Source of the DNA: Cytauxzoon felis
Taxonomy: Eukaryota > Apicomplexa > Aconoidasida > Piroplasmida > Theileriidae
Length of the DNA stretch: 64,000 nucleotides
Direction of reading: 5' to 3'
Assembly (NCBI GenBank): GCA_020283715.1
Contig: JAIQCW010000155.1
Span: forward strand, 1 to 64,000
Made by a program: the position numbers and the translations under genes. This document shows positions 1 through 64,000 of this stretch, piece after piece. Position 1 is the first letter of the stretch. Each line of letters opens with the position of its first letter. Under the pieces are notes generated by a model. That model was not told the DNA's origin. It did not search any database and saw nothing but the letters and a program-made list of their open reading frames with translations.

Positions 1-175
1 TCCCAGAGATTCGTGGCGGAAGTGTAGTGATTGGACCTCAAGTGGACTACCTGGAAGCGATCTACGGGAGCTGGAAGGGGAAGTAAAAGGAAGAGGCACC
101 ACGCCTAGTGGAAGGACCTCAAGTGGAGAAGCTGACGGCAGGATGACCTCGGGTGGATCGAGATGGTTGTGTATA
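1..175 (+). repeat. Family A palindromic repeat, truncated at window edge
   Basis: GC-rich block in AT-rich surroundings. It carries the family A hallmark words seen in all other copies: a 'cccagagat..cgtgg' segment, 'ggacctcaagtgga', 'gaagcgatctacgggagctgg' and 'gctgacggcagga'. It lies in the intron following the last visible PRP18 exon. Compared with copies inside the HECT exons it has an extra T in the 'agagat(t)cgtggc' word, so its reading frame is broken, as expected for a non-coding copy. Confidence 0.8.
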
Positions 176-182
176 GAGTACC

Positions 183-1015
183 TGGTTTATTGATATATTT
201 TGATGTGATCATATTATTTCTAAATGGATATGTATATATGAGTGATTAAAGGTACCTTCCGAGTATGGCATCAACATATATATTCTGTGTTGCTTCTATA
301 TTCTTAACATCAAGTTCTTGTTGATATAATCTTTTACATCTATAGAAAGTTTAATAAATGGATAAGATGATGATATATAAACGCTTGAAAATTCCAAATA
401 CCTTTCATCATTAGTTTCACCAAAGAGTATAGCTGGTTGATGTAATCTTCTTAATCGTCTTATCAATTCTAGTATGGGTATATCTAAAGGTGTTTTAATC
501 ATAACGTTAGAGCTCTAATATACCATTATCTTCACTCCTACATCTTTCATTAGTATTATTTTCCTTCTTTTCTACAGACTTGTCGAAATAAACCTCAATT
601 TCCTAATGTAATGTATGAAACTATATGCATCTAGACGAGGAATAGTAGACATTTATAGACGTCAACATATGTCTAGACAGATGAAACGTAGTGTAGATGT
701 ACATAAATCCTCATGTAATGGATTCAAGTTTATATACATCTCCACTACGTTTCAGCTTATCCTCCATATACTACCCGTCAGTATATATATATCATACCTT
801 CAGTTTATCATCAAGTCGTTTTTTTTTTGCTTCACCTTCACGAATTAATTCTTCTTTAATTTTTATTTTTCTTTTTCGATACTATCAGATAATTTGATCC
901 ATTTTTTATCTTCCTTCTTCAATTCTGGGCCAGATGTTAATGGTAGTGAATTTCAATGCAACGTACCATTAAGATCACGTTTTTTCTGTTGAATAACAGA
1001 TAATAATTTATCCAT
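183..1015 (-). CDS. PRP18: PRP18-like pre-mRNA splicing factor, 5' part (gene continues beyond left edge)
   Basis: Second-step splicing factor of the U5/spliceosome pathway, nuclear. Exons in transcript order are 1015-967, 924-883, 853-798, 602-524, 483-402, 339-256 and 220-183; every junction is GT/AG and phase-consistent. The protein starts MDKLLSVIQQKKRDLN, has a charged coiled region, then the SFM/PRP18 motif (IRRLRRLHQPAILFGETNDE, nt about 402-470) matching 'RRLRERGEPIRLFGET' of PRP18. A PRP4 N-terminus is the main alternative, but the short coiled N-terminus fits PRP18 better. The conserved PRP18 C-terminal domain is missing because the next intron holds a family A repeat and leaves the window. 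Intron 603-797 contains a strong hairpin, and intron 854-882 is only 29 bp. Confidence 0.62.
683..753. repeat. Intronic inverted repeat / hairpin
   Basis: Two arms of about 25 bp (683-707 and 729-753) are near-perfect reverse complements: 'gaaacgtagtgtagatgtac' on the left and 'tacatctccactacgtttc' on the right. About 21 bp separate them. It lies inside the 195-bp third intron of the PRP18-like gene. It is not related in sequence to families A or B. Confidence 0.75.
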
Positions 1016-1099
1016 TGAATATTTTAATCATTTTTAAGCATGTATATGTAATATTAAATAAAATTTTTAATCATGTATAATTATGTGGTGATGTATAGA

Positions 1100-2821
1100 C
1101 TATGAATTGATTAGCGATTCAAGTCTTCTAATTTCTTTAACAGATGTTTCTAATTTGGCTTTATCAGATTCATCAATCTTCATTTCTATAACTTTCTCAA
1201 CACCATTAGCACCAATAATAGCAGGGGTACCGAAATATACATCTTTATACCCATATTCACCATCCATATAACATGAACATACAATAACAGACTTTTTATC
1301 AAATAGATATGACGTGGCCATTTCAATCGCAGCTGTAGCTGGTGCAAAATATGCTGATCCTGTACCATACAATTTCAATACCTCAATACCAGATTCTATT
1401 GTACGCTTCTCTATAGCTTTAATATCTTCCTCAGTTATATCACCACGTTCTACAAATACACTCAATGGTAAACTATTCACAGTACATCTTGATACTAATG
1501 GTATCATACTATCACCATGAGCACCAATAACAGTACCATGAACATGTCTAGGATTAACACCCAACTTCTCTGCTATATAATGACACATCCTAGATGAATC
1601 CAATAAACCACCCATACCTACTACTCTATTTTTAGGGAATCCAGTAGATTGTAATAACAGTTTCGTCATCACATCCATAGGATTCGTTATACAAATCACA
1701 AACGCATTTGGTGCATACTTTTTAATATTCTCACCAATAGTTCTAATAATTTTACTATTCGCAGTTACCAGATCATCCCTACTCCATTTGTCATTCGATG
1801 TACCAGTAATTCTAGCCAACTATAAGGAATAAACATATTTAAATAGATACAAAGTGTATGTACTGTAATAACAAATAACCAATGAAATTCAACAATCTAT
1901 GACTAAAAGTAAGCACTACATCGAAGATTAATTTACATGAGATATAATCACTCTACTCTTTCCACTCGCCGTTCCACCTGAGGTTGTCTTGCAGACAGCT
2001 CTTTTAATTAGTTATCCTTCCAGCTCCCGTAGATCGCTTCCAGGTTCCATTGAGGTTATAAATTCTAATCTCGGCAAGATAAGGTTAAAGTGATGGAATC
2101 TGTGTTTAAAAGATATCTCAATGAATATGAGCTGGAATTAAATGAGGTTTCTTAAACACGATACAATCATCAAGATCCTCTTCAATGAGATATTGACATT
2201 TAAATTTCATTCAATAGTCATTCCATATTCTTCAGTAGTTTCCCCAGAAATTCAGAAAATCTTTCAAATTTTGGAGGTAAAAATGAAGTTGATGATTGGA
2301 CATCAAGTGGAGACCTCAAGTGGAACCCGTAGCTGATCTCAGGGAAGCGGAGGGGGAGGTAAATAGAAGAGCTCCATGCAATGGAAAAGACAAATATATA
2401 CCTCAGATTAGTTAATCCTCAATGATTGACTAGTTTTTATGGTAATAATCCCGTAAAGGATCTTGTTGGAGGTATAGAGATACAAAATGTAAATTTATTA
2501 TATAAATTTATGGAAAATTTTCAACTTACTCCTGCAGTGATGATACATACATCACTATCTCTTATATCTTCATATGTATTAGTTCCTCTGCATTTCATTG
2601 CTTTGCTATAGACGCTGCTTGCATGATTGATATCAAGAGCTTTGGCGGCACCGAGAGCTATAAATTTTAAAATTGATGGTTATAGATAACATACTTGGTA
2701 CAACATCAAACAAAACTACATCTGCAATCTCATTGACTTGAGATAGATATCCCATGATACCTCCTATGTTTCCTGCGCCAATGAGACTGATTAATCTTCT
2801 TCTAACTGCTCCGTACGTCAT
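1100..2821 (-). CDS. LDH: Apicomplexan-type L-lactate dehydrogenase (LDH/MDH superfamily)
   Basis: Cytosolic NAD-dependent interconversion of pyruvate and lactate at the end of glycolysis. Three phase-consistent exons (2821-2695, 2657-2530, 1819-1100) give 324 residues, normal length. The N-terminus has the Rossmann signature GAGNIGG and a DVVLFDV strand. The third exon carries the substrate loop ARITGTSNDKWSRDDL, longer than canonical MDH/LDH loops and with the Trp typical of apicomplexan LDHs, then CITNPMDVMTK, LDSSRM and the catalytic IGAHGD histidine. The loop argues for lactate over malate, but apicomplexan LDHs arose from MDHs and specificity is an inference. Intron 1 is 37 bp. Intron 2 (1820-2529) is 710 bp, swollen by a composite family A element. 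Confidence 0.85.
1957..2380 (+). mobile_element. Composite family A element with core, copy 1 (LDH intron)
   Basis: A left arm (about 1966-2056, reverse complement of the family A right arm) and a right arm (about 2296-2378) flank a core of about 240 bp. The core matches, with many substitutions, the reverse complement of the core at about 5395-5640. Shared words include 'gataag..taaagtga.ggaat', 'ctcttcaatga.gtattgaca' and 'gtttccccagaaatt'. Neither core has a long ORF. No transposase, reverse transcriptase or target-site duplication was recognised. Two copies in opposite orientation with palindromic ends suggest a decayed non-autonomous mobile unit. Confidence 0.65.
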
Positions 2822-3067
2822 TTTCTAAATTACAGATAAAATTCTATACTGTAATGACAATCTAATGTATATATAACTTTCAAATTAATAAAACAGGTAC
2901 AATATCAGGATTAACTTTTTATAGGGAAATTATTGGTATTCAATATTATCTGACATGTTAGAGACAATGGGAACACTCCACAACATGAAATTAGACATGG
3001 GTACAAATTTAGGGTATGTCATAGAAATTATATTTACTGACATAATATACAATTTATTAAACATTTA

Positions 3068-3691
3068 TTATAGATCTACTGTTGATCTATCACAAATTAC
3101 GATATTTTTGCTCAAATCTCGGAGTTTTACTACCGGCTCTATATGAATATCTACCTCACATTCTTTTGTTGCAGTTTTAGTCTCAGTGACGTCAATATCA
3201 CACTTATCATTATCATGTACTTCTTGAATGTGTTCTTCATCCTCATTATCAGATTCATCATCACTGAAAATTGTGCCCTGTTTGATACCATGTGGTATTA
3301 TGCGGTCTTTGACATTTTTCTTTCTCTGTTTCCTCTTATCTCGTCTTATTTTGCGCTTCAATCTCTTTTCGTCCTCAATTTTCATCCTTATTAGCCGTTT
3401 AGTCTGGAAAAACTTCCTCTCCATAGCCTCAGACCATTGCCGATCCATATCTTCTAATCTTTTCGTCTCAAAATTGCGTTCCTTGCGATAAATATTAAAG
3501 AAATCACTACCTAAATGATAGAATGTTCATAATTTATACTAGTTTTTATTACCTGCTCCAGATGAGCTCCCCCAAATATTATACAACCTCTCAGTGACGA
3601 CCTTGTCATCTTCATTGTTAAATTCCTTAGATATACTCAATTCTCTACCATTTGACAAGACAATTTTTTCAGGATCGTCGTCTGTCGACAT
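3068..3691 (-). CDS. PRKRIP1-like (DUF1168) spliceosomal protein
   Basis: Two exons (3691-3553, 3510-3068) joined by a 42-bp intron give 193 residues. The exon junction rebuilds YNIWGSSSGAGSDFFNIYRK, the diagnostic core of the PRKRIP1/DUF1168 family (human NVWGSSAGAGSGEFHVYRH). A predicted long helix rich in Lys/Arg follows (nt about 3280-3480), then an acidic tail with DDESDNEDEE. In human spliceosomes PRKRIP1 is an elongated helix bridging U2 and the catalytic core; nuclear location here is by homology. The start at 3691 is preferred over an in-frame codon at 3778 because MSTDDD begins the compact conserved part and the upstream stretch is low-complexity. Confidence 0.75.
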
Positions 3692-3839
3692 TATTTTAAA
3701 ATTTTTTATATTAGTATGAGAGGTGTGGTAAGGGTATACCATAGTGCTGGGTGATTTGTTGAAGATAATAATATACACATTGAATAATTTATAGAATCAA
3801 ATTTAATCGCATATTAAATAAATAATAATGTAGCAAGTA

Positions 3840-4964
3840 ATGCTTTTGTTATCAATACTAATAATGTACGAATCTAAAATTTTCTTTTTCTATATTTCAT
3901 CTACTATAATACAGCTATTTAATACCCATACACTCTTTTCTATTAAATGGAAGACATATCAAGAGGATTCCAACACACCTTGGAAGTTCTAAGAGATCGT
4001 ATGTATAATATTTATTTAATTTTCATATAAATATTATTTAGACGCTATACGGTTAAAGAACCATTAACATGTCAGATAAAATCTGTTACAATGATTGGTA
4101 CTAACAATATTGATAGGAATTTTTATCATATTGTCATTGATACTAATGAACGTTATATATATAAGCCTGGTCAATATTGCGGTATAATACCACCAGGTTG
4201 GTGAATAATTATATATTCAAGTATAATAATAATAAAACAAAACTAAATTTATATATTTAGGTATATGGTCCAAGACTAATAGACGTTATCCACCTAGATC
4301 ATATTCTATAGCTCCTGTACTTGAAGGTGATGATTTTAAACGTTGTTTTGCTATTTGTATTAAACGTGTAATACCTGATGATATATCAAAGGGTATTTGT
4401 TCAAGATTTCTATCAAGTTCATTACCAGGAACACCTATTAATATAACAGGACCATTTGGTACATTTTGTTTATCAGATGATGATAGTAGAGGTGATTTAA
4501 TATTTATAGCTACTGGTACTGGTATATCACCAATAAGAGGATTTTTAAGATTATTATTACAACGTCATCATAATGGTCATAAAATTGGTAATATAATACT
4601 TATATTTGGTATACAAAATGAAGATACATTTATATATCATGATGAATTATATAATTATAAATCAATTTTTAATGATAAATTGGAAATTATACCCGCATTT
4701 TCCAAACTTGATTCATCATCTCAACGTGTATATGTACAGGTGAATTATTACATGATAAAAAATTTTTAATTTTTATATAATTAGGATCAAATATTAAATA
4801 ATCGTAATATATTAGTACCAATGATATTAAATGGTGCAAAAGTATTTATTTGTGGACGTAAATCTATGGAATTACCAGTAATGGAATCCTTACACACTAT
4901 ACTTGAAGGTATATCAAATAAAGATGAAATAATTAAAAGTATTAAAGCAGAAGTTTATGAATAA
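3840..4964 (+). CDS. FNR: Ferredoxin-NADP+ reductase, plant type, with predicted apicoplast leader
   Basis: FAD flavoenzyme that passes electrons from NADPH to ferredoxin, which in apicomplexans feeds isoprenoid Fe-S enzymes in the apicoplast. Exons 3840-3865, 3915-3998, 4042-4196, 4261-4739 and 4785-4964 are phase-consistent and give 307 residues. The first two encode a hydrophobic signal peptide ([17 protein letters not shown]) followed by a basic stretch ([19 protein letters not shown]), a classic bipartite leader. Then come the FAD motif [13 protein letters not shown] and RSYSIAP, the NADP-binding [21 protein letters not shown] and the C-terminal AEVYE. A shorter model from ATG 3947 uses another frame in exon 2 and lacks the leader. 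Confidence 0.85.
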
Positions 4965-5036
4965 TATATATAAATCAAAAAAAGAAATTCATCTAATTAT
5001 TATATATTTAATTTTTATATTTATTATATCATCATA

Positions 5037-6627
5037 TTATAATGTATTACGATCATTACCACATAAATCTTCACCATTAACTCTATCAATATGTATCATA
5101 TCATCACGATTATACTTTTTATACATGTACTTTAAAAACTGCTTGTAATGAACCAATAACATATCATTATAATTACCACAATATACAGAACTCGCTGTAT
5201 TATCAATGAAATATATACATAATTGAAATTTAGTACACATGAAGTCCATTCCAACTATCGTTCCACTCGCCTCCACCTGAGGTTACTACCACCGTTCCCA
5301 CTCGGCGTGGAGCCTTCTCTATTTACTTCCCCCTCAAACTCCCATAGATCGTTTTCGGGTTTTCCACTTGAGGTCTCCACTCGAGGTTACATCACTAATT
5401 TCACTACCTTCATTTTTACCTCTGAAATTTGAAGGAAATCCTCAATTTCTGGGGAAACTTATGGAAATATCTCAATGACCATTAAATGAATATCCGATGT
5501 CAATACTTCATTGAAGAGGAATACGTCGATTCTATTCAGTTTGATAAACCTTACTTCAATCCAATATATATTCATTGAGTTATCCTCACTTGAGTGGATT
5601 CCGTCACTTTAGACTTATCTCGTTGAGATTAGGTTTTATAACCTCAAGTGGAAGTGGAACCTGAAAGCGATCTACGGGAGCTGGAAGGGGAAGTAAATAG
5701 AAGAGCTGTCTGCAAGACGACCTCAGGTGGGGAGCTGACGGCAGGACGAAGAGAGGTGGATTGGACCTTGAGTGGAGTATGTATACTTCATATATTATAT
5801 AATCTTACCGGTTGAGTCTTTGAATTGGTCTTGTTGTGCGATACGATTCATGACCCATTCGATATTCTAAATGATAATATATATGGTGTATTGTATCAAA
5901 CCTCTAATGATCTTTTGGTTTTGAATTTATTATTAGATTCTTGGAATTTTATTTTATGATATTTATTATATGTATGTTTATTTTGTTTATTTAGATAATG
6001 ATTAGATTTAATAAAATTATAATTTATTATAGGGATATGTAAATGATTAATTTTTGGTCCATTTAGATATGGTGTATTAAAAATGATATCATTAATATTT
6101 TTATTAGAATATATACCAATATCATATTTAACAACATTATTTAAATTATTTATTAATTTTAATGATTGTTTATTATTAATTTTTGTATTTGTTGTAGATA
6201 TAAAATCATCTGTAATTCTTGTTGTAGTAGTTGTAGATGTATTATTTAAATTATTAATTTGAAATGATATATTATTATCTTGTATTAAATTAAATGTATT
6301 ATTTAATTCATTATCATTTAATCTTATACAATCATTTAATATATCCTCATCATCATCATTATTATAATTAATAAATAAATTCATTAAATATTTATATACT
6401 GTAGATACATCTAATGGTTTATCTAATTCTAAAAACCAAGTACAATCAAATATATTTATATTAGTATTTGTAAATGTAGTAAATGTTTTAACAGTAAAAT
6501 TAATATTATGGTCATGTATATTATTTATTGTTGTTAAATTATTATGTTGTTGTTGATGATAATTTTCTATATCATTATTTATAGGTAAATCTATATATAA
6601 TAATCTTGTATCATTTGTATAATTCAT
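5037..6627 (-). CDS. Asn-rich protein of unknown function
   Basis: Not recognised. Exons 6627-5902, 5866-5809 and 5194-5037 are phase-consistent and give 313 residues. The first 240 residues are dominated by Asn/Ile/Thr low complexity. The last two exons are more ordinary (IEWVMNRIAQQDQFKD; LLVHYKQFLKYMYKKYNRDD) and may be the conserved part. The second intron (5195-5808, 614 bp) is filled by a composite family A element. Its ATG overlaps the stop of the upstream EGF-like gene (ATGA at 6624-6627), so the two might instead be one gene with an unrecognised splice. Confidence 0.5.
5255..5790 (-). mobile_element. Composite family A element with core, copy 2 (intron)
   Basis: A larger relative of the element at 1957-2380, with the core in the opposite orientation. 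The arms are about 5255-5395 (reverse complement of the family A right arm) and 5640-5785 (right arm with 'gcgatctacgggagctgg' and 'gctgtctgcaagacga'). The core at about 5395-5640 aligns over most of its length with the reverse complement of copy 1. It sits wholly inside the 614-bp second intron of the Asn-rich gene. Composition on the + strand is C-rich to its left and G-rich to its right. Confidence 0.65.
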
Positions 6628-7356
6628 TTTCGTTTATTAAAACAGCTATAACATGTAGATGATAATATCCATACAAATAATATTGTAGATATAAATAATA
6701 TTAATGACCATATAGCTTTAGCATCTATAATATATATATATATGAAATTATAATTTTATATACAAACTTGGTCCAAGATGTGGTGCTGTACCTGTTATAC
6801 CTCTTTTAATCTCATCAATACAAGGACCTGTTGTAAATATATCTACACCATTCCATGTAAATTTTGTTATCCCTTTTGATGATATAGTCCAACCTGGATA
6901 ACAATGACAATTAACTTGACTTGTACCTAATATAAATTCACATAAACCATTACCACATGGATTACTTAATGTAGATGTACATGGATTATCCTCAATCTCA
7001 CAATTCTCACCCTTGAAAAATGGACCACAATCACAAGAATAAAATGGTTCCGAATCTTTATTCACACATCTACCTATATTTATTATTATAAATATATATT
7101 ATTTTTCTATATATATACCCTGATTACATAAAGTCTGCTGACAAGATATACCCTTCCTCAATGGTTTACAATGCTTATTACAATAATCTACAGGTATAGA
7201 ACAATCCCAACCAGTAAATCCAGGCTTACATAAACAAACATTATAAGACTTCCCAGATATATCAACCTTTACAGTATCAGATTCATTAAGACATTTCTCT
7301 GATGTAACACCAATTATATACAATAAAATCAATAGAAAATTATATTTAAACAACAT
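6624..7356 (-). CDS. Small type I membrane protein with EGF-like Cys-rich repeats
   Basis: Exons 7356-7119, 7073-6768 and 6724-6624 are phase-consistent and give 214 residues. A signal peptide (MLFKYNFLLILLYIIGVTSE) is followed by EGF-like Cys patterns: CLCKPGFTGWDC, CDCGPFFKGENC, then PCGNGLCEFILG..CHCYPGW. The last exon adds one membrane segment (SLILFISTILFVWILSS) and a short CYSCFNKRK tail. Such proteins in apicomplexans are often surface or secretory-organelle proteins; that role here is inference. A GPI-type reading is unlikely because a basic cytosolic tail follows the membrane segment. The stop overlaps the start of the next gene by two bases. Confidence 0.7.
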
Positions 7357-7740
7357 TAATTATATTTATTAACAAATTTATCAATTTTAATTGAAATCCA
7401 ACTTCACCTTGAAATTAACCATCAAATGACAAATTGAGTTGATATAGAGAGTACATTTATAAGATGTATTATAATTTCCAAGAATATCCTAAGTTCAAGT
7501 GGAAATATAAACTAGACAGTTTTAATATTTTATAACATTCCAGGCTGTGGTGTATATATTTCTGCTAGAAGACGCCTTTATAAATTAAAAAATCGCGGCA
7601 TTCAAGTTGGATGATAGTAATTGTATTAATGGCAGATTCTTGTGATTTAATTACCGTAAAAAGTAGTTTAATCCTCTACGGTCTTTCTGTAGAGTCTATA
7701 GAGTGATTGGTCATTGGGTGACGATTGAGTTTTAGGAGCG
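7357..7740. promoter_or_regulatory. Divergent intergenic region (384 bp)
   Basis: Lies between the starts of the EGF-like gene (-) and the GNAT gene (+), so it should hold both promoters. No known motif, RNA gene or repeat was recognised. Confidence 0.35.
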
Positions 7741-8412
7741 ATGTATGAGGCTTTGGATTCTAAATTGTTGTTATCAAAGAAGATAACGTTTAATAGGGAA
7801 ATTGAGGTTGATGGTATGAAGTTGTTGTTGAAGACGATGGATAACTATGAGGAGTATTTGGAGTCGCGTAAATTGATAGAGACTATGTCGCGTTGTAGTA
7901 TCATTCATGATAGGGAATTGACGATGTCGATGTTGAAGTTACCTTCATTTTATCCGTTTGTCGTCAAGCTTGTATCGGATGAGAAGAAGACTATGCATTG
8001 TAGTGAGGTCAACGGAGTATCGGTCGATGGAACTTCGGTTGAAATATCTAGTCATGTCAATCATTCATCATCGGCTGAATGTTCTCGTGATATCAATGGA
8101 ACTTTGGTGAAGAATGGTGTGTGTTATGATGGAGATGTTGGTGTATGTGGAGTGATTGGTTATTTTGAGATTTATATATTACCTCATTTGGGTCGTACAT
8201 TTGATTCTCGTATGGAGAGGGTGGTAACGTTGGAGAGGTATCGTGGTCGTGGTATAATGTCTTGTATAATACCATTAGTGGTGGAGTTTTGTAGAGTATC
8301 ATTGGGTTGTAATAGGATAGATTTGACGGCGGAGAACCCTATAGCGATAAAGGTGTATAATAAGATTGGTTTTCGTATGGTAGATACGACAGTTTTTCGT
8401 TTAACTTTATAA
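7741..8412 (+). CDS. GNAT-family N-acetyltransferase (GNA1-like?)
   Basis: Single exon, 223 residues. The C-terminal half has the acetyl-CoA binding region of GNAT enzymes: a beta strand before ERYRGRGIMSCII (R-x-x-G-x-G type pyrophosphate loop, nt about 8233-8270), a helix, then LTAENPIAIKVYNKIGF, where the Asn..Tyr-x-x-x-GF end is characteristic. The layout resembles glucosamine-6-phosphate N-acetyltransferase, needed for UDP-GlcNAc and GPI synthesis, but GNAT substrates cannot be assigned from the fold. A Ser/Asn/Val-rich insertion (about residues 85-135) separates the N-terminal strands from the core. Codons are unusually G-rich for this AT-rich region. Confidence 0.65.
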   Translation: MYEALDSKLLLSKKITFNREIEVDGMKLLLKTMDNYEEYLESRKLIETMSRCSIIHDRELTMSMLKLPSFYPFVVKLVSDEKKTMHCSEVNGVSVDGTSVEISSHVNHSSSAECSRDINGTLVKNGVCYDGDVGVCGVIGYFEIYILPHLGRTFDSRMERVVTLERYRGRGIMSCIIPLVVEFCRVSLGCNRIDLTAENPIAIKVYNKIGFRMVDTTVFRLTL

Positions 8413-8499
8413 TTTCTAATTTGTAATTTATTAAAATTAAAATTTATAATTTATAGATTGTCTACACCACATGCGTGTATGATGTGTACGGTTGGAACT

Positions 8500-8592
8500 G
8501 AATTCATTTATTTCTACGGAAATTAGTTATTTCTACGGAAATTAGTTATTTCTACCGAATTCATTTATTTCTACGGAAATTAGTTATTTTAC
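8500..8592. repeat. Short tandem repeat, 19-20 bp unit, about 4.5 copies
   Basis: Units of the form 'aattagttatttctacgga' alternate with 'aattcatttatttctacgga'. They lie between the GNAT gene and the HECT gene. Confidence 0.85.
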
Positions 8593-8639
8593 TAAAGTTA
8601 TTCATGTTACATTTATATAATGTCAATTCTAATTTCAAC

Positions 8640-8740
8640 TCACCTCCATTGAATCGAGGGAGGTATCTCCGATGAATGAAATGAGGGAAGTATCTCCGAG
8701 TGAAACGAGGAATGATAGCACTAAATGAAGTGAAGGATAT
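8640..8740 (+). repeat. Family B repeat fragment (non-coding copy)
   Basis: Contains 'gaatgaaatgagg', 'agtatctccgagtg', 'aaacgaggaatgatagcact' and 'gaagtgaagg', words that recur almost unchanged in the exon copies at 19400-19480 and 23600-23680. It lies about 235 bp upstream of the HECT start codon and is followed by small repeats, so it may be part of that gene's promoter or 5' UTR. Confidence 0.7.
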
Positions 8741-8764
8741 TGGAAATTTATGGTTATTGGATGA

Positions 8765-8962
8765 TGTAAATTTGGATAATTGAAATTTGGAGGATTGAAA
8801 TTCGAATGATTGAAATTCGAATGATATAAACTTAATACCTCTTTATACTTGTTTCCTACTTCATACATCAATTCTCATACTTGTTTCAGTGTGAATTCCA
8901 TACTTTGTATTCAATTCACACTTCAATTCATTCTTCAATTCACAATTTTTCAACACTTCGTG
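8765..8962. repeat. Degenerate short tandem repeats upstream of the HECT gene
   Basis: Two clusters. About 8765-8826 has a 15-17 bp unit ('gattgaaattcgaat'). About 8903-8962 has a 'cttcaattcacac'-type unit. With the family B fragment and the 19-20 bp array they fill the 561-bp gap 8413-8973; no gene or RNA was recognised there. Confidence 0.6.
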
Positions 8963-8973
8963 TGGACATCAAA

Positions 8974-11900
8974 ATGACGGATGATTATGAGATATTTCGT
9001 TTATTGGTGTATACAAAGTATATAACATTGGGTCGTTGTATGTTTGTAGATGATATAGATGAATTGAAGGAGTTTTTGATATTACAAGGATCATATAGAA
9101 CTATATGTAGAGCACAATCTAGGATATATAGAAATAAAAGTGAAGATGTAAATGAATTATATAAAGAATATGATAATTTATCAGAATTATTAAGTAATTT
9201 TGGTATATTTCCAAATACAGATGATGAAAGTACCGGTAGTAGAGATCGTTTAAATATTATTAATGATAATATATTAACTTTAGATATTAAAAGTGATGGT
9301 GGGAAGAAGGATGGAGGAAGGAAGAGTGATGGTGGAAGTAAGGATGGTAGTAATAGTAACATCAATAATAGCATCAGTAATAACATCAGTATCAACAATA
9401 TGGATCGTATATCATTAGAAAAGATAATGAGTAGATACAACACCTCTTCTTCCTTCGATAAAGATAAGATAAATGAAATATTTTTATATAATCATCCATT
9501 AGATGATAATAATAATATAATAATTAAAGATTTAAATAAACCAACATGTATAAATATATTTAATACATTAACATTAGGTGATTTATTACCTGATATAGGT
9601 ACAATTAGTAATGAAATTATGAGATATCGTTTAGAATATAAATCAAGATTATTATTATTGAATGACACTACAACAACAACAACTACAACTACTACAGCAA
9701 CAACAGCAGCAGCAGCAACTACAACAACAACTACTACAACTACTACAGCAACAACAGCAGCAGCAGCAACTACAACAACAACATCTTCTTCTAATAATTT
9801 ATCATATTTAAATATAAATAATATAGAATCATCAAATTATCATTTATTATTTAATAAATTATTAAATAAAATCTATACAAAATTATATAAATTTGATATT
9901 TATACAAATATAAAATTATATAATTTAAATTTAATTAAATTAAATATTATTAATAAAGATATTTATAATATTTTAAAATCATTAATTGATTATATTTTAT
10001 TATTCCCTTGTTATTATGATAAATGGATTAAATTATTATCATTAAATGAATTTAATTATTATAATGAACAATTTTATAATATTAATAGATTATTAGATGT
10101 TATCTTAAATTTCGCCATCAATCATAAATTAAATGATATCATCGATCTAATTATCGATTTCTCATTCTGTCTTGCAATCAGAAATCCTAATGTATGCGAT
10201 ATTTTATATACTTGCCTGAAAATATCCAATGATGTTATACTACCATCATTACTCGAATTCATTGATGAAGACGTGAATGATAATGAACGTCTATATGAAC
10301 GTTATAATGTCATGGAGACTTCTACACCTGATGTCCAATCAAAATCTTCTTCCACCCCACCTGAGGTTACAACCTCTGTTCATCCTGCCGTCAGCTCTTC
10401 TAATTACCTATCCCTAAAGGGTAGAGCCACTCCCAGAGATCGTGGCAGTAGAGAATGTAGTGAAGATGTAACCTCGAGTGGAGAATCCGAGACGATCCAT
10501 GGGAGTCGAGGTGAGGTAAATAAGAAGGCCACCACGGCGAGTGGAAAGGAAGGTGTAGATGGAATGAAGAAGGTAGTGGTTGGACCTCGAGTGGAAGTGG
10601 AATCTGGAAGCGATCTAGGGGAGCTGGAAGGGGAAGTAAATATGAAGGCCACCACGGCGAGTGGAAAGGAAGGTGTAGATGGAATGAAGAAGGTAGTGGT
10701 TGGACCTCGAGTGGAACCCGTAGCTGATCTCAGGGAAGCGAAGGGTGAGGTAAATAGAGGAGGCTGTCTGCAAGACGAAGGAGAAGTTGTAGGTGGAGGT
10801 AGTGATGTAACCTCGAGTGGAAAAAGTGGGGTAACAGAAACTTATGGGGATAAAAAACCTCATAATAATGATAATAAACCCCATAAATCTACTAGTGTTA
10901 TTCAACCCGGAGGAACAGAGAATGGAGGTAAGGACATGACCTCAAGTGGAAGTGGACTACCCGAGAGCGATCTACGGGAGCTTGAGGGGGAACTAAATAG
11001 AAGAGGCACCACGCCTAGTGGAAAGACCTCAGATGTTAATGATAATCATCCTCCTTCGTCGGATAATAATTCTATATGGTTACCTTATTTCCCTACATCA
11101 TATGAGTCTATATGGGACATGCATTATTTATCATTGAATTATCCAGTATTGATAAATTATAATAAGCAGGGTAAGTATGAAAATGTATATACAACGATAC
11201 CGATAATGGGTACATATATAATAAGGATAGATATACAAATGAAGAATGTATTTAATCTTAATAATATATATAATAATAATAATGAATATATATTTAAAAT
11301 TATAATAAAAGGTTATAAAGAATTAATTATATTATCAAATGGACAAATATTAATATTAATAGATGATAAGATTACATTATTTGATTTAGATTATAATAAT
11401 TTATTATATATAGAATTTTTATTTGATAATAATAATATATCAATTTATTTAAATGATTTATCATTTTATAAATTGAATAATGACAATAATAATAATTTAA
11501 TAGAATATAAATTATCTATAGAATATAATAATGATTTAATTAAATTAATACAACATAGTACATTATCACCTACATTACGTAAAGAATTAATTACTAATAA
11601 TATTATGATTGATGCAGCTGACACGGAGGCTGACGCGAATGCGGAAGCGAAGGCGAAGCCGGAGGCGAAGCCGGAGGCGAAGCCGAAGGTTGATGGTGCG
11701 AATGCTGACATTAGTGTTACTAATGCTGCTGATTTTTCTTCTTCTACTGATGCGAATATTACTAATGCTGCTGATTTTTCTTCTACTGATGCGAATATTA
11801 CTAATGCTGCTGATTTTTCTTCTACTGATGCAAATACTACTAATGCTGCTGATTTTTCTTCTTCTACTGATGCGAATATTACTAATGCTGCTGATTTTTC

Positions 11901-14900
11901 TTCTTCTACTGATGCAAATACTACTAATGCTGCTGATTTTTCTTCTACTCCTCCTCCTCCTACACGTCCTCCTCTTCCTCCTTCCCCTCCTCAACTATAT
12001 AATGTATTCAAGAGGCAATTATATATATCAATCATCACATCATCATTACATAATGTCATATCTAGAGTATATAATTCAATTACATTTAATAATAAAAATA
12101 TATATCCATGTACAAAAATATTATTTAAATTTATTAAATTATTATTTAAATTATTAAATTGTACATTAAATATATCAAATATATTAAATAATATAATAAA
12201 TATTAATATTAATATTATTACATTATGGCGTATTATATCAGAAACTATAATATCATTATTATCAACAATTAAAATTATATTATCTATACCATTATATATT
12301 AATAATGATTTACCTATAAATTTTATTGAAATTATATCTAAATGTCTTATTAATTCATTTAAATATAATTGTATATGGATTAATAATAATTATCATCTTA
12401 AATTAGATCTTATTATACTTAAAAATATGATTAATGTCTTTGCATTAAAAATATTATCATCTAATCCTACAATTTCAAAAAATATCTTCTCATTATTATC
12501 ATTAGATATATTATCTGAAATTTTTACATCTATGGTACATACTAATCTCTATTTTACATTCGATCTAGAAATTCTTGCAATTAATAATGCACTTATTAAA
12601 TTAAATGCTAGTGATTGTATCGCTATATTCACTAAAAGAGCCATCTCACATGCTATACTTAAATATTCTAAAAATAAAATTAATAATACCATCATTAATA
12701 GAAATGATAACTATTGGTCGAAATTAATATTTGAATTTCTAGAATATGAAAAAAATTACATCTCAAACTACTCTTATACAACAATCACAAATAATCCAAT
12801 TTGTAATTGCGAACTCGATGCCTCTACCATCTCATTATTAACTCCAAATCTTATCACATGTTTATCTTGCCTCAAAAAATGCTTTAATTTCTGGTCCTCT
12901 ATATCATCACTCAATTATCATCTCAAACAAATGTTCAAAAGCGATATCTACTTCTCTCTACCAAAATCACCACTACTACTCACCAAATTATTACTCAAAC
13001 ATGGTATGATCTTCCTCTGTATCGATGCTACCTCTAATTTAAATAATAATAATAATATCAACCTTAAAAAATACCAATTCGGTGATTGGAAACGGAAAAA
13101 TATACTATCATACAATCCAACCGAGGTCCAATCCAACTCTCTTGGTCCTGCCGTCAGCTCTTCCAATTACCTCCCCGTAAACGGTAATGCCACTCCCGGA
13201 GATCGTGGCGAGGGTTGTGATGGATCATCCATCATGGGAATGATGGAAGATGGTGCTAAGGATATGTTGGATGTAACCTCAAGTGGAAGTGGACTACCCG
13301 TAGCTGATCTCAGGGAAGCGGAGGGGGAAGTAAATAGAGAAGCTGTCTGCAAGACGACCTCAGGTGGAAGTAGGAAGAATAGTGATGTAACCTCGAGTGG
13401 AGTAGATTGGTCATTGAGTGGTTATCAATCGATGTTATATATTCCATCATCATCATCATTGATGAGTGATGATGAGATGTTATTATATTTTAATGTATTA
13501 AAGTGTGATAATATAGAATTTTTTGAGTATATATTGGAGAGATTATTACGATATGATGAGTATATATTAATGATAATAATGGAGAATATAATGGTAATAT
13601 CTAAATATTTTTTAGATGAGTATGGTGTAATATTACATAATTTTATGAATTCATTATCAATAATAGATGTATTATCATATTTTACAGAATTTTTAGAATA
13701 TGAATTAACAATAGAAAATAATAATAAATTAAATAATATATTATTATCATGTATAAATATATTACCATTAATGTTAAAAGTAATAATAAATATATCAAAA
13801 TTAATAAAAAAAATATTCACAATATACAGATTATTATACCCCATTTATGAATTATATAATATTACAATATCATACATTAATAACAATATTTAGTAAATTA
13901 ATAATAAATATATATTATAATTCTAATGAATGTATAAAATTTAATAATAATAATATAATATATGATATAGATATAAATAGATTAAATAATATTAAAGATA
14001 ATAATTGTAAATTACCAAAATGTATAATAAATAATATAAATTATATATTTAATTATAATTATAAAATATGTTATAGTATTAAAAAATTACTTTTATTATT
14101 ACAAGATTTTAAATATGATTATAATAAACAATTATTACAATTTAAATATATTTATGGTATTAATAATTTTATTAATAATATAAATATTAATAATAATTAT
14201 AATTTATTATATATTAAATTAAAATCTAATAATATTTATATATTAAATATTATTAATAATAAATTTATATTCCCATTCCCATCCTATTTTCAACCTATTA
14301 GATTACAATTATTATTATTATTTATACATTTACTCAATCTTAATATCAATAATATTCATATCGCTATCAAAATTGTTAATAATATCATCGTTAAATTACT
14401 CAAAAAAAATTCAATCCATACACCTCATCTTCAATAATCTCAATGATATCGAATATGATGAACTCAGAAGAATCTATCTCAATGATGTACATGATCGATG
14501 CCAATGGATCATCAAACATACACATCCCGGATCATGCTTCAAACCCAAATCTAATCCACCCGAAGTCCAATCCAAATCTTCTTCCACCCCACCTGAAGTC
14601 CAATCATCATCTTCCACTCGCCGTGGTGGCTCTTCCAATTATTCATCTCTAAAGAGTAGAACCACTCCCAGAGATCGTGGTGGTGAGAAGGGTAGTGATG
14701 GTGGTAGAGTTAGTACTAGACCTCGAGTGGAAGTAGAACCTGGAAGCGATCTACGGGAGCTGGAAGGGGAGGTAAATAAGAAGGCTACCACGGCGAGTGG
14801 AAAGGAAGGTGTAGATGGAATGAAGAAGGTAGTGGTTGGACCTCGAGTGGAACCCGTAGCTGATCTCAGGGAAGCGAAGGGTAAGGTAAATAAGAAGGCT

Positions 14901-17900
14901 ACCACGGCGAGTGGAAAGGAAGGTGTAGATGGAATGAAGAAGGTAGTGGTTGGACCTCGAGTGGAACCCGTAGCTGATCTCAGGGAAGCGAAGGGGGAGG
15001 TAAATAGAGAAGCTGACGGCAGGACTGACCTCAAGTGGAGAGGCCGTCTGCAAGACAAGGTAAGGACCTCGGGTGGAGACAAGGTAAGGACTTCGGGTGG
15101 AATGAGGTGTGTTAGGTATAGATCATCATCGGTGATGGATGTTCGTGTGGGTGTTCGTATAAGATCGAATTCTAGTAGGAGTATGAGGTATGAGAGGATG
15201 GAGTATGTTAGGAATGAAGAGTGTGTATATGGTGGTTATGAGATATCGGATATAATACATTTTGTATTGAATGGTCCATCGATAGGTGAGTGTGAGAGGC
15301 AATTGATAAAAGAGAAGGTATCAACATTATGTAAATATGCAATGTTGGGTTGTATTAATGCATTAGTATCGATATTTATAGATATAAAATATACAAGAAC
15401 TAATGATGTAAAATTATTATCAACGGGTATATATAATCCATTAATAGTAGATTTAATGGATAATATGAATTATAATAAATTAATAATTAGTAAAGATTTA
15501 CAAAATACAATTGCATTATATTGGTATATTGTAATAAAGACAATGCGTTCAATAGTATTAAATACATTATCAAATGATATAAATTTACATAATAATATAA
15601 TAATATCATATCAAAAGAGGATATTAGAGACTATATGTGATTGGTATTTAACATGTGGTATAACAAATTTAGATTCTACAAAATATACTAGAGATGTTAC
15701 AAATGCATGGATTAGGATATCATTATCATTTTTTTCATTATTATATTCAACTGGTATAGAACCAATGTGTAATATTAGATATGCATATCCAATATTTCAA
15801 CATATATTATCTATATTACAACCATTACCAATGTCTAAATTAAGAATTGCAATGTCTAGTAATACATGTATATCTACATATACAATTGAAATTGCTGTTG
15901 TTATATTTATTTCTGATAATTTTTCTAAACATTTTAATAATTCTATGGATAATATCTTTCAATGTTATAGGGTACGTAAATATTATATTAAAGATACATT
16001 AAAAATTAATAATGGTACATTATATTTATGGATTAAACGTTCATCTAAATTACCGGAATTTGATACTACTATTGATAATCCTGGTATTGAATTTAAATAT
16101 TTTTGGCATTTTCCTAAAATTGATTCTAAAATCGATTCTAAAAAACCCAATATGCATTTTCAATTATATAATTTTGAAATCCAAATGCCTATTACACCTA
16201 AAGGTACTTGTACATATAGTACTGATAATAATGATATCATCATGTGGAGTATGACTGCACAATATCAAATCATTAATGAAATATCACTTGTTGAAAGAGA
16301 TTCATATACTATGATCTTATATATCAATTTAGGTAATTGTAATGTACCCGTCTATATCTCTACACAAAATATCGTTGTTAATAAAAATAGTGAAATTGAA
16401 TTAGCTCTAGTCAATTATCTAGGTGGTAAATTAGAAATTGAAAGCTTAAATGGTACATGGTCACAAGTCTTGGGATTCACTAGATTTGATGATTTATATT
16501 TAATGAGATGTCATTTTTATCATTTGTTGAAGGTTCTACTCTGGATCTCACTCTCGTCACGACTATATGATGGCAATGGAGGAAGGAAGGGAGTTACAAT
16601 GAACGAAGTGAAGAAGGAAGTTCCAATGACGGAGGTTGTGGAGGTGGAGGGAGTTCCGAACAAAGTGATGGAAGTTCCGATGACGGAAGTTCCGAGTGTA
16701 ACGAGGAATGATGGAATTTCGAGTGTAACGAGGAATGATGGAATTTCGAGTGTAACGAGGAATGAAGTTGAAGGAGGTGTTGGAGGAGGTGTCGGACGAC
16801 GTCTGTCAGCTGAAGATGATACAATGATGAATGGAAATTCATCTCCATCACTTCATTCCTCCTCGCTCCACTCGGACCATCCATCCTCGTTACACTCGGA
16901 ACTTCCGTCATCGGACCATCCATCCTCGTTACACTCGGAACTTCCGTCATCGGACCATCCCTCACTTCGTTCGGATCGTCCTCCTACGTCGGACATACTT
17001 CCTTCATCGCTACGCTCTTTAGGTCCACCTTCATCTCTGATGCATTTATCTTGTTGTTTGATAAAGTTAATTCTATCATCTCTCCGTCGATTATCGGATG
17101 ATTTGCCAAGGTTTAATGAGAATTGTAAGTGTAAGAGTGGTTTGGAGTGTAAAGAGTATGTGAGTATACGTTACTTTTCGAATAATATGGACATGACTTC
17201 ATCTCCAAAGACATTGGATGGATTGATATCTAAGCAGTGTAGTGCATGTTGTTCTAATTTGATTTATAGCCGTGGTGTAGAAAATTATTGGTGTACGGTA
17301 TTGACTAATTTAATTAAGAATATAGATTCGACTAAGCGATATGAGACGGTGTATTATATATTGAATTGTTTATTGACTACTTTTACATTGAGTAGTGAGG
17401 AGATTGATGTATTTTTATCATTACCTCAATTGGGTCCATTATTTTGTGAATTTTTTATATCATGTATTAGGAAATTGGGTCAGGAGTCATTAACGAATTC
17501 TAATTACATAACTGAGATTGATCATGATTATACAGCTGCATTGGCATCTACTACATTGCATGGTATATTTTTATATCGTTGGTTACCTCCATTACAACAT
17601 GCTCCATTGGAGTGTATATATGCTTCGGTGAGGGAGATATTTCATAGTGTGGTGATGAGTAAGGGTTATAAGAAGAATGTATGTAAGGTGATTGATTCTA
17701 ATAATGATCCATTTATAACATTACCTCATTCTGAGCATTTTGTAACGCATAGGGCATCATCAGATTTCGAGGCTGATATAAATGGTAATACATTACATAT
17801 AACAAGGGCTACAAATATGGGTGGAATAGTATTATTTAGGATTCCTACATCTATTGGTACAACAACAACACAGGGTAATGTGAATTTTCTAATATTATCT

Positions 17901-20900
17901 GCTGGTCGTTTTGGTATAACTGTTGCACCTGCTGATTGTATATTTGGTACAGTATCTGATTTATTTGATAGGAATGATGTTGTTGGTTTTATGACATCTA
18001 CATGTCAGCCATTTACAAATGATGTATTTGCTGCAACGATAAATTATAGAGTAAATGATGTATTATCAGCTTATTTTACTGTTGATCAGCAAGAGGATGG
18101 TCAAATATGTTTAAGGACAGAATTATTAATTGCTGGTAATAGTATAGGTTCAGTTTTGGAGGTGATTTATGATCCCATTACACAGAATGATGCTACACGT
18201 AGGATGAGTTTAGCATTTATATTTCAGGATCCATTGACATTAGTACATAATGGTATGACACAGAATGTTGAGAATGTAAATTTTGAACGTCTTGTAACTA
18301 GAGATACACAGAATTCATTTAGAAGTAATACAGCATCAGAGCATTATCCTATAAATACATCAATAGATTTACCACCTGATATAGATGTATCATCATCACA
18401 TCATGAGAGTACATGTTCATCATCTAGGATACAGCCATTATTAACATCAGATGAAGAATTTGTAACAGATGATGAGGATATAAATGTACGTTCATTTTCA
18501 TCATTAGATAATATACAAATATCAGATTGGGATATAAATTATGATATAGTAGAATGTAAAGATGATGGTATATATAAAAATGAGGCATTAAGTTTATGTA
18601 AGGATGATATATGGATGAATATAACAAAGGGTGATAAATGTCTTATAAAATCGGCTATAATATTTGCAGATTCTGTACAAGTATATCAATCAATATTAAT
18701 GGCTAATTTACCATTATTATCTGGATTAAAGAATGAAATTGTATCACAATCATGTAATTCATTTAATAGTTTATATTATTCATTACAAGAAGGACAATTT
18801 AATATTGATGAAATTAGATGTGCATTTAGTTGGTTAGCTGTATTTGGTTGTGATTATGATTCAAATTCATGGAAGGATAAGAAGATATTTACTAGTGATA
18901 AATTAAATTTAATATCAGATTATAGTATACCATGGAATTTAGGATCATCTTCTATAACTAGAGTATGTGTATTTAAATTAGATAATGATCATTGTATTAA
19001 AGTTTTAAAGTCGCTATCATTACTACTTTCTTCACCACATATATCTTCTACTTTATATTATACAGTTAGTAAAGAATCTTCTGCTTCATTTTTATCTGAT
19101 TCACAATTTACTAATAAATCTCTATTGTTGGGTATTGCTACAAAATGTTTATTGACTTGTACTCTAATTGCTAAAGTTATGGCACAGAAGGGTTATTTAT
19201 TGAAGTATGAATCTAAACGTGATCAAAATTATCAATGCATGAAGCAATTGTTTGATGTTGTATATAAATTTATTGAACACTGTAATTTATATGAAGACTT
19301 GAATTTTGATCGTATACGGAAGATTCTCAACCTATTTGGGATATCTGTACCGGAAGGGAAGGACGATGTTCCGACGAAGGAGGAACGTCCGACGAACGAA
19401 GTGAGGAGGGAAGTATCTCCTACGAATGAAATGAGGAGGGATAGCACTGAACGAAGTGAAGTGAGGACGAATATTCCGAGTGGAACGAGGAATGAAGATC
19501 GAGGACGTGTTGGAAGAGGTGTCGGACGACATCTGGAAGTTGGAGGACATCTGTCAGCTGATGATGATACAATGATGAATTTGCATTTATCTCCATCTCT
19601 TCATTCCTCATCCTCCTCCTTCATCAATCCATCATCGCTTCGCTCGGAATTTCCTTCATCTTCATTTCATTCGGATCGTCCCTCACTTCACTTGGAACTT
19701 ACCTCAATTCATTCAGATCTTCGTCCTTCCCAACTGCGTTCAGATCGTCACTCACTTCGTTCAGAACTTCCCTCCTCATTTCATTCGGATCGTCGTCCCT
19801 CGCTTCACTCGGATCGTCCCTCACTACGTTCGGAACTTCCTCCTTCGGATAAACCTTCATTAATATCAATTGATGATTTATGGATGATGGTATACAAGAG
19901 TGTATTGACCTCCAGTATATCATTAAATCGTGTGAATATAGGTTTTGAATCTTCTCCAAAATCACTGGAAGATCTTCAACATAATACAAGGATGTTTTCA
20001 ACATGTGATTATACATACCATTGTGGTAGTAGGATACCTACATTTCGTCGTCATATAATGAGGAGATCTTTATACTATAAATTAACAAAACATGATATTT
20101 ATGATCTTTTATCCACTTTATTACTATTAAGTCCACAATTTTTTATAGATTATATTAAAGATGGTAAAGTTGTTGAAATTGTTAGATTATTCCGCTGCTC
20201 TATCGTACATTATACCAAATCCTATGATTTCAACGCAATTGATTATTGGAATTGGACAAATGCTTCATCATTCAATAATGATTTAAAACATAGACTTGAT
20301 CTATACTCCAAAATCGTCGATCCATCCTATGGATGGCAAAGACTTATCTATAACTTTAATCAAGATAATATATCTCAACACGAGGTTACAACATCCTCGC
20401 ATTCTCCTGCAGAGAGCTCTCCACCTGAGGTTACCTCTAACAACGGTCCAACCTCTCTTCGTCTTGCAGACAGCTCTTCCAATTACCTATCCCTGAAGGG
20501 TAATGCCACTCCCAGAGATCGTGGCGAAATACCTGGAAGCGATCTACGGGAGCTGGAAGGGGAACTAAATAGAGGAGGCTGTCTGCAAGACGAAGATAAG
20601 GTTGTAACCTCAAGTGGAATGAAGTGTAGTACTGGACCTCGAGTGGAACCCGCAGCTGATCTCAGGGAAGCGGAGGGTAAGGTAAATAAGAGAGCCACCA
20701 CGGCAGTGGGAAGTGTAGATGGAGTTAGTACTGGACCTCGAGTGGAACCCGAGAGCGATCTATGGGAGTTTGAGGGGGAGGTAAATAGAGAAGCTGTCTG
20801 CAAGACGAAGAGAGGTGGAAAAGAGAGTAGTACTGACTTCAGGTGGATGACATCGAGTGGATTATGTATAAATGATATATTGGAAATATATTATACAGAG

Positions 20901-23900
20901 TTTGTATTTAGTTTTATAATGTCATTATATGATAAGAGATATAATAAGTTGATACATAATATACATTGGATATTGGATATGTTTTTAAGGCATCCATTAT
21001 GTCCTATAATGATACGTGAATATTTTTGTACATATAGGACATGGTTAATATTACATACATTAATGTTGAATAGTATAGCATTACCATGTAAATTAGCAAC
21101 AGTAGCATCAAGATTATCAATATATATAATATCAAAATTAAATAAAGAACAATTAAATGAAATGATAAATATAATACATTATTGTGGTACAAGTTCATAT
21201 CATCGTATATTAGCTGTATGTCATTTTTATGGTACATTAGAATTAGATACATTTACTAATTTAGATTTAAAAAGACATGATCATTCAACAAAATTATCTA
21301 CAGCTATTATTATACATCAATTTATATCTACAATGACTATATTATTTGAATATTATCCTAATTTAACATTTAAACCTGATGAATTTACTAATATTGTTAA
21401 TTATTTATATCTTGCTAAAAATAATTATTATTCTATACAATTTATTAAACAAATATTAATGATACCACAATCATTAAATAATATTATTAATATACCCGAA
21501 AAAAATGTTAATACATTTATTACTACTACATTTAATAAATTTAATTATATCTTAATCTCATTCAAATTTAAAGGTAAAAAAAAACGTATCATATTCTCAT
21601 TAGATGAATACTTTACCAAAATCTTTAAAGAATTATATTTTATATCCAAATTCAATACCATACTCTATCCTAATACATACTTTTATCCACAATTCAATAC
21701 CTTCAAAATCAATAAAATCAATCCATCCAATCACTTTATCAAAATTGGATTCATACTTTTACCCGAAAATAATATACACGAGGTCCAATCATCATCTTCC
21801 ACTCGGCGTGGAGCCTCTTCCAATTACTTCCCCGTAAACGGTAATGCCACTCCCGGAGATCGTGGCGAAGGTGGAGGTGGAGTAGAAGGTAGAGATAATA
21901 CTGGACCTCGAGTGGAACCCGAGAGCGATCCACGGGAGCTTGAGGGGGAAGTAAATAAGAAGGCCACCACGGCAGTGGGAAGTGTAGATGGAGTTAGTAC
22001 TGGACCTCGAGTGGAACCCGCAGCTGATCTCAGGGAAGCGGAGGGACAACTAAATAGAGAAGGCTGTCTGCAAGACGAAAAGAGTTCGAATGGACCTCAG
22101 GTGGAAAGCTCTCTGCAAGAGGAAGATGTGGTTATAACTTCAAGTGGAAGTATGGAAGGATTAATGAATGATGATATATTATATTCATCATATGATCCAT
22201 CGATTATAGTAACATCTACATCGGTATATAAGTTATTTAATCAATCTGAGATGATATTGATTGATCGTGATGATGAGATTATATGGAGATGTGATGGTAT
22301 AGATTATGTATATAGAAAGAATGGTCGTGTAATTGATCGTCCATTTATAATGCTTGTATGTGATGAGGATATGGATAATAAATCAGGGGAAGATGGTAAA
22401 TTAAATAATTCTAATTCATTTGATACATACAAGGAGAATATAACTATTGAACAGGTAGTTGATATACGTGCATCTAATTTCTATTATAAAATTGAGCAGC
22501 ATGAAAAAATTTCATGGACTAGGCATGAAAATGTTCTAATATGTAATAAGGTACATCGTTCGGGTATTTCTATATCAAATTTAGAAGATGTTAAAATATC
22601 AAATGAATCTGTTTTATATTTAAATCGTAATAATGAAATTAATAGGATTAATGGAACAACTTATTCACCACAGGCATATGTAAAGAAGAGTTTACCTTTT
22701 ACTGTTGGAATCCATGTTAATGTAGTTGATGGATTTTATTTTGGTATTTCATGGAATAATACTAGAATACTATGGCATAGTAATGGAAATGTACATGTTC
22801 CATTAGAGGCTCCATTTTATCTCTATAGTCATACTGGTGAAATGATAGTTAAGGGTGTACCATATAATAGGGGTGATTATATTGCAATACAATTTGTACC
22901 ATCAATATGCTCATTATTATTCCATTTAAATAACAAGATATCTATGGTTTTAGATTTTAAGAAATTCTATACATGTAGTTATTTGAAATTTAATCCTATC
23001 CAAGATTCTATACATCAATATAAGGATTTACAATCGAATTTGATTGATTGTATAGTATCGGATGATATTAAAACACTTGTGTCTATGATAGATTATATGA
23101 AAATGGAGGGTATAGCTAAATTTATTTTGGAAACACCACAATATGATGATAGAAATAAAGATTGTCTATTATATAATCCTATTTATATAGCATCATCACT
23201 TGGGAAATTAAGTATATTAAAGGAATTCTCACTTGTACCAGGCTTAAATTTTGATGCTACTAGTGGTAATGATTTGGAAACACCTTTGATGGCTGCTGTT
23301 AAAAATTGTCATGTACATACGATATCATATCTTGTTTGTGTTGAATCGGTTGATTTAAATGCAAAGGATGTTTTTGGAAATACTTCAATTTTAAAATCTG
23401 TATCAATTGATCTTAATATTACTCTATTACTTGTCGAACTTGGAGCAGACTTGTATCAAACGAACCATAATGGCATGAATGTTTTAGATTTAATATTCAC
23501 ACTAGGTGATAAATCCGAACGATACTACAAACTCATAAACTACCTGAAGTTGTCGGAAGGGAGGAACGAGGATCTGAAGAGCGTAGCGATGAAGGATCCG
23601 ACGAACGAAGTGAGGAGGGACGAAGTTCCGAGTGAAACGAGGAATGATAGCACTGAACGAAGTGAAGTGATGATGGAATGTCCGAATGAAATGAGGATGG
23701 ATGAAGTTCCCAAGAATAATGTACCAAGGGATGAAGCATCGAAGTATGAAGCAATGAATCTAGTGTCAAATACTGAGGAAATACCGTCCAATACTCATGT
23801 AATGAATCTAGTGTCAAATACTGAGGAAATACCGTCCAATACTCATGTAATGAATCTAGTGTCAAATACTGAGGAAATACCGTCCAATACTCATGTAATG

Positions 23901-26900
23901 AATCTAGTGTCAAATACTGAGGAAATACCGTCCAATACTCATGTAATGAATCTAGTGTCAAATACTGAGGAAATACCGTCCAATACTCATGTAGAGAATC
24001 TAGTGTCAAATACTGAAAACATTCCCTTCGATGAGGTAAATGTGGGGAGAAAAAAATTATCTTCTAGATATAATACTCTTCATAATAATATTTGGCCTGG
24101 TTTATTAGCGAATTCGAGTATAATAATATCATCTACATCTGTATCAATTGATACATCATCATTTACACTAGTGAATTATATTATTGATGATAGAAATATA
24201 TTAAATTCTAGTGCAGATTATATAGAAAAGAGTATAAAAACATCAACATCAAATATAGATGATAATATATTAATTATAGCATCGAAATTAGAGAAGATTC
24301 GTAGAAGTATATTAGTACATATATCAATATTATTAAATAATTTAACACATTTATTAGATCCAGTAGATAAAGGTTGTTATGATTTAAAAGATTTAATATT
24401 AAATTATATATATGGATTTATAGAAGATATAATATTACATGAAAAATGGTCAAAAAATAAAATATTACGTAGATTTGTAAGAATATCAAAAAAATATTGT
24501 ACAAGAATAATAACATATAAACAACGTTTAAAATTAATAATATCATTTTTATATTATGAACGTTCATTAATGCAAATAAAATTATTAAATGGTGGTAGTG
24601 GTATAAAATTATCAAATTTACAATTATATAATCGTATGTTATCAAATGAAAATTTATTTAATTATAAATATTGTAATTATACATTTAATTATTTAATAAC
24701 AACATATTGTGATTCATTATTTGATATATTTAAAGAAAAATTACCTATTGATTATAAAATAAATGATATACCAATATATAATGATGATTATTTATTATTA
24801 AATATTAATACATGTGTATATTTATTTGATCAAATACGTTTAGAAATGAATATTGAAATGACTAATGAATTAGATTATACTATTAGATGTTTATATGATT
24901 TATTAAATAATTCTGGTTCTATATTAAGATTAATTGTATCTATTATTACTAATTGTTATAATAAAATTATATTACAAGGTTATTTACCACCATTAGGTTC
25001 ATCATTATGGAATGGTATTAATATATCATTAGATCAAATTTTATCATCTATATCTAAAATACGTAATATTATTATTAATAATATTAAACGATTTATACCT
25101 AATCAATTTGAATTATTTATATTATTACAACATCTTTATAAAATTATTGATAATCTTGGATTAAAATATACTATTAAATTAAATGATTATAATAACTTCT
25201 CTAAACTTAAATCTATTATACAATTACTTAATGTTAATGTTAAAAATTTCGAATCTCAAAACTCATTAACTATACTCAATCTGTCAAATATCAATTCTAA
25301 TCATATATACCCATATTATGATAATAATAATAACCAATTATTCATCGCATTCTGCTTCGTACTCATCGCCGATCGTATCGAACTACTCGATAATATCAAT
25401 GATATCTTCAAAGTCGTTGTACCCATCATCAGTACCATACTCAATCAACCCATCGTCGAATATAAACCCATCAAGAATCTCATACTCAATAACAATAAAT
25501 TCTTCAATACATACACAAAAACACATTCGAAATCTCCACCCGAAGTCCAATCCAACTCTTCTTCCACTCGAGGTCCTGCCGTCAGCTCTTCCAATTACCT
25601 CCCCGTAAACGGCAGAGCCACTCCCGGAGATCGTGGTGAAGGTAGTGAGGATGTAACCTCAAGTGGAGTATCCGAGACAATCTATGGGAGTCGAGGTGAG
25701 GTAAATAGAGAGGCCACCACGGCTAGTGGAATGAAGAGTAGTACTGGACCTCAAGTGGAACCCGTAGCTGATCTCAGGGAAGCGGAGGGACAACTAAATA
25801 GAAGAAGCTGTCTGCAAGACGACCTCAGGTGGAACGGCGAGTGGAAAGAGAATGTTGATAGGACCTCGAATGTAGAATTGCCGTTATTATCTCAGATGTC
25901 TATGGGATTGAGTATTGGTCCTCCTGATCAGGTGATACATTACAGTACGTATAATAGGAATAGGAATTTGATAAAGAAGACGGTTGTGAATGACATGTAT
26001 AATAAGATATATCAATCATTGCAATCATTTACTGGTGATCGTCCATATTTTTCTGTAAAGGTTGACCGTGGTATATCATCGACATCATCGAATTTGAATC
26101 ATACATTATGGTATCAGAGTTCGAATCAGATATTGAATAGTAATCCGAATATATTGCGTGCGAAGAATAATCAACGTCCATTTATGGTGATATTTAAGGG
26201 TGAGGGATCTACAGATTTTGGTGGTCCATTTCAGGAGTTTTTGACGTGTTTATCAAATGAGATTATGGATCCATTGACATCGAATCCAAAGATGAATAGT
26301 GTTGATGGAGCATCAATTAGATGTTCTAATTTGATTAATAATCATGGTAGTCATAGGGATACTGTTTTATTTAAATTTGCTCAACCTATTCATCCAATGT
26401 CATATTTATCTAATTTTAATGAATGGGATACTCATAATTATGTTATAAAATGTACTGATTTAGGATTATCATGTTCATCTGGTTGTTGTAGTTCTATTCC
26501 TTTAATGGCTACTGAAGATTGTTCTAATAATTATGATTTTAGACGCGGATGTAGATGTGGTGGTAGTGAACTTTATAGTGAGGTTTGTAATCAAAATACA
26601 CCTATAGAATTATCAATGTATGAAGCCCTAGGTAGGATATTTGCAATGTGTGCTTGTATGCTAAATCCTCTTAATATCGCAGTTAATCCTATTATATGGA
26701 AGAAAATGTTAGGATATAATTTAACGATTAATGATTTAGCTGATTATGATAAAATTTCAGTTGACATGTTATGGAAACTTTCATCAGATAGTAAAGATAT
26801 ATTATCTGATGGTTTAACATTTAATTTAGAATCAAATGAAGGTATACCTATAGATTTAATTCATGAAGGTTCAAATATCTCTGTTAATAAGGATAATCTA

Positions 26901-27469
26901 GAAGATTTTATTAAATTGGCATCAATATTTAGAGCTACTCAAGCTGATTCCGGATGTACTTGGCTTACTAGAGGATTTAATTCTGTTATTCCAATTGGTA
27001 GATTAAGGATGTTATTAGATTATAAATCATTTGAATTTATGATCTGTGGTGATTCCGTTATTGATTTAGGTGTTCTTAGAGCACATACAATTTCAACATC
27101 AATGACATTAAAAAAAGATCTATTTGATGTACTAAGTAGATTTAATAATGATATGCTGAAATTATTTCTTAGATTTGTTAGTGGAAGATCAAGATTACCG
27201 CATCCACAATCTGAATGGTGTATGTATGTTGAATATACACAGAATGTAAGTTGGAATGTTATAATTTTCAGTCATTGCATCTATAGAATGATTCTAATGT
27301 AGATTCAAGATTGCCAACTTCGGCAACATGTAGTTTCCGTTTATTAATGCCACGTTATTCTAGCCGAGAAATAATGTACAAGAGATTAATTTATGCTATA
27401 GAAAATTGTATAGTGATTGATTTAGATGCTCCAATAATACATGACGAAATGCAATTGAGATCATCATAA
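8974..27469 (+). CDS. Giant HECT E3 ubiquitin ligase with SPRY-like and ankyrin domains
   Basis: About 6,100 residues. Start ATG 8974 (MTDDYEIFRLLVYTKY). Reading frame 1 runs to about 13750-13810, frame 2 to about 14405, frame 3 to 27245; a 41-bp intron (27246-27286) leads to the last exon (27287-27469). Visible domains: Thr/Ala and NAADFSS repeats, lectin/SPRY-like regions (about 17690-18290 and 22640-22990), ankyrin repeats (about 23160-23510) and a C-terminal HECT domain from about 26160 (FKGEGSTDFGGPFQEF; GFNSVIPIGRLRMLLD). The final exon supplies LPTSATCSFRLLMPRYSS, whose Cys forms the ubiquitin thioester. At least six family A and three family B palindromic repeats are inserted in frame between domains. 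The two frame changes lie at A8 tracts; that this is one gene is inferred. The CDS overlaps POP4 by six bases. Confidence 0.75.
9665..9790 (+). repeat. Thr/Ala homopolymer-like coding repeat
   Basis: Trinucleotide stretch of aca/act and gca codons inside the HECT gene. It encodes two runs of about ten Thr with interspersed Ala blocks, apparently duplicated as a unit of about 57 bp, ending in Ser-Ser-Ser. Confidence 0.9.
10320..11035 (+). repeat. Family A palindromic element, in-frame in HECT exon (copy A3)
   Basis: Left arm (Pro-Ala-Val-Ser-Ser-Ser-Asn-Tyr, then 'actcccagagatcgtggc') from about 10325. It is followed by a duplicated 'ggccaccacggcgagtggaa' module and several right arms (PRVEPVADLREAKGEVN type) up to about 11035. 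The reading frame is identical to the other exon copies. The longest copy in the window. Confidence 0.85.
11610..11990 (+). repeat. KPEA and TNAADFSSSTDANI coding tandem repeats
   Basis: First an Ala/Lys/Glu/Pro block of 'gcgaagccggag' units (about 11640-11690). Then six units of 39-42 bp encoding TNAADFSS(S)TDAN(I/T), followed by a Pro-rich stretch. Within the HECT gene, between a lectin-like region and a helical region. Confidence 0.9.
13115..13410 (+). repeat. Family A palindromic element, in-frame (copy A4)
   Basis: A compact copy. The left arm is PAVSSSNYLPVNGNATPGDRG (nt about 13148-13207) and the right arm VADLREAEGEVNREAVCKT (nt about 13297-13355), ending in 'gatgtaacctcgagtggag'. 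It interrupts the HECT gene between C-rich coding sequence on the left and G-rich coding sequence on the right. Confidence 0.85.
13806..13813 (+). other. A8 tract at first frame change in the HECT gene
   Basis: The frame open from 8974 and the frame open to 14437 both run through this 8-A tract. Reading one A fewer would join them. The alternative is an intron 13751-13829 (GTATAA..ATACAG) that also joins them in phase. The sequence alone does not decide. Confidence 0.5.
14402..14409 (+). other. A8 tract at second frame change in the HECT gene
   Basis: Frames 2 and 3 overlap here, and one A fewer would join them. No intron with matching phase was found nearby, so an indel, slippage or assembly error is the simplest reading. 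Confidence 0.5.
14545..15105 (+). repeat. Family A palindromic element, in-frame (copy A5)
   Basis: A left arm with 'ggtggctcttccaattattcatc' and 'actcccagagatcgtggtgg'. A direct duplication of about 129 bp follows (two almost identical KKATTASGKEGVDGMKKVVV modules at about 14776 and 14890). Then the right arm and 'gctgacggcagga'. In frame in the HECT gene. Confidence 0.85.
16575..17035 (+). repeat. Family B palindromic element, in-frame (copy B1)
   Basis: A purine-rich left half (about 16577-16800; 'gaacgaagtgaag', 'gttccgagtgtaacgaggaatg') mirrors a pyrimidine-rich right half (about 16850-17030; 'tcctcgttacactcggaact', 'cacttcgttcggatcgtcc'), its imperfect reverse complement. Protein: EV/TRND-rich, then LHSELPSSDHPS-rich. 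In frame in the HECT gene. Confidence 0.85.
19355..19855 (+). repeat. Family B palindromic element, in-frame (copy B2)
   Basis: Same structure as B1. The left half is purine-rich ('gacgaacgaagtgagg', 'cactgaacgaagtgaag'). The centre is conserved with B1: a Gly-rich stretch, Ser-Ala-Asp/Glu-Asp-Asp-Thr-Met-Met-Asn, Ser-Pro-Ser-Leu-His. The right half has many 'cggatcgtccctcacttcgttcgg' units. In frame in the HECT gene. Confidence 0.85.
20375..20865 (+). repeat. Family A palindromic element, in-frame (copy A6)
   Basis: Left arm with 'cgtcttgcagacagctcttcc', 'aattacctatccctgaag' and 'cactcccagagatcgtggc'. Right arms with 'gaagcgatctacgggagctgg', 'gctgtctgcaagacga' and 'cccgcagctgatctcaggga'. 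The left arm is a good reverse complement of the right arm, so a long imperfect hairpin is possible. Confidence 0.85.
21775..22165 (+). repeat. Family A palindromic element, in-frame (copy A7)
   Basis: Left arm SSNYFPVNGNATPGDRGEG. Right arms ESDPRELEGEVN and AADLREAEGQLNREGCLQDE. Starts with 'gaggtccaatcatcatcttcc' and ends with 'aacttcaagtggaag'. In frame in the HECT gene between a helical region and a SPRY-like region. Confidence 0.85.
23555..23750 (+). repeat. Family B half-element, in-frame (copy B3)
   Basis: Only the purine-rich half is present ('acgaacgaagtgaggaggga', 'gttccgagtgaaacgaggaa', 'cactgaacgaagtgaagtga'). It encodes TNEVRRDEVPSETRNDSTER and related text, and runs straight into the 48-bp tandem array. 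Confidence 0.8.
23754..24019 (+). repeat. 48-bp coding tandem repeat, five units plus a diverged sixth
   Basis: Five units encoding MNLVSNTEEIPSNTHV, apparently identical at the DNA level, then a diverged unit ENLVSNTENIPFDEV. Near-perfect identity implies recent expansion. Confidence 0.95.
25525..25880 (+). repeat. Family A palindromic element, in-frame (copy A8)
   Basis: Left arm PAVSSSNYLPVNGRATPGDRG; right arm PQVEPVADLREAEGQLNRRSCL. It lies just before the HECT domain, with C-rich codons on the left (about 25340-25530) and G-rich codons on the right (from about 25880). The last copy seen in the window. Confidence 0.85.
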
Positions 27470-28147
27470 TGTACTTTTAATCTTATTTTTTCTCTTACTT
27501 CGCTGAGCTGGCGTATAAATCATATGATTTCCATGAATATAAAAGGTCCAATCGTTATACTTTAACATAAAAATCGAATTTTGCTTCAATACAAACTTTA
27601 CACTGTTTGATGTTGTTACAATATTAAAACCCTGGAATAATATTTTTGATTATTTTATATTACATACATGTTTAGTTTCACGTATTATTATACCTGTGAT
27701 GCCATTATATGTAGGACTAGAGCTTTCTACAACTTTTACCATTGCTCCTTGTAGATCACACATTGCAAGTGACTTGCATGATTGTTGATGATTATCATTT
27801 TGACATAGTACATCTTTTGCGTATTCCATCCATAATTTATTCAATTCTAATGCGATGTTATATGGTATTTCATTACTTATTGTCAGCAATTTTGCCTTTT
27901 TGGCACTGGTATTACTGATTCCGCTAAATTTTGAGCATGGTCTTCTGAGATTATAGTCTAAAGGAATATTATTTGTGTTTTCATCCTTTTCTAATTTATT
28001 CAAGTGTAGTATTTTATTTTCTATTCTGCTGGACCAGTGTGACGTGGTTTCATTAGCGTATTTGGACAATTTGGAGATTACTTGGCTATATTTTGTACAT
28101 TTTGGATCATCCGATATTTTATGGTATAGATAATTAATGTTAGACAT
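27464..28147 (-). CDS. POP4: RNase P/MRP protein subunit POP4 (Rpp29)
   Basis: Protein subunit of nuclear RNase P (tRNA 5' processing) and RNase MRP. Exons 28147-27668 and 27631-27464, split by a 36-bp intron, give 215 residues. The conserved Sm-like beta barrel begins at LWMEYAKDVL and continues LAMCDLQGAMVKVVESSSPT..GITGIIIRETKH, then across the splice GFNIVTTSNSVKFVLKQNSIF..WTFYIHG and a basic RSKRKNK tail, all typical of POP4/Rpp29. The last six bases of the CDS overlap the convergent HECT gene (27464-27469), so the two transcripts must overlap at their 3' ends. Confidence 0.85.
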
Positions 28148-28177
28148 TTGATATATATTTAAATAATATTAATAATA

Positions 28178-30313
28178 CTATGTGTTGGGGTTAGGGTTTT
28201 GTACCTGTCTTTTTGTGACTACATCCATATGTTGTGGATTATTCATTGGATGTTGCATTTTATGTGCAAAATGTACATTTGGAACAGCTTTAACATATCT
28301 TTGATTTGGAGAATAATATGTTTCAGGTGTATGGACAGGTAGTTGCTGGAATTGTTGTTGTGTACCTTGTTGCGGTGGTGGTCCCAGCTGCATAGGTGGC
28401 ATTAAATGAGCCATTTGTTGCTGTTGTTGTTGAAACATAAATTGTTGTGCCATCTGTTGATGCAAGAATCTTTGTTGTTGTTGAAACATTTGTTGTGATA
28501 AATGAGCATACATATGTTGTGGAAATGACTGAGGACTTGCTCCGCCACTGTTTCCAGCTTTCATTGCATACATATGTTTCATTGGTGGTTGTCTAGGTTG
28601 TGCAAAATTCTGCATCATCATAGTTTGGTAATGCTGTACTTGTGGTGGGTAACCTGGTGTATTTTGAAACATTGGTGGTATTGGCCCCGGTGGAACAGTT
28701 GTTGGTACCGGTGATGTTTCAATAGGAGGCATTTCATTATATTCTTTATTTGGTAAGTCCACAACCTGGGATCCATCATCCGAATGCTGTGACATTTGTT
28801 GCATAATATGTGGTGGTAAATGACTTTTTGGCTTTGGAAATACTTTACCTGTCAATAATGGATGATGGGTACATTGATATAATGGAATATGATCACCCGT
28901 TTCTCTCTTTTCAATAATATGACCATCTTCCTTCATCTTTACACCACTCTTTTGAATCATACCATCAGACAAATGTGATGCAAGCTGTTGCCAATGCTCT
29001 AATTCCTTCTTCAAACTTTCAACCTTATTTACAACATTTATCATTATAGCAGCATCACCTCGAACAAGACTATAGTAATATGAATATTAAAAAGAGTAAT
29101 TGACATCTCATAATATAATCATCATCAATTCATTAAATGATTTCAACATACCAATAAAGCTCATTAGCATCTTGTGTAGATACAGTAGGAGGGGGTATAT
29201 TTAATTCTTTCAACATTTCATCTACAGCATCATTATGCTTTTGTGATAATTGTGCTTTATAAAATGAAACACATGAACTAGCTAACCAAACATTTTTATT
29301 ATTTAATTCATCCAATTTAGATGATGGAATAACATCAGTTTCATTAATATGAAATTTGCGCTTAAGTTTACGCATTTCAGCACGCTTCTTCTCTTCATTT
29401 TTAAGACGTGCTTCCGATTGTTTAATATCATTTAATAATTGCGATTCCAAATCACGTTGCTCTTGTGTTATCTTATAACTACGTTCAAGCATTTGTCTGC
29501 GATCATGATCATGATCTGGATTATAATTATATTTCATTAATGGATGTCTAGATAATTCATCTTTTAACGCTAAAACTAATGGATGATTCGGATTATTATG
29601 TTTTAATACTTCATTCTTAATCTTTTCTTCAAATAGAAATTCAACTATACGTTTAGTTACTGTATAATATCTCTGTTTCATCTTCTCTAATGGTATATCC
29701 TTACGCCATTTAAATGAATCATGTATAGCTATAAATCTCAATTCAAACATCTCACATAAATCAAATAATAAATCTGTCTCATCCTTTGTCCATCCCGGAT
29801 CCAAATCCTATTTCCCATAATTTTATAAATATATATATGTAATACTTACCGCTAAATGAAATCTATAAAATTCATCAGAATATCTATAAATTTTAATTGA
29901 TGGATTAAGTCTAGCAAATGAATAACTATCAAGAATAACATCTTCTTCATCTATTCTTGGTATTGTAGATGTCTTATCATCATCCAAATTAACGTTTATA
30001 CGAACTCTATCCACATTAGTATGTTTACCCTTTAATCTTAATAATTCCGTATTCCTCTCAAAATGCCTCCAATGCCTCAATACTAAACCATCAGATCTAG
30101 CCGGATTACGAAATGAACATAACCTCCATATATGATTAGATTCATTGGGATTAGACTTATGTTGAGTCAAACTAGAATTTACAGTTGTACCCTAAAAATA
30201 TTATTATCATTAGAATTAAGTATCATATTATATAATACCTTAATTGATACTTTATATGAAGTAGGAATCGAGGGTAACTCTTTCTGTATATCTTTAACGG
30301 TCTTCTTTTCCAT
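28178..30313 (-). CDS. SWC4: SWC4/DMAP1-like chromatin protein
   Basis: Subunit of SWR1/NuA4-type chromatin complexes (H2A.Z deposition, histone acetylation), nuclear. Exons 30313-30239, 30191-29850, 29807-29152 and 29069-28178 give 654 residues. The N-terminus has HWRHFE and YSFARLNPSIKIYRYSDEFY. Then comes the SANT/Myb region WTKDETDLLFDLCEMFELRF..IHDSF, both diagnostic of DMAP1/SWC4. A Glu/Lys coiled coil (ITQEQRDLESQLLNDIKQSE) follows. The last exon is long, rich in Gln, Met and Pro (MQQMSQH, FQQQQQQMAHLMPP), and unlike animal DMAP1. The stop overlaps a telomere-like 'ccctaacccc' string, probably by chance. Confidence 0.8.
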
Positions 30314-30748
30314 CAAGTAGTTAACACACTTATAGATTGTACATATATGAAATAATCACTTATACGACTTAATGAGCACGTACTATAACATATTCATATT
30401 CATCTTGTTGAAATAATAATCATAACACGGTCCGGGCCTAACGGAACGATCTTATAGTTAAAAAATATTAATTTGTCTTGTGGGGTACCGCGTATGTGAA
30501 ATTAATAAAAAAATTTAATATAATAGACATATTAAATTCATCGATTTATTATAGATATTTATATAATTAATTGACTTGTATATACCACGTTGTTAATACT
30601 TTATCATTTAAATATCACGTCTGGTTTATTGAGTGGTTAATTATTCTTATCCAATATGCTTTATTAGTTCATCATAAAATCACTGATTTATACACATTAT
30701 ATAAAAAGATCTGTATTATTAGATTTTCATTTACTATCTATACTCAAA
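30314..30748. promoter_or_regulatory. Divergent intergenic region (435 bp) with GC-rich patches
   Basis: Lies between the starts of SWC4 (-) and the CDP-alcohol phosphotransferase (+). Two GC-rich patches stand out from AT-rich DNA: 'cacggtccgggcctaacgga' (about 30426-30445) and 'tgtggggtaccgcgtatgtg' (about 30479-30498). No tRNA or snRNA fold was recognised. Confidence 0.4.
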
Positions 30749-32195
30749 ATGGGTTGTAATTATTTTAGGGTTGTTCCCGAAGATAACTTGCACTTTTTTG
30801 ATAACTACACATTTACCAACTCGGTGTATACACCACTCGATAAACTTTTGGATAAATTTTGGTTTACACCTGTTTCAAAACTTGTACCAAGGGTATGTCA
30901 ATATTTAATTTTTTAATCACACATTTTATAGTGGTTTCCTCCTTGTCTCTTGACCCTTTTTGGAGGTTTATCAATATTCACACTTAATTTCTTGGCGTTT
31001 ACACGTATACCCAATTTAGAATCTAAGTTGTGTCCTCGTTATTTGGCACTTTTATCTGGATTATTATTCCTGTCTTATTTGGTATATTTTCATCACTCAA
31101 AATCATTAAAATTTACCTCTAGACATTCGATGGTATAGATGGAAAACATGCAAGAGCAATAGATGTATCAACACCATTTGGTGAATTGTTAGATCATGGG
31201 CTCGATGCCATTGTTACAGCCTTCTTTGCATATCCTTTTTTTGTTCTTTCTCCTGGTGGATATAATAAATATCTTGCATTAGTACGTATATTTTATTAAA
31301 GTTTAATGGCTGTACAGGCTTCAACTACATCACTTTTGAACTTGTTTTTCGTCAACTGGAATCAACTCAAACATGGATTCTATGCGTATTCAAGTACATC
31401 TATGTTAGGTGTTACTGAGCCAATTGTTTCTGTAAGACTTCTTTCATCACGATATATTAATGTTATTTTAGTTTGCATTATTGCTACTACTTCATTATTT
31501 CAAGCCTGGCCTACTTCATACACCTGTAGTGAATCTGTTGCCATCTGGCTGGTTTTTTGAAAAGTTTCATGAATGGTTACCGAAGGACCTTTTACTTGTG
31601 GTTTTATTACAATGCTTTGCTTTGTCATTGTATGTTGATTTTTTTAAATATTTCTTTACATTTCTAGGGCCTCATATTCTGTTTTATTATTTGTAGTTTC
31701 CTTATATAAAAGGTCAAAATGTTACTTTGGTTCAACAGGTAAATATTTCATGGTATATTTTTAATTACCGTTATAGTATTTGTATTATATGCACTCTTAA
31801 ACACTGCTCTGCCATCTTGGGTTGTATTAAATGCCCCTAAGGATCGTACCGTATTATTTTGTGTTTTTGCATCATCGATTGGTGGTATTGCAAACGTTGA
31901 ATGGGTAATAACTATGGTAATAAAGACTAAGTTAAGATTCGTTCATCTTCAATTGGTACCCCATTATTTGTTGCTACTTCACTTTGTATTATTATACTTT
32001 GAAAAGAGCCTAGGACTTAATTTGACATTTCTACATGTTAATCCAGAATTATATTATAAAGTACTATTATTAACTACTGTTTTCGGGTTACTATTTACAG
32101 TTTTGAAGTTTTTCAAGACCGTTTGGGAGATTAGGGATTATTTGGGCATGTCGTTGTTAGATGTTCACAAGAAGGATCCAAAGAAGAGGAACTGA
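30749..32195 (+). CDS. CDP-alcohol phosphotransferase (ethanolamine/choline phosphotransferase)
   Basis: Final step of the Kennedy pathway: transfers phosphoethanolamine or phosphocholine from CDP to diacylglycerol, in the ER membrane. Exons 30749-30892, 30932-31081, 31123-31281, 31318-31431, 31472-31629, 31668-31738 and 31777-32195 give 404 residues. The family motif DG(x)2AR(x)8G(x)3D(x)3D is complete: DGKHARAIDVSTPFGELLD then HGLD. Several hydrophobic helices follow (FALLLLLHYF, LLLVVLLQCF). The C-terminal tail is basic (KKDPKKRN). A GT..AG string at 31905-31931 keeps frame if read through, and is treated as exon. Head group (ethanolamine or choline) cannot be told from sequence. Confidence 0.85.
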
Positions 32196-32248
32196 TGGTA
32201 ATTTATCTAACATTAATATTTTCAAATATTTATATTATTAAACTAGCA

Positions 32249-35200
32249 TTATTTTATTATTAGTTTTAGTTGTTTGTGTACGTCTGCTGCTGATGGTCTT
32301 TGTTCCGGTATCGGATTTGCCATTTGTACCATTAAATCATACCAAGGTTTTAATTTATCCCTGATAAATTCGGGTGCTGTATGATCATTTCTAAATTTTT
32401 CTAATGTACTTAAGCGCTCCATTACTGTATTAAATCTCGGGCATAATAATTCTAGCAATATTAATGCTGCTGAATATATATCAGCTTTTTCAGTGCAATT
32501 ACCACCACCTTCAGGTGCTACATAACCGGGAGTACCAATAATTTGTCCACGAACGGATACTTGTGTAGACTAATTATAATAAATTTATTATAAATCTAAA
32601 AACTTACATCACTTAGTAAATGAGCTTTAGTATTAGAAGTGACTGTAATATTTGATCTCGTATCTTCAATAAATCCAACAAGACCTAAATCACCAATTTT
32701 TAAAGAATTTGTCTTTGGATCAACAAATATATTTTCTGGTTTTAAATCACGATGTATAAAACAGTTAGAATGTATGTCACGTAATCCCTTTACCAATTGT
32801 TTAAATAATGAAAATACAATAGGACGACCATTATCACCAATCATATATTCCAAAGGTTTATCACTTCTGGTAGGCCTATAAATTAAAATCATTAAAATCA
32901 AAATTTAAACAAACCTATTAAGCCATTCCCTAAGTGTAAATCCATTACACATCTCCATTAGTATTAATAGTACAACAGGAAATTGTTGTTCTTGTTCTTT
33001 AGGGACAGGCTTTTCTATCACTACAGACTTAATGTTTCCTGCTTTATCATTAGTATCTTTAAATATAATATGACTACCATCACTAGGATTTGGATATGAA
33101 TCATTAGTGATAGATAACGCTCTTTTACCGATTAATGAACCATTAGACTTATCAATATGTCTATCTCTTCTATTAAATAACTTAGAAAATATATTCTTCC
33201 TCTTATTTTCATATGTAATTTTACTGAAACTTGGAATACCATCGGTACTAGGATTTTGTATATATTTACAAACAATATCACGATATTTCTGTAAATAATC
33301 ATCTAGAAACTGTGATTTATTTGTAGATATAGCTCTAGCATCAATTAAATGACGAACATTATTTGCAGCAGCTGTTTGCAATTCCTTTGTCATTTGTGCC
33401 AATGGCAAAAAATGTGGCTCTTCACACCACCAAGTATAATAACGTACAACATATTTGCTATAAATATCTCTATTAGCAGCAACTTCACGAAAATATCTCC
33501 TAGAACTTAAATCTTCACTCGATTTTAATTGTAATAATACAAACTTTACAGCGTAAATTGGATTACCCGGTTCCAATCTATGTTTAGCTCTATAAACTGA
33601 TCCAAATCCTCCCTTGCCAAGCAATTTAATACATTCAAATGTTCGAAGAAACCTTCCATTTTCAAGGAATTTGGATAATACACTATTACTTGGTATTATA
33701 GATAATAATGAATCCTTGAATGAATCATTACCCTTTTCATGATCACCTTCATCTTCAACACCAAATACATTAACAAGACTTTTCTCCTCAATCCATACAG
33801 ATTCTGAGAATGAGTGTTCATTGTTGCTGAACACATTTCCTTCACTTTTTGCACGTCTCAATTCATTCTTGATATCACGATCAACAGATAAATTCACATC
33901 AGAATAATTATCTATAGATGTCAAATCATCAAAAATGCTATCAGTAGATTCAGATTTGGATATATAATCACTACTAGTTTCAATAATTTCAACTTTCAGG
34001 TCATCAACTTTTTGAATGTTCTTCTGAACTCCGCGAGTCAATTTGCGATAAACCCATAAAAGTGGTGTAAAAACAATAGCCAATATCCATAACAATAGTA
34101 ACCACCACCATTTTAATAGGAATACTGTATTTTCATTTATATAACTACGACCAGTAAATTTGTCAATAATACCGGTGTCGTTCATAATCTTCAATACAAG
34201 TCCATTTGGCTCATTAGAATCGGATACTTTAATAACATCATCATCAACAAATAATGATTTTATATTAGAGTTTTTCAATTGCAATGATGAGTACATATTT
34301 GGCATATATTCCCTTAGAAAAGATGGTGGTGGTGGCATCGGTGAACGATCTAACAATTCCAACGTATATATATCACGTTTGTTTTCAATTACAGCAAATA
34401 CGGCTGCTATCGGAAATGGAAATTGTAATTCAGAATTAGAATCGATATCACCAATGTCTTGTGGTACATTAAATCTCAAAATATTATCATCTACTTTAAC
34501 CATCTCTCTAATCTTACTTAATACAACATCTTTTTGAGCCTCATTATTAACCGTTCCAATTTCTCGCCAGCTAAAATTCCATATTTCACGGTGATGTTTT
34601 TCATTAAATGCCTTAACGATCCAATCAGTGTAACCAATATGTAATTGTTTCTTTTCATTCGCTTTGGCGAAATAATTAAGTATCTGACCACTTTTATCAG
34701 AATTAAAATCAACACAACGTGTTATATAATCCCCTGTATCATAATCCAGAGCTAATACAGAGGAATTACGTGAACCTTCTAAATAAACCCCTTTTAGCAA
34801 AGGAGTATAAAACGGTGTAAAATTTACAATATCTTTTACGTGTACCTTTAATAATCTATTTTCTCCATTACCATCAATATAATATACATAGCCATCATAT
34901 CTTGGCACTAGGTGTGAAAAATTCTCATCATGTTCTTGGTCTTGATTAAAGACATAACCTAATACCCGTCTTTTTTCATTAGTTTTTGCGATATCTTTTA
35001 ATGCACAAAATTGTTCAGTAGTTTTTATAGGCTTTTTAATAGTTAATAAATCATTTGTTAAGCGTGTAACCCACTTCAAATTACGTGAAAAGTTGGTTCT
35101 ATACGCTAAACCTTCACTATCTAAGACAACCAATGAAATATCGTTTAAATATGTATTATCATCCAATTTTAAAGCTGAAAATGGACCATCAACTATACTC

Positions 35201-35592
35201 AATTCGCTATTTACTGTAGTTATGTTCATTGAAATATCTTCAATCTCTGGGTAGGATGCATTAACATATCCTAACCTAGGCATAAGAAACCCTGATTTAT
35301 GCATACCATTATCCTTTCCCATTGTTCTGTTAAAGTACACATCGATGGTATGTAAAATAAGGATAAGAAAAATGATTGTAAGATTGTAATAAGACCATTT
35401 GCCGAAACCTATTACTCTATTTTTAGTCAATAAACCCTTCCCAATGTGTATTTTATTAAATCTATCGACATTTATTAGATCCTTAGATATCAAGTACTTA
35501 TTAATACATTTTTTCATAGTATTAAAGTATTTTAAGTTGCAATGGTTACATTCTAAAATAATGAACTCGTCTTGCGGTAAATATGTTCCCAT
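32249..35592 (-). CDS. PK4: PERK-like transmembrane eIF2-alpha kinase (PK4 type)
   Basis: Ser/Thr kinase that represses translation under ER stress by phosphorylating eIF2-alpha. Exons 35592-32915, 32875-32608 and 32569-32249 give 1,088 residues. Two membrane segments are visible: about residues 69-87 (NLTIIFLILILHTIDVYF) and about 490-515 (WWWLLLLWILAIVFTPLLW), bounding a presumed lumenal sensor. The kinase starts near residue 655 with GKGGFGSVYRAKH and AVKFVLL, then a long insert between N-lobe strands typical of eIF2 kinases, LLILMEMCNGFTLREWL, HRDLKPENIF, IGDLGLV (atypical DLG for DFG) and GTPGYVAPE. DLG is common in eIF2 kinases. Known in Plasmodium as PK4. Confidence 0.85.
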
Positions 35593-36114
35593 ACTTACAG
35601 CATTAAACCAAACATTGTTTTTCCATCATAACAATCGTCATTATTGTTGCAAATATCAACACATACTAAACGATAAAGAACTACAAAGTGCAATGAAAAT
35701 AAGAGTTTTAGAAAATACAAAATAATAATATTTTTTTAAAACAACAATTAACAAAAAGACAAATAAAATAATAATTGAAAATACAATTTAAATAATACAC
35801 AACATATATATATATATATATATTAAATTTCTAATTATAATGATCATTCGTAAACCAGGTATATTGCCTCAGCATATAACAAAAATATAAGGCACTCCAA
35901 CTATAATTTAACACTATCAAAACAGTACAAAACATTATTTAACTGTTCTTATAATAGTTATTTAATATTTGTATAATAATAAATGTGCAAATTTTGATTT
36001 ATTATCAAACGCATATATCGTTACTCCGTTACTTTGTGGATGCTTTTTAACGGCTGATCAAAGTAATCTTATTCCTAATCTGGTTGATGTAATATATTTA
36101 TTATTTCTATTTTA
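35593..36114. promoter_or_regulatory. Divergent intergenic region (522 bp)
   Basis: Separates the starts of the PK4-like kinase (-) and SF1 (+). Contains an (AT)n run at about 35806-35824. A 'ctgtaagtatggg' string on the minus strand just upstream of the kinase ATG looks like a splice donor, so a small non-coding or extra first exon cannot be excluded. No other motif recognised. Confidence 0.35.
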
Positions 36115-37576
36115 ATGGCAACTACGAAACCGGAACGTAGGCGCCATACCCGTTGGGGAAGGATAGACGATGGAAAGTCATTAATTATCCACAACTCCAC
36201 CAACTCCTTTTTGAATGAACTAAAGATGCTAACAAATAAAGCTGCCAATGATACTGATGATAAAAAAGGATCTCGTTGGGGAAGTGAAACTGAAAAACCA
36301 TATTTACCACCTCCATATGTAGACCTACCGCCAGGTCTCACTCCCGCTCAAATGGACCAATTTTTACGTGAACAAAGACATGATGAACTTGCAAGGAAGA
36401 TTACATCCGGAGAATTGGAATTTGGTGATCCCGATATTCGTCCTCCATCTCCTCCTCCTATTTATGACAAAACTGGCAGCAGAGTTAATACACGTGATGT
36501 TAGAGCGAAAAACGCAATGGTTGAAGAATACAATCGTCTAGTTGAGTATTTGCTTAAGCATTTACCAGGGTTTGTAGCATCTGCAGATTATAAGCCTCTT
36601 AAGAAGGTTCGCAAAATTATTATACCACTGGATAAGGTATGTTAATCATATTATATAATCTTCGTAAATTCAATTTATACATAGTATCCTGAATACAACT
36701 TTATGGGATTGGTTATTGGTCCTAGAGGGTGCAATCATAAACGTTTGGAAGCAGAAAGTGGTGCCCAAATATCTTTGAGGGGTAGAGGGACGAAGGTTTG
36801 TTAATTAGATGTTATATATTTATATTCATATTTAGAAAGAAGGAAAACAGAGAGATCAACAAACAGATGAGGACGCTGCAATGCCCATGCATGTTCACAT
36901 ATCTGCTGATAAGGAGGAATGTGTAGAAAAAGCTGTTGAATTAATTGAACCATTGTTGGACCCTTTCCATCCTAAGCATGAAGAATGTAAAAGGCAGGGG
37001 TTAGAACAACTTGCTTTGGTCAACGGTGTTGCGTTAGGTGTAGCAGACGTTGGACGTTGTAGTATTTGCAGCGCTTCAGGTCATAGAGCTCATGAATGTC
37101 CCGATGCTGCACATTTGCAAAACTTTAGACGTGTTGAAATAGTTAGTTATGAAATTATAAATGATATATCAATGTATAGAAATGTTCGATATGCGGCGAT
37201 ATGGGTCATGTTACAATGGATTGCAAATTAGCGCGAGCAAACCCTAATCTAATACCGCAATATCAGCATGACAGCGTTAAAATAGATACGGTTGGTTTAA
37301 TACAAAGTAGTTTAATATATATATTAATTTTAGGAATACAATCGCATGATGAATGAAATTGGTGTAGAAGATAATCAACAATTGGATCAAGAACAATTAC
37401 AGTATCAAATGGCTTATTATCAACAACAATATCAACAACAGTTGCAATATCAACAACAATTACAGTATTATCAGTATTATTACCCTTATAATACACAGTA
37501 CAATCAACAGCCAGTTGAACCAATGACTGAACAACCACCTCTTCCCGAAGAAGACATAGCACCCCCTCCAGTTTAA
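36115..37576 (+). CDS. SF1: Splicing factor 1 / branchpoint-binding protein
   Basis: Recognises the intron branch-point sequence early in spliceosome assembly. Exons 36115-36636, 36685-36795, 36836-37141, 37180-37290 and 37334-37576 give 430 residues. The N-terminus has the RRRHTRWG helix-hairpin motif and a second SRWG. Then come the helical [20 protein letters not shown] region, the KH domain with [17 protein letters not shown], and two CCHC zinc knuckles ([28 protein letters not shown]). The C-terminal tail is rich in Gln/Tyr and ends with Pro repeats. Domain order is exactly SF1/BBP. Notable in a genome whose introns are often under 40 bp. Confidence 0.92.
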
Positions 37577-37613
37577 AATTAGGAAATTTTTAAATGATTG
37601 ATTTTATTATTTA

Positions 37614-39942
37614 TTATTTATGATATTCAGGTCGAATTAGGTATTTTATTGAGTTATAATCAGTGTTTTCTACCATGTCTAATATGTTATCGTCATCCTT
37701 TATCGTGAGTCCGTCATCCAATAGTGTATTTGATACATGTTTTTTTTCTAGTTCACTAAGGAACATACTTTTTAAATCATTCTTTAAGGTGTATACTGTG
37801 TCTTGGTCAGGATACGCCTTAGGGAATTTAAATGAAAGCCAAAGATACATATCTAATATCTATTAAAATATAACAATAAAGGATCTCAGTTACTTACATT
37901 GTACAAAGTCTCTATATATTTTAATTTGTCTATTGATACCACATCATCATTAAATAAATCTTGATTTAAGATGTTGCTAAGTTTTACTTTGTTGAATATT
38001 GAATGACTGATTGCAAATGCGCGTAATATGAGTGTTTGTGATGAATTAGATGTTACAGGAGCAAATAAATATTCAATCAAAACATCGTCAGGTAAAGATA
38101 TATCTTTTAGCGCTTTGCCAACTTTAATAATGGGCCCAAAGTCACAAAGTTGAAATGTATCGGAAAGTTTAACAGATGAAGATAATCTACATAAATGTAA
38201 ATAAATGCATAAAGTAATGGTATATAAATTCAATGGTAGTTGAGACTTATAAACTTACAACTCTAATGCATCAACAATTGTAGATGTGCGCGTAACCTCA
38301 CGTAATGATGAATTGAATGCCCGTATTATATCTGATGAAGGAGATATTGTCGCTTTCTCCAAGTTATTTTGCTTTTCTCCCAGCATTTTCTTTAAGTGTT
38401 TCATATCCTTAATATCCATACATGAAACCTTTCCGTCACCGCAATTCATATTGTGACGACCAGCTCTAGCAGAAATTTGTTGCACTTCTGAACTATTCAA
38501 CAACCTTTTAGTGCTACCATCAAACTTGTACATCTTATAGAAAATTATCCTCCTTATACTCATATTGACACCCATCCCGACGGCATCTGATGCAATTAGT
38601 ATTTTTGTGGAGCCGTTATTAAATTTATTTATTTCACTACAACGTATTTCAGGTGGTAATGTCCCATATACTATAGATGTAATAATGTTATCTGTATTTT
38701 TCCACTTAAAATCTAGAGATTCTATCCTATCCCTTAACGAAAAGACATCGTGCCTAGAAAAACATATTATACAATCACCAGGTTCCAATTCTTGCAAAGA
38801 TATGGGATGATTCATCATGACCATATTATTCAACCTTTTGTGGTATTTTATCTCCAACTAAAAATCTAAATGACGCAAATAATGAATTAAAATACCTTAT
38901 CATTGCACATGTTTGCCAATAATTTTACCAATTCTATGCATGATTCATTGCCACATGCATGAACTTCACTTGCCTAAAATTTTGTATAATTTTTTATAAT
39001 ATTATTTATCGACAAGTATGTGTATATTCAAGATCGTCAATATTCAACTTACTTTGATATTCAAAAACGCATTTGTCCATGCATAACCCCTAACTGGATC
39101 TCCTGCCATTTGTATTTCGTCAATTATTGCGCAATCATATAATATATTAAATGGAGTCATTTCTATGGTACACGATAAGTGCTTAGCCTATATGTATAGG
39201 TAATATTATCAGGAACTTACATACAGTGGTTAAAGTTCTTTCTTGACCTGTCAATAAATCACACTGAACATTTTTATTAATTAATTTAGCTTGCATCTCC
39301 CATGCCAAAATACGCAATGGCGAACAATAAACACCACTGTCTGATTCAGAAAGCCTTATAAAGGCATCATGAGTTTTACCACTGTTAGGTGGTCCTATAT
39401 GAGCAACTACCTTTCTTTTCAAATTTTTGTCCCTGTTTTCAAATAAACGTAAATCCTACATAGCTAAAAAAATGCTGTATTATAATGGAACGTACTGATA
39501 AACGCCTTAAACTATGGCAAGCTACTAGTATTTGTGGCATATTTATTTCGATAAAGAGTTTCAGATGATTTATTAAATCATCAGATACATTAGAGTCAAT
39601 CAATAAATTCGTATCCTTAAGTGAATCGATATTCTTCCTAATAAATAACTTAGAATCGACGTCTTTATTCACATAATCAATAAATCTGTTCCTAAAATCA
39701 AAACTAGTAACAAAATACGAAGGTATTCCATTATTCAATAGTTTTGCCCTAAATAAATCATGGTCTATAACCTCCAGTAATGCATTATTGATTAATATCC
39801 TTTCATATTGTGTTAAAGGAAGAGCTTTTTGAGCATCATGAAATAAACTCGTTAGCATCAGATGATGCGATGAAGGCAAATGATAGAATCTGTTGGGGAT
39901 ATTAAGCAACTTAAAGGACCTTTGAATGTGTCTTATGACCAT
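37614..39942 (-). CDS. SUV3: SUV3-like mitochondrial ATP-dependent RNA helicase
   Basis: DExH RNA helicase of the mitochondrial RNA degradosome. Exons 39942-39496, 39455-39225, 39187-39053, 38973-38896, 38857-38259, 38186-37898 and 37859-37614 give 674 residues. Motif I is GPPNSGKTHDA (SUV3 has GPTNSGKT), followed by CSPLRILAWEM, LLTGQERT and the DEIQM form of motif II. The C-lobe has CIICFSRHDVF, GTLPPEIR, LIASDAVGMGVNMSIRRI and QQISARAGRH (motif VI). Together these are specific to SUV3. The N-terminus is basic (RHIQRSFKLLNIPNRF), compatible with mitochondrial import. All six intron joins are phase-consistent. Confidence 0.88.
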
Positions 39943-40417
39943 CAGGGTAGCAAATAAATATAGTTAATAATATCGGATAGTATGTTGGTCACTTGTAGAC
40001 GTTGACAATATATTAAACAGATTAACAGAACTATTAAACATAGACAAGGATTCCATTATAATAAAGGAAATTTAATAAAAAATAAGTGTTAAAATAAAAA
40101 TGTGAATTAGTTATTGTTATAATATCTAACATTCAAATGTGTACGTTATAAAACACTATCTGACAGTTTTGTTATTTCTTAAGATAATAGGAACCTTCCC
40201 TGAATAATATTGTTTTATAATAGGAAATCTGAATGTTTATATGGGTTATCATCCATATTCATTGGTTTGTTCAACATCTTATTCAACTGTAAATGTGGTC
40301 TCTTTTTTGATTACGCACATTGGTGCGTATAATATTGGACCTAATTTAAGTATAAATAATGATCGATAATTAACATATTAAAATTGTGTATTATAGAGAT
40401 ATGAATGTGCAGTAATA
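39943..40417. promoter_or_regulatory. Divergent intergenic region (475 bp)
   Basis: Lies between the SUV3 start (-) and an unknown gene (+). AT-rich; no motif, repeat or RNA gene recognised. Confidence 0.3.
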
Positions 40418-41428
40418 ATGGCTACAACGAAAATATTACCTAAGAAGGCTTCAATATCTCCAATTAAATTTGTGCAGAAAGAGACGTCATCATCGGTAGT
40501 AATACCGTCATCCAGCAATGACTCATCAAACGAAGGGCTAATGAAGAAAATATCATCAAATTATAATAATAAAGCGAATGGAAGTAAATTAATTAAATTT
40601 GAATCAACGTCGAAGCAAACATCCGATGTTACATCACGTAGCGACTCATCTGAACATATGAGTCTGGATAAGGTATATTTATCTAAGTCATCAAATAATT
40701 TTTCTACGCAACAATCGTGTGACGCTATGAGTAATTCCGAGTTATTAATAAATATGCTATCAAGTGATAGCAATAATCGCAGCACAACTATTATAAATAA
40801 ATATTCAAGTGAAGATAAGTTCTGCAACGATAATGTGAATGATATTGGTCACACATCTTGGTTAAAAATAGAAAAGAGAATTAATGAGATTCGCTCATTA
40901 GCAAGTGATAAAGGAAAAACCAAAAAGCCTGAGAAGAAATCTGTAGACCACAGTTTATATTGTAACTACAACACAGGTTACGAAGATGATACAACATGGA
41001 AGAAAGAGGTAGATCATCCACTGAGTTACGGAATGCTTAAAAGGATTGAAAATAAAACAAGAAAAGATAATTGGAACTTTATCGATGGAGTATTCAAACC
41101 AAGACGTAAACCATTTACTAACATGAGTGAAATGTCGAAATATTTCAATAAAATACAACCAAAAGATCAATATGATTTAATCAAGCTGTTACTGGCCTGC
41201 AGAGATCTAGAAAAGGTAATAGAAGAACAACAGACCGCGCTGGAAATGTTAGATCATGATATAAGAGAAGCAAGAGAATTGTTTCCTGAAACATTACCTA
41301 ATATTGCTGATAGCGATTTGGTAGGGAAGGGTCCAGAAGAAACGACGTTCTATCCTACAAGTGATGCTCCATTGTTTATAAAAGGTAGATTATCTTTGAT
41401 GCCAAAAAGTATGCAATGTTATCAATAA
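40418..41428 (+). CDS. Ser/Asn-rich protein, unknown function
   Basis: Single exon, 336 residues, not recognised. The first 150 residues are Ser/Asn/Lys-rich and probably disordered (PSSSNDSSNEG, SSNNFSTQQS). A more ordered part follows from about residue 185: DDTTWKKEVDHPLSYGMLKR, WNFIDGVFKPRRKPF, then a predicted coiled coil (LLLACRDLEKVIEEQQTALE). It ends ADSDLVGKGPEETTF. No signal peptide or membrane segment. The ordered C-terminal part is where a family match would be sought. Confidence 0.65.
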   Translation: MATTKILPKKASISPIKFVQKETSSSVVIPSSSNDSSNEGLMKKISSNYNNKANGSKLIKFESTSKQTSDVTSRSDSSEHMSLDKVYLSKSSNNFSTQQSCDAMSNSELLINMLSSDSNNRSTTIINKYSSEDKFCNDNVNDIGHTSWLKIEKRINEIRSLASDKGKTKKPEKKSVDHSLYCNYNTGYEDDTTWKKEVDHPLSYGMLKRIENKTRKDNWNFIDGVFKPRRKPFTNMSEMSKYFNKIQPKDQYDLIKLLLACRDLEKVIEEQQTALEMLDHDIREARELFPETLPNIADSDLVGKGPEETTFYPTSDAPLFIKGRLSLMPKSMQCYQ

Positions 41429-41564
41429 TAAATATTTAAGTGACATACATAATTTAAATTTTAAATAATTAATAATTTTGTATCGAAAATAATGTATTGT
41501 TTATTATCACTACCAAATAAATGATGCTGAGTAATCTTTTGTAGAAGAGAATATAATAAAAATA

Positions 41565-42936
41565 ATGTCAAAAAATGGTTTATATGATTATTTTAAAATA
41601 ATTTTTAATAACAAATATAATCGCAGTTGTAATTTTTCTACTAATGTTAAAGCTAATCGTATACGTCGTACATCGCATATTGATCATCAAAACTATTTTA
41701 ATCAGCGTAGAATCATTCATATTTTTAGAAACAGTTTCATAAAGGCTATATCTAATAATAAATTACAAAAAAATAGTAAAGGTGATGCACGTATATTTGC
41801 AATTTCTTCCATTCTATTTGGTAAGTTATGTACAAACGATCATTTAAAATTTTGTATTGATATAACTATGTCATTTGACTCATTAATGGATTTTCTTTGA
41901 TTCTCAAAACTTTTATATTAATGTGTGCTATAAATACTCATTACTTATAGTATTTCTTGTATGCTCAACAATATTGATTTATTTTGAAAAGTATGAACCG
42001 ACGTTGAAAGAGCTAACGAACACAGCAGCTAATCTACTATTACGTAATAGTAAGGTGCATGAAACGGCCGTACAATTTACAAAGAGTGTCATAATGGACG
42101 TATTAAACAATAAAGAAATACAAGAATCTGTTAATAATAGGGTCAAAGATATATTACTGAATTCTCAGAGCGATGTGGAAATATTGTTATTGAAATCTTT
42201 ATCATCTAAAGAAACATTGAGAATAGTTAACGACATGGCTAGAATTGTTATTAATGATATGTGTAATGACGAAAACGTACAAGAAAAGGTCGGATATTTA
42301 TTATTACAGAGTATAAAGACTAAAACAGCTGTTGAAGGCGCTGCTAAATGGGTTGTAGATTTAACTACCAGAGAAGATATTATTGAATCCCTTAATATAT
42401 TAGTGTATGTTATTTTGTAGACATTATGTAAAATTTAGATCGCAGAGATTATTCGGTGACAAATTCCTACAAACTGAAGCATTAAATTTTGTAAGTTAAT
42501 ACATTCCATGTTGGGTTTATTCTATTTATTGTTTCATATCTACGAAGATTCGTTGGAGACATAACTGCCTTATATTCTTTGTGTGTGAATAACTTTATGA
42601 ATATTTGTAGTCCTTATATCTAATTACCCTCAATTCAATATTATAATTCAGTGTAAAGATGTTTTAAACGATTTGTTTGTTGATGAAGGGACTATTCAAG
42701 GGTCAGTAGATTTTATTAAGTCTGTCCTAGAACGCCAGGAGGTTCAATCACGTATGGCTCAATCGTTGTGGGATGTATTCAAGCTAACCGTATATCCAAG
42801 GTGGTAAGATACATTTTTTAATATAATCATGTAATTTTTAAGGATGTTGGCCGAAAATCGTGGTCAATTACCAAGTGTTCAACCAATCAATGTGGACAGT
42901 GTGTTGGATTCGAACGAAGTTCCTTTTTTCTACTAA
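41565..42936 (+). CDS. Single-pass membrane protein with helical repeats, unknown function
   Basis: Exons 41565-41820, 41951-42404, 42439-42490, 42652-42800 and 42843-42936 are phase-consistent and give 334 residues. A basic N-terminus of about 75 residues (RIRRTSHIDHQNYFNQRR) precedes one membrane segment formed across the first splice (ISSILFVFLVCSTILIYF). Irregular helical repeats follow, of the kind NKEIQESVNNRVKDILL, DENVQEKVGYLLLQSI and RQEVQSRMAQSLWDVF. The basic leader would fit a mitochondrial or other organellar membrane protein with a soluble C-terminal domain, but this is inference. The 130-bp first intron is long for this genome. Confidence 0.65.
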
Positions 42937-43584
42937 TAATTTAGTGATGGCCTATTTATTACATGTATATCGTATAGTTAATCGCAAATTGGCTCTAAAT
43001 TTCAAAATGGAGAAACAGCGGGCTACTGGGGAACACACCCACAATCTGTATCGTTATTTCGTTGTAAAACAACATCTCTTATTTAAAATAAGGTTTAGTG
43101 TAATATTTATGCTAATGTGATAATTAGTAATGTTATAAAGTTGGAATGAAATCCAATTTTAACTTCATAATTGTGAATCTATGAGTTGGTACTTCAATTG
43201 TTATTCCATTAACGTAATGGAGAATGCATATCCGCTTTATTCCTTCATGTTATATATCAGTTTTCTAATATTGTTGGAAATTATCCGACAAATTATTTAG
43301 AATTTCAACGACTGACACATTATGTCCATGATTATCATTTGAAATTGCACCATATCCATGGACTGAAATGCCAATTAAAACCTAAATGTCGTTGAGTAAG
43401 TTGGATCTTATAATGTTATAATTCTTAGTTACTAGACCCCTAAAATGGGGATCTGAATTATCGCTGCTTGATTCCTCAATTAATTGTCTAATACAAGTTG
43501 TCTATCTTGTTTGATCTGTGAATATTTTAATTGTATTTGTATTGTTGTTGTTTGTATATATATAATGTAACCCTTGTTTTTTAA
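42937..43584. other. Intergenic region (648 bp), nothing recognised
   Basis: Between two same-strand genes, so it should hold a terminator and the MFS gene promoter. A weak inverted pair ('gtccatg' near 43323 and 'catggac' near 43355) is the only structure noticed. No coding, RNA or repeat signal. Confidence 0.4.
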
Positions 43585-45380
43585 ATGGATAGTACGCGTG
43601 ATAAATCTTCCAATGAAGTGGCCGTTAAGGCTTCGGCCAACAATAAGGCCGGATTTATTTTCTTCTTGTACAATTTGGCCACATTTGTAGAATATTTTAA
43701 CCTCCAATTTTTACATTCATCGATGAGAGGCCTTGAAAAATCACTTGGATTACGTCCACAACAGCTCACATTGTTGTCACTTGTTGAAGAACTTTCACTT
43801 GTTTCATTCATCCCCGTTTGGGGTTTTATGTCCGACTACTGTGATATTAAATATATACTTACATCGGCTCTGGCGGTATCCGGTATTTCTTCTATTTCTT
43901 TGGGTCTAGTCTCCAATTACCAATTGGTACGTTTAATATTTAATCCTTGTAAGTGTTAATAGTATAAAATACATTCGTTATCTCTGTTTTTGTGTATTTT
44001 ATCAGCTTACAATATCTCATGATTTATTTTTATGATGAAATTCTACAGATGGTATTGATAAGAATCGTAAACGGCGCTACGATTGGATCTATTTTACCCT
44101 GCACTCAAACTTTTATTGCAAATAATATGGAATCTAATATGGGTTTTGCTTTTGGGGTAAACCATTCTATTACTTGTATTGCTAGGCTAATGTGTTCTTT
44201 GGTTATCACCACATACGCCTCTGAAATTTTACTGGGTATGGATGGTTGGAGAGTTTGTTCCGTTGCATTTGGGGTGTTTTCAATCGGATGTTCTTTTTTT
44301 ATGTTACTAATCCCTGGAACTTGTAATAAGAAGTATAAAGATCAATCGAATAAATCCTTATCTAGTAGGATAAAGAATGTGATTATATATGTTTACGAAA
44401 ATATTCGTGAAACATTTGTTACAGCCACATCTAAGCTGTTATTGTTGGTTGTATTTTTCAGCGATGCACCATTTGTTGCCGCTGGATTTATGATTATGTT
44501 CTTACAATATTCTGGAATGTCCAGCTTACAATCAGCTATTACATTCTCTTTCATTCTGTTAGGTGGAATATTTGGTGGAGTATTTGGGGGTATTACAACA
44601 GATTATTTCCATAGGAGTTCGCCTAGATATGGAAGATTGTTATATTCCAGCTTATATGTTGTTGTAAGGATCGCAACGTTTGTAGTCCTTTTTTTCTTTA
44701 TGGGAGATTATGTTTCTAACAAATGGTTTATTACCTTTATGGTGTTCATTAATGGTGTAACTTATATTACAGTTAACGTAATTGACAGATCCATTCTTGT
44801 AGACGTTGTACTTCCAAAGTTTTCTGGTTCCTCCATTGCACTTGTTAGTTACCATCATATTTATAATTAATAACATTTGTTATGAAATATTTTATTCCCG
44901 CCTTAATGGCAGTGTTCGATGTATTTTGTATATTGAACACTTCTAGATTCTTCCACCAGTTAAACTATGGAAATTATATTTATTGCCTCACTTTATAAAC
45001 TCATACTAATAAATAATATTTTAGTGTCGTTGCATTGCTGGTATAGCCAGTAGTTTGGTTTTCAATCCAATTTTGGGGGCATTAACAGAGCTGGTGTTTG
45101 GCTATAAACCTAGCATGTTAGATATGGAACTTGTACCTATTCAAATAAAAGAGTTAAACACTAAATCTCTAAGATACTCATTGTCTATTTTGGTTGTTTC
45201 GTCATCATTAATGTGTCTAATACTGTATTCTGTAATGTGCTTAACATTTGGTATGTTACTATAGTGATGCCTCATATTTTTGCAGACAAGGATTCGCACT
45301 GGATAAGTCAAAGGTCAGAAGAATCGAGGAGGAAATTTAATATGGAATGTGTTAATAAGGATCAGGTTAATTCAGTATAA
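43585..45380 (+). CDS. Major facilitator superfamily transporter
   Basis: Polytopic membrane transporter; substrate unknown. Exons 43585-43926, 44049-44843, 45025-45250 and 45286-45380 give 485 residues. About ten to twelve hydrophobic helices are visible, for example FIFFLYNLATFVEYF, YILTSALAVSGISSISLGLV, LLLLVVFFSDAPFVAAGFMI and ILLGGIFGGVFGGITTDYF. The loop after helix 2 has FMSDYCDIKY, a variant of the MFS G-x3-D-R/K signature, and R(I)VNGATIGSILP resembles the helix 4 R-x2-G motif. The third intron boundary (44844-45024) was chosen because it joins the reading frames in phase; it is the least certain join. Candidate for a spinster- or organic-anion-like carrier. Confidence 0.75.
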
Positions 45381-45573
45381 ATTTACTCACTTTAATACAT
45401 CTTCTTATGTGTGTTCATCTCCACTGTAACTTCACGATTGTCTCATGAGCCCATACTTGCGTGCTATGAGTCATGTTGTATATTTAAATTCGCATATAAG
45501 GCTTTAAATATTATCTTATAATCAGTAATTTGTTGTAATTTTTTATATTATAAAGTGTTGTATAGTTTACCAA

Positions 45574-46817
45574 ATGTCATTAAACCCCAAAAATCTAAAT
45601 ATCATAGTAGGTTAATTACCATAAGCATTACATTTTTTTAGATCCTTTTGACATGCCAAGCTAAACCATTCTCCCCTGAATTTGTTGATGCAATTATACA
45701 TTGGCTTGAAATATCTAAATGTGTTATTGAAGAAGATGTAGTTCTCAACTTTTCATCAATAAATGTTATAACATCCGATATTCTTCATATCGACGTTATT
45801 AAAAAATATGATGGTATGTTTTATATTTATCTATAGTTCCATAATTACTTTGACCAATTTGAATTTCCTATTTTTTCTGGTCTTTATTAATCACCCTTTC
45901 AACGGTTGTATTTGTTTATGGTTTTTATCGTTCTATATAGTTGTTTTACATAAATCTGTAGGTGTCATTGTAACTGGAAGCTACTCATCTGTTAATGATA
46001 ATGCTGTATGGATGCGTAACTTATGTCACGTAATTCGATTATGTTATGCATACGAAATACCCGTTTTTGCTATATGTTTCGGGTTCCAATTACTTTCATA
46101 TGTATGTTTACTATAAATTAATTAATATTCAACAGGCACTGGGATCTACTTGTTCATTGTGTCCACATGGCTTTAATTACGGCGCTGTAAAATACCGTTT
46201 CACTGATGAAGCCTATGAATATTTAAAATCACACATTGAGTTTTGTATAAGGTTTGTGATATTATTTTTAACATCATTAATATTACTAGATACAAAAAAA
46301 AATTAGATACATCCGTTAATGATGGTATGTAATTTACACATCATACATGTTATTTCGAAACTATATGTGAACCAGTCCTAAGATTATATATTGCTTTACA
46401 GACGTTGAGGATTGTCGTGTACAATTTGGACCGTTCTCTCACAAGGATATTGTGAATTCTTTACCCAATGTACATAATATAGACTATGGCGATTATTCAA
46501 AATTGGAGATTGATTATATTAAGGAGAAGATTGCAAACTTAAAATTTATGAACATCTCGTATAACGAATGTACCCCTATAGTTGGTCTTATTATTGGTAA
46601 CAAATCTAAATATTTTATGTTAGCAGTACAAATGCATCCAGAATTCGATTCACCTACAGGCCGACGTATACTTGATAGAATATTAGATTTAAAAATTGAA
46701 GATGGAGTTACCACAAAGGAATTGGTAGCTGATAAACTCAAGAATTTAAATAAATCAAATACTGGAAATATATATGGTAGAATGGCTCTATCATTATTTT
46801 TGAACAAAAGTATTTAA
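45574..46817 (+). CDS. Class-I glutamine amidotransferase-like protein
   Basis: Exons 45574-45606, 45642-45813, 45962-46101, 46136-46251, 46290-46324 and 46402-46817 give 303 residues, all joins in phase. The fold signature is VIVTGSYSSVND (oxyanion strand) and FAICFGFQLLS with the nucleophile Cys in C-F-G, matching the CxG elbow of GATase-1. AVQMHPEFDSP supplies the catalytic His and Glu. So the catalytic triad looks intact. It stands alone, with no synthetase domain, so it may be a GMP-synthase-like GATase, a gamma-glutamyl peptidase or an unassigned hydrolase. The first exon encodes only 11 residues (MSLNPKNLNII). Confidence 0.75.
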
Positions 46818-46941
46818 ACAAAGTCATTTATATCGCAATTTCTTGCACTTCAATTGTAAATTTGTAATGAATAAATGTAACATATATTTTTATAATATTT
46901 AGATAGTAATATTTACTTGTAATTTTAGAGTTTATTTTGTG

Positions 46942-49900
46942 TTAAGAGTAGAGAAAATCTGGTGAATCCAAATCAATAGTTAGTGTATTTTCTTTGTTAT
47001 TGAAATGTGCTTCTTTAACCAAATTTTTAACACCACCTGGTGTAACATTACCTAAATCTGTACCGAATATAGCAGTTGCGATCCCTGAAAAATCTATTCC
47101 ATTACTAAAACTAGAATTATTATATACAACTTCATCATTACCATTAACTACTTTAACATTATATTTACTCGCTGAATCACTTAACATTGAATCTGATCCT
47201 TCATTAATCTTAATATCTTGGCCGACTAAATCGTCTACCCGCAGTTCTTTACTCAATAACCAGTATCTGCCATTAAATACAGGTATGTCTGTAGTACCAA
47301 TGACATCTTGTAATACAAAATCCGCGACCCAGCCGTATTTATAACCACACCATATTACTCTTCCCAAATCAAATCCTAATTGCAATAAAGCATCGGTTGT
47401 AGTTAAAACATGTGCTCTTACTACAAAATTCGTTGATGATACACCAAATTCACGTTCATCCATCTCTGTACCGTCATTTGTTGTATAAATCAACTTAGAA
47501 TAATTACTCTCTTTCACAATGTTAATACGTCTTAAATCTGATGATTCGTTAAGTGCCGTCAATTCCGGTACAAATTCTGTGCCATTGTACACTAGGCGAC
47601 CCTCACCCGGCCCCAAAATCGCATCCTTTGGATAATCTATACGTTCCAATGGAACGTAACCACCCGAAAAGAAAGCACCATTGTAAAATCTTGTACATAC
47701 TAATACACAACCAGCTAAATTTCCCAAAGGATGATAATCTGATAACTCTGGAAGTAACTCATGAGCCTTACCACGCAATTCCCTAAATATTGCTACAGAA
47801 GGTGACAACATTTTTAGTTTTAATAACATCTTGCCCAAAGCATATTCAATAATATTGACTTGGGCCCTTTTTCTAAGATCATCAGGCGCATCCATCATAA
47901 ATGGGCAAATCAACCTGTGGTTTCCTATACCCATGTCCTTTTGCTTAATTTCAATACTTCTGTACTTTCCAAAAATATCAAAGATTCTTTTCTTAACATC
48001 GTTTACAGATGTGACATCACTGAATGACTTCAACAAACCCTTTACAAGAAAAGTTTGTGCTTTGTAGCAATGATACCTGTGAGCAAATTCAGAATGTAAC
48101 ATAAGTCTATCAGTAAAATGCGGTACTTTTATCTTCTTTTTAAGGAATGGTACATATTTGCGCTTCTTTGTGACTAGAACTGGACGGTTAGGACGTGTTT
48201 GGGTTTTCTGGGCTTTACATCTACGTGCTACGTCCGACGATACCCTTACAACATCTAGTGGATCATGAGATGTAGCCTCAATTAGTTTTAAAACAGCCTT
48301 TAATTCTTTAAGATTTAATTTGATTCCTGTTTGTTTGCATTTTATGTGTTTTGGTCCTATCATTGATATACATCCTAAGTGTAGGGGATGTTTACCCAAT
48401 TTACAATTTGATAGAATAATTTCAGCACCTACATCTGCAAGCGACTTTTTATTGGATATGAAACCCAAAAAGAATGCCTTGCGGAAACCATCCATTTTTC
48501 CATCTGTCAATTCAAACTTGTCTGCAGAACCCTTGGCCCATAATCCAATGAATATAGTTATATATTGAACTAATGCTGCCGGTATAGCAGGCTTAGCCAG
48601 GAACATCTTCTTAAACTCTGTGACTAGAACACTTACAGTGTCTAAGCTAGACAAATACTTCCCCTTATTATATATAACATGTGGCTCCAAGTAGTTGCAT
48701 AACTGTTTGTAGTTCTTGGCGCGGAAACGGCCCTTTATACCAAATTTAAATAATCCTTTGAAAAAACCCTTAATGCCAGATAATAGATTAGTTGAATATC
48801 CTTCCAATACATTTTGTAGAAAGAACAAAAGTTGTAATGATAATGAAGTGAAAGGAAGATGTTTCTTTGGGACGTATTGTACATGAACTGATGAATTCAT
48901 GTTCAACCACCTAAATATGGAACCAAGAGTCTTAGATGAAGTAGATTCTCTGGCGCTTTTAGCTTCAAATGAATGCATGGCTCCATGCATACTTTGTATT
49001 AATGTCCATGTATTTAATGTATCGTAGTAAAGGTTGTTGGTCTTTTCAGCGGAAGATGTTATAATTTCGGAAATAGTTTCTAAAACCTCGAGAATTGAAT
49101 TATCGAAAGATCCAACAATAAAGTTGGGAGACTTAAATGATTCATACGGTACAATGTAATCACTTTCCTTCTTATTATTAACGGGCATGCCTGGTACACG
49201 AAAACCACTCAAATAACGAGAAAGAAATTTATTGTATGCCGCTTTTCCCAATGCAACAGCCTTGTTTTTAATAGTTTTTAGATTTTCTTTGGAAAAAGCT
49301 GTCTTAATTTTGTCTTTATTTATCGATTTAGGTAGGTTCATTACTTTTTCCGCAACATTTTTAACAGTATTATCTACAAACTTTACATTTGTTAAAGGAA
49401 TCGTTGGTTTCTTATTTAAGTTCCCACCCGGTACAGTCATAATCTGCAATAGTGACTGCTTATTTTCATCTACTAGTTCGGATTTTATATTCAATTTAAC
49501 GTTTTTAGACGATTTAGTGTGATTAGAATCACGTGTGGTTCTATACATAATGTCTAATAACAATTTCTGTGCAGACGTATCTATTTTTAATAAATCATCA
49601 TTAAAGTAACTTAGAATCCACTTCAATATCTCCAACTGCTTATTCAGGACATTTTTAACTAAAAACGTTTCTTTACGCTTTCCATTTAAAATTTCATTCG
49701 CACATTCACGATCACACATTCCCATAAAACCATAGTGTTTTGTTTTCCCTAAAAACGTTTTAGGTTCTGTTGTGCCATCCATGATTCGTGATAGAATGAG
49801 GGAAAGAGAGTTTAAAGCCACCTGCGAACTTGTAGACATAGGCATAATCGTACCATTTTCAACCATAAGCATAAACCTACCAACTAACTGATGGGCATTT

Positions 49901-51053
49901 TTGGCCAATTCGCTAGGTTTTAGCGATAGCGCTTGTGCATAATACTTCTCAAATCTTGCCAAAAGCCATGAATTTCCTAAACTCGGCACCAAACTGTTAT
50001 AATGCGGAGCTAAATACAAACCGCTTTGCTGATCGTAAGTTCTTAATATCTTGTCTGCCATTTGATTCTCTCTAACGATACGTTGACATTGATAATCATT
50101 GTGAATTTTTTCAATCTTGTCATATATAGTTTTTTTAATTCGGTCATCTTCTCTGGTTTTTTTAGGTTGAGAGCATAAAGTCCAGAATCTCCGGTATATT
50201 TTCTTACTTCCGCTAAGAATAGAGCCTTAGCTGGGTCGTTTAGATTAGCGTACCATCGTTTATCATACTTATGTACCTTACCTAAATCATTTCTAATTAG
50301 TGTGTTCAATGAATGTTGAGCATACAAAAATTCCAATAGTCTTTGAAAAATCAAAGGGTGCTTCTTATTCAATGTAAGTAAATCACGTCTGGTCAATAAA
50401 GCCACAACGTTTGCTGTTTCTTTTGTAACGTATAAGCTTATATCATGCTGAATTTTTAATTTTTGTGCATGTCTCCTATGTAGCATGGCTTCTTTATCCA
50501 TTAATGTTTGTATAATTCCACCAATTAAAGTTGGCCTGTCAACAATCGGCTCTAATATTTTTGCCCTTTTATTATAACCAAATGATGTTCCTAATGGTAA
50601 TTTTGATTCGAGTCTTTTTGCCACCTTTTCTTTTTTCAACCAATCATTATCAACGCTTAGAGTGTGTGATGATATATTACCGGATTTAAATAGATCAATA
50701 CCTTCAATCTCTTCATCACTGTAATCGTCAGATGACGGGAAATCGTCATTCGCCCCTTGTCCATTGTTAGTATTTGAAGGTTCAGCCTCTGATCCAGCAG
50801 GTAAGTGTTGTTGAATACTCAAGGAATGTGCACTCTTTATACTTACCAAAAGACAAATTATAATAATACGATAGAAAATGCTGGGCTTATCTATATAAGT
50901 AATGAAAAAAATATTTCGTATTATGTGAAATTAATTGAAAATAGACATACCTTTAAGTTTAAAGTTAATAAAACGTTGTTTATCTGCAGGATTATATCGT
51001 AATCCATAGTTTGGAATGACGTTCAGGAAGTAATCAGAATTAATTGTTCCCAT
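46942..51053 (-). CDS. Large signal-anchored protein, about 1,330 aa, unidentified
   Basis: Exon 1 (51053-50951) joins exon 2 (from 50890) in phase and gives MGTINSDYFL..., about 40 polar residues, then a hydrophobic segment (SIFYRIIIICLLVSIKSAHS) that could be a signal anchor. An acidic linker (SSDDYSDEEIEG) and a long helical region follow. The frame changes at a run of seven T on the + strand (50130-50136); the following 1,040-residue frame ends at 46942. It contains weakly hydrophobic helices (PAIPAALVQYITIFIGLWAKG; LSLQLLFFLQNVLEGY) and a Cys-bearing C-terminal domain (LAGCVLVCTRFYNGAFFSGGY). Length would suit a rhoptry or RhopH-type protein but no diagnostic motif was recognised, so no function is assigned. 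Confidence 0.6.
50130..50136 (-). other. A7 tract at frame change in the 1,330-aa protein
   Basis: On the minus strand the zero frame reads TTA AAA AAA CTA. A -1 slip over A-AAA-AAA (a legal slippery heptamer) enters exactly the frame of the downstream 1,039-residue ORF, as would one extra A. Both frames stay open for about 80-90 bp beyond the tract. Confidence 0.55.
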
Positions 51054-51706
51054 TCTTCATCATCAGAGTGATACAAAATACATGATAATTATATACACCA
51101 ACTACAGTTAATTCATATCATTCTTTCTTTAATACAGTGAATGTTAAGTTGAACTGCATAACATGTACAATATAACTGGAATGTATAAAACGGTCGTATA
51201 TCATCCGTTCAGATACATAACATTTAATGTGTATAGTAATATATATTACTCCTTACGATTAGACTACAGTAGATATTAATGTTGTATGTATGTTGACTAT
51301 ACATGGAATTAGACAAAATCAAACTCTATTTCTGTCTAAATGCACATGAGTGCAAATAGGACAAAGGTTATACTAATGCTATGTTTAGCCCATTTTAAAT
51401 TTAAATAGACATTGTTCACAAGATATAATCATCTAAAAATGATTGAACGGATTGTACGAGGAAGAAGCCACAAAAACCACCACGAATGCCATTACTTTAA
51501 CGTTAGACAGTTTACATTTTTCGACTCATAAATATTCAAATTTTATCAATAATTAAACTACCTTAAATAATGTTCTGCTGTCAAGATGTAATTATAGTAT
51601 CTAGTGAATAAAATGTGATGATATCATAAAGGCCAATATCGCAAATTATATATATGTGATAACTAACCATATCCATTACCATGAAATGTAATCCATCTTT
51701 ATTTAG
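51054..51706. promoter_or_regulatory. Divergent intergenic region (653 bp)
   Basis: Between the starts of the large signal-anchored protein (-) and a degenerate helicase (+). AT-rich. No RNA gene, repeat or known motif recognised. Confidence 0.3.
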
Positions 51707-53924
51707 ATGCCAAATTATAATAGAATTTTAAAGTGTTTATCCACTTGGCACATCGATTCCATTGCATGTGGAATGACTGGTTGTACAGCATTATGTTGCT
51801 TTAGGCAGTTAAATGCGAATAATTTACATAATTTAAATAATGTTTCATCGCAAATAACCAGGTTTAAATCAATATGTTATTCGACTATATCTGGGATCGA
51901 GAATAAAGTAGGTTTTAAGCATCTTCAAATCCCAGATGATTATGCCAATAACTTGAGACAATGTGGCATATATGATCTAAATCTTTCTCAATTTATAACC
52001 TATAACACATTAATTAAGGGTATATTAGCAAATAGATCCCATAATGGTCTAAGATTAGTTATATATAATGAGGCTAACACTGGGAAAACTCTTGGTTATC
52101 TAATTCCTCTTATATATATATATTCGTTATCAAATACCCAGAATTCAATTCATAATGAGAGTTGGTTCAATTCTGCTAGACCTTCTGGGACATTAGTAAT
52201 AGTGACATCTTCTTTAAATGATTCTCGCAAATTGTTGTCTTTAATATTATCTCTAAGACCTACATTAGATGTCATAATATTTGATAATCAAAGTTCTAAC
52301 ATGAATAACTCCTCGATTAACAGTGATTTTCCGTATAGGAATGATGTTTTTGTATGCAATAACAAATTAATAAGGACACATGACGTAATTATTATGTCAA
52401 GAAGGAAGTTGTGGGATCTATTAGAATCATCAGATGGCAATGAGATAATAATTTCGAGGTTTTCAACAGTCGTATTCGATGATTTATCTAAAGGTCACAC
52501 AAATATTGAGTCAAATTATGATATATTTTCTAAGATTATAAAAAGGTTGCGATATAGGCCTGTACATATCATAGGTATTACTGATACGCTAGATAGTAGT
52601 TTTAACAAATTTTCAAAGAAAATGTTGGCCAATTTCATTCTATATGACCTTAAAAATGGTTCGTTTATGATAAATTATAGCTTATACAAATTGTTAAACT
52701 AACATTTTTTCTACAGGTACTTCTAAAAGATTAATTTCTGATCACCATACGGATGCTCTGAAATTAGAAGTTGATATTGGAGCTGTGCCTGATGTTGTGT
52801 CTGCAGAAGGAGTAGTTGAAACCATGTGTGAACATTCCATATGCAAAGTTGCAAAAAATAATCGAATTAAGATATTGAAGTATATGGTTCATTTGTACTT
52901 GGATATACCAACATTTTCCATATCTCATTGCATCCCGAGCCATATTAAGCGTCCACTTCCGAGATCCAAATGTATAATTTATGTTTCCAATAGACGACAG
53001 TTAAAACATTTGGTTTCATTACCAGAATTTTCTGAATATTGTGTTTATTTAGGACGAGATTTGGATATTTATGAGCGCTCGAGGGCCTTATCAAATTTTA
53101 AAAGTGGTATTAAACCTGTAATGGTCGCTACGGATGCATCAATTTATGGTTGTAATTTTGAAGATGTTAAATTTATTTTTAACTATCATCCACCAAAGAC
53201 GTTGGATTTATATAAATCTAGATTTTCTGTGGCTGCTAAGAATTCAAACTCAATGTGTATCACCTTATATGATAAATTACAATATGAAGATGTAGTTACA
53301 GTTATGAAAGACATACGCAAGGGAATTTCATTACACGTAACACCAACCGACGATTATATGTACAGGCACGATCTCAAATGGTTGAGGTACTATATATCCA
53401 TATTTATAGATAATAATTCCAACCTTATCACACCTTATAAGGATAAATCTAATGAATTATTGTTAAAATATAGTGACAATGTTATTAACCAGTGCATACA
53501 AATAATTATCGGCATGAAGACCAACGTATTAGAAGAAGATTTTTCCGTACCAATATATACATCATCCCTACTGACAGGAAAATCTGGTTATACAACTGTT
53601 ATTCTAACCGACGTATCGAAGCAACTTATAAATGACGACGTAGGTATAAAGAAATTCATTGACGAACTCAAGGTATCAAATATAAAGCAATTCATAGGAC
53701 AGTTCTATAAGATTAACAATGGATATTTGCTAGATGTTAATAATAAATATATTACAAAGTTCAAGGATATTATTAACAATTACCCAGATATATCTATTAA
53801 GATTGCTACAGATATACCAAAAATAATACTGGATACAAGAATCGCATCTAAAAGACCTAAATCTAAGAAATTACCTTGGCGTTCTATTAAATCAAGGAGA
53901 ATGCCCAGAATCAATGTAGTTTAA
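51707..53924 (+). CDS. Degenerate DEAD-box RNA helicase with GUCT-like C-terminus
   Basis: Exons 51707-52658 and 52717-53924 give 719 residues. Motif I is recognisable as EANTGKTLGYLIPLI and a Q-motif-like region precedes it, but motif II reads VVFDDLSKG in place of DEAD. In the second RecA lobe CIIYVSNRRQLKHL and VATDASIYGCNFEDVKFIF correspond to motifs IV and V, and motif VI (HRxGRxxR) is replaced by YKSRFSVAAKN. The end (FIGQFYKINNGYLLDV, KFKDIINNYPDISIKIATDI) resembles a GUCT domain of DDX21/DDX50-type helicases. A basic tail (RPKSKKLPWRSIKSRRMPR) follows. Loss of both catalytic motifs suggests an inactive or structural helicase, perhaps organellar. Confidence 0.7.
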
Positions 53925-54066
53925 TTTTAGATGTTGTCTATATTTATGTTTATATCTCAATCTTGGGCTGTATAGATTACCTCATTGTTTGCGAGTAAAT
54001 TTGTAGAAATATGCACTTATTACATTAAATCTATCTTCGATGTATATATATAAATAACTTTTTATA

Positions 54067-54285
54067 ATGTCATATGGCGTTGGTACCTGTTTTCTGCCCA
54101 TAGTAAGGCGTGTATTCTTCGGTACTTTTGTGTTAGGAGTATCCTTCATAACCTATGATGTGGTTTTAAAACCTGGAATACCATCAATTTACCGTAAAAT
54201 ATGTAAGCCAGTAAGTTTATTGAATTTTTTGCAATTTAAGCACATTTCTTTATTATAGCGCCCAAAGAAGCCAACACCTAAATAA
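54067..54285 (+). CDS. Small single-pass membrane protein, 56 aa
   Basis: Two exons (54067-54210, 54259-54285) join in phase. One membrane helix (VFFGTFVLGVSFITYDVV) is followed by a basic, Pro-rich tail (RPKKPTPK). The size and layout resemble small accessory subunits of mitochondrial respiratory complexes, but no family was recognised. Its stop TAA overlaps the ATG of the next gene by one base (TAATG, 54283-54287). Confidence 0.55.
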
Positions 54286-56017
54286 TGAAGATGAAAAATA
54301 CATTAAATCCTGTTAGTTATATTAAAAGATTCTATAGTAGTGATGTGAATATTTTATTTAAAAGATTTATTAAGTTAGTTGATAATGTTGAGGATTTATC
54401 TAGACATTCATTACGTAACTATAATGGTTCGTTGAGGTGTACTGTTAATAACTATATATAGATTTTAGAGAATGTAAAAAGGAATTAAAAGGGTTTATGG
54501 ATGAATTAAAAGATGAGTTACATCATTACAGCCTAGATAAACTAATGGAAATGTTGCGCTTATGTTCTTCTATACATCATATCTGTAATTCTACAAAATT
54601 TGATGCAATTCTAGTAGATACTATAATAGAAAAGAGTAAAAATTATACTGGTACATTTTTGGATAGGAAACTTTTAAATGATGATCCATCATTTAGTAAA
54701 TATGATGGTGATCATTTATCAAACTTAATATCAGTTATTGGATATAAGGGTGGCTTAAATGTATTTAGTACTGATGAATATTTGTACACCACTTTGAGTA
54801 GTTCATTATCTAAATATGACATATATCAACTTTTATGTTTAGTGGATGCTGTACTTTATGTATACAATCGTTTAAAATTAGAACGTTACAAAATTTTATT
54901 ACAACGTTGTATTATGAGTATATTTAATATAATAGAGCAATCTAATCCTAATTTAACTTGTAAACACATAGTTTTAATGCTGAAATCATTATCGGTTTTT
55001 AATGATGTTACGATGATAAAAAGAATTAATCAACTTATAATTAATCGTACAAAGAATATTATAATAGATGATGATAATTTAAATGATACTCTTAATAGAC
55101 ATTATAAAATAACAAAGGGTAATATTCATATAATGTATACTTTAATTTTAAATGGATTGGTTGATGATTACAATGTTATAGAAGTATTACTAAGAAGTAT
55201 AATTGATTATTGTATATTTTATTTTAATTCTACTAGTATGATAAAAAAATATGAAGGAGAAAATAAAATGTTAGATGAATATTCCGTAGATCCAAATACA
55301 TTAAAAATATTATACTCCAAATATCCAAATAAATTATTTAAAGTAGCACCAAAATCAAATATTAAATTGGGTACTGACATTAAATATTGTAAAGATATTA
55401 TAATTAATAGTAGTATTAAAGACGTTATTAAAGGTTCATTAAATAGATTATTAATAAACGATAAATATACATTTTGTAGAAGTTTAAAATTGTCGCAAAT
55501 ATATCTTCAACTTTTTCATCAAAATATTTATTATAATTTATCTGATGATGTTAAAGATTATTTTGATGCTGTGAAATCATTTAAATTTAAAGATAGATTT
55601 TATAAAAGTATAATCGATAATCAAATTGATAAATTGTTTACAAAATTTGGTTATAAACCTATAAATATTATGATTAATGATATTTATCCCATAAAATGTT
55701 TGTCATTGGACAAAAAATTATTCATCGAAATTTTTAATGGTAAACAGTCTAGATTATCAGTTCATAGAAATAGTTCATCAGCATGCATAAAAGGCCATTA
55801 TCCAATGACTAATTTACCTATCAATTCTATGACATCATCCAAATTTATTTACAATGATGAAGAAACAGATATATTGCTAAATAAATCATCTTCGATCAAA
55901 TTACACTATTTAAAATCACTGGGATGGACTGTGAAAATTTTTTACGTCAATCATTGGTTAAAATTAAGTAATAAACAACGTATAAATTATATTAGAAATT
56001 TACTTAACACTTGTTAA
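54285..56017 (+). CDS. RAP-domain protein (FASTK-like organellar RNA-binding), 566 aa
   Basis: Exons 54285-54436 and 54469-56017 around a 32-bp intron. A long all-helical region, with a basic organelle-like N-terminus (NPVSYIKRFYSSDVN), has repeated Leu-rich helices (LSKYDIYQLLCLVDAVLYVY). A C-terminal RAP domain follows: KLFIEIFNG, SIKLHYLKSLGWTVKIFYVN and [21 protein letters not shown] proteins are greatly expanded in apicomplexans and are linked to processing and stability of mitochondrial or apicoplast RNAs, including fragmented mitochondrial rRNA. The target RNA cannot be told. Its last 14 bases overlap the convergent NVL/RIX7 gene. Confidence 0.78.
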
Positions 56018-58524
56018 ATTTTTTATAAAAATCAATTTGATATTGTTTTACCGACGGTTTAGTTTTAGATAGTGCGATATTAAAATGCTCCATTGTTAAT
56101 AATGAATTTATTGGCAAATCTATATCCTTATATAGTACAGTATTGATTGGGCCTAATGTGCATATTTTGTTTCTAATTTCCTCTACAGCTGTTATGCCTG
56201 CTTCCCTCACTAGACATGCTAAATCAGCACCACTGTAACTATAAGTTTTTATATTAATCGAATGTTCAAAAATAAATACCCATTTGTACAATTTGATAGC
56301 TGTTCGAAATCTATATTGGGATCCAATGGCAAATTAGTGGTAATTTTTTTTAAAATATCAATGCGTCCATCCTTATCCGGTAATGGTACGTATAATAATT
56401 TCTCTAAACGCCCTATATTTAAATTTTATGATCATAAAAATGAGTAAATTCTCATATACCTGGGCGTAACATTGCAGGATCGATTATATCAGGGCGATTC
56501 GTAGCAGCAATAATATATACATATTCGCGATTCTATGTAATATATGATAACAAATTCTATTGATTACTAACTTGGATACCATCCATTTCAGTCAAAAGTT
56601 GGTTAACAACACGTTCATTAACCTGGTTAGATTCACTGTTTCTAATGGAACATAACGAATCTACTTCATCAAAAAATATTACACATGGTGCGCTTATAGA
56701 AGCACGCTGAAATATTAAACGAACTGCTCGTTCACTTTCACCGACATATTTGTTCAACAATTCCGGTCCTTATGTTATATATTAAATTATTACACTCAGC
56801 TAACCTTTAACAGATATGAAATTAGCTTTACATTCATTCGATACAGCTTTAGCTAACAGTGTCTTACCACATCCTTAATTATAAATATTATTTTAAAAAT
56901 CTGATTGTAATCATACCAGGAGGACCATAAAGCAATATACCAGTGGATATGCCAACTCCAAACTTTTTATATAAATTCTTAAATTTTATGGGAAATACTA
57001 TCTGTTCTTCCATTTCCTTCCTCAAATGTGATAAAGCCCCGATATTATTCCATGTAACATCAGGAATTGTGGCAAAACCTTCACGTTTAGCGCTAGGCTG
57101 TACCTTGGAAATAGCATTAACGAAATCATCTCTAGTTATAGATAATGATCCAATATCAATAGAATTTATGTTCTAATTATTTTAAATATGGTAAAATAAA
57201 AAACTTACAAGTCCGCTATCAAAAATTCTTGATATACAATTTATACCAGCCTCCCTTGTAACAGATTGTAAATCCGCACCAACAAATCCAGGAGTTAAAT
57301 GAGCAATTTCATCAAAATTAACATCTTCCGATATCTTAATATTATTAGACAAAGCCTATATACATAGTAAGTTTATACATAATAATAACATTTACCTTTA
57401 ATATACTAGACCTGGCATCCAAATTTGGTATGCCCATTGATATTTCACGATCAAATCTACCATTTCTCCTTATCATTGGATCTACGGACTCCTGACGATT
57501 AGTTGCGCCAATTACTGAGTAATGTTAATTTATATAAACACATATAAATATACCAATCACAAAATGATCGTAAAGTCCATCAATACATAATCCCAACTGT
57601 GATACAATCCTTTTCTCCATTTCTCTGACTGCATTCTCTCTTTTTGGAGTAATAGCATCAAGCTCATCAAGAAATATTATACTTGGAGCGCTTTTTTTAG
57701 CCTGTTCAAACAATAATCGTAATCTATTTTCCGATTCGCCAGACATTCCAGTTATAATTTCAGTAGCTGGAACACGATAAAATGGACAACCAACCTCGCC
57801 TGTTTGAAATTTAAAGATATAAAGATAAACAAATGACACACCGGCAATAGCTTCGGCCAATTTCGATTTGCCAGATCCAGGTGGACCGTGTAATAGTATA
57901 CCTTTAGTGGGTTGTACGCCCAAATGTTTATAAATATGAGGGTATTTCAATGGCCTTATCGCCAAATCTTCTATATCTTTCCTAATCTTATCTATGCCTC
58001 CAACATCCTTTAAACGCGTAGGAATATTCGTTTCCGGAATAAATACATCCTCTACATCTTGATGTGAAGTAGGTTTACTTTTTTCAACCTCCGAATATCG
58101 TTTATAGCTATTTCGTATCTTCGTATTAAGTGTATTTGAATTTCCATCCAAATCCATTATTGGAGTATCCTCGGAATTCCTTCTTTTTTTGTCATCCCTA
58201 GGTCATAATCTAAGTATTAAATATTTTATTACAACTTACAATGATTCGCTGAATATCGAATGTAGTAAGCTCTTTAACACTACAGCCTTTTGCCTCTTAT
58301 AATCAGGATAATAGTCGTACAAATCTGAAACCAGATCATCAATATCCAAGTCAACCGATAATTGGTCATCTATGATAAATGTAAGTGTATAAACGGTATA
58401 GATTATGTTTCCTACCTATTCTGGAGCATTTAATACTGTATTTGGACACTTGCTCAGGAGGCCATGACAACGACCGATTATCCAAGACTAACTTTATACG
58501 ATTTAAGAGTAATTTCTTAGACAT
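56004..58524 (-). CDS. RIX7: NVL/RIX7-type double AAA ATPase (ribosome biogenesis)
   Basis: Nuclear hexameric ATPase that extracts factors from pre-60S ribosomes. Twelve exons (58524-58416, 58369-58240, 58197-57842, 57799-57554, 57514-57396, 57355-57209, 57172-56917, 56873-56805, 56768-56572, 56532-56460, 56412-56280, 56238-56004), all in phase, give 689 residues. The N-terminal helical domain is short. D1: [45 protein letters not shown]2: [47 protein letters not shown]. The C-terminus has [17 protein letters not shown]/Rix7 is preferred over CDC48 because there is no CDC48 N-domain and the N-terminus resembles the NVL UBX-like region. CDC48-family paralogues remain possible. Confidence 0.78.
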
Positions 58525-58612
58525 TTATATATAATATATTAACATTTAAGGTTATTTTTACATTTATATATAATTTAATTAAATCCTTTTATCTTATTAA
58601 ACATAGCAGGCC

Positions 58613-59321
58613 TTACATTTCGTCATCTACAAAATCCAGAGTTGAGAACCCATCAGTGTATAAGTCCACATCTATATTCTTTGTCATTACATTCCACGCT
58701 GATCTAAATGTGACGCCTTCTATTTTAATCTTGGATTCCTATTATGGTAAACGAATATTAACGAAGTACACAAACACACCTCCGCGCTAATGTGTTGTAA
58801 TTCTTTAGTAGCATCTCCAGCAACTTTGGAAAACTCCTTCCTCAACTTTTCGTTGTTAGTTGATAGAGATAACTTTTTTGCTTTAGTTTCAATGGATGTT
58901 AATAGAGTAGTTATAGGAATGGGCTCGTGTTCTCCATGTATTGTTTTTAAAATAAAAAATGCCACATCCTTAGAGGCCCAATAGCTAACATGTGATTGCA
59001 ACACAGCTATAGGATTTAAATAATGCTCTGTAGCATCTTCTTGTAGTTGATAATCATATCTAATAGGGAACTTTGGTTGATATTTGTTTAACTCATCTAA
59101 TGGATTAGATTGAATTAGAACATCGTCTGTCATCCCATCACTGATTGTACTTTCCTCGTTTTCAGCAATATCGTTATGTTCTAAACCACAACTTTGTATA
59201 TTTAGTCCTAATATATGATATAATGAATATATTGACTAATATTGAAATTTCCATCGGAAAAATCCAAAGTACTGTTATAGACATAATAGATAACAATACA
59301 ATACATATTTATGGCTTCCAT
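58613..59321 (-). CDS. Small protein of unknown function (about 201 aa)
   Basis: Preferred model: exons 59321-59305, 59271-59237, 59207-58780 and 58738-58613, all in phase; a shorter model starts at ATG 59133 (159 aa). The protein is acidic at the N-terminus (AENEESTISDGMTDD). It has PLDELNKYQPKFPIRYDYQL, a central helical part (LQSHVSYWASKDVAFFILKT; IETKAKKLSLSTNNEKLRK) and an acidic end. No membrane segment or signal. The helical pattern would suit a subunit of a complex such as a kinetochore or trafficking assembly; this is a guess and no family was recognised. Confidence 0.5.
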
Positions 59322-59391
59322 TTGTAAATTCCAAATATATATTAAATATGTCTAGACATACTATTCCTGAAACTCTCAAAAGCCTTCATGC

Positions 59392-60616
59392 CTATATTAT
59401 TTTGATAGGATACGAGTACAGCTTACGATTATCATTACTCGTAATATTTCTATTGAGGACACTGTCGTTATCAGCATGCCCCCACCAACCAAATATACTT
59501 TTACTTATAGACGTTGCAACATCAGTTATGTTGTCAACAATGACTGATTTTGCTTGCTTAATGATAATTATAATGATGGTGGATTGAATTTACCTTCATA
59601 CGCTTATCCCAATCGTACCAATTCTTAAATCCATTATTTTGCCAAAATGGTACTATAATGGGATCCGGAATATTTCCTTTATCCTTATATATTAACTTCT
59701 CAAAGCGACATGCAACTGGATCATATGGATGAAATACATTAAAATACTGTATCCCATTTGGAAATTTTAATCCATCAGTTAAATACTGAATTAATGTAAA
59801 CTAAAATTAAAATTAAAAGATACCTGTGGATTATGATAAATTAAAGAAGCCGCAATTGGACTTCCAACAGCAAAAAAATAATCAATTTTGTGTGTTATTT
59901 TTGGCCTTTCATTAATATTAGAATTAGACTAAATTAAGTAATAGTAAATATTTATAAAATACCATCCTATTAAAATCATTCCTCAGTAAATCATCGATAA
60001 TAACAGATCCTAACGAATAACCGATCAGTATAATCTTTGAGTCCTTGAAAATATTGGACGGATGCTGTATGTGTATGTATAATTAAAATAATACAAACAC
60101 TACGCAATCTCGTTATTTCGTTATTAATTTCACTTGCCACATTTGACACCAAAAAATCCGAGAATCTAGGATTGAAGTAGAAAACTATGTCTAAAAATGT
60201 GGTAAAAACAATTCTTCTAACGCCTTTAATGGTATCAATACATACATTATCAAATAATCTAGGCTGTCAAAATTTGACATAAATGATCCAACTAACGTAT
60301 TTTGGGCATCTATGATATATTTCTTCCAATTTATAACATGCAAATGGATCTTAATTCGTTGTTGGTAAAACCAATATTTACGTATACTCTCAATTGTATA
60401 TTTCAATGTTTTATAATCAGATTCCAAGGATGAATCTGAGCATCCAATACCATGTACCGCGATAATGATATAATGAACCGGATCATTTTTGTCTAATTTA
60501 TAATTAAGGTTCAATTTTAGTTTCAAAGTTTCCAGCTGTTTTATCAATTCTATAAAGAGTTGGATTCATATTACTTTGACAAATAACATACCGTCTTCAT
60601 TATCAACGTTGGACAT
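59392..60616 (-). CDS. DDHD-domain phospholipase (PA-PLA1-like)
   Basis: Intracellular phosphatidic-acid-preferring phospholipase A1 family. Exons 60616-60592, 60549-60246, 60216-60099, 60064-59963, 59928-59824, 59800-59594 and 59556-59392 are all in phase and give 341 residues. The alpha/beta hydrolase start is IIIAVHGIGCSDSS; after FLDIVFYFNPRF comes the nucleophile elbow ILIGYSLGSVIIDDLL (GxSxG). The DDHD-type block follows: IDYFFAVGSPIAASLI, NVFHPYDPVACRFEKLI. Family members act at ER-Golgi or mitochondrial membranes; location here is unknown. The C-terminal end is the least certain, since typical DDHD domains end with a conserved DY-containing strand that is not seen. Confidence 0.75.
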
Positions 60617-60839
60617 ACTTGTTCATCTTCGAAACCTGATTATGTGTGAACATGGTATTATGAGATTCTTCTTTTGTTAGATGTAATCATCGTTCCCCAT
60701 AATGATAGCCTACACATACAACGTCTAAACATCGAAACTTCCACACATTCATTGTAAATATATTGTATATATTTCAAAAAGACTTAACTTTGACTATCTA
60801 ACCGGATAATATACAGCATTTATTTTTAAACCCTCAATA

Positions 60840-61694
60840 ATGGCCTTCAAATTACCACCATTGCCTTATGGTCTTAAGGATCTACTTCCACACTTGAGTG
60901 AGGAAACTTTAACTTATCATTATGGCAAACATCATGCAGGTTATGTTACTAAGTTAAATGGTTAGAATCTAATAAACTTTAACAATATCTCATAAATAAT
61001 TACAGGTTTGCTAAAAGACACACCCGGCGAAAACAGAACACTTGAAGGTAAGTTCGTAATCCATTTATCCTAACTGATTTATGTTATGATAATATTGATT
61101 CTCTTTACGTTTAATGTGCTTGTTATCTAACTGGCAAATCTTTCTTTTGTCTCTATAATTATTCTATTTACAGAACTAGTTAAAACAGGAACTGGCGCTG
61201 TGTTTAACAATGCTGCTCAAGTATGGAATCATACATTTTACTGGAATTCCATGGGACCAAACTGTGGTGGTGAGCCTGTAGGTTTAATTCGTTCAAAGAT
61301 TCTCGATAATTTTGGAACTTTTGGAAATTTTAAAGAAAAGTTTACTGACGTTCTTGTTGGTCATTTTGGATCTGGTTGGGGCTGGCTTGTTCTTAAGAAT
61401 GATGGCACAATGGATATTGTTCAAACACATGATGCTGATAATCCCCTACGGTATGTACACATATTATGATTAGTAATTACTTTTAGACATGGACTTGGCA
61501 GACCTCTGCTTGTTTGCGACGTATGGGAACACGCATATTATCTTGATTACAGGAATAACCGCACGGCATATGTAGATGGTAAGTTTTTATTTGAATGTTA
61601 TTCAACGTTTATATAACCGTAATTTATAGCATGGTGGAATTTGGTTAATTGGGGTTTCGCCAACACGAATTTAGAGAAAGAATTTGTATTTTAG
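60840..61694 (+). CDS. SODB: Iron superoxide dismutase
   Basis: Converts superoxide to oxygen and hydrogen peroxide. Exons 60840-60960, 61006-61047, 61174-61450, 61487-61578 and 61630-61694 give 198 residues, normal for Fe-SOD. Metal ligands are all visible: His in [12 protein letters not shown], His in WNHTFYW, and Asp and His in CDVWEHAYY. The Fe-type signature [14 protein letters not shown], with Gln in AAQ, is present and supports iron over manganese. It starts [17 protein letters not shown] with no leader, indicating the cytosolic isoform of apicomplexans. The divergent 223-bp region 60617-60839 must hold promoters for this gene and the DDHD gene. Confidence 0.93.
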
Positions 61695-61830
61695 TTGCAG
61701 TTAAAATTCTTGTATTTGTCGCCTTCGGTTAATCTATCACTTTTTTGTGGTTATCATATGCCTGGTAGCATGAAGAAATTTTCCATTTATTTTTACAAAA
61801 ATCATAAATTTTTTTATTTTTATTAATTAT

Positions 61831-63965
61831 ATGATAGTTAAGAGATTATTTAGTAGATTGAAGAATTATAAGTCTTTACAGGATCTGTATAGGCCTTTAC
61901 ATGATGTTGAAATTCATAGTCCTAGTAACTTATATAATAACGTAAATATTAAACACATAACAAATGTTAATGATTTATCTTTGTCTAAAGATGATTTCGA
62001 TAACTCAGCTGATTTGAACACGTTATCAAATGAAGCAGCGAATAATGATGTTATAGTAAGCAAGGTAAGGGCAGATAACTCACTAATTTAGAAATGTGAC
62101 CATTTAACATATTTACAGCCTTCTAATTCAACGATAGAAGACGACAAATTAAGTCGTTTATTGAGATCAATATACAGATCGTCTAGTGATGGCGTATATG
62201 ACGATAAATTATGGAAAAGATATACACATCAATTATTAATAGTGATAAATCTTTTAAATATCGATGATTTATGTGCAGTACTGTATTCTTTGGGTAAAAT
62301 TAGGTTGGTTTAACTGCTTAAAATATTATACAAAAAAATAACGTTTAGATATAAAGATAAAAAGTTAATTAGTGCAATTGATACAATTTTAGTAAGAAAA
62401 GTTAATCAATTATCATGTGGAGGTATATTTAAACGGTATTAAAGTTATATTTACGTGTCCAATGTTGTAGGTATCTCACTAATATTAAATGCGTTAAAAC
62501 ATTTAAATGTTCATAATTATAGTTTTATTAATATTTTGACTAATCAGGTTTGAATAACTGATGTGTTTAAATTTATTTTTTGTAGTTTTGTATGAATATT
62601 CACAGATCAAACTTACAAGATGTGGCACTAGTTGCTAATTCATTATCATATTTTCATATATATCACCTAAAGTAAGTTGATATTTATTAGGATCATACAT
62701 TCTATATACTATAAAACAAATGGTGATAGTATATGAATTTATATATTTATTGAACATTTACTTAACATCATGAAAAGTTACTGACATTAATCTCCGATAA
62801 ATTCACCTTTAATTCATATCATCCACAACTTTATCTCACAGGTTCTGGAATAGTCTATATAGTGTATTGATGTTAAGACATTATAAATTAACATCGTTGC
62901 AAGCATCACTAATATTATTATCATTATCCAAGTTAGACATAAGGTATGAACCAGTTATTAATTGTTATTTAACCTCATAGGAATGTAATGGTGTTAAAGT
63001 TATTAAAGAAAGGAATTCTAAACGATGTTATGGCTAAACAGCTTTCCTCTGTATTGTTGTCATTAGTCTATTATTCATTTGCTAAATTGAATTATAAAAT
63101 AAATAATTTTTATCAATGTTGTAGTACTTTATTTTTAAATCATTTGACAACGGTCCGTTTAACGTCATTATGTATAAATAAGCATCAAATAGAATAATAC
63201 AAATATTGATTTGCAATCCCAGATATTATACATTTTTACCTCCGTTTGTCTATTGGAAGATTATAATATCAATGTAATTATTTATATATTTTCAACAATT
63301 ATCGTTATAAATAGGTTATTATGAAAGTATTTGAAAATTTAACCAACCATGATAAAGAATATATAAAAGATTATAAAATGACGAAGTTAAAATATGTCAT
63401 AGAGTATTTAAATAAAAAAAATCTAGTGTTATATAATGAAGTCTATAAAAATTACAATAAATTTATCGATCATGTAAAGGCCTATAAAATTAAAAAGGTT
63501 AGGAAATTATCAAGATGGGCTAATGAAGTTTCATTAATATTAAAGAAGAATAATATTAAACATCAGAAAAACCAGTTATTGGATAATGTTTATGCTGACA
63601 TATTGATGAATAAAACAATAATAAAATGTGCAGGTATGTTAAGTTTATATCCAAACTCCGTTTCAAGATAATGGAATTAAATTTTTATCCTTGGACGTTG
63701 ATTATTTATATTACTAGTGTGTAACTTATCAATACCTTAGGACCATACAGTTATTATACAAAATCCGTAAATTTGACTAAATTGTGTGAATTGGAGATTG
63801 ATACCCTTAAATTAAGAGTAGGTTTTATTAAATATTACATCAACTAATCTAATTTAAATTATTAATGTGTAGGGGTATGATGTATACGTCGTCGCGTACT
63901 ATGAATGGAACAAAACTAAAGAAGATGATAAATTAGACTTTGTTAAAAATTTGTTACTTTCTTAA
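61831..63965 (+). CDS. RAP-domain protein, many small exons
   Basis: Exons 61831-62064, 62119-62303, 62349-62422, 62471-62547, 62586-62671, 62842-62943, 62981-about 63152, 63223-63273, 63315-63633, 63741-63817 and 63873-63965. All joins are in phase except the 3' end of exon 7, which is uncertain. Helical repeats of the FASTK/RAP type fill the middle (IDDLCAVLYSLGKIR, LQDVALVANSLSYFHIYHLK, LTSLQASLILLSLSKLDIR). The C-terminal RAP domain is complete: GPYSYYTKSVNLTKLCELEI, TLKLRGYDVYVVAYYEWNKT, DFVKNLLLS. The basic N-terminus (MIVKRLFSRLKNYKS) suits an organellar leader. Probably binds mitochondrial or apicoplast RNA. A second RAP protein lies 6 kb upstream but is not an obvious tandem duplicate. 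Confidence 0.78.
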
Positions 63966-64000
63966 TTTATTTTATTCTATGGAGTGTATATTAAGGGGGG

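Follow-up and report, generated by a model that had tools for sequence, protein, structure and literature searches.

In Cytauxzoon felis, a dispersed and partly palindromic DNA element lies in frame in a giant HECT ubiquitin-ligase gene and in many other open frames

The window, as the whole stretch of 64,000 nucleotides analysed here is called (contig JAIQCW010000155.1, positions 1 to 64,000), comes from Cytauxzoon felis, a blood parasite of cats. Two of its stop-to-stop open frames together represent one giant HECT ubiquitin-ligase gene, with the HECT domain at 26595-27206 (Pfam HECT, E 1.6e-34). Both frames carry palindromic inserts of two families, A and B, whose lengths are given below beside those of the matching stretch in 11 orthologues.

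8836-13893, + strand: N-terminal HECT-gene open frame, 1685 aa, stop to stop; hosts A3 and A4; aligns with piroplasm orthologues
10317-11050, + strand: A3, in frame; about 245 residues versus 8-11 in 11 orthologues
13109-13402, + strand: A4, in frame; about 97 residues versus 0-17 in 11 orthologues
14247-27302, + strand: C-terminal HECT-gene open frame, 4351 aa, stop to stop; hosts A5-A8 and B1-B3; aligns with piroplasm orthologues
14545-15125, + strand: A5, in frame; about 193 residues versus 0-88 in 11 orthologues (poorly conserved stretch)
16580-17010, + strand: B1, family B, in frame; about 150 residues versus 14-15 in 11 orthologues
19358-19860, + strand: B2, family B, in frame; about 164 residues versus 0-40 in 11 orthologues
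20373-20870, + strand: A6, in frame; about 150 residues versus 1-6 in 11 orthologues
21770-22160, + strand: A7, in frame; about 130 residues versus 34-45 in 11 orthologues (poorly conserved stretch)
23580-23760, + strand: B3, family B; about 160 residues including a tandem repeat versus 1-7 in 11 orthologues
25530-25876, + strand: A8, in frame, upstream of the HECT domain; about 113 residues versus 0-17 in 11 orthologues

A first-pass annotation of this DNA had reported six GC-rich family A copies in the HECT exons, all open and in one frame, with arms related as reverse complements. The six copies are confirmed and also share one orientation, and their arms are indeed related as reverse complements, being detected as inverted repeats. 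The left arm of these copies approximates SSNYLPVNGNATPGDRG and the right arm reads VADLREAEGEVN or ESDLRELEGEVN; A3 comprises a left arm and four right-arm units, one of them degenerate. The three in-frame inserts of family B are an addition to that account. The arms of B1 (16646-16714 and 16916-16984) are 87% complementary, B2 is read in the same frame as B1 and shares with it the centre VGxGVGRxLSAxDDTMMN (judged by eye), and B3 has a single arm, after which a 48-nt tandem repeat runs to about 24080. All six A and all three B inserts are absent from all 11 HECT orthologues, which come from ten piroplasm species and contain no arm peptide. Orthologues with the same inserts, and no other copies in the genome, had been named in advance as the observation that would count against an inserted element; the sites proposed for that comparison are empty in 11/11, and by estimate the genome holds thousands of family A copies.

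Family A is also present in noncoding DNA of the window, at three places.

1-180, + strand: family A copy in noncoding DNA, truncated at the window edge, adjoining a Prp4-like exon
1946-2400, no strand assigned: noncoding family A copy of the long type, with an AT-rich centre between two right-type arms, in an intron of a minus-strand lactate/malate-dehydrogenase-like gene
5230-5790, no strand assigned: noncoding family A copy of the long type, its centre in the opposite orientation to that of 1946-2400, probably intergenic

The earlier assignment of these copies to introns of three other genes stands for 1946-2400, which is flanked by LDH-like exons recognised by eye, and is likely for 1-180, but 5230-5790 is more likely intergenic because a ferredoxin-reductase-like gene seems to end before it. 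The expectation that every copy would form a long hairpin survives only in part: among four sequences folded as DNA, A6 (z -4.1), the noncoding copy at 5230-5790 (z -9.8) and B1 (z -12.2) fold beyond shuffles, whereas A4 (z -0.9) is no different from them.

Family A is best explained as a DNA element of C. felis that is dispersed and partly palindromic. Its short form of about 250 nt consists of a left and a right arm, its long form of about 460 nt has two right-type arms around an AT-rich centre, and the arms are modular, such that several right-arm units can stand in a row. The ends are 12-nt inverted repeats, TCCACCTGAGGT...ACCTCAGGTGGA, recognisable on both sides with at most 2 mismatches each in 33 copies, exonic copies having been excluded beforehand from this end analysis (the 63 copies of at least 150 nt include exonic ones). 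Sampling of 12 stretches (20 were intended, but eight contigs were too short) gave 64 copies occupying 18.3 of 114.6 kb, or about 16%. The genome search proposed in the first-pass annotation returned far more copies than chance, on many contigs; a single 1-kb query had 126 DNA matches, several of which can fall within one copy. Two protein searches of the genome placed family A in at least 128 open frames of at least 300 codons, frames being distinguished by contig and length and the counts being lower bounds, as 150 of 3875 and 150 of 3296 candidates were scored and the lists do not show every match. One noncoding copy, between exons on another contig, is 91% identical to A8 over 168 nt, and a BEACH-domain gene is split by family A elements. 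Exonic copies are depleted, at 10 of 64 sampled copies versus 66% coding DNA, and noncoding copies occur on both strands. Neither Pfam, searched with three inserts, nor Rfam, searched with the elements of three stretches, gave a match.

All 16 exonic copies, drawn from seven sources (six stretches and the window), have the same orientation and frame, where exons outside Pfam-supported frames were called from open-frame length rather than transcripts, the copies of the surface antigen cf76 do not belong to the 16, one weak and doubtful match (L024:7087-7167, 81 nt, GC 0.33) was left out, and one copy (L016:9706) exceeds its stretch and was seen with a single coding flank. Pairs of left and right arm (L-R pairs) are free of stops, 60-nt flanks included, in 14/14 exonic versus 4/32 noncoding cases; because openness partly defined what was called exonic, the independent evidence in this comparison is the shared frame. 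When noncoding pairs were read in six frames the canonical frame was open in 12/32 and the other five in 5/160. The filter is thus strong and not absolute, since one antisense frame is open in 5/14 exonic pairs, and the uniform framing is best read as survivorship, given that only one of the six frames of the element is often open. A protein search confined to the canonical frame by construction placed 78 of the 150 matches listed in frames of at least 300 codons, with no stop in any, and 69 in frames of at most 200 codons. In two of the 14 exonic pairs the L-R distance is not divisible by three, because a degenerate unit supplies the first right-arm match there. Changes at second codon positions are fewer in exonic copies (42/197) than in noncoding ones (123/400; p 0.015, in a test picked after the table had been seen), and third positions show no difference between the two groups (p 0.66). 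As the exonic copies sit in an orientation and frame that is often translatable, protein segments appear to have been added to many proteins.

In the portion of the literature covered by our search, no earlier description of this element family was found. Rickettsia palindromic elements (RPEs), as presented in the part of the source available to us (PMC10969869), are about 150 bp long and fall into ten families, with nearly half in ORFs of R. conorii; they too are short palindromic repeats that occur outside genes and in frame in unrelated ORFs, to which they add a conserved peptide. Family A is likewise a palindromic repeat, of varying hairpin strength, in frame in unrelated protein genes, and 16/16 exonic copies carry the conserved peptide in a fixed frame. 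By analogy, family A works like RPEs, in a eukaryote. The likeness drawn in the first-pass annotation is retained for the mode of working but does not extend to kinship in sequence: when bacterial and archaeal contigs were scanned once, with a single insert as query, 162 pattern matches came up, 0 of them confirmed by tblastn. Bacterial or phage origin was considered and found no support in the searches. Unlike RPEs, family A inhabits a eukaryotic nuclear genome with introns, is longer and modular, makes up a large part of the sampled DNA (about 16%) and has a smaller exonic share (10/64). In its shortness, inverted ends, very high copy number and presence in introns and between genes it resembles MITEs or foldback elements; the terminal inverted repeats are present, but neither a target-site duplication nor a partner transposase (DDE_3 was searched) was found. 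The consulted part of a survey that had C. felis among its 64 apicomplexan genomes (PMC9141347) reports no class II elements and zero transposable elements in C. felis, and states that MITE candidates were discarded as likely false positives.

The reading that we favour, to which as a whole we give a probability of about 80%, is that the element arrived in introns, in exons and in the DNA between genes after the C. felis lineage had diverged from the other piroplasms compared, and that non-autonomous spread, purging and the translation of survivors account for its present distribution. It would have spread as a MITE- or foldback-like element, the enzymes having been lost or gone unrecognised; purging would have removed insertions that put any of the other five readings into an exon, or that fell within domains; the surviving exonic copies would be translated as Ser/Gly/Glu-rich linkers and may then have grown and varied through module duplication. 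Transposition proper is not demonstrated, because no target-site duplication is seen at the 33 copies with recognisable ends (k 3-8, not above shuffled pairs; the ends are ragged and erosion is possible), a DDE_3 family search of the genome gave no match, and the sole reverse transcriptase match is one RVT_1-bearing frame of 1010 codons. For a LINE- or SINE-like nature of the element, which was considered too, this frame would be at most a candidate partner. It is conceivable, if rather unlikely, that nothing transposed and that copies spread and changed by template switching, foldback extension or ectopic gene conversion aided by the inverted arms. The absent target-site duplication, the modular arms with right-arm units in series, the very stable hairpin from family B arms and the 96% identity of A3 and A5 across 174 nt within the same HECT gene all fit such a process, which has to contend with copies in many separate frames on many contigs. 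A direct test of conversion was also negative: gene conversion as the source of the cf76 variant allele was rejected, as the best genomic match of that allele is cf76's own copy 1.

Introners, for example those of the alveolate Amoebophrya (in the part of PMC7789003 consulted), are dispersed repeats with inverted motifs that lie in introns, and element-filled gaps between open frames, along with an acceptor-like TCTTGCAG in the left arm and a donor-like GAGGTAAAT in the right (by eye), prompted the idea that family A might be of this kind. It was rejected on the fumarase gene, read by eye, in which each of four elements is flanked by intron ends of tens of nt, with GT and AG outside the element. 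Because they sit in GT-AG introns that retain their own ends, these intron copies are not introners, whose edges create splice sites, and other members stay in exons. That the exonic copies are nevertheless introns or exitrons removed from mRNA is very improbable, common as the same DNA is in introns: they are all open in one frame where noncoding copies mostly are not, and the proposed check on retention came out for retention in one gene, cf76, where published cDNA fragment sizes equal genomic distances and both in-frame copies are kept in mRNA. Slightly less credible still is that an old repeat within proteins, or a domain moved by shuffling, was multiplied as coding sequence, the noncoding copies being decayed gene fragments. 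The element consensus does encode a conserved peptide, and L-R distances are multiples of three in 16/32 noncoding pairs, but the repeat is missing from the 11 orthologues, three inserts lack a Pfam match, noncoding copies lie within introns and on both strands, and among database proteins of 281-894 aa, where the C. felis proteome is apparently absent, only cf76 records match. 454 assemblies can be misled by repeats, yet an assembly artefact or contamination is scarcely believable, given that the cf76 frame is identical at 722/722 residues to a GenBank C. felis protein containing both copies and that P0046, another cf76 record in which 4 sequences are clustered, has a variant copy 1 and an identical copy 2.

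Between the two cf76 allele groups 43 of 61 differing columns fall within copy 1, although this copy makes up 95 of 723 residues; variation in a 30-bp tandem repeat of cf76, known from published work, concerns the C-terminal fragment, which also contains copy 2. That exonic copies drive the diversification of proteins and antigens, supplying ready-made readable linker peptides to many proteins, is a tentative and somewhat doubtful extension; if true, diversification of this sort would operate in a phylum regarded as almost devoid of mobile DNA, and in the antigen one copy is where the two allele groups differ most. cf76 is a vaccine candidate, and the peptide that occurs twice in it is shared with many other C. 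felis open frames, so that antibodies to this peptide may lack cf76 specificity. C. felis gene models and repeat surveys would need revision. More broadly, in-frame palindromic insertion is known from Rickettsia, and here it is met in a eukaryote and on a large scale; the genome, that of a parasite, is compact and has been reported to lack transposable elements. The case makes testable how dispersed DNA can become translated parts of many proteins, and whether antigens are diversified by such parts.

The genome that contains the window comprises 8.62 Mb in 181 contigs, the window being contig 93; for the published C. felis genome, the accessible portion of PMC3748084 gives 361 contigs, 9.1 Mb and a GC content of 31.8%. 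The giant HECT ubiquitin ligase is a single gene made up of two stop-to-stop frames (8836-13893 and 14247-27302), and its closest orthologue in a search of 5.8 billion proteins is that of Theileria equi (66% identity over the C-terminal query region). The six family-A copies that the first-pass annotation placed in coding sequence, A3-A8, do lie within these frames, accounting for 15% of their sequence. The interruption at 13893-14247 is either an intron or an assembly frameshift, and the gene also holds in-frame tandem repeats with units of 48 nt (23705-24080, adjoining the family B insert B3) and about 39-42 nt (11679-11999). A3 and A5 share a 174-nt segment at 96% identity (10583-10756 and 14719-14892), a higher identity than in any other match listed for either insert, and this may, judged from sequence, reflect recent duplication or conversion within the gene.

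Both frames were aligned with 11 orthologues from ten piroplasm species, with block lengths counted in all 11 and insert flanks inspected in four (T. equi, B. bigemina, T. orientalis and B. bovis). The six family-A positions, together with three of family B, a second palindromic in-frame family, occupy 97-245 residues in C. felis versus 0-88 in the orthologues, and none of seven arm-peptide motifs was found in any of these proteins. On both length and motif the family-A inserts are thus absent from 11 of 11 orthologues, in the comparison with relatives that had been proposed earlier, and the three family B insertions are likewise absent. The sites of A3, A4, A6, A8, B1 and B3 are clean and empty, with at most 17 residues in each orthologue. 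A5, A7 and B2 lie in poorly conserved stretches where orthologue lengths reach 88, 45 and 40 residues, respectively, and the comparison there therefore gives a large excess and not a clean gap; flank alignment is weak to the right of A4 and A5 and to the left of A7. The B1 hairpin is stronger than those of the family-A copies folded. With B1 as query, the genome gave 20 matches, of which three fall within the HECT gene; the 115-kb sample contained two short ones.

Family B sites in the window
16580-17010: B1, HECT gene insert
19358-19860: B2, HECT gene insert
23580-23760: B3, HECT gene insert
8640-8745: further family B site

For one gene, that of the surface antigen and vaccine candidate cf76, published cDNA data indicate that exonic copies are kept in mRNA. 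The published start primer has a single exact match in the genome, the open frame is identical to the database C. felis cf76 protein at 722 of 722 residues, and that protein matches the family-A element region at 100%.

Family-A copies in cf76 (contig 114, stretches L025/L026)
nt 529-814: copy 1, codons about 177-271
nt 1704-1980: copy 2, codons about 569-660

In the accessible portion of PMC3748084, Tarigo et al. (2013) describe amplifying cf76 from cDNA; their protocol included DNase treatment and an 18S control against carried-over DNA, and the internal primers fall within copy 1. The sizes stated for the cDNA fragments, 720, 828 and 675 bp, agree exactly with the spans 1-720, 682-1509 and 1492-2166 in the genome, and therefore both copies are present in the mRNA of this one gene, with the limit that the stated sizes may be design values, since the full-length product is given as 2172 bp, the ORF length, versus a 2166 bp genomic span of the outer primers (the gap corresponds to a second start codon plus the stop). 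The portions of the published cf76 papers available, including PMC3748084, make no mention of this repeat family.

An alignment of two cf76 records shows 61 differing columns. These are confined to residues 119-298, with 43 inside copy 1; copy 2 is identical between the records. Gene conversion from another copy was considered as the source of the variant and rejected, the best genomic match being cf76 copy 1 itself, and no donor was found among the genomic matches scored. The C-terminal fragment, in which copy 2 sits, is described in the same paper as carrying linear epitopes bound by antibodies and a 30-bp tandem repeat, variable in one of 11 samples (PMC3748084); the epitopes may lie inside the element or elsewhere in the fragment. 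As far as the available text of a later study goes, cf76 vaccination gave no antibody response and cf76 was judged less immunogenic than c88 (PMC10058880).

Beyond these genes, a sample of 12 stretches, totalling 114.6 kb and placed at set positions along contigs 4-20, contained 64 family-A copies, or 16% of its DNA, from which bootstrapping over the stretches estimates 3600-6000 copies genome-wide. Density is very uneven, the window being poorer (9 copies per 64 kb) and having none over the 38 kb of 26000-64000, whereas the sample averages about 0.56 per kb. Two layouts occur. The shorter, of about 250 nt, is a left arm followed by a right arm; in the long type, of about 460 nt, two facing right-type arms flank an AT-rich centre that is conserved and roughly 250 nt in length. 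No frame is open in any of the ten copies of the long type that were noted.

Long-type family-A copies
window, 1946-2400
window, 5230-5790
L015, 1959-2428
L015, 8018-8478
L017, 284-758
L018, 1517-1975
L018, 3947-4427
L019, 2890-3338
L019, 5815-6279
L020, 9352-9811

Four of the seven fumarase introns, read by eye from translation, carry one family-A element each, and in all four the intron's own GT and AG termini lie outside that element; family A thus entered pre-existing introns, at least in this gene. In the BEACH-domain gene, elements separate open frames encoding consecutive protein parts. The ends of family A are 12-nt inverted repeats. Dispersal by transposition is inferred rather than demonstrated, since no target-site duplication was seen at 33 testable copies, no DDE_3 transposase match was found in the genome, the reverse-transcriptase domain RVT_1 matched one frame only (match at G000:C56:73693-74436, in a frame of 1010 codons; telomerase or a retroelement), and a transposable element survey, in its accessible portion, reports none in C. 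felis, MITE candidates in Apicomplexa having been removed (PMC9141347). Family A resembles Rickettsia palindromic elements in its mode of working, but no sequence kinship was detected, and no published description of it was found in the available portions of the open-licence literature, including C. felis and mobilome papers.

A canonical-frame protein search gave a two-humped distribution: among the 150 matches listed, 78 lie in frames of at least 300 codons and all of these are free of stops, another 69 are in frames no longer than 200 codons, and three fall between. Stops occur in 14 of the 150. Two queries combined place family A, among the matches listed, in at least 128 distinct frames of at least 300 codons on 90 contigs, with Sua5, Saf4/Yju2, CPW-WPC, TPR and FAINT proteins among the hosts identified by Pfam. 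The Sua5 insert (residues about 240-340) falls between aligned segments, the interval being ~195 residues versus ~40 in the solved homologue 6f87, with the second and third segments weak individually. Long open frames contain 16 of the 73 copies (9 window, 64 sample), ten of the 16 from the sample, and all 16 share orientation and frame. In the six-frame test, noncoding pairs are open between the arm cores in 12 of 32 cases in the canonical frame versus 5 of 160 in the other five. Because the canonical frame alone is often open, an exon insertion that survives would nearly always have the same orientation and frame, and this bias suffices for the uniform framing, which makes a targeting mechanism unnecessary.
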